From IMG/VR virus record IMGVR_UViG_3300028372_000015, positions 1 through 43,978 of that record: DNA of 43,978 bases. One strand, given 5' to 3'. A model generated the notes under the pieces. That model was not told where the DNA came from. It did no database searches and saw nothing but the letters and a program-made list of their open reading frames with translations. This stretch comes from a virus. The first letter of the stretch is position 1; every line of letters begins with the position of its first letter. The position numbers and the translations under genes were made by a program. This document shows, piece after piece, positions 1 through 43,978 of the stretch.

Positions 1-217
1 CGAAAACAATTTCGGTACGATTTTCAAATTCGTCGAAGTCGTCGAAGTCGTCTTCGTGAATGATTTCGACATTGCCATCATCCTCAGTAATAAGCTCCAT
101 ATCAATTGAAGTGCATCCTTCAGCACTTTGGCCATGGTCTGCGTATACATGCACTGAGCGCATACCATGCTCATTTTGTAAAGCTTTTAACCTATCAATT
201 ACCATTTGTGAATTCAT
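1..217 (-). CDS. Hypothetical acidic protein, C-terminus cut by window edge
   Basis: An open frame of 72 codons starts with ATG at 217 and runs off the left edge. A strong ribosome binding site (GGGGGAG) lies about 7 bases upstream of the ATG. The visible end is very acidic: a run of Asp, Glu and Phe (DDFDDFDEF) sits near residues 57-65. I do not recognise the family. It lies downstream of the tRNA-Arg gene on the same strand. Confidence 0.65.
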   Translation of the reverse strand, partial: MNSQMVIDRLKALQNEHGMRSVHVYADHGQSAEGCTSIDMELITEDDGNVEIIHEDDFDDFDEFENRTEIVF

Positions 218-272
218 AAAATCTCCCCCTGTGGAACCGCAAATAAAACATTATTGATGTCTCATGGTAAAA

Positions 273-348
273 TGGTCTGCCTTGAAGGATTCGAACCCTC
301 ACTCTAAGTTTAGAAGACTTATGTGCTGTCCTATTACACTAAAGGCAG
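273..348 (-). tRNA. tRNA-Arg, anticodon TCT
   Basis: Read on the minus strand this folds as a normal cloverleaf. It has a 7-bp acceptor stem (CTGCCTT with AAGGCAG), a D arm, an anticodon stem TAAGT/ACTTA with loop CTTCTAA (anticodon TCT), a 5-base variable loop, and a T arm GAGGG/CCTTC with loop TTCGAAT. The discriminator is A and CCA is encoded at 275-273. A TCT tRNA reads AGA/AGG arginine codons, a common supplement in T4-like phages. Confidence 0.92.
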
Positions 349-358
349 TTTTAAATGG

Positions 359-643
359 TTATTCTTTAATTTCAGTAGGCTGGGGCTGGGCAATTGCCCG
401 AACCAGTGCCATAAATCCCGTTTCAAGGTCAGTGCGCGCCATAGCAATCCAGCGGGAAGCTCGTGCGTTCCTGTAACGCTCTTTCTCACTTTGTTTACTT
501 AATGCTTTATTGATGAGATGCGTTTCGACGTTGCTTAGAAACGCCAGGCAACGAGCCTCAAGTTGTTTGGCCTCATTCATCAAGTCAATTTCTTCCTGAG
601 TCAGATCACGGTATCCGCTGATTTTAGTATGTTGATTATCCAT
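359..643 (-). CDS. acb2: Acb2 family anti-CBASS (cyclic-nucleotide sponge) protein
   Basis: This 94-residue protein fits the Acb2 (T4 Vs.4-like) family in length and pattern. The N-terminal part has GYRDLTQEEIDLMNEAK (about residues 10-26). The C-terminal part has the family-typical GFMALVRAIAQP (about residues 76-87), preceded by a helix with RWIAMA. Known Acb2 proteins are small helical hairpins that form hexamers in the host cytoplasm and sequester the cyclic di- and trinucleotides that activate CBASS effectors. Related hairpins occur in Tad1, the Thoeris antagonist. The start ATG at 643 has AGGAGAG upstream, and the tRNA-like RNA at 661-741 ends just before it, so gene and RNAs may share a transcript. 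Function is inferred from family resemblance; I could not run a profile search. Confidence 0.82.
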   Translation of the reverse strand: MDNQHTKISGYRDLTQEEIDLMNEAKQLEARCLAFLSNVETHLINKALSKQSEKERYRNARASRWIAMARTDLETGFMALVRAIAQPQPTEIKE

Positions 644-660
644 TGTGCTCTCCTGCTGTT

Positions 661-741
661 TGGTGGAGGTGTTCGGACTCGAACCGAATTCTTACGTGTT
701 CCCGCGATGGGCATTCACGCAATCGACGCCATGTCACCCCC
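661..741 (-). tRNA. Atypical tRNA (possibly Gly, anticodon GCC)
   Basis: On the minus strand there is a 7-bp acceptor stem (GGGGGTG with CACCTCC, one G-T pair), a perfect T arm (TTCGG/CCGAA, loop TTCGAGT), discriminator A and an encoded CCA at 663-661. The best anticodon arm is CGTGA/TCGCG with loop ATGCCCA, giving GCC (Gly). The stretch available for the D arm is only 15 bases and pairs poorly, and the variable region is unusually long at 14 bases. It is either a divergent phage tRNA or a decayed one; the anticodon call is tentative. Confidence 0.55.
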
Positions 742-787
742 AATAGTAGTAGTAGTGTGGTGGCTGGTGCATTCACCGCACTAAATA

Positions 788-884
788 GGACTCTGGTTGG
801 ACTCGAACCAACACCACCGGCAATGTCTCTCCGGTACACGTAGCTACGTGCTGACCTACAATGCAACCGTTACACCACAGAGCC
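788..884 (-). tRNA. tRNA-like RNA with extended acceptor stem, anticodon not assignable
   Basis: Read on the minus strand this has a 7-bp acceptor (GGCTCTG with CAGAGTC), a plausible D arm and a perfect T arm (GTTGG/CCAAC, loop TTCGAGT at 812-796). A strong arm ACCGG/CCGGT sits in the variable-arm position. No standard 7-base anticodon loop can be drawn: the expected place holds a 14-base palindrome (CACGTAGCTACGTG). No CCA is encoded. The pairing continues beyond the acceptor for about ten more bases on both sides (878-894 with 779-795), which ordinary mature tRNAs do not do. Length, 97 bases, suits a type II tRNA. It may be a pseudo-tRNA or a specialised tRNA mimic. Confidence 0.5.
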
Positions 885-922
885 CTAATTAGTGCCCTCG
901 AATATACCGTCGAAGGTTCGGT
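883..922 (-). ncRNA. Conserved hairpin module, copy 1
   Basis: On the minus strand the module reads ACCGAA, then a 7-bp hairpin (CCTTCGA, loop CGGTATAT, TCGAGGG), then CACTAATTAGGG. It runs directly into the tRNA-like RNA at 788-884. The same module recurs at 1017-1058 with different stem bases but preserved pairing and loop. Both stems pair fully only if read from the minus strand, where the odd pair is G-U; on the plus strand it would be an A-C mismatch. This implies transcription with the neighbouring tRNA. It could be a processing signal or part of a larger RNA. Confidence 0.65.
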
Positions 923-956
923 AGCGCGCCGACCGAGACTGCTCAATCCGCATAAC

Positions 957-1029
957 GCACTGAATAGGGGTTTATGTAGTGCTTATGGCCTTAGACCTAC
1001 CTCGGCTAACGAAAACCCCTAATTAGTGC
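957..1029 (-). ncRNA. Long-stem RNA enclosing a D-arm-like element
   Basis: A 17-base arm (957-973) pairs with 1013-1029 with one mismatch, so the minus-strand RNA has a stem of the form CACTAATTAGGGGTTT with AAACCCCTATTCAGTG. The loop contains AGCC...GGCC (1007-987), which looks like a type II tRNA D arm. There is no anticodon arm and no T arm. The outer part of the stem matches the outer stem around the tRNA-like RNA at 788-884, so the two are related units. It may be a deletion derivative of a tRNA. Confidence 0.55.
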
Positions 1030-1058
1030 CTCCTAGTTATACCGCTAAGAGGTTCGGT
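1017..1058 (-). ncRNA. Conserved hairpin module, copy 2
   Basis: On the minus strand this reads ACCGAA, an 8-bp hairpin (CCTCTTAG, loop CGGTATAA, CTAGGAGG), then CACTAATTAGGG. The loop core CGGTATA and both flanks match copy 1 (883-922), while the stem sequence differs with compensating changes. It leads into the long-stem RNA at 957-1029 just as copy 1 leads into the tRNA-like RNA. Confidence 0.65.
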
Positions 1059-1080
1059 TATCAAAACCATTGATCGGAAT

Positions 1081-1257
1081 TCAAAAATCAACCCCCCTTG
1101 TTGTTGCACGAAAAAAGTGTGCTCGCATTATGCGATCATAAGAGGCTTCATTATCGATATGTTGTCCGTGTAAAGGATTTTGCATTATATTACGCAGCCA
1201 TTCGGCTTCATCAGAATTTAGCTATAATTTGATTGAGATAGTTTGTTCAGATTTCAT
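1081..1257 (-). pseudogene. Small phage protein gene interrupted by an amber codon
   Basis: A frame of 58 sense-or-stop codons plus TGA starts with ATG at 1257, behind a good ribosome binding site (GGAAGGA). Codon 12 (1224-1222) is TAG. Before it the frame reads MKSEQTISIKL. After it the frame reads DEAEWLRNIMQNPLHGQ, which looks like a conserved short phage protein (AEWLRN.MQNPL). The protein is unfamiliar in function. Either the gene is dead, the TAG is read through (a CAG-to-TAG change would fit), or the downstream part starts at an internal ATG near 1184. Confidence 0.55.
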
Positions 1258-1273
1258 ACAGCATTCCTTCCAG

Positions 1274-1489
1274 TTATACTAAACTATCGTGGTATTCCAC
1301 CAACTCTGCGATCATACACTCCCGTGAAGCATTCCACGCCGATTGCCATGTCTCCCAAGAATCATTGAGCGGGTGGGGGTGTTTTGGATAATCCGTCCAA
1401 CAGTACATTTCAAGTTCGTCATTCCACGTACATTGCTTAGCCATCGGCATCGACTTCTCGAACAGCTCCTTACTTTTGGGCATTTGCAT
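1274..1489 (-). CDS. Hypothetical small phage protein
   Basis: The product is 71 residues and rich in Trp, with a W-E-T-W-Q-S-A-W-N-A-S stretch near residues 45-55. Similar W..WQ.AW.A motifs occur in many short phage proteins of unknown role. The start overlaps the end of the upstream gene (1470-1835) by 20 bases, so translation is likely coupled. No function is assigned. Confidence 0.7.
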   Translation of the reverse strand: MQMPKSKELFEKSMPMAKQCTWNDELEMYCWTDYPKHPHPLNDSWETWQSAWNASRECMIAELVEYHDSLV

Positions 1490-1835
1490 CTTCTTCCTCT
1501 TCCTGTATTGCTGTTTTCATAATTTCGTACATCTCAATAACCGCCAGGATTGGGGTGTTGTCGATGTGCATTTTTATTTTACTCGCGGCTTGGGTGGCTT
1601 TTACTCGCAGACGATCACTTTCGGTTGCTGGTCTAGCGTGTGCGCGACTCCACGCCCCCCCACCAACCAGAGAACCGTTTCGCTTAAACCGTTGTCCATT
1701 CTTCAGAATAACTTGCGTTTTAGTGGTACGCTCGACTTCCCTGATATCGCCGTGGAGGTCACCGAAGCCCCCGTAACTTGCCACGTACAGACTATCGCCC
1801 TTAACTGTTTCTTCTAAGGGATTCATAATCTTCAT
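1470..1835 (-). CDS. Hypothetical protein, 121 residues
   Basis: I do not recognise the family. The protein has a basic middle (VILKNGQRFKRNG near residues 42-54) that could be a small beta-barrel, then a helical C-terminal half ending in a run of Glu (EEEEDA). The start forms an ATGA overlap with the stop of the gene at 1832-2071, which supports operon membership. An alternative ATG lies three codons downstream. Confidence 0.7.
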   Translation of the reverse strand: MKIMNPLEETVKGDSLYVASYGGFGDLHGDIREVERTTKTQVILKNGQRFKRNGSLVGGGAWSRAHARPATESDRLRVKATQAASKIKMHIDNTPILAVIEMYEIMKTAIQEEEEDANAQK

Positions 1836-2071
1836 ATAATATTACCAGAGACAATCATTGCCTGTATTTCCGAGACGCGTTCGTCGTGGGTAGTCTTGTC
1901 GGACTCTTTAACATCAAGAGACTCCTTATACGCGTCGATGATATCCCATGCGAAATCTTCAATTGCAGCCCGTATCAACCCAACATCCCGATCCTCAGAA
2001 GGATACACTAACATGGCAGTAAGCGGGCTTTGTGACGCAATAGTAAATATATCTGTATCAGTTAACATCAT
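1832..2071 (-). CDS. Hypothetical protein, 79 residues
   Basis: This is an acidic, mostly helical small protein of unknown family. It begins at tandem ATG codons with the sequence TAGGAGAAC just upstream, so the ribosome binding site overlaps the amber stop of the preceding gene. It ends in an ATGA overlap with the next gene. The two features place it inside a tightly coupled minus-strand early operon. Confidence 0.7.
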   Translation of the reverse strand: MMLTDTDIFTIASQSPLTAMLVYPSEDRDVGLIRAAIEDFAWDIIDAYKESLDVKESDKTTHDERVSEIQAMIVSGNII

Positions 2072-2077
2072 GTTCTC

Positions 2078-2551
2078 CTATTTATCGTACAACGGGACTG
2101 TTTGCCCTAACGATGATTCATCCACCGGAACCGAGTATGCATTGCCATGGGACAAATCACCCGATTGAAAAGCTACCAAGTCACTAGGAAACATCCAAGC
2201 AACCGGCTCTTTCTTTTTTTTGGCTACTACAAGTTCAGCCTCCAAATCGGTGATGGCGTTTAATGCTCCTCCCAGTACCACTTGAGTTTTGGGATCCAGG
2301 TTAACGTACAGCGCCATAGCCAGGGCCGTTTTAAGTTCCTTATACGGATCATTCATCGCTGTTCTTTCCGTTACTGGATGCCACTCATCATCAAAGTAGG
2401 TGTGGGGGGTTGAATCCAAAGCACCTACTCGGATGATCGTGAGCAGTCCTTGGTTGCATGATTCCAAGTCTTCATCTGACGGATCATTGTTCGTATGCAT
2501 CGGGGTTTGATCCCCGTCAATTAAATACAGGTACTTTGCGAAAATAGCCAT
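2078..2551 (-). CDS. Hypothetical protein with phage-type PVAW...VPLY C-terminus
   Basis: The product has 157 residues. The C-terminal third has a short Lys run (KKKKEPVAWM near residues 112-121) followed by VPLYDK at the end. A PVAW followed 30-40 residues later by VPLY is a recurring tail in short early phage proteins of unknown function. The stop is TAG, one of only three in the window used to end a complete gene, and the next gene follows in the same frame. A TTGACA promoter lies 50 bases upstream. Confidence 0.72.
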   Translation of the reverse strand: MAIFAKYLYLIDGDQTPMHTNNDPSDEDLESCNQGLLTIIRVGALDSTPHTYFDDEWHPVTERTAMNDPYKELKTALAMALYVNLDPKTQVVLGGALNAITDLEAELVVAKKKKEPVAWMFPSDLVAFQSGDLSHGNAYSVPVDESSLGQTVPLYDK

Positions 2552-2588
2552 TCTATAAACCTCTCTGTTGTTTTTTAGTAAGATGTAC

Positions 2589-2615
2589 TTTATACCAACG
2601 GTTTCTTCATGTCAA
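2589..2615 (-). promoter_or_regulatory. Sigma70-like promoter for the 2551-1274 operon
   Basis: On the minus strand TTGACA (2615-2610) is followed after 15 bases by TATAAA (2594-2589); a 17-base spacing gives TAAAGT. It sits about 40 bases upstream of the gene starting at 2551. The short spacer lowers confidence. Confidence 0.5.
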
Positions 2616-2640
2616 CCGTTCATAACAATATACAGCTTTT

Positions 2641-2916
2641 TCATAATAAGAAGTACCCCATGATTATACGATACTGATCTTCTGTGGGAGTGATAACGTG
2701 TTCAAGATTCTTAGGGATTAATTGCATATCGAACATCAAATCCCACAATGGATGGTCTGGGTAGATACTAAAAAGTTGACCATCGTCGTATTTCATAGAT
2801 TTAAATTTTTCGAGAACACGCCACGCAGATAAGTCATCAGTGAACAAAGGGCGTTCATCAAATATCTTGAGCTCATTGTCCGGGTCGAGCACGATAAAAA
2901 TTTGAATATTTTTCAT
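2641..2916 (-). CDS. Hypothetical protein, 91 residues
   Basis: The protein starts with a hydrophobic beta-strand (IQIFIVLDPD) and contains a Pro/Trp/Asp-rich middle. I do not recognise it. The ATG overlaps the TGA of the 31-residue gene upstream (CTATGA), and that gene in turn follows the phosphatase, so the three are likely co-translated. Confidence 0.7.
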   Translation of the reverse strand: MKNIQIFIVLDPDNELKIFDERPLFTDDLSAWRVLEKFKSMKYDDGQLFSIYPDHPLWDLMFDMQLIPKNLEHVITPTEDQYRIIMGYFLL

Positions 2917-3008
2917 AGCATAACCAAACTTTTAATTTCTTCTATCTGATCTGATGTTAAGTTTTCTTCGTCAAGAATCCCACTACAATATTCTACCATT
3001 CCTTCCAT
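2913..3008 (-). CDS. Small hypothetical protein, 31 residues
   Basis: A short frame with ATG at 3008 has GAGGA 6-10 bases upstream and ends with a TGA that overlaps the next start. The product is acidic (ILDEENLTSDQIEEIKSL) and would form two short helices. It lies in the same frame as the upstream phosphatase, separated from it by a TAG and five codons. Spacing and coupling are the evidence; homology is unknown. Confidence 0.6.
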   Translation of the reverse strand: MEGMVEYCSGILDEENLTSDQIEEIKSLVML

Positions 3009-3023
3009 CTGGCTATCCTCTAT

Positions 3024-3650
3024 CTATAGCTGAATGATACATAAGTTACCCGTAGCAAAGCAGTCAGTGTCGATGAAGTTGAGATTGCCCAGGGTAGATG
3101 GCTTCCTCACAATAGTATGCCCAGCGTATACCTTCTCAACACCAGACACATAGACGGGTTCGGATCGGCCAATAAGGCTGCGACCCCATAGCATGGATTC
3201 CTCATACGCCGTTGCCCCCCACACATAAGGCGGTTCGGCATGAATGATACCTACCTTACCGACGGTGATCATATGCGGCATGGTGGCTATTAGGGAGTCA
3301 CACAGGCCCTTTAATTCAATCTGCTCTGCTTCGGTCAAACTGTCCGACCACATTCCACCATTCATAAACCATAATCGAGGATTCCATTTCTTGCAGTACA
3401 CATTGAACATCATGTCCTCATGGTTACCCATGACCGCATGAAACCAAGGCTCTTTGGTCAGTCTTAGGCATTCCAGGGATTCTGGACCCCGATCAACGAG
3501 ATCACCCACAGAGAATACCCGATCGACCTCTTCATTGAAGTTCACATCCAGGAGCTTATCCATGAGATGTTTATAGCAACCATGAAGGTCGCCAATAACA
3601 AAATCTCTGCCCTCGGTGTTTCTGTCGTATTGATGATGAATAGCATTCAT
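3024..3650 (-). CDS. Lambda-type serine/threonine metallophosphatase
   Basis: This 208-residue protein belongs to the calcineurin-like phosphatase superfamily, in the branch with lambda PP and NinI. The metal-site motifs are clear: GDLHGC (residues 20-25), GDLVDRG (about 48-54) and GNHE (about 75-78), with later His residues (IIHAEPP and GHT) that complete a dinuclear metal centre. Lambda PP removes phosphate from Ser, Thr, Tyr and His in proteins. In T4-like phages such enzymes sit in early regions; their natural substrates are poorly known. The stop is TAG and the 31-residue gene follows in frame. A TTGACA promoter is just upstream of the ATG. Confidence 0.9.
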   Translation of the reverse strand: MNAIHHQYDRNTEGRDFVIGDLHGCYKHLMDKLLDVNFNEEVDRVFSVGDLVDRGPESLECLRLTKEPWFHAVMGNHEDMMFNVYCKKWNPRLWFMNGGMWSDSLTEAEQIELKGLCDSLIATMPHMITVGKVGIIHAEPPYVWGATAYEESMLWGRSLIGRSEPVYVSGVEKVYAGHTIVRKPSTLGNLNFIDTDCFATGNLCIIQL

Positions 3651-3674
3651 GGTAGGTTCTCCCGTATTTTTTGT

Positions 3675-3703
3675 AGCCTATCAGCATCGACGGTGGTTGT
3701 CAA
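3675..3703 (-). promoter_or_regulatory. Sigma70-like promoter for the phosphatase operon
   Basis: On the minus strand TTGACA (3703-3698) is separated by 17 bases from TAGGCT (3680-3675). The perfect -35 box and ideal spacing suggest host RNA polymerase recognition early in infection. The phosphatase ATG is at 3650. Confidence 0.65.
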
Positions 3704-3725
3704 TGCTGAAATATGGCGATTCCAG

Positions 3726-4082
3726 TCATAATAATGCAAGCTCTCGTAGGGACATGAATAGATCGAATGTCTCTTCGTCTATTTCATAATGGCCTCCCCA
3801 AGGGAATTCCATCGCGTCAGCAAGCATACTGAGCTCATCCGGATCTTGTCGTCCGTCGATAGTACCCATCCATAAGGACGTGAATATGAATGAAATTTGT
3901 TCTTTTTCTTTTTCATTATCATCAGCAAAAAACTCTGCTGGTACGATATTCATAAGATACTTGGTGGTTTCTGCACTAACAAACCACTGTTTTTTGTTAG
4001 TGCATATGCTACCGAAAGATCGATACCTGCTATCAACAACCGCAACCTCTCCATCTCGGTCTCTGTATAGGTGATATGACAT
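3726..4082 (-). CDS. Hypothetical protein, family shared with the upstream gene
   Basis: The 118-residue product ends with an ID.ETFDL.M..REL pattern. The gene directly upstream (4092-4421) ends with ID.ETYEL.., so the two look like diverged tandem copies. A weaker version of the tail occurs in 9449-9793. No function is known. The ATG has AGGA upstream and lies in the same frame as the upstream gene, separated by a TAG and three codons. Confidence 0.72.
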   Translation of the reverse strand: MSYHLYRDRDGEVAVVDSRYRSFGSICTNKKQWFVSAETTKYLMNIVPAEFFADDNEKEKEQISFIFTSLWMGTIDGRQDPDELSMLADAMEFPWGGHYEIDEETFDLFMSLRELALL

Positions 4083-4091
4083 AGTGTTTTC

Positions 4092-4421
4092 CTACAACCC
4101 CATTATGTTGTCAACGTTTTTCAGCGTTATTAGCATAAGTTCATACGTTTCCTGATCGATCACGAACATTCCAGCACGTCCCGATGTAAGAGAGAAATCA
4201 AATAGTTCAAGTATGAATTTAGCGCGAGACCTATCGACAGAATATAACTCAAATTTGAATCCCTGATTTTCTACCTGATGCCAGAGTAAACGCCAGTCTC
4301 CTCCACCAGCCCAGTATCCCCCAGACGTATCCCGCCGCATATGATCAATCATTATATCATCATCAGGAATCACATAGAAACCGTAAGAGCAGTCAACATA
4401 GAGTGCGTAGATATCTTTCAT
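4092..4421 (-). CDS. Hypothetical protein, paralogue of the 3726-4082 product
   Basis: The product has 109 residues, with a Gly/Trp-rich centre (GGYWAGGGDWRLLWHQ near residues 34-49) and the C-terminal FVIDQETYELM tail shared with its neighbour. The stop is TAG; the following gene begins three codons later in the same frame. The family is unknown. The gene starts 17 bases from a divergent late-promoter octamer that serves the plus-strand gene at 4480. Confidence 0.72.
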   Translation of the reverse strand: MKDIYALYVDCSYGFYVIPDDDIMIDHMRRDTSGGYWAGGGDWRLLWHQVENQGFKFELYSVDRSRAKFILELFDFSLTSGRAGMFVIDQETYELMLITLKNVDNIMGL

Positions 4422-4437
4422 TGTGTGACTCCACGAG

Positions 4438-4445
4438 CATAAATA
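4438..4445 (+). promoter_or_regulatory. T4-type late promoter octamer CATAAATA
   Basis: CATAAATA differs from the T4 late -10 TATAAATA at one base. It lies 35 bases upstream of the chosen start (4480) of the kinase-like gene, as expected for late expression of an internal virion protein. Confidence 0.55.
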
Positions 4446-4479
4446 TATGGCATATAACCCAGTTCAAAAGGATTCTACC

Positions 4480-5115
4480 ATGAAATTGTACGAATTGCTA
4501 CAAGAAGCCCCCCTTCCTTCCGACTGGGATCCTTCTATGTTTGATCGTCCCGGAACCTCATTCAAAGCGATGGTGCAATACGCTAAAGACCGAGCCGAGC
4601 AGGTAGGCAGAGGTTCAGCTCGCGTTGCTTTCAAGGTACCTTACAAAGGCAGGGATACCGTAATCAAGATTGCCATGAACACCAAAGGATTGCGCCAGAA
4701 TGAGGAAGAAACTCGGCTGATGGATGACTGGTATTTGGCTAGTCTCGGTATAACCATTCCATTGATCGACTATGACGAACGCAACAGTATGCCCACATGG
4801 ATACATACTGAGTATGCCAGGAAAATCTCAAATAGACAATTAGACGGGTTCTTTGGCGGGATATCGTTCAATGCGGCACTGGAGTTCATCTCAAATGAAC
4901 GTAACTACCGTGGGCCTATGACGTTTCAGTTGCCTGATTCTGTCCATGATAATGACACGTTTAGCTCCTTGCACGATTTGCTGATGTCCTATGACCAGCT
5001 TGCTGTTGGGGATTTATCCAGGAAGGCTAACTGGGGGCTCTATCGTGGAGATCCAGTAATCCTGGATTTAGGCGGTACCGAAACAGTGCTTCGTGAACTG
5101 TATGGTGGCCGGTGA
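4480..5115 (+). CDS. Kinase-like protein with probable capsid-targeting leader
   Basis: I start the gene at ATG 4480, behind AAGGA, rather than at the upstream ATG 4447; this gives 211 residues. The N-terminus MKLYELLQEA resembles the capsid-targeting sequence of T4 internal proteins, and LQE/A fits the LxE or IxE cleavage site of the prohead protease gp21. The rest looks like a protein-kinase fold: a Gly-rich loop (GRGSARV near residues 43-49), a VIKIA Lys (63), and near the end GDLSRKANWGLY (177-188) and VILDLGG (193-199), matching the catalytic and DxG regions. If correct, it is packaged in the head and injected with DNA to modify host proteins. Kinase activity is inferred. Confidence 0.72.
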   Translation: MKLYELLQEAPLPSDWDPSMFDRPGTSFKAMVQYAKDRAEQVGRGSARVAFKVPYKGRDTVIKIAMNTKGLRQNEEETRLMDDWYLASLGITIPLIDYDERNSMPTWIHTEYARKISNRQLDGFFGGISFNAALEFISNERNYRGPMTFQLPDSVHDNDTFSSLHDLLMSYDQLAVGDLSRKANWGLYRGDPVILDLGGTETVLRELYGGR

Positions 5116-5117
5116 CA

Positions 5118-5759
5118 TCAGTAGTCTAAGTCTGCATTCAGAAGATCTAGCATCCTCTTTACTTCTATGGTGCCTGGAGAGGTTAATCGGATTCGTGACC
5201 TAATACCGGCCATAGATGCAAACTCATCCGGATCTATTTCATTGTTAGCCCCCTCCCAAATTGAGAAGTCCTGATTGAATTTGTTCCACTCAAATATAAA
5301 CTTGCCAGCAGATGACCACACCGCGACCAATGCCCCGTCTTTTTTGTACGATTCGAAATCGCGTTCATTAGAGACGATACACCAGTTCGTGTCTTTACAG
5401 AATTTCTTCGATGCGGCGAAGTTATCCAGTTGAAAAAATACGAGACCGTTGTTTCCTCTCATTTCTGTATAATCGGGAACCCGGTCTTCATCTATCTGGC
5501 TAAGGAACCTTCTCAACGAACGAAGCTCGGACGGGTTATCATTAAGCATACTGATCCAGTGCCCGACATCCCGTTCCCTTCCACTGATCCAATTGTTTGA
5601 GACATATTCCTTGAACTGATCGGCAGTCCCGTTACTAATTAAATCCCTGACTTGCGTAGAGGTAGAGTTATACTCCGCCAAACTGTCCATAGCATTCCGG
5701 ATCGCCATCTTAAAATCTTTATAGCTTTCGGTTATAATAATAAGCTCGTCAAATTTCAT
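5118..5759 (-). CDS. WC-motif protein with probable capsid-targeting leader
   Basis: The 213-residue product begins MKFDELIIITES. This is similar to the leader of the kinase-like protein, with ITE/S as a possible prohead-protease site. The C-terminal half has FCKDTNWCIVSNERDF (about residues 121-136) followed by a strand pattern GALVAVW and KFIFEWN. Proteins with a TxWC motif followed by such strands are common in T4-like and flavobacterial phages, but their function is unknown. It converges with the kinase-like gene, with two bases between them. Confidence 0.7.
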   Translation of the reverse strand: MKFDELIIITESYKDFKMAIRNAMDSLAEYNSTSTQVRDLISNGTADQFKEYVSNNWISGRERDVGHWISMLNDNPSELRSLRRFLSQIDEDRVPDYTEMRGNNGLVFFQLDNFAASKKFCKDTNWCIVSNERDFESYKKDGALVAVWSSAGKFIFEWNKFNQDFSIWEGANNEIDPDEFASMAGIRSRIRLTSPGTIEVKRMLDLLNADLDY

Positions 5760-6037
5760 TCTTCTTCCTCCGTGAAGAGGTGATCATAATCGGCATGAAT
5801 GCACTCGGTTATTTTAAACTCAAACTCTATGTTTTCCGGATTGGGGTGGAAGTTAATCAAAAAACTCAGTATCACTTCAACGCCAGATAGCAACCAATCA
5901 GCCCATACCCATCGACCTTGTACAATGGGGCCATTAATTTCAACCGATTCCATATCACTGAAATCGAACTTTACCGGGATGAAATCGAACATGAATCCGT
6001 TATGGGTCCATGTGGGTACGTATTCAGTATCAGTCAT
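5756..6037 (-). CDS. Hypothetical protein, 93 residues
   Basis: An acidic small protein with several Trp residues and an EEEE terminus. I do not recognise it. Its stop overlaps the start of the gene at 5118-5759, and its start overlaps the TGA of the 56-residue gene upstream (ACATGA), so these three are a coupled set. Confidence 0.68.
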   Translation of the reverse strand: MTDTEYVPTWTHNGFMFDFIPVKFDFSDMESVEINGPIVQGRWVWADWLLSGVEVILSFLINFHPNPENIEFEFKITECIHADYDHLFTEEEE

Positions 6038-6204
6038 GTAAGCTCCTGTGGGGGGTCGATACCAAGGACGTTGTAAACCAAGCCCCAGGCATCCGCTGTT
6101 CTGTCTGTCTCTACTAATAGATGAAACTCGTCGAGTTCATCTGCTGACGCATATTTGACGAACTGAGCCAGTTCCATTATTCCTACCATACCGCGATAGA
6201 CCAT
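6034..6204 (-). CDS. Small hypothetical protein, 56 residues
   Basis: The frame runs from ATG 6204 to a TGA at 6034 that overlaps the next ATG. The product is helical (ELAQFVKYASADELDEFHLL). Later in-frame ATGs at 6189 and 6177 are alternatives, the last with AGGAATA close by. It fills the gap between the gp14-like gene and the 93-residue gene. The family is unknown. Confidence 0.6.
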   Translation of the reverse strand: MVYRGMVGIMELAQFVKYASADELDEFHLLVETDRTADAWGLVYNVLGIDPPQELT

Positions 6205-6230
6205 GTACCCATCGAGCTCCCTTAAACCGA

Positions 6231-6944
6231 TTAGAATGTTTTTGTTGGATCATCTAAGAAAGACTTTTTAGTGTCTTCATCTCGGGGATCAAATTCGTCT
6301 GTCATATCCGTATTGGGATCGTCTACGGTAACATCATCCGTATCTACTCCATTGTACGGAACTGCATCATCCCCCTCAGTGTCCACTTGATCGGTGTAAG
6401 CACCCAAGATACCGCCGTTGTCTCTGTTGATTGGTATTTCATTAGCCTCTCTCTTGTTGTCGAGAGGGATTGCTTTTAGAATGGAGTAGTACTTCTCGTA
6501 TTCCTGTTCACGATCAACATCAATAATCTCCCAGAATGCCCTCTTTCCGCCAAGCGAGAAGAATGGCATCTCAATGACATCGCCGGTTCGTATCACTCTT
6601 CCTAATTGGTCATATGAGTTGACGTGGACTCTGAATAGCTTCTCATCTCCGATCGGATTCATTATACCGAACTGGGAAAGGTCCACCGATTGCTCTGGGT
6701 TTTCTTCATTCCAGATATTGATCTCTACGGGAGTTGATGCGTATGCTCTATCTGGGACTTCCATAAAGGCGGTAACTTGAACGTCGGATGTGGTAGGGGT
6801 CGCATTTTCTCTACTTCCGAGATACAGCCACACAAAAGCAGTCTTCCATGTTAGGGAGACTTTCTCATATGCCAGCCTACTCTGTAGACTTCTCGTTTTG
6901 TTTCCGTAGACGCCAACTTTAGGACGTTTGACACTCCACACCAT
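6231..6944 (-). CDS. Head-closure neck protein, T4 gp14-like
   Basis: The 237-residue product resembles T4 gp14. The recognisable part runs from QFGIMNPIGDEKLFRVHVN through GDVIEMPFF to KRAFWEIIDVDREQEYEKYYSI (about residues 91-155). In gp14 the matching order is FGMQVQDE, then GDLIYFP, then a FEI strand and a YQLG segment. T4 gp14 joins gp13 to close the filled head and accept the tail. The last 70 residues are an acidic, Asp/Thr-rich tail that is probably disordered. The gene lies near gp15 and gp4, consistent with a head-tail joining group, and has a late-promoter octamer upstream. Confidence 0.6.
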   Translation of the reverse strand: MVWSVKRPKVGVYGNKTRSLQSRLAYEKVSLTWKTAFVWLYLGSRENATPTTSDVQVTAFMEVPDRAYASTPVEINIWNEENPEQSVDLSQFGIMNPIGDEKLFRVHVNSYDQLGRVIRTGDVIEMPFFSLGGKRAFWEIIDVDREQEYEKYYSILKAIPLDNKREANEIPINRDNGGILGAYTDQVDTEGDDAVPYNGVDTDDVTVDDPNTDMTDEFDPRDEDTKKSFLDDPTKTF

Positions 6945-6962
6945 GTATCATTACCTCTGACT

Positions 6963-6970
6963 TTATTTAG
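6963..6970 (-). promoter_or_regulatory. Late promoter octamer CTAAATAA
   Basis: The minus-strand octamer CTAAATAA (6970-6963) is 19-26 bases upstream of the gp14-like ATG at 6944. It matches the set found before other virion genes here. Confidence 0.5.
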
Positions 6971-6981
6971 GGGGTAGGGGG

Positions 6982-7683
6982 TTACTTCTTGATACGACGT
7001 CTTGCATTGGAGATACTGGACAGGTTGTTGAATCGATCGATCTTAGATGCGATGTGGCTGTTGAGCTCTGGCTTATCCTTGAGAATCTCAATGACTTCTA
7101 CAGTATCAAGGTCGTCCGTATTGAGTACCAACAACACGGGGGACTTCTTGAGGATGACATCGCCAGCACCCCTATCATCGTATATGGCTGCGTAACCAAG
7201 GATACCCCGGAGTAGTGTCTCCCACTGAATCTCACTGTCTATCTTGGCCACTTGGCGGGTGAGTGTCCATATACGGGCAAACACATTCGTCTCTTTTGAT
7301 CTTACGGCCTCTTGTAGGGATTGAAGAACCGCAACAAAATCGGGCTCTTTGATGTAATAAGAAAGGATCTTCTGATAGTCTTCTTTATATTTGGCTTCAT
7401 TGTACTGACTAACCACCAACGTATCTACCTGGTGGTATTTGAATCGGAACAATCGAACGTACATGGCTGAGGTCTTTATTCTGCGGCCTACCATATCATT
7501 GACCGGATATGCCAGAACCCCTCTTGGGCGATCAAGTCTGTCATCCAGACTTTTGTTGATCTCGAAATCTCCGCTGTCATTGAATGACCCAAAGACATAC
7601 GTCACTCCGTAGTAAGGAATGATCTTTGTGGTGTCCAAGTCACGGTCGCCCGCGTTGCGTCGGTATGCTTCGTTAAGTTCCAT
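6982..7683 (-). CDS. Hypothetical protein in the neck gene group
   Basis: The 233-residue product has a beta-rich first third (IIPYYGVTYVFGSF), a helical middle with many charged residues and a basic C-terminus (NARRRIKK). I do not recognise it. Its place directly upstream of the gp14-like gene and near gp15 makes a virion or neck role (for example the gp13 position) reasonable, but there is no sequence motif to prove it. A late-promoter octamer ends only 5 bases before the ATG, which would give an almost leaderless message. Confidence 0.7.
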   Translation of the reverse strand: MELNEAYRRNAGDRDLDTTKIIPYYGVTYVFGSFNDSGDFEINKSLDDRLDRPRGVLAYPVNDMVGRRIKTSAMYVRLFRFKYHQVDTLVVSQYNEAKYKEDYQKILSYYIKEPDFVAVLQSLQEAVRSKETNVFARIWTLTRQVAKIDSEIQWETLLRGILGYAAIYDDRGAGDVILKKSPVLLVLNTDDLDTVEVIEILKDKPELNSHIASKIDRFNNLSSISNARRRIKK

Positions 7684-7688
7684 TTAAG

Positions 7689-7696
7689 TATTTAGG
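7689..7696 (-). promoter_or_regulatory. Possible late promoter octamer CCTAAATA
   Basis: The minus-strand octamer CCTAAATA (7696-7689) lies 5 bases before ATG 7683. The predicted start of transcription would fall on or next to the start codon, so the message would be leaderless or the motif is fortuitous. Confidence 0.35.
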
Positions 7697-7698
7697 CC

Positions 7699-8166
7699 TT
7701 ATAGTATATCGAGGTTCCTTAAGTCCTTATAGATTTGAGTGATGTCTGATTTCATCTTCGAGCTTTTTTTGCTGCTGCGGTAATGGATTCTGATCAAGTC
7801 GTCGATCCTGGGGTCGATCTCGCGTCGTATTTTATTTAAAAGCTGTTCATCTGTCAAATCAATCATTCCACCGGTGGTGAACCTTGGTTCCATCTCATCG
7901 AATTTGTTCCAGAACAATTGGGTTAACGTCGGTTTAGTGTATATCGTTATTTTTCTTTCTGCTCGGTTGATGACTATCTTGTATTTCGGATTCGTTCTCA
8001 TCAACCAACGATGGTAGCCAAAGAACCCTGGGTCGAAATGTTGCTGTGCGGTTGCGGAGGGCCACTCGTGCCAAACGCTTTTATTCATAATCACAGTCTT
8101 CACCTCAAGATACCCAGCCGACATCATGATGACAAATATTGACAATAGTAATAATGCTTCTAACAT
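7699..8166 (-). CDS. Membrane-anchored hypothetical protein, tandem paralogue 2
   Basis: The 155-residue product has one N-terminal membrane segment (LEALLLLSIFVIMMSAGYL, residues 2-20) and a basic soluble domain. It ends DITQIYKDLRNLDIL. The upstream neighbour (8176-8667) has the same layout and a matching end (DVTHLTKDLKNSELL), so the two are tandem duplicates that have diverged strongly. AAGGA sits 7 bases before the ATG. A role in the host envelope during infection is possible but unproven. Confidence 0.72.
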   Translation of the reverse strand: MLEALLLLSIFVIMMSAGYLEVKTVIMNKSVWHEWPSATAQQHFDPGFFGYHRWLMRTNPKYKIVINRAERKITIYTKPTLTQLFWNKFDEMEPRFTTGGMIDLTDEQLLNKIRREIDPRIDDLIRIHYRSSKKSSKMKSDITQIYKDLRNLDIL

Positions 8167-8175
8167 AAATATTCC

Positions 8176-8667
8176 TTAAAGTAGTTCAGAGTTTTTGAGG
8201 TCTTTTGTAAGATGCGTTACGTCAATTTTATTTTTTCTTTTCACTTGGGTCTTGGACCTTATTCGATCATTCTTATAATCCAAACAGATATTACCAAATC
8301 TTCGCATGATCGTCTTATAATTTTCTGATCTTCCAAAAAAATCATCGGCCTCAGAATCTGTTGGCTCCACATTCATATGAAATTTACTATCCAAAGTACG
8401 CACGGTTGTGAACTTCGTATATTTGACCCAAAAGAAAACCTGTTCCTCCTTTGTATTAATGATCACTTTAATATCTGGCTCATCCAAAAGCAAGCAATCA
8501 TAGAACCCAAAAAAGAACGGGCACCTGATGAAGTCCACAATATGCATCTTGTTTGATCTTGGCGCGCCCAATGCAATACCATAACGAATCAACGCCCATA
8601 ATCCTCCGGCAGCAAGTAAGACTAATAACGACAAAGAAATAATAAAAAAAATTTCAACGTAAATCAT
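8176..8667 (-). CDS. Membrane-anchored hypothetical protein, tandem paralogue 1
   Basis: The 163-residue product has an N-terminal membrane segment (about residues 4-29, IIFSL-type hydrophobic run), then a strand-rich domain with IKVIINTKEEQVFFW. Its neighbour has KIVINRAERKITIYTK at the equivalent place. The end DVTHLTKDLKNSELL matches the neighbour's end. GAGGAA lies 6 bases before the ATG. No known family. Confidence 0.72.
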   Translation of the reverse strand: MIYVEIFFIISLSLLVLLAAGGLWALIRYGIALGAPRSNKMHIVDFIRCPFFFGFYDCLLLDEPDIKVIINTKEEQVFFWVKYTKFTTVRTLDSKFHMNVEPTDSEADDFFGRSENYKTIMRRFGNICLDYKNDRIRSKTQVKRKNKIDVTHLTKDLKNSELL

Positions 8668-8690
8668 ACAAGTTCCTCTGGGTAGCTCGC

Positions 8691-8698
8691 CATAAATA
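8691..8698 (+). promoter_or_regulatory. Late promoter octamer CATAAATA
   Basis: CATAAATA lies 30 bases upstream of the gp15-like start at 8728 on the plus strand, in the divergent gap with the membrane-protein genes. Confidence 0.6.
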
Positions 8699-8727
8699 GA
8701 GGGGTCATACTATCAGGAATTCCCACT

Positions 8728-9405
8728 ATGTCAACCGTATACGACTACAATCATGATGATCAAATTGAAAAATTTACACTTCAGGTTACCCGTGCGATGT
8801 CCGGGTTTCAAGTGAGGGCTGACAACCAAGGAGGTCTCCAGCGAGTCTCTGTGGCTTTTGGCGCACCTGAGCGTATCGTTGCAGCCATCAACTCCAATGA
8901 TGACAAGTTCACCAACTATACCGTTCCTATGATGGGGTTGATGTTGACCAGTATGGACATTAACCCGGACAGGATGACTACCTCGCATTTCAGTGAAGCT
9001 TTAACCTTCCGGGACGACCTTGGTGATCATAAGCAGCTAAATCGTACTGTTGGGGTACCTATTGAGCTTTCATACGAAGTGGCAGTATATGCCAGCTCAA
9101 TATCCCAACTATTGGAGCTGGTTGAACAAATATCACTGACACTCTACGACGGTATCACGGTTCAGAAGTCAAATGACATCACCGACAGCAACTATCGAGC
9201 CAAGCTTAGGTTGTCTGGTATCGGCAGTGGCATCAGTTATCCGGTCGGTACTGGACGTAACCTTGCCACCGTTAACTTGAATCTGGTACTGAACATCATG
9301 CTGAGCTATCCGCAGTCAGTGATTGACACCTATATTGAGCAAGTAGAACTGGGGACTGGTATTGATGGTAGTGGTACTCTGAGAGACATCGAAGTAATCA
9401 CCTAA
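8728..9405 (+). CDS. 15: Tail sheath stabilizer and completion protein, T4 gp15-like
   Basis: The 225-residue product aligns by eye with T4 gp15 along most of its length. It shares the order RVSVAF (gp15 RVPITYA), a PMMGLMLTSMDINPDR strand region (gp15 LPRINLHLVDFSYNAP), IELSYEVAVYASSISQLLELVEQI (split here for length: YEVAVYASS, then LLELVEQI; gp15 YELSIFTRYEDD then QIVEQIL), and a late LVLNIMLSYP strand. gp15 forms the ring that caps the tail, stabilises the sheath and docks to the neck. It has its own late promoter and is alone on the plus strand between minus-strand genes. Confidence 0.75.
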   Translation: MSTVYDYNHDDQIEKFTLQVTRAMSGFQVRADNQGGLQRVSVAFGAPERIVAAINSNDDKFTNYTVPMMGLMLTSMDINPDRMTTSHFSEALTFRDDLGDHKQLNRTVGVPIELSYEVAVYASSISQLLELVEQISLTLYDGITVQKSNDITDSNYRAKLRLSGIGSGISYPVGTGRNLATVNLNLVLNIMLSYPQSVIDTYIEQVELGTGIDGSGTLRDIEVIT

Positions 9406-9448
9406 AGGAGTTCGACCATTTCGTTTCTTGGATAACAAGTCGTATTGT

Positions 9449-9793
9449 TCATAACATACTCAACTCATCAATCTCTTTGATTATCCTCAGTAGTTTTTCT
9501 TTTGTTACAAAATACATCACACCGATAGCTATTTCAAATCCCATGGACTGGTCTATAACATTTATAGCTATATCGTTTCTTGGTTCCGTATATTCCGCTT
9601 CGAGGTACCCGTCACTCGTTACATTATTCCATCCCCAGGTATTACTTTCTTCGTGGAATCTAGGTATGCACCCCCCATACTCCAATATTATAATGCCCCG
9701 ACGTCCGTGTATATAATCCGATAACACGTAATATTGTGTGCTTGTGGATCTTTTTACATCATCGTAATCCAGTTTCCCTATGTATTCCATCAT
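9449..9793 (-). CDS. Hypothetical protein, 114 residues
   Basis: I choose ATG 9793, which overlaps the upstream TGA (ATGA); in-frame ATGs at 9805 and 9799 are possible but lack a better ribosome binding site. The protein is strand-rich with a Trp/Gly centre and ends in VTKEKLLRIIKEIDELSML, which recalls the tails of the 3726 and 4092 products. It may be a further member of that short protein family. Function unknown. Confidence 0.62.
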   Translation of the reverse strand: MMEYIGKLDYDDVKRSTSTQYYVLSDYIHGRRGIIILEYGGCIPRFHEESNTWGWNNVTSDGYLEAEYTEPRNDIAINVIDQSMGFEIAIGVMYFVTKEKLLRIIKEIDELSML

Positions 9794-10095
9794 AGCCATT
9801 CGCATCGTATGAAAATGTCTCGAAGGATCTCTACGGTTTCGGGATCGGCGTATTGCGGTGTATCGAAACCAATCTCGCCTATAATTTCTGTCAATATTTC
9901 TAACTCATGAACAGGAATCGACGCTCGGACGGATGCTCCAAAAGTTTTCCTTGGTCCTTTGCTGATATACTCTATCTTGGAAAAAAACAGGAGAGAGGCT
10001 GCGGCTACTATAGACGATCGCTGGCTGAGTACCCAGAATTCGTCGAGCTTTAATGCCTGTTCCAATCCGTGACTGTTGTAACTACGATTATCCAA
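9790..10095 (-). CDS. Hypothetical protein, 101 residues, TTG start
   Basis: The frame starts with TTG at 10095, behind a weak GGGGTG site, since no ATG occurs early. The product is helical at both ends. It is coupled to the next gene by an ATGA overlap. I do not recognise the family. Confidence 0.6.
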   Translation of the reverse strand: MDNRSYNSHGLEQALKLDEFWVLSQRSSIVAAASLLFFSKIEYISKGPRKTFGASVRASIPVHELEILTEIIGEIGFDTPQYADPETVEILRDIFIRCEWL

Positions 10096-10108
10096 GATTT
10101 AACACCCC

Positions 10109-10116
10109 AATAAATA
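10109..10116 (+). promoter_or_regulatory. Late promoter octamer AATAAATA
   Basis: AATAAATA is 18 bases upstream of the gp4-like ATG (10135) on the plus strand, matching the placement of other late octamers. Confidence 0.55.
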
Positions 10117-10134
10117 GATCCGGAGATCAGTATA

Positions 10135-10593
10135 ATGGCAAAAACAAAAAAACGCAAGTTCCATCAAGGTAAGTATGATGTAATCAATAAAGATCGTTAC
10201 ATGGGGACTAATACATCCCCACGATACCTATCTTCATGGGAATTACAAGTGTTTAAGTACTTGGATCATAAACCGGGCGTCATTCAATGGGGGGCCGAAG
10301 TTGTTGTGGTCCCATATATGCATCCCCGCAAAGAAACCATGTCGCGGTACATTGTGGATGTGTATGTTGAATATACCGATGCCGATGGAACTGTTCAGAA
10401 AGAGATGATCGAGATAAAGCCAGCAGCCCAGTGTTCTCAACCCAAGAAAACTAATCGCAAACGCCAGGACGTCTACGAACAGGAAGTGAATGCTTGGGTT
10501 GTTAACAGTGCTAAATGGACTGCGGCACAAAAATACGCGAAGGATCGAGGGATCTGGTTTCGTGTTATAACCGAAAAAGATATTTTTCGTTAA
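10135..10593 (+). CDS. 4: Head completion protein, T4 gp4 (gp50/65)-like
   Basis: The 152-residue basic protein matches T4 gp4 in length and layout: a basic start (AKTKKRKFHQGKY), the segment SPRYLSSWELQVFKYLD (residues about 28-44), a PYMHP element and a closing WRVI-type strand (WFRVITEKD). The core holds a PD-(D/E)XK nuclease pattern, with Asp in IVDVYVEY (about residue 70) and EIKP (about 93-96). T4 gp4 is needed to finish the DNA-filled head so that tails can attach, and it is related to TnsA-type nucleases. It has its own late promoter and overlaps the convergent gene at its 3' end. Confidence 0.85.
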   Translation: MAKTKKRKFHQGKYDVINKDRYMGTNTSPRYLSSWELQVFKYLDHKPGVIQWGAEVVVVPYMHPRKETMSRYIVDVYVEYTDADGTVQKEMIEIKPAAQCSQPKKTNRKRQDVYEQEVNAWVVNSAKWTAAQKYAKDRGIWFRVITEKDIFR

Positions 10594-11132
10594 ATTTCAA
10601 CCAGCAGATCCCCGATATCCGAATAGTAACTCATCGTATCATAGATCGCCGTCACCTCAAGTTCCATCGGAACATCATCCAGATTCAATCTGGAAGGGGG
10701 GAAGGTAAGTGTTTGAATACGACAGTTACTATAAACTACGTACCGTGAAAGCTTTTTGGTTTCTGTAAAGTACTCGATCCGTAAATCAAAACCCTCACCT
10801 CGATTGCCGGTGGATGATGACACTGTTTTTCTAGTTTGAACCAGTATCTGATTGAGCATGATTGCTTCAACATACCCAACATCATCACATCGCAACGTCA
10901 GGTTGATTGGGGATTTGGATAATCTCCCGGTGTCTTGAATAGCATTGTGACGAACATGATGCGTTGCCACATCATATTCTATCGCCGGGGGAGTAAAGCC
11001 GATAGTTTGCCTGCCTAAGAAGTTGCCAACGTTCTCCGGCATCCCCAGGTATTTGACATAGAATGCCGACGACTCTTTCGTGTTAGTCGGCTTGGTAATC
11101 ATATCTTTCAGACGATTTTCGATGCTATTCAT
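10590..11132 (-). CDS. Putative tail tube-fold protein (tail terminator candidate)
   Basis: The 180-residue product has a pattern seen in phage tail tube proteins: long strands before and after a central helix, with LTLRCDDVGYVEAIMLNQIL in the middle and a final VPMELEVTAIY strand. Length is near that of T4 gp3, the tail tube terminator (176 residues). With gp15 and gp4 nearby, a gp3-like role is attractive, but identity is inferred from size, pattern and context only. A late octamer (GATAAATA) is 20 bases upstream. Confidence 0.55.
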   Translation of the reverse strand: MNSIENRLKDMITKPTNTKESSAFYVKYLGMPENVGNFLGRQTIGFTPPAIEYDVATHHVRHNAIQDTGRLSKSPINLTLRCDDVGYVEAIMLNQILVQTRKTVSSSTGNRGEGFDLRIEYFTETKKLSRYVVYSNCRIQTLTFPPSRLNLDDVPMELEVTAIYDTMSYYSDIGDLLVEI

Positions 11133-11151
11133 TGGGTACCTTCCTGATGAG

Positions 11152-11159
11152 TATTTATC
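11152..11159 (-). promoter_or_regulatory. Late promoter octamer GATAAATA
   Basis: The minus-strand octamer GATAAATA (11159-11152) is 19 bases before the ATG of the tail-fold gene at 11132. It separates the late gene from the early nrdB gene ending at 11163. Confidence 0.55.
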
Positions 11160-11162
11160 AGA

Positions 11163-12260
11163 TCAAAAATCGACATCATAGTCACTCCCTTCGTCGTCAT
11201 TAACCATAATACCCACCTTGTACTGACCGATATCTTGCTCTTGTGGGCTGGGCTGAGTTTTGCTCATATCCAACCACCCTTCCATGAACTTCAATGGGTT
11301 GGTCTTCGGAAACGTATAATCGTTGGACTTCATCCCAAAAAAATGATACACGTCTTTAGCACAGAACAACATCCACTTACCGAGCACTTCCTCGTTTAAG
11401 CCGACCAATTCCCGGCCTTCTGAGAACAGATAACTAATCCATCGCATCTCAGTAGAAGCCACCTCATCCAACAAATTTTGAATGACTTCACGGTTTCGTT
11501 CGAACGCCAGCTTGCCTCTAGGTGTTTTCATTTCATTTCGCAGTACCGCTTTATCCAACTCAACGTGAGTCTCCAGTTCATCTTGGGCAATCTTCTGGAC
11601 GGCTTTACCTATTGGCTGAAACAGTCCCGTATCGCAAATGCAGAAGGTAACCGCAAAGCTCGCCATAAACTGAATGCGTTCCAGGCACAGCATAGCAACT
11701 GTGAACATAAACGCATGGTCGTAAGTTTCCTGGTTGTTTTCCCGTAACCCCAGAGCATATTCGTGTGATGCTTTGTGGGCACCGGCCATTACCTGAGAAA
11801 CAACATCCATCCGATCGAGTGATTGCTTAACCGATAGAATCTCGTCGATGATAACTTTCGGGTTGCTGAAACTGTTCCTCACAATTTCAGAATACGTCGC
11901 ACTGTGTAAGCACTCCTGCTCTGTGATTCTCGACCACGCCGCCCAGAGTTCACTGGATGTTACCATTGGCCCTATGATGGGTGATATGCGAGATGCAGCA
12001 GAGTCGGCCTCCCACTGCCATGCCAGGGTCTTTATCATCATTTCATACGTGGATGGATCGCAAGTCTTGAAGTCTCTGGCTACGGATGAATAGTCGAACT
12101 CCGATTCATCCCAGTCCAGCGATTTGACCGTCTTGTAAATCTTCCAGATGTCCGGGTACCGCTTATTGACAGTATCGAATAAACCCACATCCTCCCCTAA
12201 GAATAGTGAAGGAGTTTCGTAGTCATTTTTCTCTGTGTTGAACACTTTTTTATTGATCAT
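11163..12260 (-). CDS. nrdB: Ribonucleotide reductase class Ia, small (radical) subunit
   Basis: This 365-residue subunit stores the tyrosyl radical used by NrdA to reduce ribonucleotides. The di-iron ligands are visible in order: WEAD, EQECLH, CLERIQF and QDELETHVE. The radical Tyr is in LHSATYSEI, spaced from His as in E. coli Tyr122. The final residues (SDYDVDF) are acidic and aromatic, as expected for the NrdA-binding tail. I start at ATG 12260, which overlaps the nrdA stop (ATGA); GGAGG lies 13 bases upstream. It supplies dNTPs during phage replication together with NrdA and ThyA. Confidence 0.95.
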   Translation of the reverse strand: MINKKVFNTEKNDYETPSLFLGEDVGLFDTVNKRYPDIWKIYKTVKSLDWDESEFDYSSVARDFKTCDPSTYEMMIKTLAWQWEADSAASRISPIIGPMVTSSELWAAWSRITEQECLHSATYSEIVRNSFSNPKVIIDEILSVKQSLDRMDVVSQVMAGAHKASHEYALGLRENNQETYDHAFMFTVAMLCLERIQFMASFAVTFCICDTGLFQPIGKAVQKIAQDELETHVELDKAVLRNEMKTPRGKLAFERNREVIQNLLDEVASTEMRWISYLFSEGRELVGLNEEVLGKWMLFCAKDVYHFFGMKSNDYTFPKTNPLKFMEGWLDMSKTQPSPQEQDIGQYKVGIMVNDDEGSDYDVDF

Positions 12261-14509
12261 AATGTACAGAATCCTCCATCGCATCCCGGTTCATCTTCAG
12301 TATCTAACGACGTACCGTCTGTTGTTTTTGTGTTGACGTAGTACCGGGTTTTCATCCCCATCTTTGTCATGTATAGGAAGTTGGTGATCATCTCTTTACT
12401 CCCTACCCTTTCATCCCCCAGGATCCGACGGAATTCATCTCCACTGATCCCTTGGTCAGTAAACTTTTGAAATATCGCATAAGTATCGATCATATCAAAA
12501 GTAGGAACATCCCACGACAACTCATACCAACGGCTCAATTTCTCTCCTTCCGGAGCAGCCCAATAGATCATGTTATCGTCGTCGCCTTTCTTAAGCGATA
12601 AATCACGAACCGGATAAAGTCCGTTGGTTGTTCCAGATGCTTTACTGGATGATTCGCTGGGCATATGAGCAGCCAGCACAGTATTACGGATACCACCATT
12701 GGCTTTTACCTCTTCACGCAAGGTCTCCCAATCGTACTTCAGTTCTGAATCGACGATAGTATCAACCTTGCGGTTGTGTGTGTCGATTGGCAACCAACCA
12801 TCCGCCCACTTGGTCTTATGCATCCAGGGAGCATTCCCTAGTTCCTTACCTAACTTGAGTGACGCCTTGAGCAAGAAATAGTAATGCCGTTCTGCTAATT
12901 CGTGCATCAACTGCTTGCCTTCCTGGGAAGAATATTTGACCTTATTCTTTGCCATGAAGTGAGCTAACCCAATAACGCCCACACCGGCATTCAATCTGGA
13001 TTTTGCAGTCATCTCCAAGTGAGGAAATGCGTATTCTGCCAGGTGGATACATCGATCGATCATCAGTAAGGCATAATAGGCCGCCGTTTCGTATGTCTTG
13101 TCATCATTGATGTTATCGACATTCATACCGGCCAGCGTACACAATGCAATCTCGCCTCGCCCATGATCTTCGGCAGAATACAGATCCATCATGCTGTAAT
13201 ATGGCTGGGTTGCCAGACTTATTTCTTGGCATAAGTTTGAGCTGTATATCGGCTCATTAAATGGGGTGTGCCGGTTCATCTCATCCATCCAATGGATATA
13301 CATCCTACCAGTTTCAAACCCCTGGTTTAACATCTCTTTTGCCAGGTAGCGAGCACTCACTCTGGATTTCTTGAATGATGCCCGGTTCTCGTATTGTTCA
13401 TAGAGCCGTTCGAACTCGTTGGGGTCTTTACCGTACAACGCAGCGTACAAATCTGGAGCCGTATACGCATTGAACAGAAAAATTTCTTCATCCTTAGCTA
13501 CTTTTTTGGCGAAGAACTTGTTAACACCGCAACTGTAATCCATCCCTCGTATTCGCTTATCTTCAGTCGTCATCGGATTCTTCAATGACAACAAATCCTC
13601 TATCTGTGGATCAAATATGTTGTAGTGGGTGGTACATGCACCCCCGCGTCCTTGCTGCATGTTCGCCTTAACGGCCCCCACAAGAGACCGATAATATGGG
13701 AGTTTGCCTTGATGGCTTATCATCCCGCCCCGCACGGGATCACCTAATGATCGAGTGGCGAGATGAGATCCGATACCGGCACTCTTATAGGTCATCGTGT
13801 AGGCAATATGATCGCCAACAGCCAGTGATTCGGCATTGTCGCCCACGGTATACAAGCAACAACTTACATACGAGCGCAATGGCGTCCCCAAGTTAACGAA
13901 ATTTGGGGTAGGTGCATTAACTTGTTTGTCACTTAGAAGTTGGTACCAATTTTCTAGGTCAATCATTTTGTTTGCGGGGGTGGATAAAGAAGCCAGGGTC
14001 ATGGCCATTCTCATGAATACGAACTGTTGCGATTCGAATCTTTCTTTTTTGACCCGATTTTGGATCGAATATTTCTTAAGCACCTGATCCAATTCGAAAT
14101 GTGCGGCTTTGAAGTCTTTCTTGTGGTTGATGATCTTCTCTACCTGGGCGTATTCTTCGTCGGTGTACCCCAGATCTACCATATACCCACGGCTTACCAG
14201 TTCGGTTTGCAGTTCTTTTACAGTAGGCAGTTTACCTTCATATAGCTTTTTGTATATGAGTGCGGCATACAATCTCCCAGCCATTCGGTTATAAGACCAG
14301 GTATTGTAGTCTAAGCATGTCTTGATTAAACGCTCTTGTAGAGCTTCTGACGACATTTTCTCTGGACAGGTGCCTACGGTCTCAAGTACTACAGTCGACC
14401 AGTCTACGTAGCTCCCAAGCGTCTTACTGGCCCATTCTCCCCAGGCGTTTACTTTTGCCGGGGAAAAGTCTTCTTCTCTCTTATCTCGTTTTATAATGGT
14501 CTTGATCAT
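12257..14509 (-). CDS. nrdA: Ribonucleotide reductase class Ia, large (catalytic) subunit
   Basis: The 750-residue protein has an N-terminal ATP-cone (IIKRDKREEDFSPAKV) for allosteric control and a ten-stranded barrel with typical motifs: SCCLYTVGDN, with an active-site Cys near 218, NLCQEISLAT with the radical-site Cys (near residue 426), and MPSESSSKASGTTNG near 615-629. The C-terminus CDGGFC provides the shuttle cysteine pair. It reduces NDPs to dNDPs with NrdB. Gene order nrdA-nrdB with a 4-base overlap is standard. A hairpin terminator lies only 27 bases before its ATG, so expression may depend on read-through. Confidence 0.96.
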   Translation of the reverse strand: MIKTIIKRDKREEDFSPAKVNAWGEWASKTLGSYVDWSTVVLETVGTCPEKMSSEALQERLIKTCLDYNTWSYNRMAGRLYAALIYKKLYEGKLPTVKELQTELVSRGYMVDLGYTDEEYAQVEKIINHKKDFKAAHFELDQVLKKYSIQNRVKKERFESQQFVFMRMAMTLASLSTPANKMIDLENWYQLLSDKQVNAPTPNFVNLGTPLRSYVSCCLYTVGDNAESLAVGDHIAYTMTYKSAGIGSHLATRSLGDPVRGGMISHQGKLPYYRSLVGAVKANMQQGRGGACTTHYNIFDPQIEDLLSLKNPMTTEDKRIRGMDYSCGVNKFFAKKVAKDEEIFLFNAYTAPDLYAALYGKDPNEFERLYEQYENRASFKKSRVSARYLAKEMLNQGFETGRMYIHWMDEMNRHTPFNEPIYSSNLCQEISLATQPYYSMMDLYSAEDHGRGEIALCTLAGMNVDNINDDKTYETAAYYALLMIDRCIHLAEYAFPHLEMTAKSRLNAGVGVIGLAHFMAKNKVKYSSQEGKQLMHELAERHYYFLLKASLKLGKELGNAPWMHKTKWADGWLPIDTHNRKVDTIVDSELKYDWETLREEVKANGGIRNTVLAAHMPSESSSKASGTTNGLYPVRDLSLKKGDDDNMIYWAAPEGEKLSRWYELSWDVPTFDMIDTYAIFQKFTDQGISGDEFRRILGDERVGSKEMITNFLYMTKMGMKTRYYVNTKTTDGTSLDTEDEPGCDGGFCTL

Positions 14510-14535
14510 GGATTCTCCAGTTTTATGATGGGGCT

Positions 14536-14563
14536 AAAAAAGCCACACTAAAAGTGCGGCTTT
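14536..14563 (-). terminator. Rho-independent terminator before nrdA
   Basis: On the minus strand a 10-bp hairpin (AAAGCCGCAC, loop TTTTA, GTGTGGCTTT) is followed by a T run. It would stop transcripts from the thyA-AAA+ side before nrdA, or act as an attenuator. The opposite strand could also form a weaker terminator. Confidence 0.75.
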
Positions 14564-14636
14564 GGGTGATGAGGTGGTGAGAAATTATTTAGGATAGCGG
14601 ATATAAGATACCCGGTCAATGAGAATCCCTGCGTGT

Positions 14637-14987
14637 TCAGGGAGCCATTTTACCGTTGACATATCCGGCGATATAGATTTCGTCGCGCCCAAGATCCTCC
14701 CACTCATCCCCTTCGCACTCATAGCTACTTGCATAGTCCTCATATGACTGTTTGGCCTGCTCGTGAGCACCTATACCACGAAGTATGGCCTTGCCGAGTA
14801 AATCAGTCAACCTATCCATGCCTTCATCGGTATCCATGTCAATACCTAGCTCCTCCAACATGCCCGGATCCCATTCAATCGGAACTGTCGAGGAATCCTC
14901 ACCAATTGGAAATGGGATTACCTCCACACTCCCATCCTCGTTGCGTACCCAGCCTGGTTTAGAATGGTCCTGGAATGAATCTTTCAT
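14637..14987 (-). CDS. Hypothetical acidic protein, 116 residues
   Basis: The protein is rich in Asp and Glu with a helical second half (GIGAHEQAKQSYEDYASSY). I do not recognise it. Its start lies inside the last codons of the AAA+ ATPase gene (29-base overlap), and it is the last gene before the terminator at 14536-14563. Confidence 0.7.
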   Translation of the reverse strand: MKDSFQDHSKPGWVRNEDGSVEVIPFPIGEDSSTVPIEWDPGMLEELGIDMDTDEGMDRLTDLLGKAILRGIGAHEQAKQSYEDYASSYECEGDEWEDLGRDEIYIAGYVNGKMAP

Positions 14988-16155
14988 AATTTATCTCCCG
15001 CTTCAGATATAATTGAATTCCGCCCATACTACTGTGTTCTAAAATGAACACCGTCCCGTCGGAACTATGGAAATGCGATTCGAAAGAGAACCCGATATGT
15101 TTCTTCTTCTTGATGTGCCTGTTGTCAGATACAGTAACGGTAACCCCATCGTCTATTGAACTAGATAATGTTGCTGGGACACAATCATTATCATCAAAAG
15201 CATTATCATCATTATCATTGTTGGTGTAGTAAGTGATTGCGAAGCTATCATCGACGATCGTGTCCGGAAAATTCAAGGTGTTGCGTAAATTTGGTTCTTC
15301 CAGTTCTTGCCGATCGTGTTCGGTACCATCAGCTTCAATCAACTTAATGACCTTGTAGAATTCCCGCGTCGCTTTATTCTGGATATTCATATCATCCACA
15401 ATACCGGCAACCTGTTCGTCAGTATGGAGTTTGACCTCAGCAATTATCGCTTTCACGATATCCATATTCAGTTCGTTTACCGTCGAGGTTGACTGAATTA
15501 TTTCTTCGGCAGTTTCTTCTGCCAGGCCAGAGTCCATACACAGCTCTCGAACAACTTGACTTTGTAGCCGACTGTATTCGAAGTGGTACAGGATGCGGCC
15601 AGGCCGATTCATCATGTAGCTGCTGATCATGTACTTGTCATTTTCAGTCAGTAGAATGAGTCGCTTCTGCGACATGGACCCATCCATGAACGTCAGCAAA
15701 TAATCCTGATCATCATCTCGATCATACATTTTACCAAATTCATCAAAAACAACGACACATTCTCCAATGTCGTTGATGAACCGGTTGAAGTCGTCCCCTT
15801 TATATGGCTGGGAGACTGTGATGATTGGGAGTCTATTTTCGTCGATGATCTTGTTGGCGATCACCTGGGTCAGCATGGTTTTTCCGGAACCTTTGTTGCC
15901 GGTCAATAGTACACCCAACGAAGATTTACCGTGAGAAAACGTTTTGATAATCTTGTCTGCTCTGCGATTAGTATCTCCGTATATCTTTCCTTCAAGATCA
16001 TATCGGTCTTTCAGTTCGGTCAGAAAGAACCCAGCCATATCGCTGAAGTTTACGGAGTATACTTTAGGGGTCAGCGTCGTCGACGAGACCTCCGGGTTCA
16101 TCTTAACGAGATGAACATTCGAGCCTTGCTTGACGAAATATCGTGTGGTTTTCAT
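14959..16155 (-). CDS. AAA+ ATPase, phage-encoded
   Basis: I start at ATG 16155, behind AAGGA, giving 398 residues. The ATPase core has a Walker A GNKGSGKT (residues 86-93), a Walker B VVVFDEFGK (about 135-143), a sensor-like LILLTEND and NRPGRILYHFEY, which matches the second-region arginine motif of classical AAA proteins (NRPGRFD). The C-terminal 150 residues are a separate domain with an Asn/Asp run (NNDNDDNAFDDNDC) and no recognised motif. Such proteins remodel other proteins or DNA complexes. It lies between ThyA and NrdA genes; its target is unknown. Confidence 0.85.
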   Translation of the reverse strand: MKTTRYFVKQGSNVHLVKMNPEVSSTTLTPKVYSVNFSDMAGFFLTELKDRYDLEGKIYGDTNRRADKIIKTFSHGKSSLGVLLTGNKGSGKTMLTQVIANKIIDENRLPIITVSQPYKGDDFNRFINDIGECVVVFDEFGKMYDRDDDQDYLLTFMDGSMSQKRLILLTENDKYMISSYMMNRPGRILYHFEYSRLQSQVVRELCMDSGLAEETAEEIIQSTSTVNELNMDIVKAIIAEVKLHTDEQVAGIVDDMNIQNKATREFYKVIKLIEADGTEHDRQELEEPNLRNTLNFPDTIVDDSFAITYYTNNDNDDNAFDDNDCVPATLSSSIDDGVTVTVSDNRHIKKKKHIGFSFESHFHSSDGTVFILEHSSMGGIQLYLKREINYERFIPGPF

Positions 16156-16156
16156 A

Positions 16157-16417
16157 TTAATCCTTGTGTGGTGAAAGTTCGTCATGAAATGATTCTATGA
16201 CTTCTTCGATTTTGAACCCAAAATTTTGCAGTTGGTCAATACCGCAACGGTATTTCCACAACCATTCGGATGAAGTACCCACTTCCCATGGTAGCAGGAA
16301 ATCAACGAATAATCCATACCCGCTTCTTACGGTATGCCCTTGTTCGTACTTCCAAGGACCATGCTTTATTGGGTATTCTTCGCCGTTGATTATAACTTTA
16401 TCACCGACTTTCATCAT
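16157..16417 (-). CDS. Hypothetical protein, 86 residues
   Basis: The N-terminus KVGDKVIINGEEYPI looks like a small beta-barrel strand pair of the KOW or SH3 type. The rest is Trp-rich. It is unfamiliar. Its stop is one base before the AAA+ start and its start lies within the end of the upstream gene, so it is a coupled operon member. Confidence 0.68.
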   Translation of the reverse strand: MMKVGDKVIINGEEYPIKHGPWKYEQGHTVRSGYGLFVDFLLPWEVGTSSEWLWKYRCGIDQLQNFGFKIEEVIESFHDELSPHKD

Positions 16418-16814
16418 TACCCACCAAATATACCGCCGGTATCATTCTAAATACTAAAAGATTACACAATGTTTGTATATGGTTATTATATGGCAGCTCC
16501 ACGAAATTACTGTATCTGCATGTCCCAGCCAAATATTCCAGGGCATGACCCGCATTGGTGAGCTGTAAATGTGGACTGCCATATCCGGTGTTGATCCGCA
16601 AATAACTAGATACCTCATTGATATGCTCCCACATTGCTTTGTGGTCGTAAGTTTTCACGGTCTTTAAACTGAAAAATTTAAACCACCGACGGTCATAGAG
16701 GTTAACCGTGTAATCCTCGATATCAAACCCGTCAAGACATTGTCGCACCTTATCCCAGTTGTCGATGATAAGTTCCCGCTCTTTATCGCTTAATTTTACT
16801 GTGCATCTACTCAT
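16401..16814 (-). CDS. Hypothetical protein, 137 residues
   Basis: I start at ATG 16814, which overlaps the thyA stop (ATGA) behind GGAGATG; a longer frame from 16880 would run inside thyA. The protein has an N-terminal helix (SDKERELIIDNWDKV) and a Tyr-rich centre. No known family. Confidence 0.65.
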   Translation of the reverse strand: MSRCTVKLSDKERELIIDNWDKVRQCLDGFDIEDYTVNLYDRRWFKFFSLKTVKTYDHKAMWEHINEVSSYLRINTGYGSPHLQLTNAGHALEYLAGTCRYSNFVELPYNNHIQTLCNLLVFRMIPAVYLVGNDESR

Positions 16815-17692
16815 GTTGCCATCTCCGGTGATAAAAATTTTGGACCCGACTTGAATCCGCTGATCTCGATATCTGACCATTCTAAATCAAGCACGTCATT
16901 AAGGCAAGTCAACTCTTTGTTTACTTTTAGTAACGGCGGAGTGAATGTTATTGATCCAAGCTTCCCATAAGTATTGAGCATCCGATTAGCCAAATCCATC
17001 TGGTTTTCGTAGATGTGGGAGTCCGTAGCCGTGAAGAAAATCTCGCCCACTTGCATATCTAATGCCTGGGCAAAAAATACCAGCCACATAGATGCGAAAG
17101 CAACATTGTACCCCCGCCCATAAAGAACATCCGAACTACGCATGGATTGGTGTAGGTTTAGTGTTTTGCCTTCATTAGTAACACAGAAGGTGTATGCGTA
17201 GTGGCAGGGGGGTAATGCCATCTCGCTCAACTCCGCCGGGTTCCACAAATTAATCAGGTGGTATCGACTGGTTGGGTTATCCCTCAGACTGTTGTACACG
17301 GATCGTAGCTGATCAACTCCATGAAAGTTTCGCATCTGGTATCCATACCCTTTGCCAATGTCTCCTTCATTGACGTTGTATAATCCTTTCTTATCCAGGA
17401 ACTCGCGTGAAGTGTTGGCATCCCAAATGTTAATACCCTTATCTTTGAGAATATAGGAATCAGTTTCTCCTCGCAACATCCACATCAACTCTTCAAATGC
17501 TATTCTGGGTGCAAATGCTCGTGATTGTTGGAAGGGCATCTCGAATTGATCATGCATCTCCGGAATCGGAATCCGAAAAGTATGTCCAAACTGTTTCTTA
17601 TTTCGGCCAACACTGGTCCGATCGTCCGACCATGTTCCGTTATTCACGATGTCTTTTACATCTCTCAATAGATAACTGTCGTACTGGCTCAT
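16811..17692 (-). CDS. thyA: Thymidylate synthase family enzyme
   Basis: The 293-residue protein has the ThyA active-site order: catalytic Cys163 in ALPPCHY, MRSSD (184-188, matching QRSCD), GYN (Asn196, matching E. coli Asn177) and DSHIYENQ (matching DTHLYSNH). It methylates dUMP to dTMP using methylene-tetrahydrofolate. T4 gp42, the dCMP hydroxymethylase of the same fold, has Asp instead of this Asn; Asn here favours a uracil substrate, so a cytosine-modifying role is unlikely. The C-terminus is longer than and unlike E. coli ThyA. It sits in frame-overlapped order with the helicase gene. Confidence 0.88.
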   Translation of the reverse strand: MSQYDSYLLRDVKDIVNNGTWSDDRTSVGRNKKQFGHTFRIPIPEMHDQFEMPFQQSRAFAPRIAFEELMWMLRGETDSYILKDKGINIWDANTSREFLDKKGLYNVNEGDIGKGYGYQMRNFHGVDQLRSVYNSLRDNPTSRYHLINLWNPAELSEMALPPCHYAYTFCVTNEGKTLNLHQSMRSSDVLYGRGYNVAFASMWLVFFAQALDMQVGEIFFTATDSHIYENQMDLANRMLNTYGKLGSITFTPPLLKVNKELTCLNDVLDLEWSDIEISGFKSGPKFLSPEMAT

Positions 17693-19059
17693 TTAGAGGC
17701 CCTCCGTTTTTTAAGTTTTTCTCTCGCTTCCGCCGCTTTACTCAGTTTAGCTTTTGTTTTTCCCTGATCAGCATCTTCTCGGGGATCCTCTTCAAGAGCT
17801 CGTCTCCCAAGCTTGCGGTTGCCGGTAGGTAGTGGCGCTGACACCACATCCGTAAATCGCAAACTTTGAGGGTGCATGTAGAGGGTACTCGTCTTGGAGC
17901 TTTTCTTATTGTTCCGCATCTTAAGTTGCTTGACCTGTACTTGGCTGTTGTCAAGATCCTCATCAGTGGCCACCATGGCAATTGCCCAATCTGACGTGTT
18001 AACCACACTCAATCCACCAGCACAATGACTCGGGTTCACCGCGACGATATCATACCCGTCACGATTGATCTGACCGGCACTGAACATATAAGCATTAAGA
18101 TCCTTACCAATCTCCTGAAGCCCGATGGCCTTTTGCTCATCAGTATCAAACTTGTTGGATCCTATCGTGGAAGACATTCCATCAACTCCCATTAGACCGA
18201 TATAATCAACGATCACAAAGTCGGGGTTAATGCCGTTGACCAGGTTGTATTCATGAAGATACGCTCGGATATCACCAACCGTAGTGCCTGCTCTCATTCG
18301 TTTGACCGTTACACTACCGTGCCTGTCCTTAATGCTGGCGAGCTTATCGCAAATGTCATCCACGTTTTCTTTGTGATATCGAATATCGGAGTTGGTGAAA
18401 ATTGCATCCATACGTTTTGCATAGAGCGATTCGTACATTTCCAGGGTGATCACCACACCATTGAGTTTTTGCTTTGATAGCCAGTAACTGATGTTAGCCA
18501 TCATGACCGACTTACCACCGGATGTTACTGCGTAAAACACTCCCATTTCTCCGCGTCGAACCTTGCCTATCATGTTGTCCAGTAACGGGATTCCAAAGGA
18601 TCTCTCATCAACGAACGCATCCATACTCTCGATTCGTTTCCTGGGGTCATCAAAGAAGTCGATGCCGATATCGTTATCCAGCTTCACTAACTGGGCAGTC
18701 CGAATGGCTTCCTGGATTGCCGACATTTCGTGGTTTTCAAGCAGATCGACTGATTCGAGGATAGCTAACGCCATTGCCTTGTCACGACAAAATGTTTCAA
18801 ATTCATTTTTGACATAGGGGATTTCGTCTCGATCGGTCGGCCTGTCTTTCAATAAGATACCCGTCTCGGCATCAATGATATCAAAAGTCGGAAGTCCATT
18901 ATACTCATTGAAATACTCCCGAGTGAATGTCACCACCCGGTCGAGCGGTGCATCGAAGTATACGGCATCCATGATCCTGAAACATATCACAAACAGTTCT
19001 CGATTGGAGAATATATACTCTAACAACAGCTTTTGCTTCTTGTCGATTAGTTCACTCAT
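17689..19059 (-). CDS. 41: Replicative DNA helicase, T4 gp41 (DnaB family)
   Basis: This 456-residue helicase unwinds DNA ahead of the fork as a hexamer and works with the primase. It has the small N-terminal helical domain and a RecA-type core with Walker A AVTSGGKS (177-184), VITLEM, Walker B DFVIVDYIGLMG and a final arginine-finger region. The C-terminus (after about 410) is a basic Lys/Arg-rich tail (EKLKKRRASK). It overlaps the primase gene by 4 bases, as in T4 41-61 order. Confidence 0.94.
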   Translation of the reverse strand: MSELIDKKQKLLLEYIFSNRELFVICFRIMDAVYFDAPLDRVVTFTREYFNEYNGLPTFDIIDAETGILLKDRPTDRDEIPYVKNEFETFCRDKAMALAILESVDLLENHEMSAIQEAIRTAQLVKLDNDIGIDFFDDPRKRIESMDAFVDERSFGIPLLDNMIGKVRRGEMGVFYAVTSGGKSVMMANISYWLSKQKLNGVVITLEMYESLYAKRMDAIFTNSDIRYHKENVDDICDKLASIKDRHGSVTVKRMRAGTTVGDIRAYLHEYNLVNGINPDFVIVDYIGLMGVDGMSSTIGSNKFDTDEQKAIGLQEIGKDLNAYMFSAGQINRDGYDIVAVNPSHCAGGLSVVNTSDWAIAMVATDEDLDNSQVQVKQLKMRNNKKSSKTSTLYMHPQSLRFTDVVSAPLPTGNRKLGRRALEEDPREDADQGKTKAKLSKAAEAREKLKKRRASK

Positions 19060-20021
19060 CTACGGTGTTTACCTCGATCATTGATTGCCCATGCCCGGTG
19101 CAGTGTATCGGTCTTCAGTCCGATTGTAAAGATGTTGTCGTAGATCGTTTGTGCCACTGCCAGTATACCCATATGCTGTATCGCCTCATTGAGGTCATTA
19201 TATTTCCACCCCGGAAGACAAACCCGCCACTCAAACTCCTTGGCGCATTCATACAGCTTGCTGTTCTTTCTGTCCGGAAGAACGATGGGATCGTATTTTC
19301 GTAGGTGGTATGCTTGTTCTGGCGTGATCTTCGAGTGTTTTACTGAGCAGGTGTTTGGAAAGGACAGAGCATCCATCATCCCTTCAACTACGACAATGTT
19401 CTTCTTCGGGTATCTATTACGAACGAATATCAGATTATCATTGTCAGTATCAGTGATGTACTTTCCATCTTTGGTGTAGTACTCCACTCCAATCAGTCTG
19501 TCTTGAAAATACATGGGGATTGCCATACATCCAGCATAAGCTCCTCTTTTAACGTAACAAAATTCATAGTCGAGTAGCATCCTGGTGTCTACGACGTGAG
19601 CCATCCATTCGGTACTACGCGTTTCTTCCATCGGAATAATACCATCGGGAAGTTTCATGGTGCTGTAGCTGTTCTTTATAAACCGGTCTTCCTCCAAGAC
19701 GTCCCTGAACAAATTGACTACGGTTCGTTTATTGTCTACAAGAAGTTCGACCGGTACCGATACCGATAAAGCTTTCATCAGATCCCTGAACTTTCGAGGT
19801 ACTTTTTCTTGAGAGTCGTACACCGTCGTCGCGTCGCACCGGCCACGAAAGCAATTATAGACGATCTTGTCGTCTTCAAATTTGAAACCCCCCTTCTTCT
19901 CACCGGTGTTACCGCACATCGGGCAGTGTATAGGGTGAAATCCAGCACCCGTCTGACCGGTACCAATAACCAGTTCGATGTCAGACTTCAGATCTTCGAA
20001 TGCCTGGGTTTTGGTTCTCAT
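19056..20021 (-). CDS. 61: DNA primase, T4 gp61-like
   Basis: The 321-residue enzyme makes RNA primers for the lagging strand. The N-terminal zinc ribbon has HCPMCG (Cys33, Cys36) and NCFRGRC (Cys57, Cys62). The TOPRIM core contains VVVEGMMDALSFP (about residues 211-223), with the catalytic Glu, followed by a conserved PDRKNSK region. It pairs with the gp41 helicase gene directly downstream. The start ATGA overlaps the previous gene's stop. Confidence 0.92.
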   Translation of the reverse strand: MRTKTQAFEDLKSDIELVIGTGQTGAGFHPIHCPMCGNTGEKKGGFKFEDDKIVYNCFRGRCDATTVYDSQEKVPRKFRDLMKALSVSVPVELLVDNKRTVVNLFRDVLEEDRFIKNSYSTMKLPDGIIPMEETRSTEWMAHVVDTRMLLDYEFCYVKRGAYAGCMAIPMYFQDRLIGVEYYTKDGKYITDTDNDNLIFVRNRYPKKNIVVVEGMMDALSFPNTCSVKHSKITPEQAYHLRKYDPIVLPDRKNSKLYECAKEFEWRVCLPGWKYNDLNEAIQHMGILAVAQTIYDNIFTIGLKTDTLHRAWAINDRGKHRR

Positions 20022-20386
20022 AACAAAAAGGTACTTAGCAATGCCTTCAATTCATCAGTCCCTCTTAATTTCTCTAGTGGTTCTCCTGCCAGGGTATCCC
20101 CATATTCTTTCACCATAGAATCCCATATCGGGTCTATAAGTAGATCCGGAACCAACTCGCGAATGACACTCTTGAATAGTATCGTATCTGCACATATAAG
20201 TATAGAGCCACCATTAGATGTTGTCAGGTGAGTACCTTCCATCTCAGCGAAGTTGATCCGTACTTTCCGTATAGCTCTGGTTATTCCTGACACGTTAACC
20301 ATGATTGGAGCGTCTGTATAAATACTATGAAATCTAATGCCAGTGCCTTGGTAATAATTCGATTGTGCTATAATTTTTAACAACAT
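20018..20386 (-). CDS. Hypothetical protein, 122 residues
   Basis: I do not recognise this protein. It has strands at the start (LLKIIAQSNYY) and a helical C-terminus. Its stop overlaps the primase start, so it belongs to the primase-helicase operon. Its start faces the plus-strand gene at 20403 across a 16-base gap, and the AT-rich sequence in its first codons doubles as the promoter region of that gene. Confidence 0.68.
   Translation of the reverse strand: MLLKIIAQSNYYQGTGIRFHSIYTDAPIMVNVSGITRAIRKVRINFAEMEGTHLTTSNGGSILICADTILFKSVIRELVPDLLIDPIWDSMVKEYGDTLAGEPLEKLRGTDELKALLSTFLL
20317..20324 (+). promoter_or_regulatory. Perfect T4 late promoter octamer TATAAATA
   Basis: TATAAATA is identical to the T4 late -10 consensus. 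It lies 78 bases upstream of the plus-strand gene at 20403, inside the divergent 20018-20386 gene. A TTGGTA...TATAAT pair at about 20349-20375 could be an extra host-type promoter for the same gene. Confidence 0.55.
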
Positions 20387-20402
20387 ACAAAGGTCGCCTT
20401 AA

Positions 20403-20744
20403 ATGTCAGAAAAGTCAATACTTGATACGATAGTAATTAACAGTCCGGAAAAAATCGAAGTGAAAGGGATCATTGATTTCGTATCTCCAAACTTTATTCA
20501 CTTCTTCGATATGTCTTCTGATGAAACTGGGGATCTAATGATGCTGATCGTAAAATGGCGCGTGTCGGACCATAGCCACCTGCGATTTTCGGTATTTTGT
20601 GCAATGTTCTATCCACACAGTTACATCCCCAATATCATCTTACTTAATGTAAAGCAAATCGACCTATATCCATCAGACGTACCAAACATTCAACAAGAGA
20701 AGATTCGGCGGAAGAAATTCTTGCTTAGAACTCAATCGGACTGA
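20403..20744 (+). CDS. Hypothetical protein, lone plus-strand gene in the replication block
   Basis: The 113-residue product has alternating strands (IEVKGIIDFVSPNFIHFFD) and a basic end (QQEKIRRKKFLLR). No competing frame exists on the minus strand here, and AAAGG sits 11 bases before the ATG. The 3' end overlaps the convergent polymerase fragment gene by 20 bases. Family unknown. Its late-type promoter and isolated orientation suggest insertion of a late gene between two early genes. Confidence 0.72.
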   Translation: MSEKSILDTIVINSPEKIEVKGIIDFVSPNFIHFFDMSSDETGDLMMLIVKWRVSDHSHLRFSVFCAMFYPHSYIPNIILLNVKQIDLYPSDVPNIQQEKIRRKKFLLRTQSD

Positions 20745-21324
20745 GCCGCTTCTTCTGTTTAAGAGCGGCCACACAAATCATCACCGCATAAGCAATAGCG
20801 TGAGATTTCTTCATATACATTTTGTCGTTCGTGGGTCTACTGTATATGCGGTTATCCATAGCCCTGCGCTTCACCAGGTACTCGTCCATTAGATGTATTT
20901 TGCCTGGACGGATTAACGCTAGCACGTCCGCTAGTTCTTCGACTGATTTTGGATGGAGAAAGTTTAAGTAATGAGAATTTCCTTTAAGGTGCGGTAGTTT
21001 CTCAGTGAAATCGTTGTCCTGGAACCAGTCCCAATCTATGGTATCAATCTTATCTACCAGATTCAGTATGTCTTCTTTTTTATGAAACACATCATAAGAA
21101 TGATTGGTTAATAAATCGACCTTGGTCAATTTCATGTCATCCAGGATCTTGTAATCGAATGGAACCATTCCCGAATCCGGATCGACCGGGATATCATCAA
21201 GGACTATTCCGGAGGGATGTGGAAGGATCTTCTGTTTTTCATAGTTGACGATGGGTACCGGCTTGCCGTAATCACGACGATCGACTTTTTTGTTGACATC
21301 AATGTCAATATCAAATTTCGGCAT
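20725..21324 (-). CDS. Family C DNA polymerase (DnaE-like), catalytic Asp fragment
   Basis: I start at ATG 21324 behind GAAGGG, giving 199 residues. The order of motifs follows the palm and fingers of bacterial Pol III alpha. MPKFDIDID (residues 1-9) matches MPDFDVDF with both catalytic Asp residues. HPSGIVLDD matches HAGGVVISP. KLTKVDLL matches VKFDFLGL with the third catalytic Asp and its Lys. ELADVLALIRPGK matches DMIALVALFRPGP, and KKSHAIAYA matches NKSHSAAYA. The thumb and most of the fingers, about 500 residues, are missing, as are the PHP and C-terminal domains. The piece that should precede it is encoded 3 kb away at 24442-24954. Polymerase activity of the pair is inferred. Confidence 0.75.
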   Translation of the reverse strand: MPKFDIDIDVNKKVDRRDYGKPVPIVNYEKQKILPHPSGIVLDDIPVDPDSGMVPFDYKILDDMKLTKVDLLTNHSYDVFHKKEDILNLVDKIDTIDWDWFQDNDFTEKLPHLKGNSHYLNFLHPKSVEELADVLALIRPGKIHLMDEYLVKRRAMDNRIYSRPTNDKMYMKKSHAIAYAVMICVAALKQKKRLSPIEF

Positions 21325-21724
21325 AGTTCCCTTCACTTTCAATGACCGTAGCATCGATGCCACAAAAGAAACAAACAAAATCTAAATGGTCTCCCGACAG
21401 CAAGAATTGGTTAGTGTCATCGGTTGTAAGGAAGATGTATGTTTCAAGTTCATTACAAATATACTCACCATCCTCATAGTACTTGAAGTTTACCGGTGTT
21501 CCGGTGAGGTCTTCAATAAGTTCGTCCACCGACTGGTTTTGGTTTACAAATGAAAGCAACTTCATATAAGTAAAATTACTGATCCACCAAAGCCCCCATT
21601 CAAGTCGAGTCTCATGAACGCTTGCTACTACCAGGTCAATTGCATCATCAACCTTATCAGAAGCTATACGATACGTATCAATAGCAGTCTGAATTTCATC
21701 TACATCACAATTTATACTGATCAT
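21311..21724 (-). CDS. Hypothetical protein, 137 residues
   Basis: The protein is acidic and helical at the start (DVDEIQTAIDTYRIASDKVDD, split: DEIQTAIDTYRIA then SDKVDDAIDLV), with a Cys pair (CFFCG) near residue 118. I do not recognise it. It overlaps the polymerase fragment gene by 14 bases and the Zn-finger gene by 4, so it is translated with them; a link to the polymerase is possible from position only. Confidence 0.68.
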   Translation of the reverse strand: MISINCDVDEIQTAIDTYRIASDKVDDAIDLVVASVHETRLEWGLWWISNFTYMKLLSFVNQNQSVDELIEDLTGTPVNFKYYEDGEYICNELETYIFLTTDDTNQFLLSGDHLDFVCFFCGIDATVIESEGNYAEI

Positions 21725-22407
21725 GTTGGTGGATCCTCATCTAATAGTTCTTCCATTTGAACCTGTAAGTCCAAATCAAATCGTGTATATCGCTCCCTAA
21801 GATTCAGGTGACTGAAACTAAATTCAAATGAAACGTCCCCCCGACGTAATGACTTCATAAGAAATCGGTCATCGGTTTCAAGGTACTCTTTATGCCCCTC
21901 ATAAAAATCGTCCGATTTAATCCAGTCTTGGTGGTGTCGTTTAAATTTAAAATACGAAGTAACCATCGATTCTTCTTTGGCTACTTTCAGTATGACCCCT
22001 GGAGCTTTAGGTAGTTTTTTGAACTGCCTGAACACGAATCGCATGTACTCCAAAGACGATATATGCTTCTCCATCGTGAACAGGGTATACTCGCACATCG
22101 ACGCATACATCTTAGACCCTCTAAACGAATGCAACGACGCTCTGACTGGCTTTTTATAAAACAAGTTCATGATGTCGATGTAATACTGTACCGCGTTCTC
22201 TTCTGTGAACGTATCCTTAAACAGCTTTATCGGTTTGGCACAAGCATACTCTTCTTCAATGGCCTTACCCATATGCTTCTCGAACGCTCGAACCTGCTTG
22301 TATTCTTTGTCACAGAAAGGGCAGGTCATTGTGCCCTTCCTGATATCATCGTACAGCGGGGTCAGGTCATTTATTAGTTGTAGGTTCATTTTTTTGTCGC
22401 TCATCAT
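21721..22407 (-). CDS. Zinc-finger protein of the replication operon
   Basis: The product (about 228 residues) has a C2H2-like finger near residues 29-50: CPFC, then a 12-13 residue helix (EYKQVRAFEKHM) with His, then a further Cys. The rest is helical and basic, rich in Phe, Tyr and Lys, suiting nucleic-acid binding. The start is uncertain: tandem ATGs at 22407/22404 or ATG 22389 are all possible, and a TTG lies at 22416. It follows the gp62 gene with an overlap. Its function is unknown. Confidence 0.68.
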   Translation of the reverse strand: MMSDKKMNLQLINDLTPLYDDIRKGTMTCPFCDKEYKQVRAFEKHMGKAIEEEYACAKPIKLFKDTFTEENAVQYYIDIMNLFYKKPVRASLHSFRGSKMYASMCEYTLFTMEKHISSLEYMRFVFRQFKKLPKAPGVILKVAKEESMVTSYFKFKRHHQDWIKSDDFYEGHKEYLETDDRFLMKSLRRGDVSFEFSFSHLNLRERYTRFDLDLQVQMEELLDEDPPT

Positions 22408-22810
22408 AAAGTTCAACGATGTAGGTTACATCTTCTGCACCCAACATGTCAACATAAGTTGATGCCACTTCCAATGACACATAGAATTGCTCTGATATCG
22501 CCTTGAGGGTCTTTGTTCCTCCACCCCCCACGTTAGGCTTCCTGAACTTTAACTTGCCCTGTGGGATATCACTGACTGCTGAGGCAAGCAGCAAGTATTG
22601 CAATTTGGGGTACTGATGGAACTGAAAAAAATTGTAGTTGATCTGGTCAGCCATCGATACCATCACATCCCGATTTAAAGAAGAACCCTGACTCCACATC
22701 AATAACTGGAATGGGGGGACAGCCTTGACTTCTTCGTCGGTTAGCCCAAGGAAGAATTGATAGTTCCCCTTCTCGATCTGCTTCATGTAATGAAAGATTT
22801 CATTCGCCAT
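22367..22810 (-). CDS. 62: Clamp loader small subunit, T4 gp62-like
   Basis: I start at ATG 22810, inside the last codons of the gp44 gene, for 147 residues. The segment FFLGLTDEEVKAVPPFQLLMW near residues 15-35 (read as LGLTDEEVK then PPFQLLMWSQG) is typical of gp62. The position directly after gp44 is also the T4 order. gp62 joins four gp44 subunits to load the sliding clamp. No clamp gene (gp45) is seen in this window. Confidence 0.78.
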   Translation of the reverse strand: MANEIFHYMKQIEKGNYQFFLGLTDEEVKAVPPFQLLMWSQGSSLNRDVMVSMADQINYNFFQFHQYPKLQYLLLASAVSDIPQGKLKFRKPNVGGGGTKTLKAISEQFYVSLEVASTYVDMLGAEDVTYIVELYDERQKNEPTTNK

Positions 22811-23795
22811 CGTTGATGATCGCCTGAAATCTATAAATGAATGCTTCCAGGTGTATTCGTTGGATAGCCGACTCCGATACATTATTCATCGCTTTGAACA
22901 GATAATCACTCAAGTCGATGATTGCTTCACCGATAAGATCTTTCCGATTAATGGCATCCATGATCGTCGGAATGTTGCTGAACATCACTTGATAGTACTC
23001 TCCGTAATTGTTATTGTCGATGCCATCCGTCAAAGAAAAGATAACACCAAAATCAAAACCATCTACCGTCCAGCATTCGACCCACGATTCGAACGATTCG
23101 GTTTTGCTTGTGCCGGTGTCAGGCATCCCGATGATCTTGTTGGTTATCGATTGTTGCAAACTGTTAATCGTGGCTCTTATATCAGGTTCATACTTACTAT
23201 AGTGAGCTCCGATGCGTTCCATCACCCCGTCGTCCGCCTCGTCGATCTCGATGTTGCCTTCCTGTTCTTCGGCTTCGCAAATATCCACAAGACGATCAAT
23301 AACCATTTCACGATCGTGTTCATTGAAATCGAACGAAGTACACCGGCTAACTAATGGAGCTTCTAGCTTCTTCACGTAGTTCGTGGTGAAAATGAACCTG
23401 ACATATAGGAACTTCTCAATAGTATCAAACAGCGCTTGTTGTGCATCCTTGGTTAACCGGTGAGCTTCCTCAATGACCACCACCTTGTAGTCTCCATAGA
23501 TAGGCTTCATCTGGCAGAAGGGTTCGATGGTCTCTCGAATCACTTCCAGTTTATTTTTGGTGGAACCGTTGATCCTCAGTATTTCATTGCCGTCGATTTT
23601 GAACTTGCGTATCAGCAAACTACCAAACGAAGATTTCCCCGTACCTTGAATACCGGACAATACCAAGTTAGGGAATATGCCGTGGGATTCCCATTCCCTC
23701 TCCATCTCCATCATCTTCTCAGACGGAAATATATAATCATCCATTTCCGTTGGGCGATACTTCTCTGCCCAAATTTTATCTTTGAAATTTGTCAC
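22800..23795 (-). CDS. 44: Clamp loader large subunit, T4 gp44
   Basis: The 331-residue AAA+ ATPase opens the sliding clamp and places it on DNA with gp62. It has EKYRPTEMDDYI at the start, Walker A GIQGTGKS (about residues 48-55), Walker B VVVIEEAHRLTKDAQQAL, sensor FTTNYVKKLEAPLVSRC with the SRC arginine-finger motif, and the helical collar. I choose GTG 23795 as start because AAAGGAG lies 5 bases upstream; the GTG at 23801 overlaps that site. The start overlaps the previous stop (GTGA). Confidence 0.93.
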   Translation of the reverse strand: MTNFKDKIWAEKYRPTEMDDYIFPSEKMMEMEREWESHGIFPNLVLSGIQGTGKSSFGSLLIRKFKIDGNEILRINGSTKNKLEVIRETIEPFCQMKPIYGDYKVVVIEEAHRLTKDAQQALFDTIEKFLYVRFIFTTNYVKKLEAPLVSRCTSFDFNEHDREMVIDRLVDICEAEEQEGNIEIDEADDGVMERIGAHYSKYEPDIRATINSLQQSITNKIIGMPDTGTSKTESFESWVECWTVDGFDFGVIFSLTDGIDNNNYGEYYQVMFSNIPTIMDAINRKDLIGEAIIDLSDYLFKAMNNVSESAIQRIHLEAFIYRFQAIINDGE

Positions 23796-24115
23796 AAACA
23801 CTCCACTCCTTTAACAAATAATTCTTTGTTTTCAAACTCTACCAGTATGGATGATTCGTTGACGAAATACAGCATCTCTGGTCGTAAGTTCTTAAACACC
23901 ACCGTAGGCGATAGTAAAATGTTTCTCAATGGTATATTGCCATCAACCGCCATCCGATTCGGCATTGGGAAATATACCTCTTCGCCTACAGCAGCTAAGC
24001 AAGCAGACGGCATCTTTTTCTTGTATATGATCATATCGGACGTCCTGTCATCCAAAACAAAGACATCAAACGCCATCTGAAAAAACAGTCCGCTATCCGA
24101 AATATCAAGATCCAT
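23792..24115 (-). CDS. Hypothetical protein, 107 residues
   Basis: I start at ATG 24115, inside the end of the GroES-like gene. The protein is strand-rich with a Pro/Met-rich middle (EEVYFPMPNRMAV). It resembles nothing I know. It lies between the GroES-like gene and gp44 and overlaps both. Confidence 0.68.
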   Translation of the reverse strand: MDLDISDSGLFFQMAFDVFVLDDRTSDMIIYKKKMPSACLAAVGEEVYFPMPNRMAVDGNIPLRNILLSPTVVFKNLRPEMLYFVNESSILVEFENKELFVKGVECL

Positions 24116-24389
24116 CGAGCACTCCAACCACCTCGTTGATTGAGGTAATGCCATACTGGTCGTTGTTGATGCGGAAGGGTGGGGTTACTCGTTCCCAAGA
24201 AACCAGAACGACGTCTCCTATATTCACATCCGAAACTGATTCCGATTTCTTGACGACCCGGAAGTAACTCAAATCCATATCGGTATCCTTTATATCAAGG
24301 ATCAACCCAGTTTCACTCAGGTACGCGTCAGGATCTATACGTTCGATTAGTAGATCGTCATGCAAGGGCTTGAAGTTCGCTATATCCAT
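24105..24389 (-). CDS. GroES-like co-chaperonin (T4 gp31-type)
   Basis: I start at ATG 24389 behind AAGAGG, since the longer frame would overlap the promoter; the product has 94 residues. The layout is that of GroES: FKPLHDDLLIERID at the start (GroES RPLHDRVIVKR), a mobile-loop place with TGLIL, then VVKKSESVSDVNIGDVVLVSW (in parts: VSDVNIGDVVLV, matching VKVGDIVIF) and a last strand pair. Phage co-chaperonins replace GroES on host GroEL to fold the large capsid protein. The hydrophobic IVL tripeptide of GroES reads LIL here. It has its own strong promoter. Confidence 0.7.
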   Translation of the reverse strand: MDIANFKPLHDDLLIERIDPDAYLSETGLILDIKDTDMDLSYFRVVKKSESVSDVNIGDVVLVSWERVTPPFRINNDQYGITSINEVVGVLDGS

Positions 24390-24416
24390 GTGTAATACCT
24401 CTTTTTTGTCAACGGT

Positions 24417-24445
24417 ATTATGGGCGCATGTCATGAGATTGTCAA
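24417..24445 (-). promoter_or_regulatory. Strong sigma70-like promoter before the GroES-like gene
   Basis: On the minus strand TTGACA (24445-24440) and CATAAT (24422-24417) are 17 bases apart. The -35 box overlaps the stop of the upstream polymerase fragment gene. The promoter probably drives the GroES-like, gp44, gp62 and polymerase-core gene group. Confidence 0.75.
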
Positions 24446-24954
24446 TCTATTTTTGAGAACTCTCGGAAGTTGATGTGATACTTAACTGCATCGATATCAT
24501 GGATCTCCAGCAGGTAAAGTACGTAGGATGCACAAGACGACCCCCGACCTACTCCCCACACTACGTTATCTGATTTGAATCGATCAATCATATTAACCAA
24601 GTTCAAAACAAACGGTGTTAATCCGTATTCGATAAAAAAGCTCATCTCTAATTCGATACGGTCTGCACATAAATCGCTGGCGGAATCAAACCGATCGGCG
24701 TTCATGATAAGAGCATATACCTCATCGATATCGTATTCAGTCTGATTGCGGCGGATGTCCAGTGGCTGAAAATCTTCGTCATCCACTGCAAGATCTTTTT
24801 GATAGAGCATCTTGTACACCTCCGAGTCGAAGGACGGTAGTACCTTATAATGGTCCGGGGGTGCATTGCCTTCGACGATCATGGATGACATGAATTCTTC
24901 AGTAACCAATACCTTGCCGGAATCCAAAATAATCTTGTGGTCAAGTTCTATCAT
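24442..24954 (-). CDS. Family C DNA polymerase (DnaE-like), N-terminal palm fragment
   Basis: The 170-residue product matches the DnaE palm just before the catalytic Asp strand. DRIELEMSFFIEYGL fits the RLEYELEVINKMGF region. VWGVGRGSSCASYVLYLLEI fits [21 protein letters not shown], which binds the incoming nucleotide phosphates. DAVKYHINFREF fits DPLEFDLLFERF. It stops six residues later, exactly where MPDFDVDF would follow; the 199-residue gene at 20725-21324 begins with that motif. The first 100 residues are acidic and unlike the PHP domain. Together the two chains would make a polymerase core of about 370 residues against about 1160 in DnaE. Assembly and activity are inferred. Confidence 0.75.
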   Translation of the reverse strand: MIELDHKIILDSGKVLVTEEFMSSMIVEGNAPPDHYKVLPSFDSEVYKMLYQKDLAVDDEDFQPLDIRRNQTEYDIDEVYALIMNADRFDSASDLCADRIELEMSFFIEYGLTPFVLNLVNMIDRFKSDNVVWGVGRGSSCASYVLYLLEIHDIDAVKYHINFREFSKID

Positions 24955-25421
24955 AAAAAATACGGAAACGCAATGTTTTTTGTCTTTTTATAACAGTCTT
25001 TTTCTGAAATCAAGATGGCTCTATCTTTCCCCAGCATAACCGGCAGTATGTTGCTGCTGAACGGCAGCCTACATGATCGCTCTTCAGGATCCACCATAAC
25101 GACTTTCATTTCTTCCATACTCCATTTCTCAGGGGTCAGCTCACTCTTGTATGTGTATGTGCTAAAGTCTCGTCCCATGAGCTCATCTACTCGAACCCAG
25201 TCCACAGACTCGCTCGCTATGTCAGCTACCATCACGTACATGTGGCCGGGTAGTTCGATGCTTCTACGTCCGACCATTAAAGTGTACCACAGTACCGGCT
25301 CTGAATCATACCAGAATATTTTTTTGACAAGGAACATGTCTTCTTCTTTAATATTGTACTCAAAGAATAAGAAATCATCAGAAGAGTCAAGTGCTTGGTA
25401 GTGTTGGTTGATCAATTTCAA
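24951..25421 (-). CDS. Hypothetical protein, 156 residues, TTG start
   Basis: The start is TTG 25421 with GGTGGA 6 bases upstream, directly after the uvsW stop. The protein is strand-rich (EPVLWYTLMVGRRSIELPGH) with an acidic Met/Val middle. I do not recognise it. Its stop overlaps the start of the polymerase palm fragment, so a partner role for that protein is possible from position alone. Confidence 0.68.
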   Translation of the reverse strand: MKLINQHYQALDSSDDFLFFEYNIKEEDMFLVKKIFWYDSEPVLWYTLMVGRRSIELPGHMYVMVADIASESVDWVRVDELMGRDFSTYTYKSELTPEKWSMEEMKVVMVDPEERSCRLPFSSNILPVMLGKDRAILISEKDCYKKTKNIAFPYFL

Positions 25422-25423
25422 TA

Positions 25424-26911
25424 TTATTCCACCCTAAGTTTTAGTTGGCTCTTGAAGAAAGGATACCCCTTCTTCTTGTAATAGCGTATGCGTCTTTTCT
25501 CTTGCTTTTTGGATAGTAATGTGTTCGTGTAAATATCTACCACATTGATCTTATCGTACACCCCGTCCTTACGGAGACCCCGGCCAATCCCCTGGCCAAT
25601 GTATCTAGGATTCGCTCCGACGTCAATGAGGAACACATTATAGATCTCATTGATTGATATACCGGTGCCCGTTGTTTCAATCGTTGCCACCAGTAGATAG
25701 TCATCTCGTTCCTGAAATTTCTTATAGTACTCTTCCCTGAGTTTTGGTGGGGTATTGTTGTCAATGAAATCCAAATCCAGCGCTTGTGAGATATACTTTC
25801 CTGCTTCTGGCTTACACAGTATAAGAGCGTTTTTACCGTCCCACCGTTCGTCTATCGCAGTGATGATTGCTTCAAATCGTTCTTCGCATTTATCAAGATG
25901 GGTTTTCTCGTGAGCCCATTCCCAGTTTTCAACGCCAATCTCAACCACCAACATCTGACCGAGAACATCCTCAATCTCAACCATCTCAACAGTAAAATCG
26001 GATACATGTCCCTTGGCCAAAAGTTCCCCCACATTGACATCAATCAAGGTATCATCCGAAAAAGCATCCCCTCCGATATGAGCAAGTATTCTAGCTCTTT
26101 TTAAAGGATCTTTCGCTTTCTCCGGAAGAGTTCCTGTTAGTCCTACCCTGATAGGGCAATCCCCCAGGCAATTAACGATGAACTCTTGGAATTGTTCCCC
26201 GAACTCATGTACCTCATCACACAACCACACTCCACAGAAACCATCCAGGTGTTCGGTCATGTTGCTCGCCAACTTCTTCGTAGTAATGATGTGTTGTGCG
26301 TTGGCTATCTTATCCCCTCTCTTCTTCGAAGGAGTCGTTGCATCAACGATCGTTGCATCAACACCGAACTCGGCATATTCAGCTTTCAGTTGCTTGCATA
26401 GTTTGGAATCCTTGGTGATAGTCAGCGATCGGTAGTGTGGCTCGTACAGTTTAATGCAACCGGCCATTATGCCAGATTTACCGCCAGAAGTGCCTACCTC
26501 GATGATACCTCTCTCATTGTGTAGGATAGCATTGATCCCGGTCAATTGATGATCGTATAAATCGTGCGGGAATCCGTATTGGCGGAAGTAATCCTTGGTT
26601 ATGGTGGTAGACCGCATCAGGTCGGCATCATGTTTCATATCAATACGCATGTCATTCAATTCGAAGTCATCAGACTGAATCGCAAACTCTTCGTCCAGTA
26701 TGTCAATAACATCATCCAACATGTTAAGATAGAATAATCCATCCTGACGAAACAGAGATGTCTTACCATCCCACATACCGACCTTGAATGCCGCCGTGAT
26801 GAAAGCGCCCGGTTCCATGTACCCGGTACGTTCAATGATCCGACCAATATGCTCATCGGTAAGACCGTCTATCTTACCGACAATCTCATCCATAATATTC
26901 AGCGTAATCAT
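25424..26911 (-). CDS. uvsW: Recombination DNA-RNA helicase UvsW
   Basis: The 495-residue superfamily 2 helicase unwinds R-loops and branched DNA and switches T4 replication from origin to recombination mode. The motifs are clear: a YDHQLTGINAIL Q-like motif, Walker A GTSGGKS (140-146), DEVH box LCDEVHEFG, LTGTLPE, and in the second lobe VATIETTGTGISI and QGIGRGLRKDG (motif VI). The N-terminal 100 residues match the UvsW DNA-binding domain in layout. It lies next to uvsY and uvsX. Confidence 0.93.
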   Translation of the reverse strand: MITLNIMDEIVGKIDGLTDEHIGRIIERTGYMEPGAFITAAFKVGMWDGKTSLFRQDGLFYLNMLDDVIDILDEEFAIQSDDFELNDMRIDMKHDADLMRSTTITKDYFRQYGFPHDLYDHQLTGINAILHNERGIIEVGTSGGKSGIMAGCIKLYEPHYRSLTITKDSKLCKQLKAEYAEFGVDATIVDATTPSKKRGDKIANAQHIITTKKLASNMTEHLDGFCGVWLCDEVHEFGEQFQEFIVNCLGDCPIRVGLTGTLPEKAKDPLKRARILAHIGGDAFSDDTLIDVNVGELLAKGHVSDFTVEMVEIEDVLGQMLVVEIGVENWEWAHEKTHLDKCEERFEAIITAIDERWDGKNALILCKPEAGKYISQALDLDFIDNNTPPKLREEYYKKFQERDDYLLVATIETTGTGISINEIYNVFLIDVGANPRYIGQGIGRGLRKDGVYDKINVVDIYTNTLLSKKQEKRRIRYYKKKGYPFFKSQLKLRVE

Positions 26912-27189
26912 GTTAGCAGATCCCGATCATCATTACCTTCAACCTCGATTCTGAACTGAATGTATACGTAAAGATCAGCCATCATCTTTTCCATGTTGGC
27001 GGTGTCCACCTCGGCAATTGATCGATTTCTATGCATTGCCATCGTAAGTCGAGTGTGGGCTTGCTCCAGTTCTCCGAGTGGCTTATCCCTCCAGGCGCAC
27101 AGACACTCTTCCGGTATATCGTGCATCTTCATGAGAACTTCGGGACTTACGTCTGACCAGTCTGTTATCTTCTTATCATCATCACTCAT
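26908..27189 (-). CDS. Hypothetical protein, 93 residues
   Basis: The protein is acidic and helical, with a long central helix (LEQAHTRLTMAMHRNRS). It overlaps uvsY and uvsW by 4 bases on each side, so it is expressed with them. I do not recognise it; a helper role in recombination is possible from position. Confidence 0.7.
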   Translation of the reverse strand: MSDDDKKITDWSDVSPEVLMKMHDIPEECLCAWRDKPLGELEQAHTRLTMAMHRNRSIAEVDTANMEKMMADLYVYIQFRIEVEGNDDRDLLT

Positions 27190-27638
27190 ATTACGTAGTT
27201 TTCCTTATCATTGATGACCACATCGCAGACATTTTTTAGAACGTACCCACGAGTCTTAATGGAGTCAAGAACGCCTTCAGTATTACCTTTCAACAGCTTC
27301 GCTCGGTTCAGTATCTTCTTGGATTTCACAACTTCATGATCACTGAGTGCATATGTCTTAGCTTCAGATACTTGAAGCTTCTTATAGCTATCCGACATCA
27401 ACTCCTTGAATGCAATTGAGAACAGTCGTTCGGTTTCGTCTTCAGCACAATGCATGATCCAACAAATATGCCGGTAGATCTGTTCCCACCTCAGTTGGAT
27501 GGTCACCTGATTTTTAAGGCACTCCGATAGTACACTGTTTTCAATAGAAATTGAAAGTTCGTCGTTATCGAAGGTGTCTTCAAAAATAGAGTCGAAGTCG
27601 TTTAGCTCATCTTCTAATTTTTGAAGAACATCAATCAT
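27186..27638 (-). CDS. uvsY: Recombination mediator UvsY
   Basis: The 150-residue helical protein ends with a segment that matches T4 UvsY: GVLDSIKTRGYVLKNVCDV (about residues 121-139) against ALDAIKSRGFAIKHIQDM. The upstream KILNRAKLLKGNTE fits the long helix before it. UvsY loads UvsX on single-stranded DNA covered by SSB. The first 40 residues are acidic and longer than in T4. Direct linkage to uvsX supports the call. Confidence 0.85.
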   Translation of the reverse strand: MIDVLQKLEDELNDFDSIFEDTFDNDELSISIENSVLSECLKNQVTIQLRWEQIYRHICWIMHCAEDETERLFSIAFKELMSDSYKKLQVSEAKTYALSDHEVVKSKKILNRAKLLKGNTEGVLDSIKTRGYVLKNVCDVVINDKENYVI

Positions 27639-28660
27639 ACTGATTCCTCTCCTTCGATTTCCTTAAGAACTTCAAGATCATCGCGTTCCTTGATCTCTGC
27701 TTCGTTGAATTTAGTAATCAGGTAGTCTGCATGTTGAGAAAAAGTCTTCTTTTGAAACTTAACCTCTTTACCATTTTCGTCGATGAAAGTAAACCATCCC
27801 CCATTCTTCTGGATTATGCCTTCGTCAGCCAGGATATCCGGTACCCCATCATAAGGATCAATACCGGTGGCATATGGGATGAGGATCTCTTTAGCCACAC
27901 CAAGTTGGTTGTATCGAGTCTTTTTAGTGGTTACTTTCATCTTGATGCCGGTTTGCTTCGTCCCTTCTTTGAGATTTAACTTATCCAACAGGATCGAGAT
28001 GGAAGGGATGTACAATTGAGCATTGCCGCCAGATACTTTGAATTTTCCTTCACCATTCATGACGTTCTGGTTTTCGTAAACATGCAGGCTGTACCAGAAA
28101 AACATATCCCGGTCACCCACCTTCGAGTTCACATTCTGGACGAATTGCTTGTACGACTTAGCTTTACGACCCATATCATTCGCGAGTTCACCTTCTTTTT
28201 CAAACTTTTCTATCTCTGCTTCGAGTTCCAAGTTCGATAAAGAATCGACGATGACTGCCACTTTCTCATCTTTATCGAACTCCCGAAGAATATCCGAGAA
28301 CACGGCAACCGCCTCTTCAACGGAATACACCCGTATAGGAGTGAACTTCTCATCACTCATATCCACGTTCAAGCGGGCGAGAAACTCTTCGTCTATTGCG
28401 TTTTCGGAATCAAAATAGAAAATGTGGTAGCCTTCATCTTGCATAGCTTTTGCGATGTTGCCTAACAACAAGGACTTGCCTGATCCCTGGGGGCCAGCAA
28501 TACATCCTGTACGGCGGTTAGGTACGCCTTTTGATAAAGATCCGGTGATTACATAGTTGAGCGCCATGCTCCCGGTAGATACCCATCGATCGATCTTCGA
28601 CAGGCTTGTGGGGATACCCCGTTTGTTGATTCTGGTTCGAAATTTGTCGAATTTGCTCAT
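27635..28660 (-). CDS. uvsX: RecA-like recombinase UvsX
   Basis: The 341-residue strand-exchange protein has Walker A GPQGSGKS (56-63), the Glu-containing YFDSENAID strand, Walker B VAVIVDSLSNL, and a KVSGGNAQLYIPSISILL region matching the DNA-binding L2 part. It is the central recombinase for T4-type recombination-dependent replication and repair. It is first in an operon with uvsY and uvsW, with a strong promoter 31 bases upstream of its ATG. Confidence 0.95.
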   Translation of the reverse strand: MSKFDKFRTRINKRGIPTSLSKIDRWVSTGSMALNYVITGSLSKGVPNRRTGCIAGPQGSGKSLLLGNIAKAMQDEGYHIFYFDSENAIDEEFLARLNVDMSDEKFTPIRVYSVEEAVAVFSDILREFDKDEKVAVIVDSLSNLELEAEIEKFEKEGELANDMGRKAKSYKQFVQNVNSKVGDRDMFFWYSLHVYENQNVMNGEGKFKVSGGNAQLYIPSISILLDKLNLKEGTKQTGIKMKVTTKKTRYNQLGVAKEILIPYATGIDPYDGVPDILADEGIIQKNGGWFTFIDENGKEVKFQKKTFSQHADYLITKFNEAEIKERDDLEVLKEIEGEESV

Positions 28661-28690
28661 GTAAGTTGACCCTCTCTGTACAGTCTAGTT

Positions 28691-28720
28691 ATTGTACCCT
28701 TTGTGTACAGAGATTGTCAA
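28691..28720 (-). promoter_or_regulatory. Strong sigma70-like promoter before uvsX
   Basis: On the minus strand TTGACA (28720-28715) is followed after 18 bases by TACAAT (28696-28691). It lies between phoH and uvsX and should drive the uvsX-uvsY-uvsW operon. Confidence 0.78.
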
Positions 28721-28744
28721 CTGATTCATGCGCTTAACGGACGA

Positions 28745-29503
28745 TCATTCATCGACTCCGTATTCTGCTGTCAGGAACGCTTTGACCAATCCCGAACGAA
28801 CAATATCATCCAGTTTATACTCCACCGTCGCGGACATCTGTGTTGGCATCTGGGAGATAACTTCCATCAGCTTACCGAATCCGCTCATCTCTCGTTTTGA
28901 CTTTGAAGCCAAATCGTCCTGGCGGTGATCTCCACACAGAACCACTTTACTATGCAAACCGCACCGGGTGATGACGGTAGACAGTTCGTGGTAGGTGCAA
29001 GATTGCATCTCGTCGATAATGATAACGGCTCGATCGTAGGTGGTGGATCTCAGAAATGAGGTCGATTTGAACTCAAGGTACCCCAACGACTTCAAATTAT
29101 CGTACTGGTCCCCGTTATACGTGGAAATCATCTCGTTAACCATTGCCCGGTACCCTGCTTCGTAATGAGAATTCTTCTCAGTATCGTCACCAGGCATAAA
29201 TCCCATATCCCGTGTTTGTACCGCACTTCTGACGATAATCACCTTGTCTACTGACGTAGTGGGATCAAAGACCTCAGAGAGAGCCGCATAAAGCGCCATG
29301 AACGTTTTTCCGGTACCAGCGCAACCGTACTGCATGATTAGCGGGCACTGGCTGTAGTAAGCCTGTAGGAAGTCGTCTTGGCGGTCGCTTTTCGTTTTGA
29401 GGGATATCAGGTCGTGGGGGTGAAACTTCTTGCGGGAGAGAGATTTTGCTACGTTAAGGTCGGTAACATTACCTTGGTCAAACTTTTGCTTCTTCGAGGA
29501 CAT
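28745..29503 (-). CDS. phoH: PhoH-like ATPase
   Basis: I start at ATG 29503, behind GGAG, for 252 residues; an upstream ATG at 29539 lacks a good ribosome binding site. The ATPase core has Walker A YGCAGTGKTFMAL, a Walker B VIIIDEMQ (helicase-like DEMQ) and a VVLCGDHRQDDL motif, all typical of PhoH. The KTKSDRQDDFLQAY start of the domain is also typical. PhoH is widespread in marine and T4-like phages; its activity is RNA-helicase or RNase-like in some bacteria, but its phage role is not settled. Confidence 0.93.
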   Translation of the reverse strand: MSSKKQKFDQGNVTDLNVAKSLSRKKFHPHDLISLKTKSDRQDDFLQAYYSQCPLIMQYGCAGTGKTFMALYAALSEVFDPTTSVDKVIIVRSAVQTRDMGFMPGDDTEKNSHYEAGYRAMVNEMISTYNGDQYDNLKSLGYLEFKSTSFLRSTTYDRAVIIIDEMQSCTYHELSTVITRCGLHSKVVLCGDHRQDDLASKSKREMSGFGKLMEVISQMPTQMSATVEYKLDDIVRSGLVKAFLTAEYGVDE

Positions 29504-29539
29504 CAATGAATCTCCAGATTGTAGTTCGGCGTCTGCCAT

Positions 29540-29832
29540 TCATATTTAAGATTAACTCATAGGAATTCACTTTAACCTCACTCTCCACTGGAACATTGAC
29601 CAAAGAAATATTGTGTTAGGGAAGTGGGGGGGTTCGCTGCGCTGGCGAGCTGAAGTTTAGCTAAACGTTTAATGCCGATGAATGCTGCGTTTCAGCGATG
29701 TTTTGCTCAATTATATCCTCTAGGGAAATGACACGATTCTCTCTAGGGAAATAGCCTCTGTAAAACGCTGTTAGAAATGATTGCCAAACACTGTTCAGAT
29801 AGAGTTAATAATGGACTATTGGGGATCGTTGA
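29540..29832. other. Divergent non-coding switch region
   Basis: This gap of about 290 bases lies between minus-strand phoH and the plus-strand late genes and holds no convincing gene. It contains a 12-base perfect palindrome GTTTAGCTAAAC (29655-29666), a hairpin with ATGCTG and CAGCGAT arms (29691-29709), and a 12-base direct repeat CTCTAGGGAAAT (29718-29729 and 29741-29752). It may hold regulatory sites or a replication origin. Confidence 0.5.
29718..29752. repeat. 12-base direct repeat pair, CTCTAGGGAAAT
   Basis: Two perfect copies of CTCTAGGGAAAT start 23 bases apart, close to two helical turns. They lie about 80 bases upstream of the late promoter octamer at 29833. Such spacing suits a DNA-binding protein, but no known site matches. 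Confidence 0.6.
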
Positions 29833-29840
29833 CTAAATAA
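29833..29840 (+). promoter_or_regulatory. Late promoter octamer CTAAATAA
   Basis: CTAAATAA is 20 bases upstream of the first plus-strand gene (29861) and would start the tail transcript that includes the sheath gene. Confidence 0.65.
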
Positions 29841-29860
29841 CGTAAAAGAGAATTTATTAT

Positions 29861-30103
29861 ATGAAGATTTTGACAAACAAGAAGAGTTATCAATTGAAAG
29901 CAGTCATCGAAAAGAAAGATTGCCTCCGTTCATACTACCTAGTATCCGGACAGTCGATGACTACTTCTGGGCAGATAGTATCTGTCGAAAATGGAATTCA
30001 TGTGGGAGAGACACCCAAACGAGTAAATAGGAAGTCCGAATCAACAGAAATGAATACTCAAGACGAAAAACAAACTATGGAGATAGAACATAATGAGCTT
30101 TAA
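29861..30103 (+). CDS. Hypothetical protein, 80 residues, before the sheath gene
   Basis: The frame has AAAAGAGAA upstream of the ATG and overlaps the sheath start by 11 bases. The N-terminal half is basic (KILTNKKSYQLKAVIEKKD) and the C-terminal half is polar and acidic. Family unknown. Position behind a late promoter and coupling to gp18 support a real gene. Confidence 0.62.
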   Translation: MKILTNKKSYQLKAVIEKKDCLRSYYLVSGQSMTTSGQIVSVENGIHVGETPKRVNRKSESTEMNTQDEKQTMEIEHNEL

Positions 30104-31541
30104 TACTTCTCCGGGCGTCTATACTCGCGAACTTGATCAGTCTTTCCGCGCAAACCCCGTATCTGGGAATGTGGGTGGGATTGTCCTGACGGCGAGCAGA
30201 GGCCCTCTGGATATCACATTAGTATCATCCGAGCGAGACTTCATCCGTATCTACGGTGAGCCCAGCTTGGATAACCCCTCTATGTACGCGGCACTGTCGT
30301 TCGTACAGAAAGTGGGTGGCATGAACGTAAAACGGGTAATCGTCGATGCAACCGCATCCACTGGAATCTATACTCCAGTCGCCGATGACTTACTCACATT
30401 CACCGCAGCAAGCCCAGGGGCATGGGGGAATAGTGTCGTCGTCAGCTTCGCAGAATATACCGACGATGCTGACCTATTTTACATTGATATCACCGACGGA
30501 TCTGTTAAAGAGCGGTTTCTGGTATCACTGGATCCAACCAAACGTGATGGATTTGGCAATTCGGTCTACATCGAAGATGTTCTCAATGTTCGCTCATTCT
30601 TGACTACAGTGGATCATGATGTAACGATAATTGATCCGATAGATCTGGCCGAGACCGTTGAATTGACTGGCGGTACAGATGATACCACCCCTGTATCTGA
30701 CTCCGAGGTCATCCTTGGTTGGGCAGATTTTGATCAGGTGGAAACCGTTAGCGTAGATTACTTGATCAACGCCGGTTTCACTGAAGCGGCTGTCCACGGG
30801 ACGATGGTATCTCTTGCCGAGTCTCGTAAAGATTGCTTTGCGGTACTGGACACGACTGACCTTACCAGTGCAACTGATATTGAATCGTACCGGAAGACGA
30901 CTTCCAATCAGAACTCTTCCTACGCGGCTTATTACGCTGGATGGATCGATATCTTTGACGCTTACACCGGTCGCAATGTATCTATACCTCCAAGTGGTCA
31001 TGTTGCAGCAGTTTTTGCATTGACACAGACCAACTACAATCCGTGGGATGCTCCTGCTGGTTTACAGCGCGGTGTTATTTCCGGTGCTGGTGTTCGCGGT
31101 GTCTCCAAGATCTGGAGTGAAGCTGAACGGGACTTGTTTTATACGGCTCAGATTAACCCAATCCAGCAATTTCCGGGAACGGGTATCGTGGTCTGGGGTC
31201 AGAAAACATCACTGACCTCGATTTCTGCGTTTAACCGCATCAACACTCGCCTACTGTTCAGTTATGTTCGTTCTAGTTTGCGTGTAGCGCTGCGTCCGTT
31301 TGTGTTCCAGGCCAATACGGCATTTACCAGGAGTTCAGTACAATCATTGTGCTTTAACTTCATGGAAGATATTCGTAACAACCAAGGGGTAACGGACTTC
31401 CGTGTTGTGGTTGAAGAGATCAACACGCCGCAGGTTATCGATTCAAACCAACTTCTAGTTGAAGTATGGATCAAACCAACGTCGTATGCAGAGTTTGTTC
31501 GTTTGGATACTATTGCTATCCCGACTGGTCAGGACTTCTGA
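30093..31541 (+). CDS. 18: Tail sheath protein, T4 gp18
   Basis: The 482-residue protein starts SFNTSPGVYTRELD, the classical sheath N-terminus, and continues with RGPLDITLVSSERDFIRIYG, another sheath hallmark. The C-terminal part has the conserved RVALRPFVFQANTAFTR and RNNQGVTDFRVV segments that lock subunits to each other and the tube. It contracts on infection to drive the tube through the envelope. It is shorter than T4 gp18 (659), so the variable outer domain is reduced. Hairpins follow the stop. Confidence 0.95.
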   Translation: MSFNTSPGVYTRELDQSFRANPVSGNVGGIVLTASRGPLDITLVSSERDFIRIYGEPSLDNPSMYAALSFVQKVGGMNVKRVIVDATASTGIYTPVADDLLTFTAASPGAWGNSVVVSFAEYTDDADLFYIDITDGSVKERFLVSLDPTKRDGFGNSVYIEDVLNVRSFLTTVDHDVTIIDPIDLAETVELTGGTDDTTPVSDSEVILGWADFDQVETVSVDYLINAGFTEAAVHGTMVSLAESRKDCFAVLDTTDLTSATDIESYRKTTSNQNSSYAAYYAGWIDIFDAYTGRNVSIPPSGHVAAVFALTQTNYNPWDAPAGLQRGVISGAGVRGVSKIWSEAERDLFYTAQINPIQQFPGTGIVVWGQKTSLTSISAFNRINTRLLFSYVRSSLRVALRPFVFQANTAFTRSSVQSLCFNFMEDIRNNQGVTDFRVVVEEINTPQVIDSNQLLVEVWIKPTSYAEFVRLDTIAIPTGQDF

Positions 31542-31587
31542 TCACCGGGTGATCGAACAAAGGCCGTAACTAAGTGGTCTTTGTTCG
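31540..31587 (+). terminator. Hairpin pair between sheath and tube genes
   Basis: A small hairpin GATCAC/GTGATC overlaps the gp18 stop. It is followed by a 12-bp stem CGAACAAAGGCC (31554-31565) with GGTCTTTGTTCG (31576-31587). There is no T run, so it may be an RNA processing or stability element rather than a true terminator. Confidence 0.55.
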
Positions 31588-31594
31588 CCGATGG

Positions 31595-31602
31595 CTAAAT
31601 AA
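31595..31602 (+). promoter_or_regulatory. Late promoter octamer CTAAATAA
   Basis: CTAAATAA is 43 bases upstream of the tail tube start and gives that highly needed protein its own transcript. Confidence 0.6.
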
Positions 31603-31645
31603 CAATGAACTCGCTTTGCTGCGCTAAAACTATTAGGAGTTAAAC

Positions 31646-32143
31646 ATGGCAACTATCGAAGATGTAAGAGGGATTACCCCACAGATGAACTTTGAGTGGG
31701 AGGTTGATATCCTTGGTCCTTCTACTGGTGGTGAGTCTGCTCTGACCATTCATGCACAAACAGTAACCATTCCAGAAACCTCTCTGGATATTATTGAAAT
31801 GAACTTTAAATCAGAAAAGACGACACACGCTGGCCGCACATCAAGCCCGCGTACAATGACCATTGGCTTTATTGAAGACCAAAACCTGACTGTTTATAAG
31901 TTCTTCAAGAATTGGTTAAACCTGATTCACAATGAATTTTCGGGCGGTGGTGTGAACCGTGCTGGGTATATCGCTGGCATTAACATTTCACACTTAGAGA
32001 AAGATTCGACTACGGTATCGGCACTCCACACTATTCTCGGTGCTTATCCGACGAGCTTGGGGGATGTGTCTCTGAGCTATGACAATTCAGAAATCATGAC
32101 CGTCGAAGTTACTTTTTCATTCCAAAACCACAGTGTAGCTTGA
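31646..32143 (+). CDS. 19: Tail tube protein, T4 gp19
   Basis: The 165-residue protein is the size of T4 gp19 (163) and has its pattern: an N-terminal loop, paired strands around VTIPETSLDIIEMN, a central helix (YKFFKNWLNLIHNE) and the closing GAYPTSLGDVSLSYDN. Six copies per ring build the inner tube through which DNA passes. It has its own late promoter and TTAGGAG binding site, and a strong terminator after it, as expected for a protein needed in high amount. Confidence 0.92.
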   Translation: MATIEDVRGITPQMNFEWEVDILGPSTGGESALTIHAQTVTIPETSLDIIEMNFKSEKTTHAGRTSSPRTMTIGFIEDQNLTVYKFFKNWLNLIHNEFSGGGVNRAGYIAGINISHLEKDSTTVSALHTILGAYPTSLGDVSLSYDNSEIMTVEVTFSFQNHSVA

Positions 32144-32160
32144 CACCTTCAGAAAACTTA

Positions 32161-32185
32161 AAAGCGCCTACGGGCGCTTTTTTTT
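32161..32185 (+). terminator. Rho-independent terminator after gp19
   Basis: The stem AAAGCGCC (32161-32168), loop TACG and GGCGCTTT (32173-32180) is followed by more T residues. This is a textbook terminator that isolates the tail tube transcript. Confidence 0.92.
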
Positions 32186-32189
32186 GCGA

Positions 32190-32197
32190 CTAAATAA
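32190..32197 (+). promoter_or_regulatory. Late promoter octamer CTAAATAA
   Basis: CTAAATAA follows the gp19 terminator at once and is 23 bases before the next gene's TTG start at 32221. Confidence 0.65.
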
Positions 32198-32220
32198 AGT
32201 GGTAACCCAGAGGATTGATA

Positions 32221-32787
32221 TTGATTTCTCCAGAACTCATTTTTGACATTGGCCAAACGTTCACTAACGAGCGCGGTAGGATTCTGTTAAAAGAACCGCA
32301 ACGCTCCTATATGTGGGAAGCCTATATCCTTGATCCCAAGCCGCGTGGTGGGGATGAGGTCAAGTTGTATATGATATCGGGATTCGTCCCCGCTAGTACC
32401 AATGAGCCTATTCGCGGACGATTCATGGGTCAACAGTACGTGAATACTGGGTATGAGACATCCATGAATGTGTTTACCACTACTTTGTGGGACGATGATA
32501 CTTTATTCTCTTATCGATACATGCAGGAATGGATCAACCAGATCAATGATCCCGTCGCCGGTAGGAATGCCGGTAGGGCAGCAAAGCGAGATCTCGTTCT
32601 AATCACTAAGAATAACTTCGATAACCGGGCTACCGGAACTTTTTCATTGATCGGGTGTTATCCTACAGAGCTGGCAGCAGCTCCATTAGACTATTCCAAT
32701 AGCAGCAATTTTACGTTCGATGTGACGTTGGTTTTCGATCACAAATTCATGAATGACACCGCAGAATCCTATAGGTTCGACGAATGA
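32221..32787 (+). CDS. Tail tube-like protein 2 (tube initiator candidate), TTG start
   Basis: I choose TTG 32221 because AGAGGA lies 6 bases upstream; the TTG at 32215 abuts that site. The 188-residue product has the gp19 fold pattern: a YMWEAYI strand, the central helix FSYRYMQEWINQIND and the late GCYPTELAAAPLDYS, which matches gp19 GAYPTSL..VSLSYD. T4 makes two further tube-fold proteins, gp54 and gp48, which cap the baseplate and start tube growth; this is a candidate for one of them. Confidence 0.7.
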   Translation: MISPELIFDIGQTFTNERGRILLKEPQRSYMWEAYILDPKPRGGDEVKLYMISGFVPASTNEPIRGRFMGQQYVNTGYETSMNVFTTTLWDDDTLFSYRYMQEWINQINDPVAGRNAGRAAKRDLVLITKNNFDNRATGTFSLIGCYPTELAAAPLDYSNSSNFTFDVTLVFDHKFMNDTAESYRFDE

Positions 32788-33524
32788 GCTTTAACTACGA
32801 AGAATCATATCAACTGAAAAAAGCAATGGAGCCTGCCCGTGCTTATCTTTGGCGGGTGGTGTTGCCTGATATCAGAGAGTCGAGTGGTCGTATCTCTGGA
32901 TCCCCATCTATGATATGGGCGAACAACAATGCCAGACCGAATAACCTATACGTGAACATGAAAGAGCTAAACACTCGGGTGACGGAAGTTTCGACTCCTT
33001 ACTTTACAATAGAAACTCGGAAGAACATATCGGGCGCGTCATATTGGTACAGTCCAACTCACAATGACATCGCATCGATTTCTATGACCATGATGGAAGA
33101 CCAGAGCGGTTCTACCTTTCGGTACATTGATGCATGGAAAAATATGATGATGAACTCCAATGGTACCTATAACCCCCCGGCTTTCTTCAAAAAAGAGATT
33201 TATATGTATCGTCTGAATTTGATGAAAAAAGACTTTCAGGTGTTTAAGTATGTCGGCTACTTTCCGAATGAGGTAGCTGAAGTTTCCAACAGCTACGAAG
33301 AAAACTCTTTGCTCAAATACCAGATCAGCTTTACTGGCGACTCGATGTCACATACCCATATACAGGAAGCGGACTTTGACCGATACTTTGGAAGTACGGA
33401 TGGATACTCTCGCCTTCAGAAGAAGTTGATGGACGTGGAACTAAATGCGCCTAGGGTACTGGATAATCTGGTAGACGATGCACTGTCCGGTATTGGTATA
33501 AACCTACTGCGAAAAATCATCTAA
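32784..33524 (+). CDS. Tail tube-like protein 3 (tube initiator candidate)
   Basis: The 246-residue product also follows the tube pattern: AYLWRVVLPD strand, helix STFRYIDAWKNMMMN and VGYFPNEVAEVSNSYEE near residue 155, equal to the GxYPTxL motif of gp19. About 60 extra residues at the C-terminus are helical. The start overlaps the previous stop (ATGA). A baseplate-to-tube adaptor role (gp54-like) is likely from fold pattern and position. Confidence 0.7.
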   Translation: MSFNYEESYQLKKAMEPARAYLWRVVLPDIRESSGRISGSPSMIWANNNARPNNLYVNMKELNTRVTEVSTPYFTIETRKNISGASYWYSPTHNDIASISMTMMEDQSGSTFRYIDAWKNMMMNSNGTYNPPAFFKKEIYMYRLNLMKKDFQVFKYVGYFPNEVAEVSNSYEENSLLKYQISFTGDSMSHTHIQEADFDRYFGSTDGYSRLQKKLMDVELNAPRVLDNLVDDALSGIGINLLRKII

Positions 33525-33528
33525 ATAG
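33521..33528 (+). promoter_or_regulatory. Late promoter octamer CTAAATAG
   Basis: CTAAATAG overlaps the stop codon of the previous gene and is 28 bases before the ATG at 33557. Confidence 0.6.
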
Positions 33529-33556
33529 AAAGTAATGCAAATCCAAAGGGGGAATT

Positions 33557-34456
33557 ATGCAGCAACTCAAAACCGAACGTCCTAAACGTAAAAAATCACC
33601 AATGGAGGTTAGCCCTGCCGAAGAAGTTATAGACACCCCGGTAGATGAAGCAACGGATGATGATTTCTACGGCTATACCGATCAAAGCTATGAAGATGAC
33701 CATGATCCGAGCGACAACTCCATGGGTAACATCATCGACCTCCCCAGTAAGGGAATGCTTGGGTACCCAGGCGAAGTTACCTACCGGGAGATCATGGCGG
33801 GTGATGAAGAGATCCTCAAAACGTCTACAGCGAAGAATTTCCATCGTACTGTTAACAAGGTACTGAAGTCGATCTGCAACGCGCCAGAACACTTTGACGA
33901 GATTTCATTGCATGATCGGGATTACATCATCAGCTATATCTGGGCCAACACCTATGGTAGCAAAAAAACATTTGATGTTACTTGCTCCAAATGCAGCGCC
34001 AAGGAAGAGGTCACGGTTGATATGACCCAAATCCAGGTGGATGATATCAAAGAAAGCTACAAGAAAGACTTCAAGTTGGTTATCAAGAAGAAGAATAAGG
34101 AGATCTTCCTTCGTTACAGTTGCATTCGTGATGAAAACAACTGCGAGAAGTTCTTTATTGACCATCCGGATTCCGGTGATACAAAGGATTTCGTGATGAT
34201 GTGTTTTGCTATCAACTTCAAGCAACCCATGGATATCTCGGAACGAGTCCGGTGGATGAAGGAAAACGCTAGTGCGAAAGAGATGCAGACCATCAAGGCA
34301 TTTCATAGTCACTTCAGATTTGGTATGGATACCCAATACGATCATGTTTGTTCAAAGTGTGAGGGGGTCACTAATACCTATATACCCTTTCACCCCCAGG
34401 ACGTTATCGCCCCTGAGTTACAAACAGATTTTGAGGAACTACTACACGCTCAGTAA
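33557..34456 (+). CDS. Baseplate/tail assembly protein with zinc-ribbon cysteines (gp26-like)
   Basis: The 299-residue protein has an acidic start, then IIDLPSKGMLGYPGEVTYREI (in parts: LPSKGMLGYPGE, then EEILKTST), a pattern of T4 baseplate assembly proteins related to gp26. Two CxxC pairs, CSKCSAKEE (about residue 143) and CSKCEGVTN (about 268), could bind zinc. It lies upstream of the tape measure, the usual place of tail assembly chaperones. The reading frame +1 stays open past its stop and encodes a chaperone-like tail, so a longer frameshift product is possible. Confidence 0.6.
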   Translation: MQQLKTERPKRKKSPMEVSPAEEVIDTPVDEATDDDFYGYTDQSYEDDHDPSDNSMGNIIDLPSKGMLGYPGEVTYREIMAGDEEILKTSTAKNFHRTVNKVLKSICNAPEHFDEISLHDRDYIISYIWANTYGSKKTFDVTCSKCSAKEEVTVDMTQIQVDDIKESYKKDFKLVIKKKNKEIFLRYSCIRDENNCEKFFIDHPDSGDTKDFVMMCFAINFKQPMDISERVRWMKENASAKEMQTIKAFHSHFRFGMDTQYDHVCSKCEGVTNTYIPFHPQDVIAPELQTDFEELLHAQ

Positions 34457-34583
34457 GTTTCTCAAGATCGGGATAGAGGATGCGCGTAAGATGCCGATGG
34501 TTATTATGCGCTACTATATGGAAGAGCTCGGTAAGGATGTAAACAATAAAGATCCGATCCTTATACCCCAGAGGTTGATGTGA
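34413..34583 (+). other. Possible frameshift extension of the assembly protein
   Basis: This +1 frame overlaps the end of the 33557-34456 gene and runs to a TGA at 34583. It reads NYYTLSKFLKIG, then EDARKMPMVIMRYYMEELG, a helical pattern that ends many gp26-type or chaperone proteins. A free start at ATG 34482 with AGAGG upstream would give only about 30 residues. Either a +1 (or -2) ribosomal frameshift, or a separate small gene, or a sequence error could explain it. Confidence 0.5.
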
Positions 34584-34585
34584 AA

Positions 34586-34593
34586 CTAAATAG
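34586..34593 (+). promoter_or_regulatory. Late promoter octamer CTAAATAG
   Basis: CTAAATAG is 25 bases before the ATG of the gene at 34619, directly after the possible frameshift extension. Confidence 0.6.
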
Positions 34594-34618
34594 GGATGTA
34601 ACTTATTGAGGACATCGG

Positions 34619-36550
34619 ATGAAACTCGTTATTGAACACTTCCAGAAATACGCTCTGAAAGCGGTTGGAGATATTGCCAAGAGCTCTAACATGCTTTCAG
34701 AATCCCAACATGCAGAGCTTTTTGGCGACATAATTCACGTAGTCGAAGGCGAAACCGATCCCGATCGGTACGGTCACGGTATCGAATATACCATTTTTCG
34801 AACTGTATGGGATGATCCTATACGGTTTCCTTCCTATGCAGACATGTACGATGCCCTCCATCCGGAGAAAATCGACCCACCTAAAGATAAATCAAAAGCG
34901 ATCACCCGCGCAGTAACCCACTTCAAGAAGTTTAAAAGTGATATGGGTTCTTCTTTTAGGGATCAACAAGAGCGTCTGGAATGGCGGATTGAAGAGCTAT
35001 CAACAAAAGAGGGCCGCGAAGCTAAACGGGGAGAGAAAATAAATCCCGGTAACCGGTCAGCCAAAGAAGATACTCGGATCAAGAAGATCAATGATGCCGA
35101 ATTGTTTCCCGGTAAATTCTATACGAATAAAACAAAAATACCTTCACGTAATTGGTATGCCTGGTGGGCTGTATGGAGACGTCGCCAGCAGTCTGTTCCG
35201 CCCAATCCATCATCCAAGATTTTGGATCTTTCTCATCTCGGTACTCGGTGGGAGAAGCATTTCGTGATGGGATATTCCATGGATCAAAGTACTACCTATG
35301 AGGTTTGGTATAACACCTACAACAGCTCGTTCTCGGTTCATGATAAGAACGGCAATCCCGTACTTGATTCTGCACCCACAGTACGCCAGGCTATTAGTGG
35401 GATGTTTACTATCATCGCTAAGGTATCTGACATGGATTCTACGTACATCCGGCAGGTACGCGGGTCTGTAGATAAAGCATTTACCCATACGCTCGACCAG
35501 AAAGCATTCCAGGCCGATGCCGAAGTAGTGAAAAAAGCAGAAAAAGAAGAAAAGAAAACTCGGGCCGACAACAAACGTGCTGAAGACGAGATCAACCAAC
35601 AGGCGAAGTCCAGCCAAGCATGGAAGGAATTTAAGGCTAACAACTTCAAAGTACCAGAAGATGAAAGCTCTTATACCTCTCAGGCGGCACCTTCTGGGAG
35701 TGCCGGTGCCGGTGCCGGTGCAGAAGATGCCGATCTGCGTCAGCGAATTGCCGGTACATTGGACGGATCGTATAATGATTCAGAAGGTGCCTTCGCTTCT
35801 CGTAAAGACAACAAAGAGACATCTACTAGAAAGAAAAATATGGCGGCGAAAGACCGTAGAGCAGTTAACGACAAAATGGGTAATTGGAGTAATGGGATAT
35901 CGTCCAGTTTTTCCGAAGCCAAGATAATCGAGCTGGAGGAGTCTATTGTCTCTGGCGACGAACTCACCGACGCGAGCAACAATCCGTTGTACAGCAGAGA
36001 AGCAAACCAGCGATCAGTTGTTGCCATGAGCCAGGCCGATAACAGCATGACGAAGCAAATGTTGAGCTCTGATATTATCGGCAGTGTAGAGCAGTATGAT
36101 AAAACGAAATTCAACACCAGCCCGTCCGTATTCAAACGACTGGCAGTGAAGATGTTTCCATTTCTGCGTTCGCGTAAGGCAAATATCCAAACCCCGGTGA
36201 ATACAAAGTCAGTTATCGGATTGCCGTCAAGAGTCCGTGGTAGGTTACATGGGGTCGATGTTCGTGCTGATTTCGTGACAGGATTCTCTTTGGGCAGTAT
36301 TGATATGGAAGTGTGGTATGTCCAGGAGCTCGACCTATATGATTCGAGTAATCTTCTCAAGAAGTTCTCTGTATCAAAACAGAAAGCTGGTTTCTATGTA
36401 TATGATGTTAAGTCCATGCAGTTGATCCAGAAAGACATTCCCTATTTCCGTTTGGCATTGCAAACGGTGTTCCTGAAGATTGGAGCGCCTATGCCAGATC
36501 AAAATACATCCGACAGAAGTAGAGACGACAGAGGTAGGTCTAATCGATGA
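34619..36550 (+). CDS. Large virion-region protein with an internal repeat
   Basis: I do not recognise this 643-residue protein. It has a Trp/Arg-rich part near 180-195 (WYAWWAVWRRRQQ), a Lys/Glu coiled coil near 300-340 and a Gly/Ala linker near 365-373. Two similar modules are visible: FVMGYS...YEVWY...SFSVHD (about 219-245) and FVTGFS...MEVWY...GFYVYD (about 558-600), each followed by a helix with R.A. Their positions, one before and one after the linker, suggest a duplicated domain. It precedes the tape measure and overlaps its start by four bases; a tail or hub role is likely from context. Confidence 0.7.
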   Translation: MKLVIEHFQKYALKAVGDIAKSSNMLSESQHAELFGDIIHVVEGETDPDRYGHGIEYTIFRTVWDDPIRFPSYADMYDALHPEKIDPPKDKSKAITRAVTHFKKFKSDMGSSFRDQQERLEWRIEELSTKEGREAKRGEKINPGNRSAKEDTRIKKINDAELFPGKFYTNKTKIPSRNWYAWWAVWRRRQQSVPPNPSSKILDLSHLGTRWEKHFVMGYSMDQSTTYEVWYNTYNSSFSVHDKNGNPVLDSAPTVRQAISGMFTIIAKVSDMDSTYIRQVRGSVDKAFTHTLDQKAFQADAEVVKKAEKEEKKTRADNKRAEDEINQQAKSSQAWKEFKANNFKVPEDESSYTSQAAPSGSAGAGAGAEDADLRQRIAGTLDGSYNDSEGAFASRKDNKETSTRKKNMAAKDRRAVNDKMGNWSNGISSSFSEAKIIELEESIVSGDELTDASNNPLYSREANQRSVVAMSQADNSMTKQMLSSDIIGSVEQYDKTKFNTSPSVFKRLAVKMFPFLRSRKANIQTPVNTKSVIGLPSRVRGRLHGVDVRADFVTGFSLGSIDMEVWYVQELDLYDSSNLLKKFSVSKQKAGFYVYDVKSMQLIQKDIPYFRLALQTVFLKIGAPMPDQNTSDRSRDDRGRSNR

Positions 36551-39366
36551 TATCATTTGATGACGATGAAAAAAGATCGATTGGGGGGATTTATAAAAAT
36601 TCTTCCGATGATTTTGGTCAGGCGTCAAAGAACTCCGACGTGAGAGCCGGTTCATCTGGCGTAGAATCCGCATTTTCTGAAAAGAAATCGGAAAAGAGCG
36701 GCAATAGTTCAGTGTCAAGTCGTGGAGAACAAACAGTCTCTACCATACTGTCCGAATCTGACGACGAAGCGTTTGAGCCACTGATCGACCAAATGAGATC
36801 GAGCGTATTTACGGTAACCGTAGAGAACGCCAGGGCTGACTTTATTGCACCACTGTCCAACGTATTGGTAGATATCAGTGAGCACGAGCGCACCCAACAA
36901 TTCAAACGCGACTTCGAATTTCAATCTCTGTTTGGTAGGGCGCTCGTTTCGCTTCAAAAAATTCAGGATTCAACTAGCTTATTCGTCCGCCCCCAAGGGT
37001 TCATTGGTAATATCTTCGAAAAATTGTTTGTATCAAGACGCCGAGAGGGTATGTCTGTGGTCAATGCGATATTGGAGCAGACTAATTTCATGCGAACGGG
37101 TAAGTTGGATCGAGATCGCGGATTTTTTGAAAGCATCTTCGAGCCACAGGCAATAGGTAGAGGGTTCTTAAAATTGGCCACCGGTTTTGGGATTGGTCGA
37201 GATAAAGCAGCAGAAGCGGATCGAAAAAAAGCGAACGGAGAACAACTCAGTTTCCTTGAACGGATCTCTTCTGGAGTCTACCAGGACATAACATTTCAGA
37301 ATCATAGCGAAGTTGCAGAAAAAACAAGAGGCGAAACGTTACTGGCGGCGATACAAACCCAAACATCCGATGACTGGGAAAATGCCCTCTACCTAAGTGA
37401 ATCTATTAACGGAAGGCTTAGTGGGGTTGAATCGGGCATCATTGGTGCAATCCATCACGGAATTGCGGACCCGCTGTTCAGTATCGCTAATGATGTGCCA
37501 CTGATAGATATTAATCCCGATCTGGATTTCTCATTCGATCGCGATACCTCCGAATCGGTTGGTCGTGAAAAGACCATGGTCGAAGTTCTTAAGGAACAGT
37601 TTCTGGTAATGCAGGAAGAGCTGCCAAAACTAACCGACCAAATGAGAGAGCTGTTGAGTAATGGTGGAGGTGGAGGATCTGTCGGTGGGTTTGGTGCAGG
37701 TGCAGCATCGGCTGGCATCACCGGGTGGCTTATGCGTAGTTTAGGCGGGGGTAGGGGAGGAGGACCACGGGTTGGTCTGCTCACAAGGCTAATGACTGGG
37801 TTCCGCGATATGTTTGGTGCTCTTGGCCGGATACGGTTACCGTGGTTAGCCACCGCAGCGGCAGCAGTCGGTCTGTACGGGGCTACACAGAATTCTGCCG
37901 AGGATAACATCCAGTTGGGCGGAAGTATTGTCGGCGGGGTCGCAGGAGCTAAAGGTGGCGCGATGGCTGGAAGTTTTGCTGGTCCCGTTGGAACCGTCGT
38001 TGGTGGTATTCTCGGGGGCACCGCCGGGTTTATCGTTGGCGAAAATCTCGGTGAGATGATCGGTGGACTGCTAAGTGACAGTGTATATGAAACATTGTCA
38101 GAAGATATCGATGATCAATCTAAAACCGGTGCCGGACGGTTTGTAAAAAGCGCATTTAACGTTATGGGATCTGTATGGGATATGACTGCGGCTTATGCAG
38201 GTCCGTTAATGTCTGATGTATGGGATACCACTAAAAGTGCTTCTTCTTCTGCCTTCCAATGGGTCACGGATGCTACCAAAGATTTTGCCATCGGTGGAGC
38301 TAAAAGATTCGGTAACCTGTTTGTGGATTCCGTGTCTGATGTATCCGGCTTAGTAGGTACTACTTTACTCAATGGAGTCACGGCTGGTATACCAGCACTC
38401 GGCGGATTAATATGGAAAACGGCTGAATGGTACATAGAAGAGTTCAGTCCTGCAATGTTCAGTCTCTTTGGTAACCTGCTGGCGGGCATTGGAGATTTTT
38501 CGCTTACCGTACTCGGACGTATTTGGGGTGGTATAAAAGATAAAACCTCTTCGTTGTTTGCACCGGGCGGAATTTTCGGTCCAGCGGAGAGAGATAATCA
38601 AGATCCGGAGTGGTGGAGGGTTACCGCCGAGGATAACTCGTTATACTCAAGTATGCCGGGTGCCGGGTCACGGGCAGTAAATAATAACAGGGATCGGGCC
38701 GAGGCGTTCTACACGCGATGGATGTCTGAAAATCTGGATTTCAATCCAGTCAATCCAGGTTCCGATCGTAGTAATGAAACTGAAATCACCATCCCAATGA
38801 AAGACCCCAGAATGCCGTCGGCAAACTTGTTGGATATGATGAGGGATGGGCGTGATCGCCCGAATGTAGCTCCTGGAAGATCCATTACTGATGTAGACTC
38901 AAGAAATATTCGTCGTCCTGAAGAATCCTGGTGGTCGAAGCTGATGAATAATTCGCCCAGTGAAGCAACTCCGAATATGGGCGATCAAGGAAGCTCGGCT
39001 GATAGTGCATTTGCACCAGTGACATCTCCGGATACACCGACAAATAATGCGAATTCGGTGGATAATGTCAACGAAGTTGGTTCCCGAGATTATAAGGAGG
39101 TTGCCTTACGGTACAGCCAAAAAGCATGGCAGGATGCGGCGGAAGCAAGCCAGGCGGAATACCAAAGGATATTGCAAGAGACTCTAAATATTGATGCATC
39201 AATAGTAAAAATACTGGAACGGGCAAACTCCACAGCAGAATTGACAAAGGCAGAGGTAACTAAAATGGTCGACGCTTTGAAGAATCGGCCAGATTCGTCG
39301 AATGGCGCTGGACAGGTAATTCCAGATTTCAATACTTCGTGGACAATATTGGGGATGGGCGAGTAA
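36547..39366 (+). CDS. Putative tail tape measure protein
   Basis: At 939 residues this is the longest gene, in the tape measure place between the assembly protein and baseplate hub genes. It has a polar N-terminus (1-80), charged helices, a Gly-rich linker (about 375-390), and a hydrophobic Gly/Ala region (about 435-500, with SIVGGVAGAKGGAMAG and GTVVGGILGGTAGF) of the kind that crosses the inner membrane on ejection. The last 100 residues are helical. T4 gp29 has the same role with a shorter chain (590); no direct sequence match to gp29 is visible. Confidence 0.68.
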   Translation: MISFDDDEKRSIGGIYKNSSDDFGQASKNSDVRAGSSGVESAFSEKKSEKSGNSSVSSRGEQTVSTILSESDDEAFEPLIDQMRSSVFTVTVENARADFIAPLSNVLVDISEHERTQQFKRDFEFQSLFGRALVSLQKIQDSTSLFVRPQGFIGNIFEKLFVSRRREGMSVVNAILEQTNFMRTGKLDRDRGFFESIFEPQAIGRGFLKLATGFGIGRDKAAEADRKKANGEQLSFLERISSGVYQDITFQNHSEVAEKTRGETLLAAIQTQTSDDWENALYLSESINGRLSGVESGIIGAIHHGIADPLFSIANDVPLIDINPDLDFSFDRDTSESVGREKTMVEVLKEQFLVMQEELPKLTDQMRELLSNGGGGGSVGGFGAGAASAGITGWLMRSLGGGRGGGPRVGLLTRLMTGFRDMFGALGRIRLPWLATAAAAVGLYGATQNSAEDNIQLGGSIVGGVAGAKGGAMAGSFAGPVGTVVGGILGGTAGFIVGENLGEMIGGLLSDSVYETLSEDIDDQSKTGAGRFVKSAFNVMGSVWDMTAAYAGPLMSDVWDTTKSASSSAFQWVTDATKDFAIGGAKRFGNLFVDSVSDVSGLVGTTLLNGVTAGIPALGGLIWKTAEWYIEEFSPAMFSLFGNLLAGIGDFSLTVLGRIWGGIKDKTSSLFAPGGIFGPAERDNQDPEWWRVTAEDNSLYSSMPGAGSRAVNNNRDRAEAFYTRWMSENLDFNPVNPGSDRSNETEITIPMKDPRMPSANLLDMMRDGRDRPNVAPGRSITDVDSRNIRRPEESWWSKLMNNSPSEATPNMGDQGSSADSAFAPVTSPDTPTNNANSVDNVNEVGSRDYKEVALRYSQKAWQDAAEASQAEYQRILQETLNIDASIVKILERANSTAELTKAEVTKMVDALKNRPDSSNGAGQVIPDFNTSWTILGMGE

Positions 39367-40082
39367 TGGCTGAATGGCTTAATGCGTTAGATGATCGTCA
39401 AAAGATGATCATCACACAATACGAACGGGGAGACGATGGGGGTCTTGGGGGGACAATAAGATCCATCAAAGCCGCACTACCCGAAAACTTTGGCATCTCT
39501 GTTGGGTCTGTTTTCACAGATCCCTTCAACGCCAACGTGTCATCCAATTCTACGGTAGAGAAAGTTGCTGCTACGTTGCAGGTAAGTCGGAAGATCGGTG
39601 CCAGGGTAACATCCGTCTATTACAGCGGACCGGAACCCACAGAGATGTCGGTGGAATTGGAGTTCAATGCATTCTATTCTGCTGAACAGGAAGTAATGGC
39701 TCCCATCATATCACTGATGATGATGGCGGTCGGTACCGAAAAAGGCTTGAGTGATCTTAATGCCCAACTTAAGGAATCTTCGTCCAACTTTTTTACTGAA
39801 ACAGCCAGCAAGTGGATTGAACAAATTGACAGTTCTGCCGCTGGAGGAATTGCAAGTGAAATCAAAATCATCAAAGGCCCACAGCCATGCCAAATAAAGT
39901 TCGGGAATGTGATGACTATTGATTCCGCATACATCTCTACAGCATCGCCCTCATTTTCCAACATCCTGGACAATCAGTTTTTGCCGATGCAAGCAACGTG
40001 TGCGTTGACGATAAAAATTCAACGTAATCCATTATGGTCTGATATATTTGATATGTTTGAAAGTTATCAGAGGGTCACATAA
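39366..40082 (+). CDS. Putative baseplate tube protein (gp48-like position)
   Basis: I start at ATG 39366, which overlaps the tape measure stop (TAATG) behind GGGGATGGG; the longer frame from 39339 is not needed. The 238-residue product has a strand-rich end with SAYISTASPSFSNILD and PMQATCALTIKIQRNP, a pattern like phage tube and baseplate-tube proteins. Position between tape measure and gp53 suits gp48, but the match is weak. Confidence 0.55.
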   Translation: MAEWLNALDDRQKMIITQYERGDDGGLGGTIRSIKAALPENFGISVGSVFTDPFNANVSSNSTVEKVAATLQVSRKIGARVTSVYYSGPEPTEMSVELEFNAFYSAEQEVMAPIISLMMMAVGTEKGLSDLNAQLKESSSNFFTETASKWIEQIDSSAAGGIASEIKIIKGPQPCQIKFGNVMTIDSAYISTASPSFSNILDNQFLPMQATCALTIKIQRNPLWSDIFDMFESYQRVT

Positions 40083-40393
40083 TGCTTAATGAACGCAGAT
40101 TTCTGTACAGTAAGAACTCGGTTGATGGGAACTCTGAGCTCGACTACATCAACACGGCAATTATTGATATGGATATAACTTATACCGAGAAGTTTGTGGT
40201 AAATCAAACTTTGCAATTTCGTATAGATCTCATATCCTATCGGTTTTACAACACATTTGATCTTGGTTGGTTGATCTGTGATTACAACAACATAATGGAT
40301 CCTTTTGACGAGATCGTTGTGGGTAAAGAATTGCTTATACCTGATCTGGGAGAATATTACTCATTCTTCAACGCCAATTCTGTTGTGAGATAA
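40082..40393 (+). CDS. 53: Baseplate wedge protein, T4 gp53-like (LysM fold)
   Basis: The 103-residue product matches the LysM-like part of gp53: LISYRFYNTFDLGWLICDYN (in parts: YRFYNTFDLGWLI, then NNIMDPF) followed by VGKELLIPD. In gp53 this domain helps clamp wedges around the hub. It is shorter than T4 gp53 (196), so mainly the LysM core is present. Start and stop are coupled to its neighbours. Confidence 0.72.
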   Translation: MLNERRFLYSKNSVDGNSELDYINTAIIDMDITYTEKFVVNQTLQFRIDLISYRFYNTFDLGWLICDYNNIMDPFDEIVVGKELLIPDLGEYYSFFNANSVVR

Positions 40394-40396
40394 TCC

Positions 40397-41677
40397 ATGT
40401 CTGAGATCACCCTAATCGAGCAGAACAAGAAAGGTGCGATCGATGGCCTTGGCGGGTTCTATATAAGGCTAACGACTGATAAAAAAAATCAGAGCTTCAT
40501 TGCAAGCTACAAAGTCATGGGGGTTACTGTAATCGAAACGATGGGATCTGGTACCCCCCTGGTTTCTATAGCACTCATGGATACTTTCGGTGATCTGATT
40601 AATCATAAGATAATCGAGGGAGTGTTTGAGTTCTATCTGTATATCTCAAACAATGACACCGCAAATCAGCGGTACCGGCTGTTACCATCACACATCAACT
40701 CCATGAATGCCACAGAAAGTAGAAACGACAATCAGATATACACCATCGATTTGGTGAGCTACCATTGGCCTGACATGTATCTCACCAGAAAAAATAAATC
40801 CTGGCGGGACAAAAAGTACTCTGACATTGTAAAAGAGATCGCCGAAGAGATTGGGTACCAGCAGATCAACGTTACTCCCACTAAGGAAGTGATTCCGAAT
40901 GTCATCCAGCCGTACTGGACAAACTACCAAATGCTCAATTGGATCAAGAAGCGATGTGTGGCCAATCAAAGTCTACGCACGGGGCATTTTGATTTTTGTT
41001 CTACTGTGGACGACGGATTCTTCTTCATGTCTTCAGGTGATCTGGTTAAATCCAAAAACTCCGGGATCAATGTCTCCGAAGCACGGGGTGTTAAGACCCT
41101 GACGATGGTTCAGAAAGCGCCAAACTCACTGGAGACTTCCTTGAGACGGGCCATAAAGTTAGAAGTCGAGCAGAACTACATGCCTATGATGGTACAAGGA
41201 GCTGGGGGTGTTATTCCGTCCCATTACGATTACATGAATAAGAAGTATGTGGTAGGAGATACGGCAAAGTTCTCCGAGTCAGCAGAACCGCAATTATCGG
41301 ACTGGGCATTCGTTTCTGAAGAGCACGAGATCGGCGATCGTCGAATTTATTCCCACAGCGCGATGGATGATGTTGGCCTGGCTGCGAACCTTAACAGCAA
41401 CGCGGTTAATTCTATACAAAAAGTGAAAGCGTTGATCGATGGAGTCTCTGATATACAGATGGGTGAAGTAGTGGAAGTTCAGATACCCTTATCCCAGGAG
41501 AACTCTAAAATCATATTCAACGAGAACTTTTCTGGGTTCTATACGGTTTCGGAAAAGAAGATTATCGTTAACTTGAATACCAATAACGCACAGACGATCC
41601 TTAAATTGTCCAGGCAAGGCGTCAATGGTGCCGAAGTAAATACGCTCATCGCATCATCAAGGGGAAAATCACTTTGA
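40397..41677 (+). CDS. 27: Baseplate hub protein, T4 gp27-like
   Basis: The 426-residue protein has the layout of gp27 and gpD hub proteins: two barrel-type strand domains with FEFYLYISNND and YTIDLVSYHWPDMYL, an insert KYSDIVKEIAEEIGY that matches the helical part of hub proteins, and NYQMLNWIKKRC. The gp27 trimer forms the base of the tail tube and holds the spike. The next gene is the gp5-like spike, as expected. It ends with an overlap (TTGA) at the spike start. Confidence 0.78.
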   Translation: MSEITLIEQNKKGAIDGLGGFYIRLTTDKKNQSFIASYKVMGVTVIETMGSGTPLVSIALMDTFGDLINHKIIEGVFEFYLYISNNDTANQRYRLLPSHINSMNATESRNDNQIYTIDLVSYHWPDMYLTRKNKSWRDKKYSDIVKEIAEEIGYQQINVTPTKEVIPNVIQPYWTNYQMLNWIKKRCVANQSLRTGHFDFCSTVDDGFFFMSSGDLVKSKNSGINVSEARGVKTLTMVQKAPNSLETSLRRAIKLEVEQNYMPMMVQGAGGVIPSHYDYMNKKYVVGDTAKFSESAEPQLSDWAFVSEEHEIGDRRIYSHSAMDDVGLAANLNSNAVNSIQKVKALIDGVSDIQMGEVVEVQIPLSQENSKIIFNENFSGFYTVSEKKIIVNLNTNNAQTILKLSRQGVNGAEVNTLIASSRGKSL

Positions 41678-42375
41678 ATCCGAACGAATCAAGGCAGACA
41701 AGAAACAGTGCCGAGAAGTTCCTTGGAAACTATCGCGGGATTGTGATTGATAACAACGATCCGATGTTCAATGGTCGCTGTAAAATCAGGATTTTCGGTG
41801 TATACGATGAGTTGCTGGATGATGATCTTCCATGGGCTACTTTTTGCGACCCATTCATGGGAGGACTTCAGGGAATCGGCAGTTCGTTTATACCCAACAT
41901 AGAAACACATGTGTGGTGTTTTTTTGAAGGGGGCGACCATCGGCTCCCTGCATACTTTGCGGGTGCTCCAGCGATGAATGGGGAGGGCTCACCGGATGTC
42001 CCGGAAGAAAGCCAGGAAAACTATCCCAATAACCGAGTGATCAAGACTAAAGGTGGGATCATAATCGAGTTTGATGATACTGAGGATAACGTCAGAATAA
42101 AGACAAGCCATCCGAGTGGAAGTTACATCGAGTACACCCCCGACGGGGTGACACAAGTGGTGATTGGTGAGAAAAAAGTACAGGCAGATACATTGATTGA
42201 ATTTGAAGCAGAGTTGATCAATCTCGGCATCAATGCGGAAGAACCATTAGCACTCGGGGCAAAGCTTCTGGAGTGGTTAGCAAACCACAAGCATCCAACC
42301 AGTAACGGGTTGAGTGACATACCATCACCATCACCGAAGAAAGATCTACTAAGTGAAAAGGTGTTCACAGAATGA
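41674..42375 (+). CDS. 5: Baseplate spike protein with OB fold, T4 gp5-like, TTG start
   Basis: The start is TTG 41674 with AAGGGG upstream; no early ATG is present. The 233-residue product has the spike OB domain at the start: FLGNYRGIVIDNNDP, GRCKIRIFGVYD, DLPWATFCDP and HVWCFFEGGDH. The C-terminal part has IIIEFDDTEDNVRI and GSYIEYTPDG, the strand repeats that begin a triple-stranded spike. T4 gp5 carries a lysozyme domain here; this protein has none, so peptidoglycan degradation must come from another protein. Confidence 0.82.
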   Translation: MNPNESRQTRNSAEKFLGNYRGIVIDNNDPMFNGRCKIRIFGVYDELLDDDLPWATFCDPFMGGLQGIGSSFIPNIETHVWCFFEGGDHRLPAYFAGAPAMNGEGSPDVPEESQENYPNNRVIKTKGGIIIEFDDTEDNVRIKTSHPSGSYIEYTPDGVTQVVIGEKKVQADTLIEFEAELINLGINAEEPLALGAKLLEWLANHKHPTSNGLSDIPSPSPKKDLLSEKVFTE

Positions 42376-42434
42376 AATTAGATGAGTTAATTGAAGCAGC
42401 GTGGAAAGGACATGGATCCTTTGACATCCCCTGA
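42372..42434 (+). CDS. Possible 20-residue peptide with capsid-targeting-like start
   Basis: An ATG that overlaps the spike stop (ATGA) opens a 20-codon frame, beginning MKLDELIEAAWKG. This resembles the leaders of the products at 4480 and 5118, with LIE/A as a possible prohead protease site. It may be a remnant of a longer internal protein, a true peptide, or chance. About 30 bases of sequence with no gene follow before the late octamer at 42467. Confidence 0.4.
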   Translation: MKLDELIEAAWKGHGSFDIP

Positions 42435-42466
42435 ACTACCATCCTCTTCTTAATTCCCGCTTAACT

Positions 42467-42474
42467 GATAAATA
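42467..42474 (+). promoter_or_regulatory. Late promoter octamer GATAAATA
   Basis: GATAAATA is 29 bases before the TTG start at 42504. Confidence 0.6.
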
Positions 42475-42503
42475 CCCCTAGTGTATAAACTAAGGAGTCT
42501 GTT

Positions 42504-42947
42504 TTGGCCGTAAACGAAGATAATACAACCCCTGGTGGCGGTACCCAGGAACGTCGGGCCGTTGACAGACGAATCGTCAAAGTAGAGTTGGATGTAGAAA
42601 TTCTAAAAGAAGAGCAGCGAGAATTTCGTGAGCAGTTAAAAGAGATGTTCATGGCCCATCATAAAGATATGAGTGACATAGCCATACGTCACAGCGAGCA
42701 AACCCTGAAGACCAACCAGGACATAGCGGAAGTCCATAAGATATTGGCTGCCCAGGCCGAACGAAGTAATATTGAGTACGGTATGATGAATACGTCATTG
42801 AAAGAGACCAACGAGGCTTTTCACGCCCTAACCAGTACCTTTGATAAATGGGGGCAACGTGCGGTTGGAGCCATCATTGCTTTGGGCGTTATCTATTTCA
42901 TCATGTCCGGTACCCTTCCAGATTTCTTGATAAGTCTCGTTGAATGA
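42504..42947 (+). CDS. Coiled-coil protein with C-terminal membrane segment, TTG start
   Basis: The start is TTG with AAGGAG 6 bases upstream. The 147-residue product has a polar start, a long coiled coil (about 25-110) and one membrane segment near the end (AVGAIIALGVIYFIMSG, about 120-136). This layout is seen in phage holin-associated and haemolysin XhlA-like proteins, and also in virion anchors. It sits among late genes. No exact family is claimed. Confidence 0.7.
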   Translation: MAVNEDNTTPGGGTQERRAVDRRIVKVELDVEILKEEQREFREQLKEMFMAHHKDMSDIAIRHSEQTLKTNQDIAEVHKILAAQAERSNIEYGMMNTSLKETNEAFHALTSTFDKWGQRAVGAIIALGVIYFIMSGTLPDFLISLVE

Positions 42948-42996
42948 GATTTCGTGAGCAGTGTTCTGGATAGAACCACACAAAAACCCCAGCGGA

Positions 42997-43004
42997 CTAA
43001 ATAG
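42997..43004 (+). promoter_or_regulatory. Late promoter octamer CTAAATAG
   Basis: CTAAATAG is 27 bases before the ATG at 43032. Confidence 0.62.
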
Positions 43005-43031
43005 AAATGTAAACAACAAAGGTCACTTAGA

Positions 43032-43643
43032 ATGCCCATTTCATTCTCTTCTACAAGAGCAAACAACCAGGCCCGCGAGTACGTTAGTCTCGGTGCAAGT
43101 GTGGACGGTGACATGCTTGTTATTTTCAAAGATCAGCTTGAAGCTTTTGACATCAAGTATTTGGATTATATTGAGGATAATACCGCCGGATCCGATCTTT
43201 TACAGAAGATCACTGATACCGATTTGGAACTGCCGAACAACCAGACCCCACTGGAATACTTCACTATATTCTTTCGTGGCTTGGTTCGCGCTGTTAGTAA
43301 TAGTGCTATTGATGATATCCAAACTGCTAGGGGTGCTGTTGGAGACGCTCTTACTGTAGGGGTTCGTTCCGACCGTCCGCATGTGTTTGCATCTTTTAAA
43401 TTTTTTGATAGTGCTGATTATGACAATGAAGTGACTGCGACCGGCGGAACGATCTCGGTCACTGGGATGCCAGTCGGTGCTTCTGGATACTTCGAAATAT
43501 TCGGTTCACCACTAACGGCGTCTAATTCAAGTGACTATGCCGAACAGGGATCGTCACTTGAATCGGTTCGAGGTACTCCATCCTCAATAACTGGAGCTAC
43601 TCACTATCTAATGACGGTCATTGCTTTTGGACAGGATAATTAA
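43032..43643 (+). CDS. Putative virion protein before the fibre gene
   Basis: The 203-residue product has a helical first half and a strand- and Gly/Ser/Thr-rich second half (TATGGTISVTGMPVGASGYF). The pattern suits a tail fibre or baseplate-periphery protein. I do not recognise the family. It has its own late promoter and lies 38 bases before the fibronectin-like gene. Confidence 0.7.
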   Translation: MPISFSSTRANNQAREYVSLGASVDGDMLVIFKDQLEAFDIKYLDYIEDNTAGSDLLQKITDTDLELPNNQTPLEYFTIFFRGLVRAVSNSAIDDIQTARGAVGDALTVGVRSDRPHVFASFKFFDSADYDNEVTATGGTISVTGMPVGASGYFEIFGSPLTASNSSDYAEQGSSLESVRGTPSSITGATHYLMTVIAFGQDN

Positions 43644-43681
43644 TATATGAATCATTCATCATTCACAGTGGAGGCAGCGTA

Positions 43682-43960
43682 ATGCCAGCACCAGCTCAAT
43701 GGAAAGCCTCAGACTTAACACCAGCGGTCATCAAAGCAAGTGATGGGTCTATACGCACGGTGACTGGGCAGAGGGATGGGAGTAGGCCTTCTGGGCCTGC
43801 TGCACCCGAGTTCACTACAAGCACAACAAGCACCAGTATTACAGCGACCATCACGGACGGTAAAGGAGCTGATTCTTATGAGTCTCGCGTAGGGTCTGGG
43901 TCTTGGATTGCGGGACTGACGGTCAGTGGGTTATCTGTTGAAACGGCGTACACGTTTTAG
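43682..43960 (+). CDS. Fibronectin III-like fibre protein, interrupted by amber codon
   Basis: The frame starts with ATG 43682 behind GGAGG. Residues 1-35 are polar. The rest looks like a fibronectin type III domain: SITATITDG, SYESRVGSGSW and GLSVETAYTF. A TAG at 43958-43960 then stops the frame, but the next codons read VRGIDD, exactly the expected continuation after TF-Q of this fold. The gene probably continues beyond the window and the TAG is a point change, a read-through site or a sequence error. Such domains occur in tail fibres and bind carbohydrate or extend arms. Confidence 0.6.
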   Translation: MPAPAQWKASDLTPAVIKASDGSIRTVTGQRDGSRPSGPAAPEFTTSTTSTSITATITDGKGADSYESRVGSGSWIAGLTVSGLSVETAYTF

Positions 43961-43978
43961 GTGCGTGGTATCGATGAT

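What the first reader, a model, noticed from the sequence alone, without database searches (positions are those of the whole stretch)
780..1060. Repeated RNA modules with compensating base changes, linked to tRNA-like structures
Two modules (883-922 and 1017-1058) share flanks (ACCGAA before, CACTAATTAGGG after) and the loop CGGTATA, but their stem bases differ while pairing is kept. Full pairing exists only when read from the minus strand, the tRNA strand. Each module leads into a long stem with the same outer sequence (CACTAATTA with TATTYAGTG): one encloses a tRNA-like RNA (788-884), the other a D-arm-like element only (957-1029). This is strong sequence evidence for a selected RNA structure.
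Basis: seen in the sequence. Interest (0 to 1): 0.8.

Follow-up and report, generated by a model that had tools for sequence, protein, structure and literature searches.

The report
Phage tRNA-like RNA without anticodon
This piece of phage DNA encodes a small RNA that keeps the top half of a transfer RNA but has two hairpins where the code-reading part should be; the same design occurs in several unrelated phages, so it is a real and probably undescribed RNA family whose job is still unknown.

Summary
Two modules (883-922, 1017-1058, minus strand) share ACCGAA, CGGTATAW and CACTAATTAGGG; their stems differ but pair 7/7 and 8/8 on the minus strand. ACCG is complementary to CGGU in the loop, so each module is probably an H-type pseudoknot (unproven). 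The enclosed RNA at 788-885 is not a tRNA. It has acceptor, D and T arms, but no 5-bp/7-nt anticodon arm; a single strand and two hairpins replace it. Five phage lineages share this fold: 98.4% of pairs are kept, and 10 of 26 pairs have changes on both sides (0/500 shuffles). Rfam 15 and ARAGORN see only a poor 'tRNA'. In relatives the 152-nt unit is 96% identical, while most shared proteins are 26-36% identical. Element 957-1029 uses the same outer frame with another interior and no T arm. Next to it lie a mini-tmRNA (661-741; a tRNA-like domain without the tag-coding part, with G3-U70), an Acb2-type anti-CBASS gene and tRNA-Arg. I read 788-885 as a stable tRNA mimic acting in trans, possibly counter-defence; function is inferred only. 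Closest precedents are the T4 species 1/2 RNAs and the tmRNA-domain RNA of phage DS6A.

The parts
1029..1058 (-). Module B: predicted H-type pseudoknot. S1 ACCG (1058-1055) with CGGU (1044-1041); L1 AA; S2 8 bp (1052-1045 / 1036-1029); L3 AUAA
   Evidence: z -2.6; 8/8 minus, 7/8 plus; one of 4 such places among 181 comparable hairpins of the window
958..1028 (-). Element B: outer stem 1028-1013 / 973-958 (14/16 pairs) around a 39-nt interior with a D-arm-like motif and no T arm
   Evidence: (957-1029 z -3.3)
895..922 (-). Module A: predicted H-type pseudoknot. S1 ACCG (922-919) with CGGU (909-906); S2 7 bp (916-910 / 901-895)
   Evidence: identical in four relatives
779..894 (-). Outer stem A: 894-878 with 795-779 (16/17 pairs), i.e. 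an acceptor stem prolonged outward, so the 3' end is paired and no CCA follows
   Evidence: independent prolonged stem in L132
788..885 (-). Anticodon-less tRNA-like RNA (family called F-A here): acceptor 8 bp, D-arm 875-861, single strand 860-852, hairpin 1 about 851-836, hairpin 2 about 835-816 with loop RGAGRCNNTG, T-arm 812-796
   Evidence: alignment A2 and (covariation; 96-113 bits against at most 45 for everything else; no anticodon arm; Rfam tRNA 31.1 bits with a 44-nt insert)
771..778 (-). CGGTGAAT, 3' border of the block conserved in relatives; CGGT could also pair with ACCG (922-919), closing the unit as an alternative to the pseudoknot
661..741 (-). Mini-tmRNA: tmRNA tRNA-like domain with G3-U70, A73 and CCA, mRNA-like part replaced by a short hairpin
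   Evidence: (RF00023 48.4 bits, cut-off 47; 11 nt in place of 304)
359..643 (-). Acb2-type protein (94 aa), same strand
   Evidence: PF24729 Acb2_Tad1_hairpin, 64.4 bits; Pseudomonas phages incl. JBD67, 44-50% identity
273..348 (-). tRNA-Arg (TCT)

Best explanation
The minus strand of about 1060-660 carries a cluster of structured non-coding RNAs in a myophage tRNA region. Shown: the RNA at 788-885 belongs to a phage RNA family (F-A) that keeps the tRNA acceptor-T-D 'elbow' and replaces the anticodon arm with a conserved single strand and two hairpins; selection on its pairing is strong. Shown: in this phage it sits in a frame (5' module plus prolonged acceptor stem) that is reused for a second cargo at 957-1029. 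Inferred: the module is an H-type pseudoknot that, with the long stem, protects the RNA from exonucleases or marks it for processing. Inferred: without an anticodon, with an unconserved acceptor sequence and with its 3' end buried in a helix, it does not decode. It acts in trans as a stable tRNA mimic that occupies a protein recognising the tRNA elbow (a processing or modification enzyme, a translation factor, or a tRNA-targeting defence nuclease), with the conserved hairpin 2 loop giving specificity. The neighbouring Acb2-type gene and mini-tmRNA make counter-defence or takeover of translation the likeliest setting.
For: Five distinct members in different phages: window, the L094 clade, L132, L185, L234. 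98.4% of cells paired, 10/26 pairs changed on both sides, covariation 0.508 against 0.149 shuffled (0/500) and at most 0.117 when slid. The acceptor, hairpin 1, hairpin 2 and T stems all contain such changes. No 5-bp/7-nt anticodon arm in any member, found at once in the control tRNA-Arg. The family model separates members (96-113 bits) from ordinary tRNAs (up to 42) and L113 (44.8). Hosts differ: an O-like replication/anti-repressor phage (L132), a RecT/RecE phage (L234), a primase/helicase phage (L185). The six substitutions between window and relatives fall in loops, at an unpaired site, or keep the pair. The unit is 96% identical while most shared proteins are 26-36% identical. A second family with the same plan (F-1) occurs in at least 16 distinct contigs.
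Against: No expression data. No known binding partner. Acceptor prolongation occurs in three lineages (window/L094, L132, probably L113) but not in L185 or L234, so 'not aminoacylated' may not be general. The pseudoknot stem never varies, hence no covariation for it. The counter-defence setting rests on one neighbour (Acb2) in one genome.
Confidence: 0.55

Rival explanations
1. Cis-acting RNA: the modules and long stems are processing or stability signals of the polycistronic tRNA/early transcript, and the tRNA-like body is only a substrate for RNase P, RNase III or similar.
For: Same frame around two different cargos; 17-bp stems are plausible RNase III substrates; all neighbours on the same strand.
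Against: The interior core is the most conserved part across unrelated phages, while the frame is specific to one clade.
Confidence: 0.2
2. Mobile DNA cassette: the repeated inverted ends are recombination or transposition sites and the RNA folding is incidental.
For: Sharp-edged 152-nt block at 96% identity in otherwise diverged phages with rearranged neighbours; a TnpB-like gene lies near the unit in L094.
Against: G-U pairs kept on one strand in both modules and the D-stem; compensatory changes in tRNA-like helices; distant members lack the repeats; TnpB replaces tRNA-Arg and does not flank the unit. Stem B does pair slightly better on the plus strand.
Confidence: 0.08
3. Unusual functional tRNA: RNase P frees the RNA and it decodes, e.g. 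a four-base codon or after removal of an insert.
For: ARAGORN calls the relatives 'tRNA-??? (acgt)' and L185 'tRNA-Ala(cgc)'; Rfam tRNA 31 bits.
Against: No 5-bp/7-nt arm in any member; the software's anticodons differ between members; no CCA after the acceptor in the window.
Confidence: 0.08
4. Decaying tRNA pseudogenes.
For: Element B lacks a T arm; phage tRNA clusters often carry remnants (general knowledge).
Against: Strong covariation and sequence conservation of the anomalous core in five lineages.
Confidence: 0.04

Closest known systems
T4 stable RNAs species 1 and 2 (rnaC, rnaD)
   Same: Stable non-coding RNAs in a phage tRNA cluster, next to tRNA-Arg; rnaC ends in a tRNA-type T arm; RNAC was confirmed by Northern blot, and RNAC and RNAD are late RNAs 'of yet unknown functions' (PMC9697503).
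   Different: No sequence similarity detected; the F-A model does not hit rnaC or rnaD.
Rfam RF00005 tRNA
   Same: Acceptor, D-arm with GG, T-arm; 31-37 bits, above the cut-off of 29.
   Different: Anticodon arm absent, 44-nt different core.
tmRNA domain-only RNA of mycobacteriophage DS6A (PMC4131195, PMC11915505)
   Same: Phage-encoded anticodon-less tRNA half; a similar molecule strongly inhibits tmRNA, perhaps by titrating SmpB. It is the kind of the neighbour at 661-741.
   Different: F-A has a D-stem, no tmRNA D-loop, no constant G3-U70, and two hairpins in the middle.
Bacillus cereus pseudo-tRNA 'tRNAOther' (PMC3399842, abstract)
   Same: A tRNA-like RNA predicted as tRNA that does not function in translation.
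   Different: Bacterial island gene; relation to F-A not tested.
tRNA-Sec (RF01852)
   Same: 8-bp acceptor plus 5-bp T stem, extra hairpin; 25 bits in the relatives.
   Different: Below the cut-off of 47; no UCA anticodon arm.

Membership tests
tRNA (RF00005), for 788-885 | Acceptor and T-arm with T-loop TTCRANT, D-arm with GG | tested here: met
tRNA (RF00005), for 788-885 | Anticodon arm of 5 bp with a 7-nt loop | tested here: not met
   none in 5 members; found in the control tRNA-Arg
tRNA (RF00005), for 788-885 | CCA end, aminoacylation | tested here: inconclusive
   CCA not encoded in the window; it could be added after cleavage; aminoacylation not testable
F-A anticodon-less tRNA-like RNA (defined here) | Covarying 5-helix fold with core TTNNAGGYYA and hairpin-2 loop RGAGRCNNTG | tested here: met
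T4 species 1/2 RNA | Sequence or model similarity | tested here: not met
   no hit to rnaC or rnaD in L231, only to T4 tRNAs
T4 species 1/2 RNA | Stable, abundant transcript during infection | not testable with these tools
   no expression data for this phage
tmRNA (RF00023), for 661-741 | tRNA-like domain with G3-U70, GGNNTCGA loop, T-arm | tested here: met
   48.4 bits, G3-U70 in 11/11 although the search pattern did not fix U70
tmRNA (RF00023), for 661-741 | mRNA-like domain with tag reading frame | tested here: not met
   11 nt in place of 304
H-type pseudoknot (modules) | Loop nucleotides pair with a flank outside the stem | tested here: inconclusive
   complementarity ACCG/CGGU in both modules, but invariant, so no covariation

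The most novel reading that the evidence does not exclude
Phages encode a whole, largely unannotated class of anticodon-less tRNA-like RNAs (F-A, F-1, mini-tmRNAs and others) that act as tRNA decoys against host translation quality control and tRNA-targeting immunity; here several of them are clustered with an Acb2-type anti-immunity gene.
Probability: 0.3. Interest if true: 0.87.

Novelty: new variant of a known kind. Interest (0 to 1): 0.67.

Why it matters
T4's tRNA-like stable RNAs still have no assigned function. A family conserved across unrelated phages, with a fixed core that can be mutated, turns that open question into a testable one. It also shows that annotation pipelines file such RNAs as poor or undetermined tRNAs, so others are probably hidden in existing phage genomes.

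Tried and rejected
Rfam 15 scan of the window at gathering thresholds: only tRNA-Arg; the sensitive scan of 200-1300 gave the mini-tmRNA and a weak tRNA. BLAST of the region in phages: no real match. The relatives' version of the 98-nt RNA in plasmids: none. Exact pattern for F-A in one genome each of 84,980 bacterial and archaeal species: two hits, both chance matches in what looks like coding sequence. A similar 'GAGGCAGGTCTAA' upstream of the unit in L094 is partly coding and folds no better than shuffles, so it is not taken as a copy of element B. L113 looked like a member but scores 44.8 bits, just above ordinary tRNAs, and is left open. The HgcC hit in L094/L095 overlaps the 3' end of a TnpB-like gene and is not related. 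Hits such as Pseudomonas SM1, Caulobacter CcrBL9 and Ruegeria RpAliso are ordinary two-piece tmRNAs, not mini-tmRNAs. Alishewanella phage Slicko01 lacks F-A. Promoter and terminator scans gave nothing above chance on the minus strand. Thermodynamic z-scores alone would not have settled the case. The DS6A record itself could not be fetched, so the precedent rests on the papers.

Full report
What was checked. On the minus strand unit A starts at 922 (ACCG-AA-CCTTCGA-CGGTATAT-TCGAGGG, then CACTAATTAGGG) and unit B at 1058 (ACCG-AA-CCTCTTAG-CGGTATAA-CTAGGAGG, then CACTAATTAGGG). Pairing is 7/7 and 8/8 on the minus strand, 6/7 and 7/8 on the plus strand. Two pairs changed on both sides. With two distinct copies this is suggestive, not strong; arm exchange leaves 5-6 of 7 pairs. 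The outer stems pair 16/17 (A) and 14/16 (B). By inspection stem B pairs one better on the plus strand, so 'only on the minus strand' is true of the modules and stem A but not of stem B.

A reading of the modules. The conserved flank ACCG is exactly complementary to CGGU at the start of the conserved loop, with 2 nt before the stem and 4 nt after CGGU. That is the layout of an H-type pseudoknot with a short first loop, no second loop and a 7-8 bp second stem. Among 181 hairpins of 7-8 bp with an 8-nt loop on both strands of the 44-kb window, only four places have such a match, and two are these modules. It explains why flank and loop are fixed while the stem varies. It is not proven, because the ACCG/CGGU stem never varies. 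An alternative partner exists for unit A: CGGT at 778-775, the 3' border of the conserved block.

Relatives. The pattern CGGTATAN{5,12}GCACTAATTAG in 2.9 million viral contigs found four contigs of one clade (L007/L093, L008, L009/L094, L011/L095) and one chance match. They carry 771-922 as a 152-nt block at 96% identity, and the window's 1-348 region at 92-94% (only 1-237 where tRNA-Arg is missing), but in rearranged order. Other shared proteins are only 26-36% identical, so the region was probably exchanged recently. The block is identical in the clade members compared; its six differences from the window lie in loops, at an unpaired site, or keep the pair. Unit B and the mini-tmRNA were not found there.

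The tRNA-like RNA. Rfam gives 788-884 a weak tRNA match with 44 nt in place of 18; ARAGORN calls the relatives 'tRNA-???'. A pattern with the D-arm and T-arm at an enlarged distance, and then one built on the core, found three more lineages, L132 (with L233), L185 and L234. Aligned (A2), they share D-arm GGTGTAACGGTNNCATT, a single strand TTNNAGGYYA, hairpin 1 with variable sequence, hairpin 2 with loop RGAGRCNNTG, and the T-arm. For the 26-pair structure 98.4% of cells pair, 10 pairs have changes on both sides, and the covariation score is 0.508 against 0.149 in shuffles (0/500) and at most 0.117 when slid. No member has a 5-bp/7-nt anticodon arm; the control tRNA-Arg does. A covariance model scores members 96-113 bits, while L113 (44.8) and ordinary tRNAs (up to 42) stay far below. 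A stricter pattern hit nothing real in 84,980 prokaryote genomes. Members lie in different phages. I call the family F-A. The acceptor stem is prolonged outward in window/L094 and L132 and probably L113, not in L185 or L234. In Aeromonas phage phiA8-29 a 17-bp prolonged acceptor encloses an unannotated tRNA-like RNA between tRNA-Thr and tRNA-Pro; its model score (32.2) is within the tRNA background, so membership is open.

Element B. 957-1029 has the same 5' module and outer stem but another interior with a D-arm-like motif and no T arm (z -3.3). The frame is thus reused for a second cargo. Whether B is functional or decaying is open.

Surroundings. On the same strand lies a mini-tmRNA (741-661): a tmRNA tRNA-like domain with 11 nt in place of 304, with G3-U70 and CCA. 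A pattern found twelve viral contigs with the same architecture; eleven distinct sequences, the window's included, give covariation 0.711 against 0.186, and G3-U70 in 11/11 although the pattern did not fix U70. Unannotated examples sit in Streptomyces phages LuckySocke and BRock. A precedent is known: phage DS6A, where a similar molecule strongly inhibits tmRNA, perhaps by titrating SmpB (PMC4131195; PMC11915505). Next is an Acb2-type protein (643-359; PF24729, 64.4 bits) and tRNA-Arg(TCT). The window is a fragment of a myophage with its nearest isolate in Alishewanella phage Slickus01/Slicko01 (44% helicase identity).

A wider class. The same searches returned a second family (F-1: AAGTCCGAGA-hairpin-GGAGTAGGC-hairpin between D-arm and T-arm) in at least 16 distinct contigs, with 10 of 19 predicted pairs changed on both sides in at least one sequence. 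T4 species 1 RNA also ends in a T-arm and, like species 2, has no known function (PMC9697503).

How it most likely works. Shown: selected tRNA-like RNA without an anticodon arm, on the minus strand, in a reused frame. Inferred: the module and long stem stabilise or mark the RNA; the RNA does not decode; it mimics tRNA to occupy a tRNA-binding protein, with the hairpin 2 loop as the specific site. Counter-defence or takeover of translation is the setting I think likeliest, mainly from the Acb2-type and mini-tmRNA neighbours. Rivals are a cis-acting processing element, a mobile cassette, an odd functional tRNA, and a pseudogene; the last is largely excluded for 788-885.

Novelty. No Rfam 15 family and no paper in the held library that I found describes this core. 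Phage tRNA-like stable RNAs as a kind are known from T4 and DS6A, so I file it as a new variant of a known kind, with the function untested.

Noticed in passing
window 661-741 (-); L101:6510-6591, L102, L103:1742-1820, L104:2042-2123, L105:2847-2929, L106, L108, L109, L110, L111, L112; L253:291-371 (Streptomyces phage LuckySocke), L258:279-359 (BRock): Mini-tmRNA family: tmRNA tRNA-like domain without the mRNA-like part, G3-U70 in all aligned members, strong covariation; unannotated in the named phages checked. Precedent: phage DS6A.
   Followed up: partly
window 359-643 (-): 94-aa Acb2/Tad1-hairpin protein (anti-CBASS sponge family) directly next to the non-coding RNA cluster.
   Followed up: partly
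L114, L117, L120, L123, L131, L141, L164, L172, L173, L195, L196, L201, L205, L215, L222, L230 (coordinates): Second family of tRNA-like RNAs without anticodon arm (core AAGTCCGAGA ... GGAGTAGGC), often in large tRNA clusters; covarying hairpin with a small loop.
   Followed up: partly
L115, L118, L129, L152, L175, L191, L194, L213, L219: Third group of odd tRNA-like sequences (GTAGTCGCAGTAATGTAGACCC core), some mis-called as tRNA-Cys or tRNA-Tyr by ARAGORN.
   Followed up: no
L234:3250-4125: Several further T-arm-bearing RNAs with large interiors in one contig, e.g. acceptor TGACATG/CATGTCA around more than 100 nt.
   Followed up: no
L232:2393-2566 (Aeromonas phage phiA8-29, 79301-79454 minus): Unannotated tRNA-like RNA inside a 17-bp prolonged acceptor stem between tRNA-Thr and tRNA-Pro; another T-arm-bearing RNA just downstream.
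   Followed up: partly
L113:797-911: Cloverleaf-like structured RNA (z -3.4) directly upstream of an F-A-like RNA.
   Followed up: no
L094:4877-5968 and L095: A TnpB-like gene takes the place of tRNA-Arg in two relatives; Rfam HgcC hits (below cut-off) mark its 3' end, probably its omega RNA.
   Followed up: no

Follow-up and report, generated by a model that had tools for sequence, protein, structure and literature searches.

Putative T4-like capsid-targeting leaders on two neighbouring phage proteins, one with a predicted kinase fold, suggest injected virion cargo

Introduction

Do the short N-terminal leaders of two neighbouring genes in a viral DNA fragment mark their products as cargo of the phage particle? 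The fragment (IMG/VR record IMGVR_UViG_3300028372_000015, 43,978 nucleotides, referred to below as the window) was initially annotated from its letters alone. This first-pass annotation likened the leaders of both proteins to those that direct T4 internal proteins into the prohead, saw kinase-like motifs in one protein and a WC motif in the other, and proposed an injected kinase in the manner of T4 Alt. Most genes of large phages are of unknown function; a tag of this kind, if it is read correctly, would mark injected proteins directly from the sequence.

The model for such a system is T4. Its internal protein IPIII begins with MKTYQEFIAE|A, and Alt is an ADP-ribosyltransferase that is packaged and injected. 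Alt and IPI are examples of how such cargo can act, by redirecting transcription or by stopping a restriction enzyme. About ten leader residues suffice for packing of the T4 internal proteins, and gp21 cuts them after L/I-x-E (PMC9026906).

Results

Two convergent genes in a fragment of a T4-like myophage

Inspection by eye pointed to a T4-like myophage as the origin of the window: tail sheath, tube and baseplate genes are recognisable, as are helicase, clamp-loader, RecA-like and ribonucleotide-reductase genes. A tblastn search bore out the tail sheath. Being a fragment of 44 kb, the window contains neither head genes nor a gp21-type protease, which we count against the interpretation favoured below. 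No close DNA relatives were found in the phage collection for bases 1-25,000.

Both open reading frames and their leaders were confirmed where the first-pass annotation had placed them (Table 1). The two genes are convergent and meet tail to tail at 5115/5118. The kinase gene starts with MKLYELLQEAPLP, so that its leader is followed by APLP, and the WC gene starts with MKFDELIIITES. An alternative in-frame ATG occurs upstream of the kinase start, at 4447; the ATG at 4480 is preferred because it has the better ribosome-binding site, as judged by eye, and because the relatives start there.

Table 1. Coordinates of the features discussed in the text.
Feature	Position	Strand	Basis or remark
T4-late-promoter-like site CATAAATA, consensus TATAAATA	4438..4445	+	35 nt upstream of the kinase start
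Likely ribosome-binding site of the kinase gene, AAAGGA	4467..4472	+	read from the sequence
Kinase-fold protein, 211 aa	4480..5115	+	phrog_4301 (unknown function)
Predicted capsid-targeting leader of the kinase, MKLYELLQE	4480..4506	+	cut predicted after E9
WC protein, 213 aa, predicted second cargo	5118..5759	-	sequence, L008 homologue
NWC motif, residues 125-127	5379..5387	-	comparison with the L008 homologue
Leader of the WC protein, MKFDELIIITE, predicted to target it to the capsid	5727..5759	-	cut predicted after E11
Further leader sequence considered a candidate targeting tag, MKIYNLYSTLLE			

The promoter-like site belongs to a wider pattern. Of the eight ATAAATA sites in the window, five precede a gene start by 19-35 nt, the highest count among 21 letter permutations; their total number is not above chance and only the placement is notable. 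At 10-60 nt before genes ATAAATA is commoner than any other arrangement of these letters, both in the window and in a complete relative, Alishewanella phage Slicko01. Its targets in Slicko01 include the major capsid protein, the scaffold, the sheath and four leader genes, among them the kinase. A search before the WC gene revealed no late promoter, a further point counted against our interpretation.

A conserved putative cleavage motif at a moving junction

A leader motif was defined from the T4 literature as K, R or N at residue 2 and [LI]xE followed by A, S, G, T or N, with the E at residue 8-16. This strict motif is present in 3 of 64 window genes versus 0.23 expected from internal positions; the p value of about 0.001 is a guide only, since the residue-2 set was picked after the leaders had been seen. 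Without the residue-2 condition the motif is not significant in the window alone (p 0.10). The same motif occurs in 13 of 195 genes of Slicko01 versus 1.35 expected (p 0.0005, the lowest value that the test can give). The third window gene that fits, 1470-1835 (-), begins with MKIMNPLEETV and may do so by chance. Among the tail genes, a 643-aa protein at 34619-36550 (+) starts with MKLVIEHFQKY; it has no family match (best phrog E 0.055).

Next we compared the kinase with its relatives. A profile scan yielded 24 kinase loci. The comparison covered 23 non-redundant kinases, of which two come from phage records. The T4 gp21 site [LI]xE stands directly before a conserved xPLPxDWD in 22 of the 23, while 8% of the other glutamates in the same proteins end an [LI]xE motif (p about 1e-23 if the sequences are treated as independent, which relatives are not). 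Among these proteins the leaders are 19% identical and the domains 46%, and leader length ranges from 8 to 15 residues. Three relatives are fusions with ART-like or GNAT domains, in which the [LI]xE site is internal and located at the domain joint; the fusion from L010, for example, has ITE|A after its ART-like domain. A GNAT-like domain precedes the kinase in L035:5665-6621, with LGE|A between the two domains, and in L033:5596-6630, with INE|M at this position. In the kinase ORF170 of XacN1 the predicted cut would expose the N-terminus APLPDDWDDAMYNDR; the text of the XacN1 paper makes no mention of ORF170, and this is counted against our interpretation.

An invariant glutamate with the conserved PLPxDWD of the domain directly behind it would also be expected if the leader were an ordinary N-terminal extension, its LxE being kept for folding or activity and not for a protease. 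We consider this very improbable, because the length of the leader varies, because it is not ordered in the structural model (see below) and because the same leader appears on unrelated proteins of the same genome.

Rows of leader genes in related phages

Relatives carry whole rows of leader genes, a feature that had escaped the first-pass annotation. Slicko01 has eight consecutive genes (85888-91558) that begin with variants of MKIDxLYESLLEE and continue with different domains, one of which is the kinase. Five genes in a row start with MKI[KR][DE]LF in L008, including a WC homologue directly before the kinase, and similar sets of shared leaders occur in L010, L024, L040 and L066. Within the window the kinase and WC leaders are only broadly alike, and it is in the relatives that the sharing is clear. 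Over 21 loci, leader sharing by unrelated proteins of one genome has a permutation p of 0.0016; about a third of these loci carry the signal and the other two thirds have none of their own, which counts against our interpretation, as does the absence of any other leader gene near several of the kinase loci.

The commonest neighbours in the relatives are ART-like proteins. One of the leader proteins with a YHST or YRGM motif has a clear Pfam match to ART-PolyVal; most of the others are putatively ART-like, as judged by their motifs. A protein from L040 (6681-7286, leader MKANEFITE) matches the T7 gp0.7 kinase family phrog_15752 (2e-6); in this case a leader of this kind precedes a kinase of another type.

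The longest row was found in Agrobacterium phage Atu_ph07, where eleven consecutive genes begin with M[KR]W.QL[TN]E or a close variant (L060:27485-38593, corresponding to Atu_ph07 39484-50592). In most of them a YRGM motif follows the leader, and the first has a Zeta-toxin-type P-loop domain as well (Pfam 1.5e-14). Counted from the record these genes are gp53-gp63, a numbering that agrees with the gp31 tail fibre of the paper describing this phage. They fall inside the block of CDS 31-76, from which, taken as a whole, 29 of 46 proteins were detected in virions (PMC6102473); this position is counted in favour of our interpretation. In the text of that paper gp53, gp54, gp57, gp60 and gp62 are unmentioned.

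A gp21-type protease in the relatives

Peptidase_S77 was found in 13 of 19 related records, including nearly all of the large ones, and also in Atu_ph07; where it is lacking, the related record is a fragment of between 10.8 and 114.6 kb. In Slicko01 a protein annotated as prohead core protein (138612-139223, L018:44212-44823) matches Peptidase_S77 and is therefore probably the gp21-type protease. Among the proteins of Slicko01, those of the core are enriched in the LxE motif, above all the scaffold protein.

In T4 this motif is also the cutting site of core proteins, for instance gp22 and gp67, and the window pair lies near a gene at 8728 that matches tail sheath stabiliser families and one at 6231 with a weaker match to a virion structural family. 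The two proteins could accordingly be head or neck assembly factors that are cut by the protease but have their role within the particle and none in the newly infected host. We regard this role as improbable, since the proteins with the same tags are enzyme-like and differ between phages (ART-PolyVal, Zeta-toxin domain, T7 gp0.7-like kinase, GNAT). The reading of the leaders as T4-like targeting sequences, put forward in the first-pass annotation, has held up on several grounds: the conserved site at a moving junction, genome-specific leaders on unrelated proteins, the gp21-type protease in relatives and the placement of late promoters.

The kinase-fold protein

The kinase-like loop and DxG motifs that had been noted in the first protein proved to be part of a canonical set of catalytic residues. 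They occur in the canonical order G43-x-G45-S-A-R (the glycine loop, residues 43-48), K63, E77, D178, N184 and D196-L-G198. Structure prediction, which had been proposed as a check, gave a confident model with a two-lobed kinase fold (mean pLDDT 90.1). The only stretch of at least three residues listed below pLDDT 50 in this model is residues 1-9, which is exactly the leader. A Foldseek search with the model returned kinase-fold chains with E values down to 1.5e-5 and TM-scores of only 0.35-0.48, so that the kinase superfamily is clear and the subfamily is not. The Pfam search gave no match for either this protein or the WC protein. Among the phrogs, the window kinase matches phrog_4301 and has no match to the T7 gp0.7 family (phrog_15752). 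Outside phage contigs the window kinase family is almost absent from the collections searched.

It is possible, but rather unlikely, that the protein phosphorylates RNA or a small molecule instead of a protein, or that it is a pseudokinase. The best Foldseek match is the tRNA kinase TkArkI, aminoglycoside phosphotransferases rank high, and the Pfam result can be read in the same way. D178 is nearly but not fully invariant and is replaced in at least one homologue, from L034. On the other side, the loop glycines as well as K63, E77, N184 and D196 do not vary across an alignment of 22 sequences. Furthermore, protein kinases and PRPK have the top VIA Z scores of the model, from 8.7 up to 9.9, with many rows tied.

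The WC protein

The support for the second protein is thinner. The NWC motif and the leader that the first-pass annotation had described are both present; the rest of the evidence consists of one full homologue, one relative of the WC region and a poor structural model (pLDDT 45). The sole full homologue, L008:9349-9891, is 30% identical. It starts with MKIKELFE, the same sequence as in the adjoining kinase, and has LLE|S at the end of the leader; the cysteine of NWC is kept and the tryptophan is not. L032 encodes a leader-bearing protein whose WC region is similar, and the two phrogs that it matches are those matched by the window protein. A comparison of the WC protein with the phage collection gave no match, and two further WC scans of viral contigs yielded no new family member.

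Discussion

Taking these results together, we estimate a probability of about 0.78 that both genes encode T4-like virion cargo injected with the DNA, the first a kinase-fold enzyme and the second a WC protein. The same kind of tag on rows of enzymes in related phages indicates that the kinase is probably carried in the particle and delivered with the DNA. The findings argue strongly for packaging and leader cleavage, and we infer injection, catalytic activity and a host target as further parts of this explanation. The interpretation given in the first-pass annotation is therefore supported in part; T4 Alt and the internal proteins are the precedents on which the presumed virion presence, cleavage, injection and early role in takeover are modelled.

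In this scheme the first 9 or 11 residues would attach the protein to the scaffold core while the head assembles late in infection; a gp21-type serine protease would then cut after LQE or ITE and leave the mature protein loose among the packaged DNA. In the next infection the cargo would enter the cell with the DNA, and, provided that the tag has been interpreted correctly, the kinase family would be active on the host ahead of phage gene expression. Late synthesis would be compatible with a role at takeover only for a protein that is packaged for the next infection. With its full catalytic set the kinase-fold cargo would most likely be a protein or RNA kinase, and it would modify a host component, either of transcription or translation or a defence protein.

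The resemblance to T4 IPI, IPII and IPIII lies in the short N-terminal leader ending in [LI]xE and in the unrelated mature parts behind similar leaders (PMC9026906). MKLYELLQE is close to the leader of IPIII given above. The T4 internal proteins, however, are small and basic, whereas we propose a kinase-fold enzyme and a WC protein as cargo, and in the relatives a row may comprise as many as eleven tagged genes. T4 Alt, too, belongs to the host-modifying enzymes and has a short propeptide of the gp21 type, but it is an ART and not a kinase fold, and injection and a host target are here suggested by analogy. Polyvalent and MuF-fused effectors contain several host-modifying domains (ART, GNAT and others) and are thought to be injected (PMC9503650); they come as a single large polypeptide or fused to a head protein, while here most genes encode a single domain behind a short leader of its own. 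The prohead protease of phiKZ-like phages and SPN3US removes N-terminal propeptides of ejection proteins after glutamate (PMC5694885), but its motif is A/S-x-E and most of the propeptides exceed 100 residues, as opposed to [LI]xE and about 10 residues here.

The targeting mechanism itself is known from T4. Kinase cargo and long rows of tagged enzymes are, to our knowledge, apparently undescribed in the literature searched; no report of a capsid-targeted kinase was found there, most subscription journals lying outside it. We lean towards the broader view that many T4-like and jumbo phages carry an "effector magazine", i.e. rows of unrelated enzymes (ART-like proteins, kinases, acetyltransferases and WC proteins) with genome-specific targeting tags, and that the tag alone predicts injected proteins. 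A scan of genome contigs revealed one short MAG contig with the same kind of gene row (L066). This 5-kb contig, which was binned as a Spirochaetaceae MAG and is probably phage DNA, has the kinase between genes with MRV[AT][ED]LFEG leaders.
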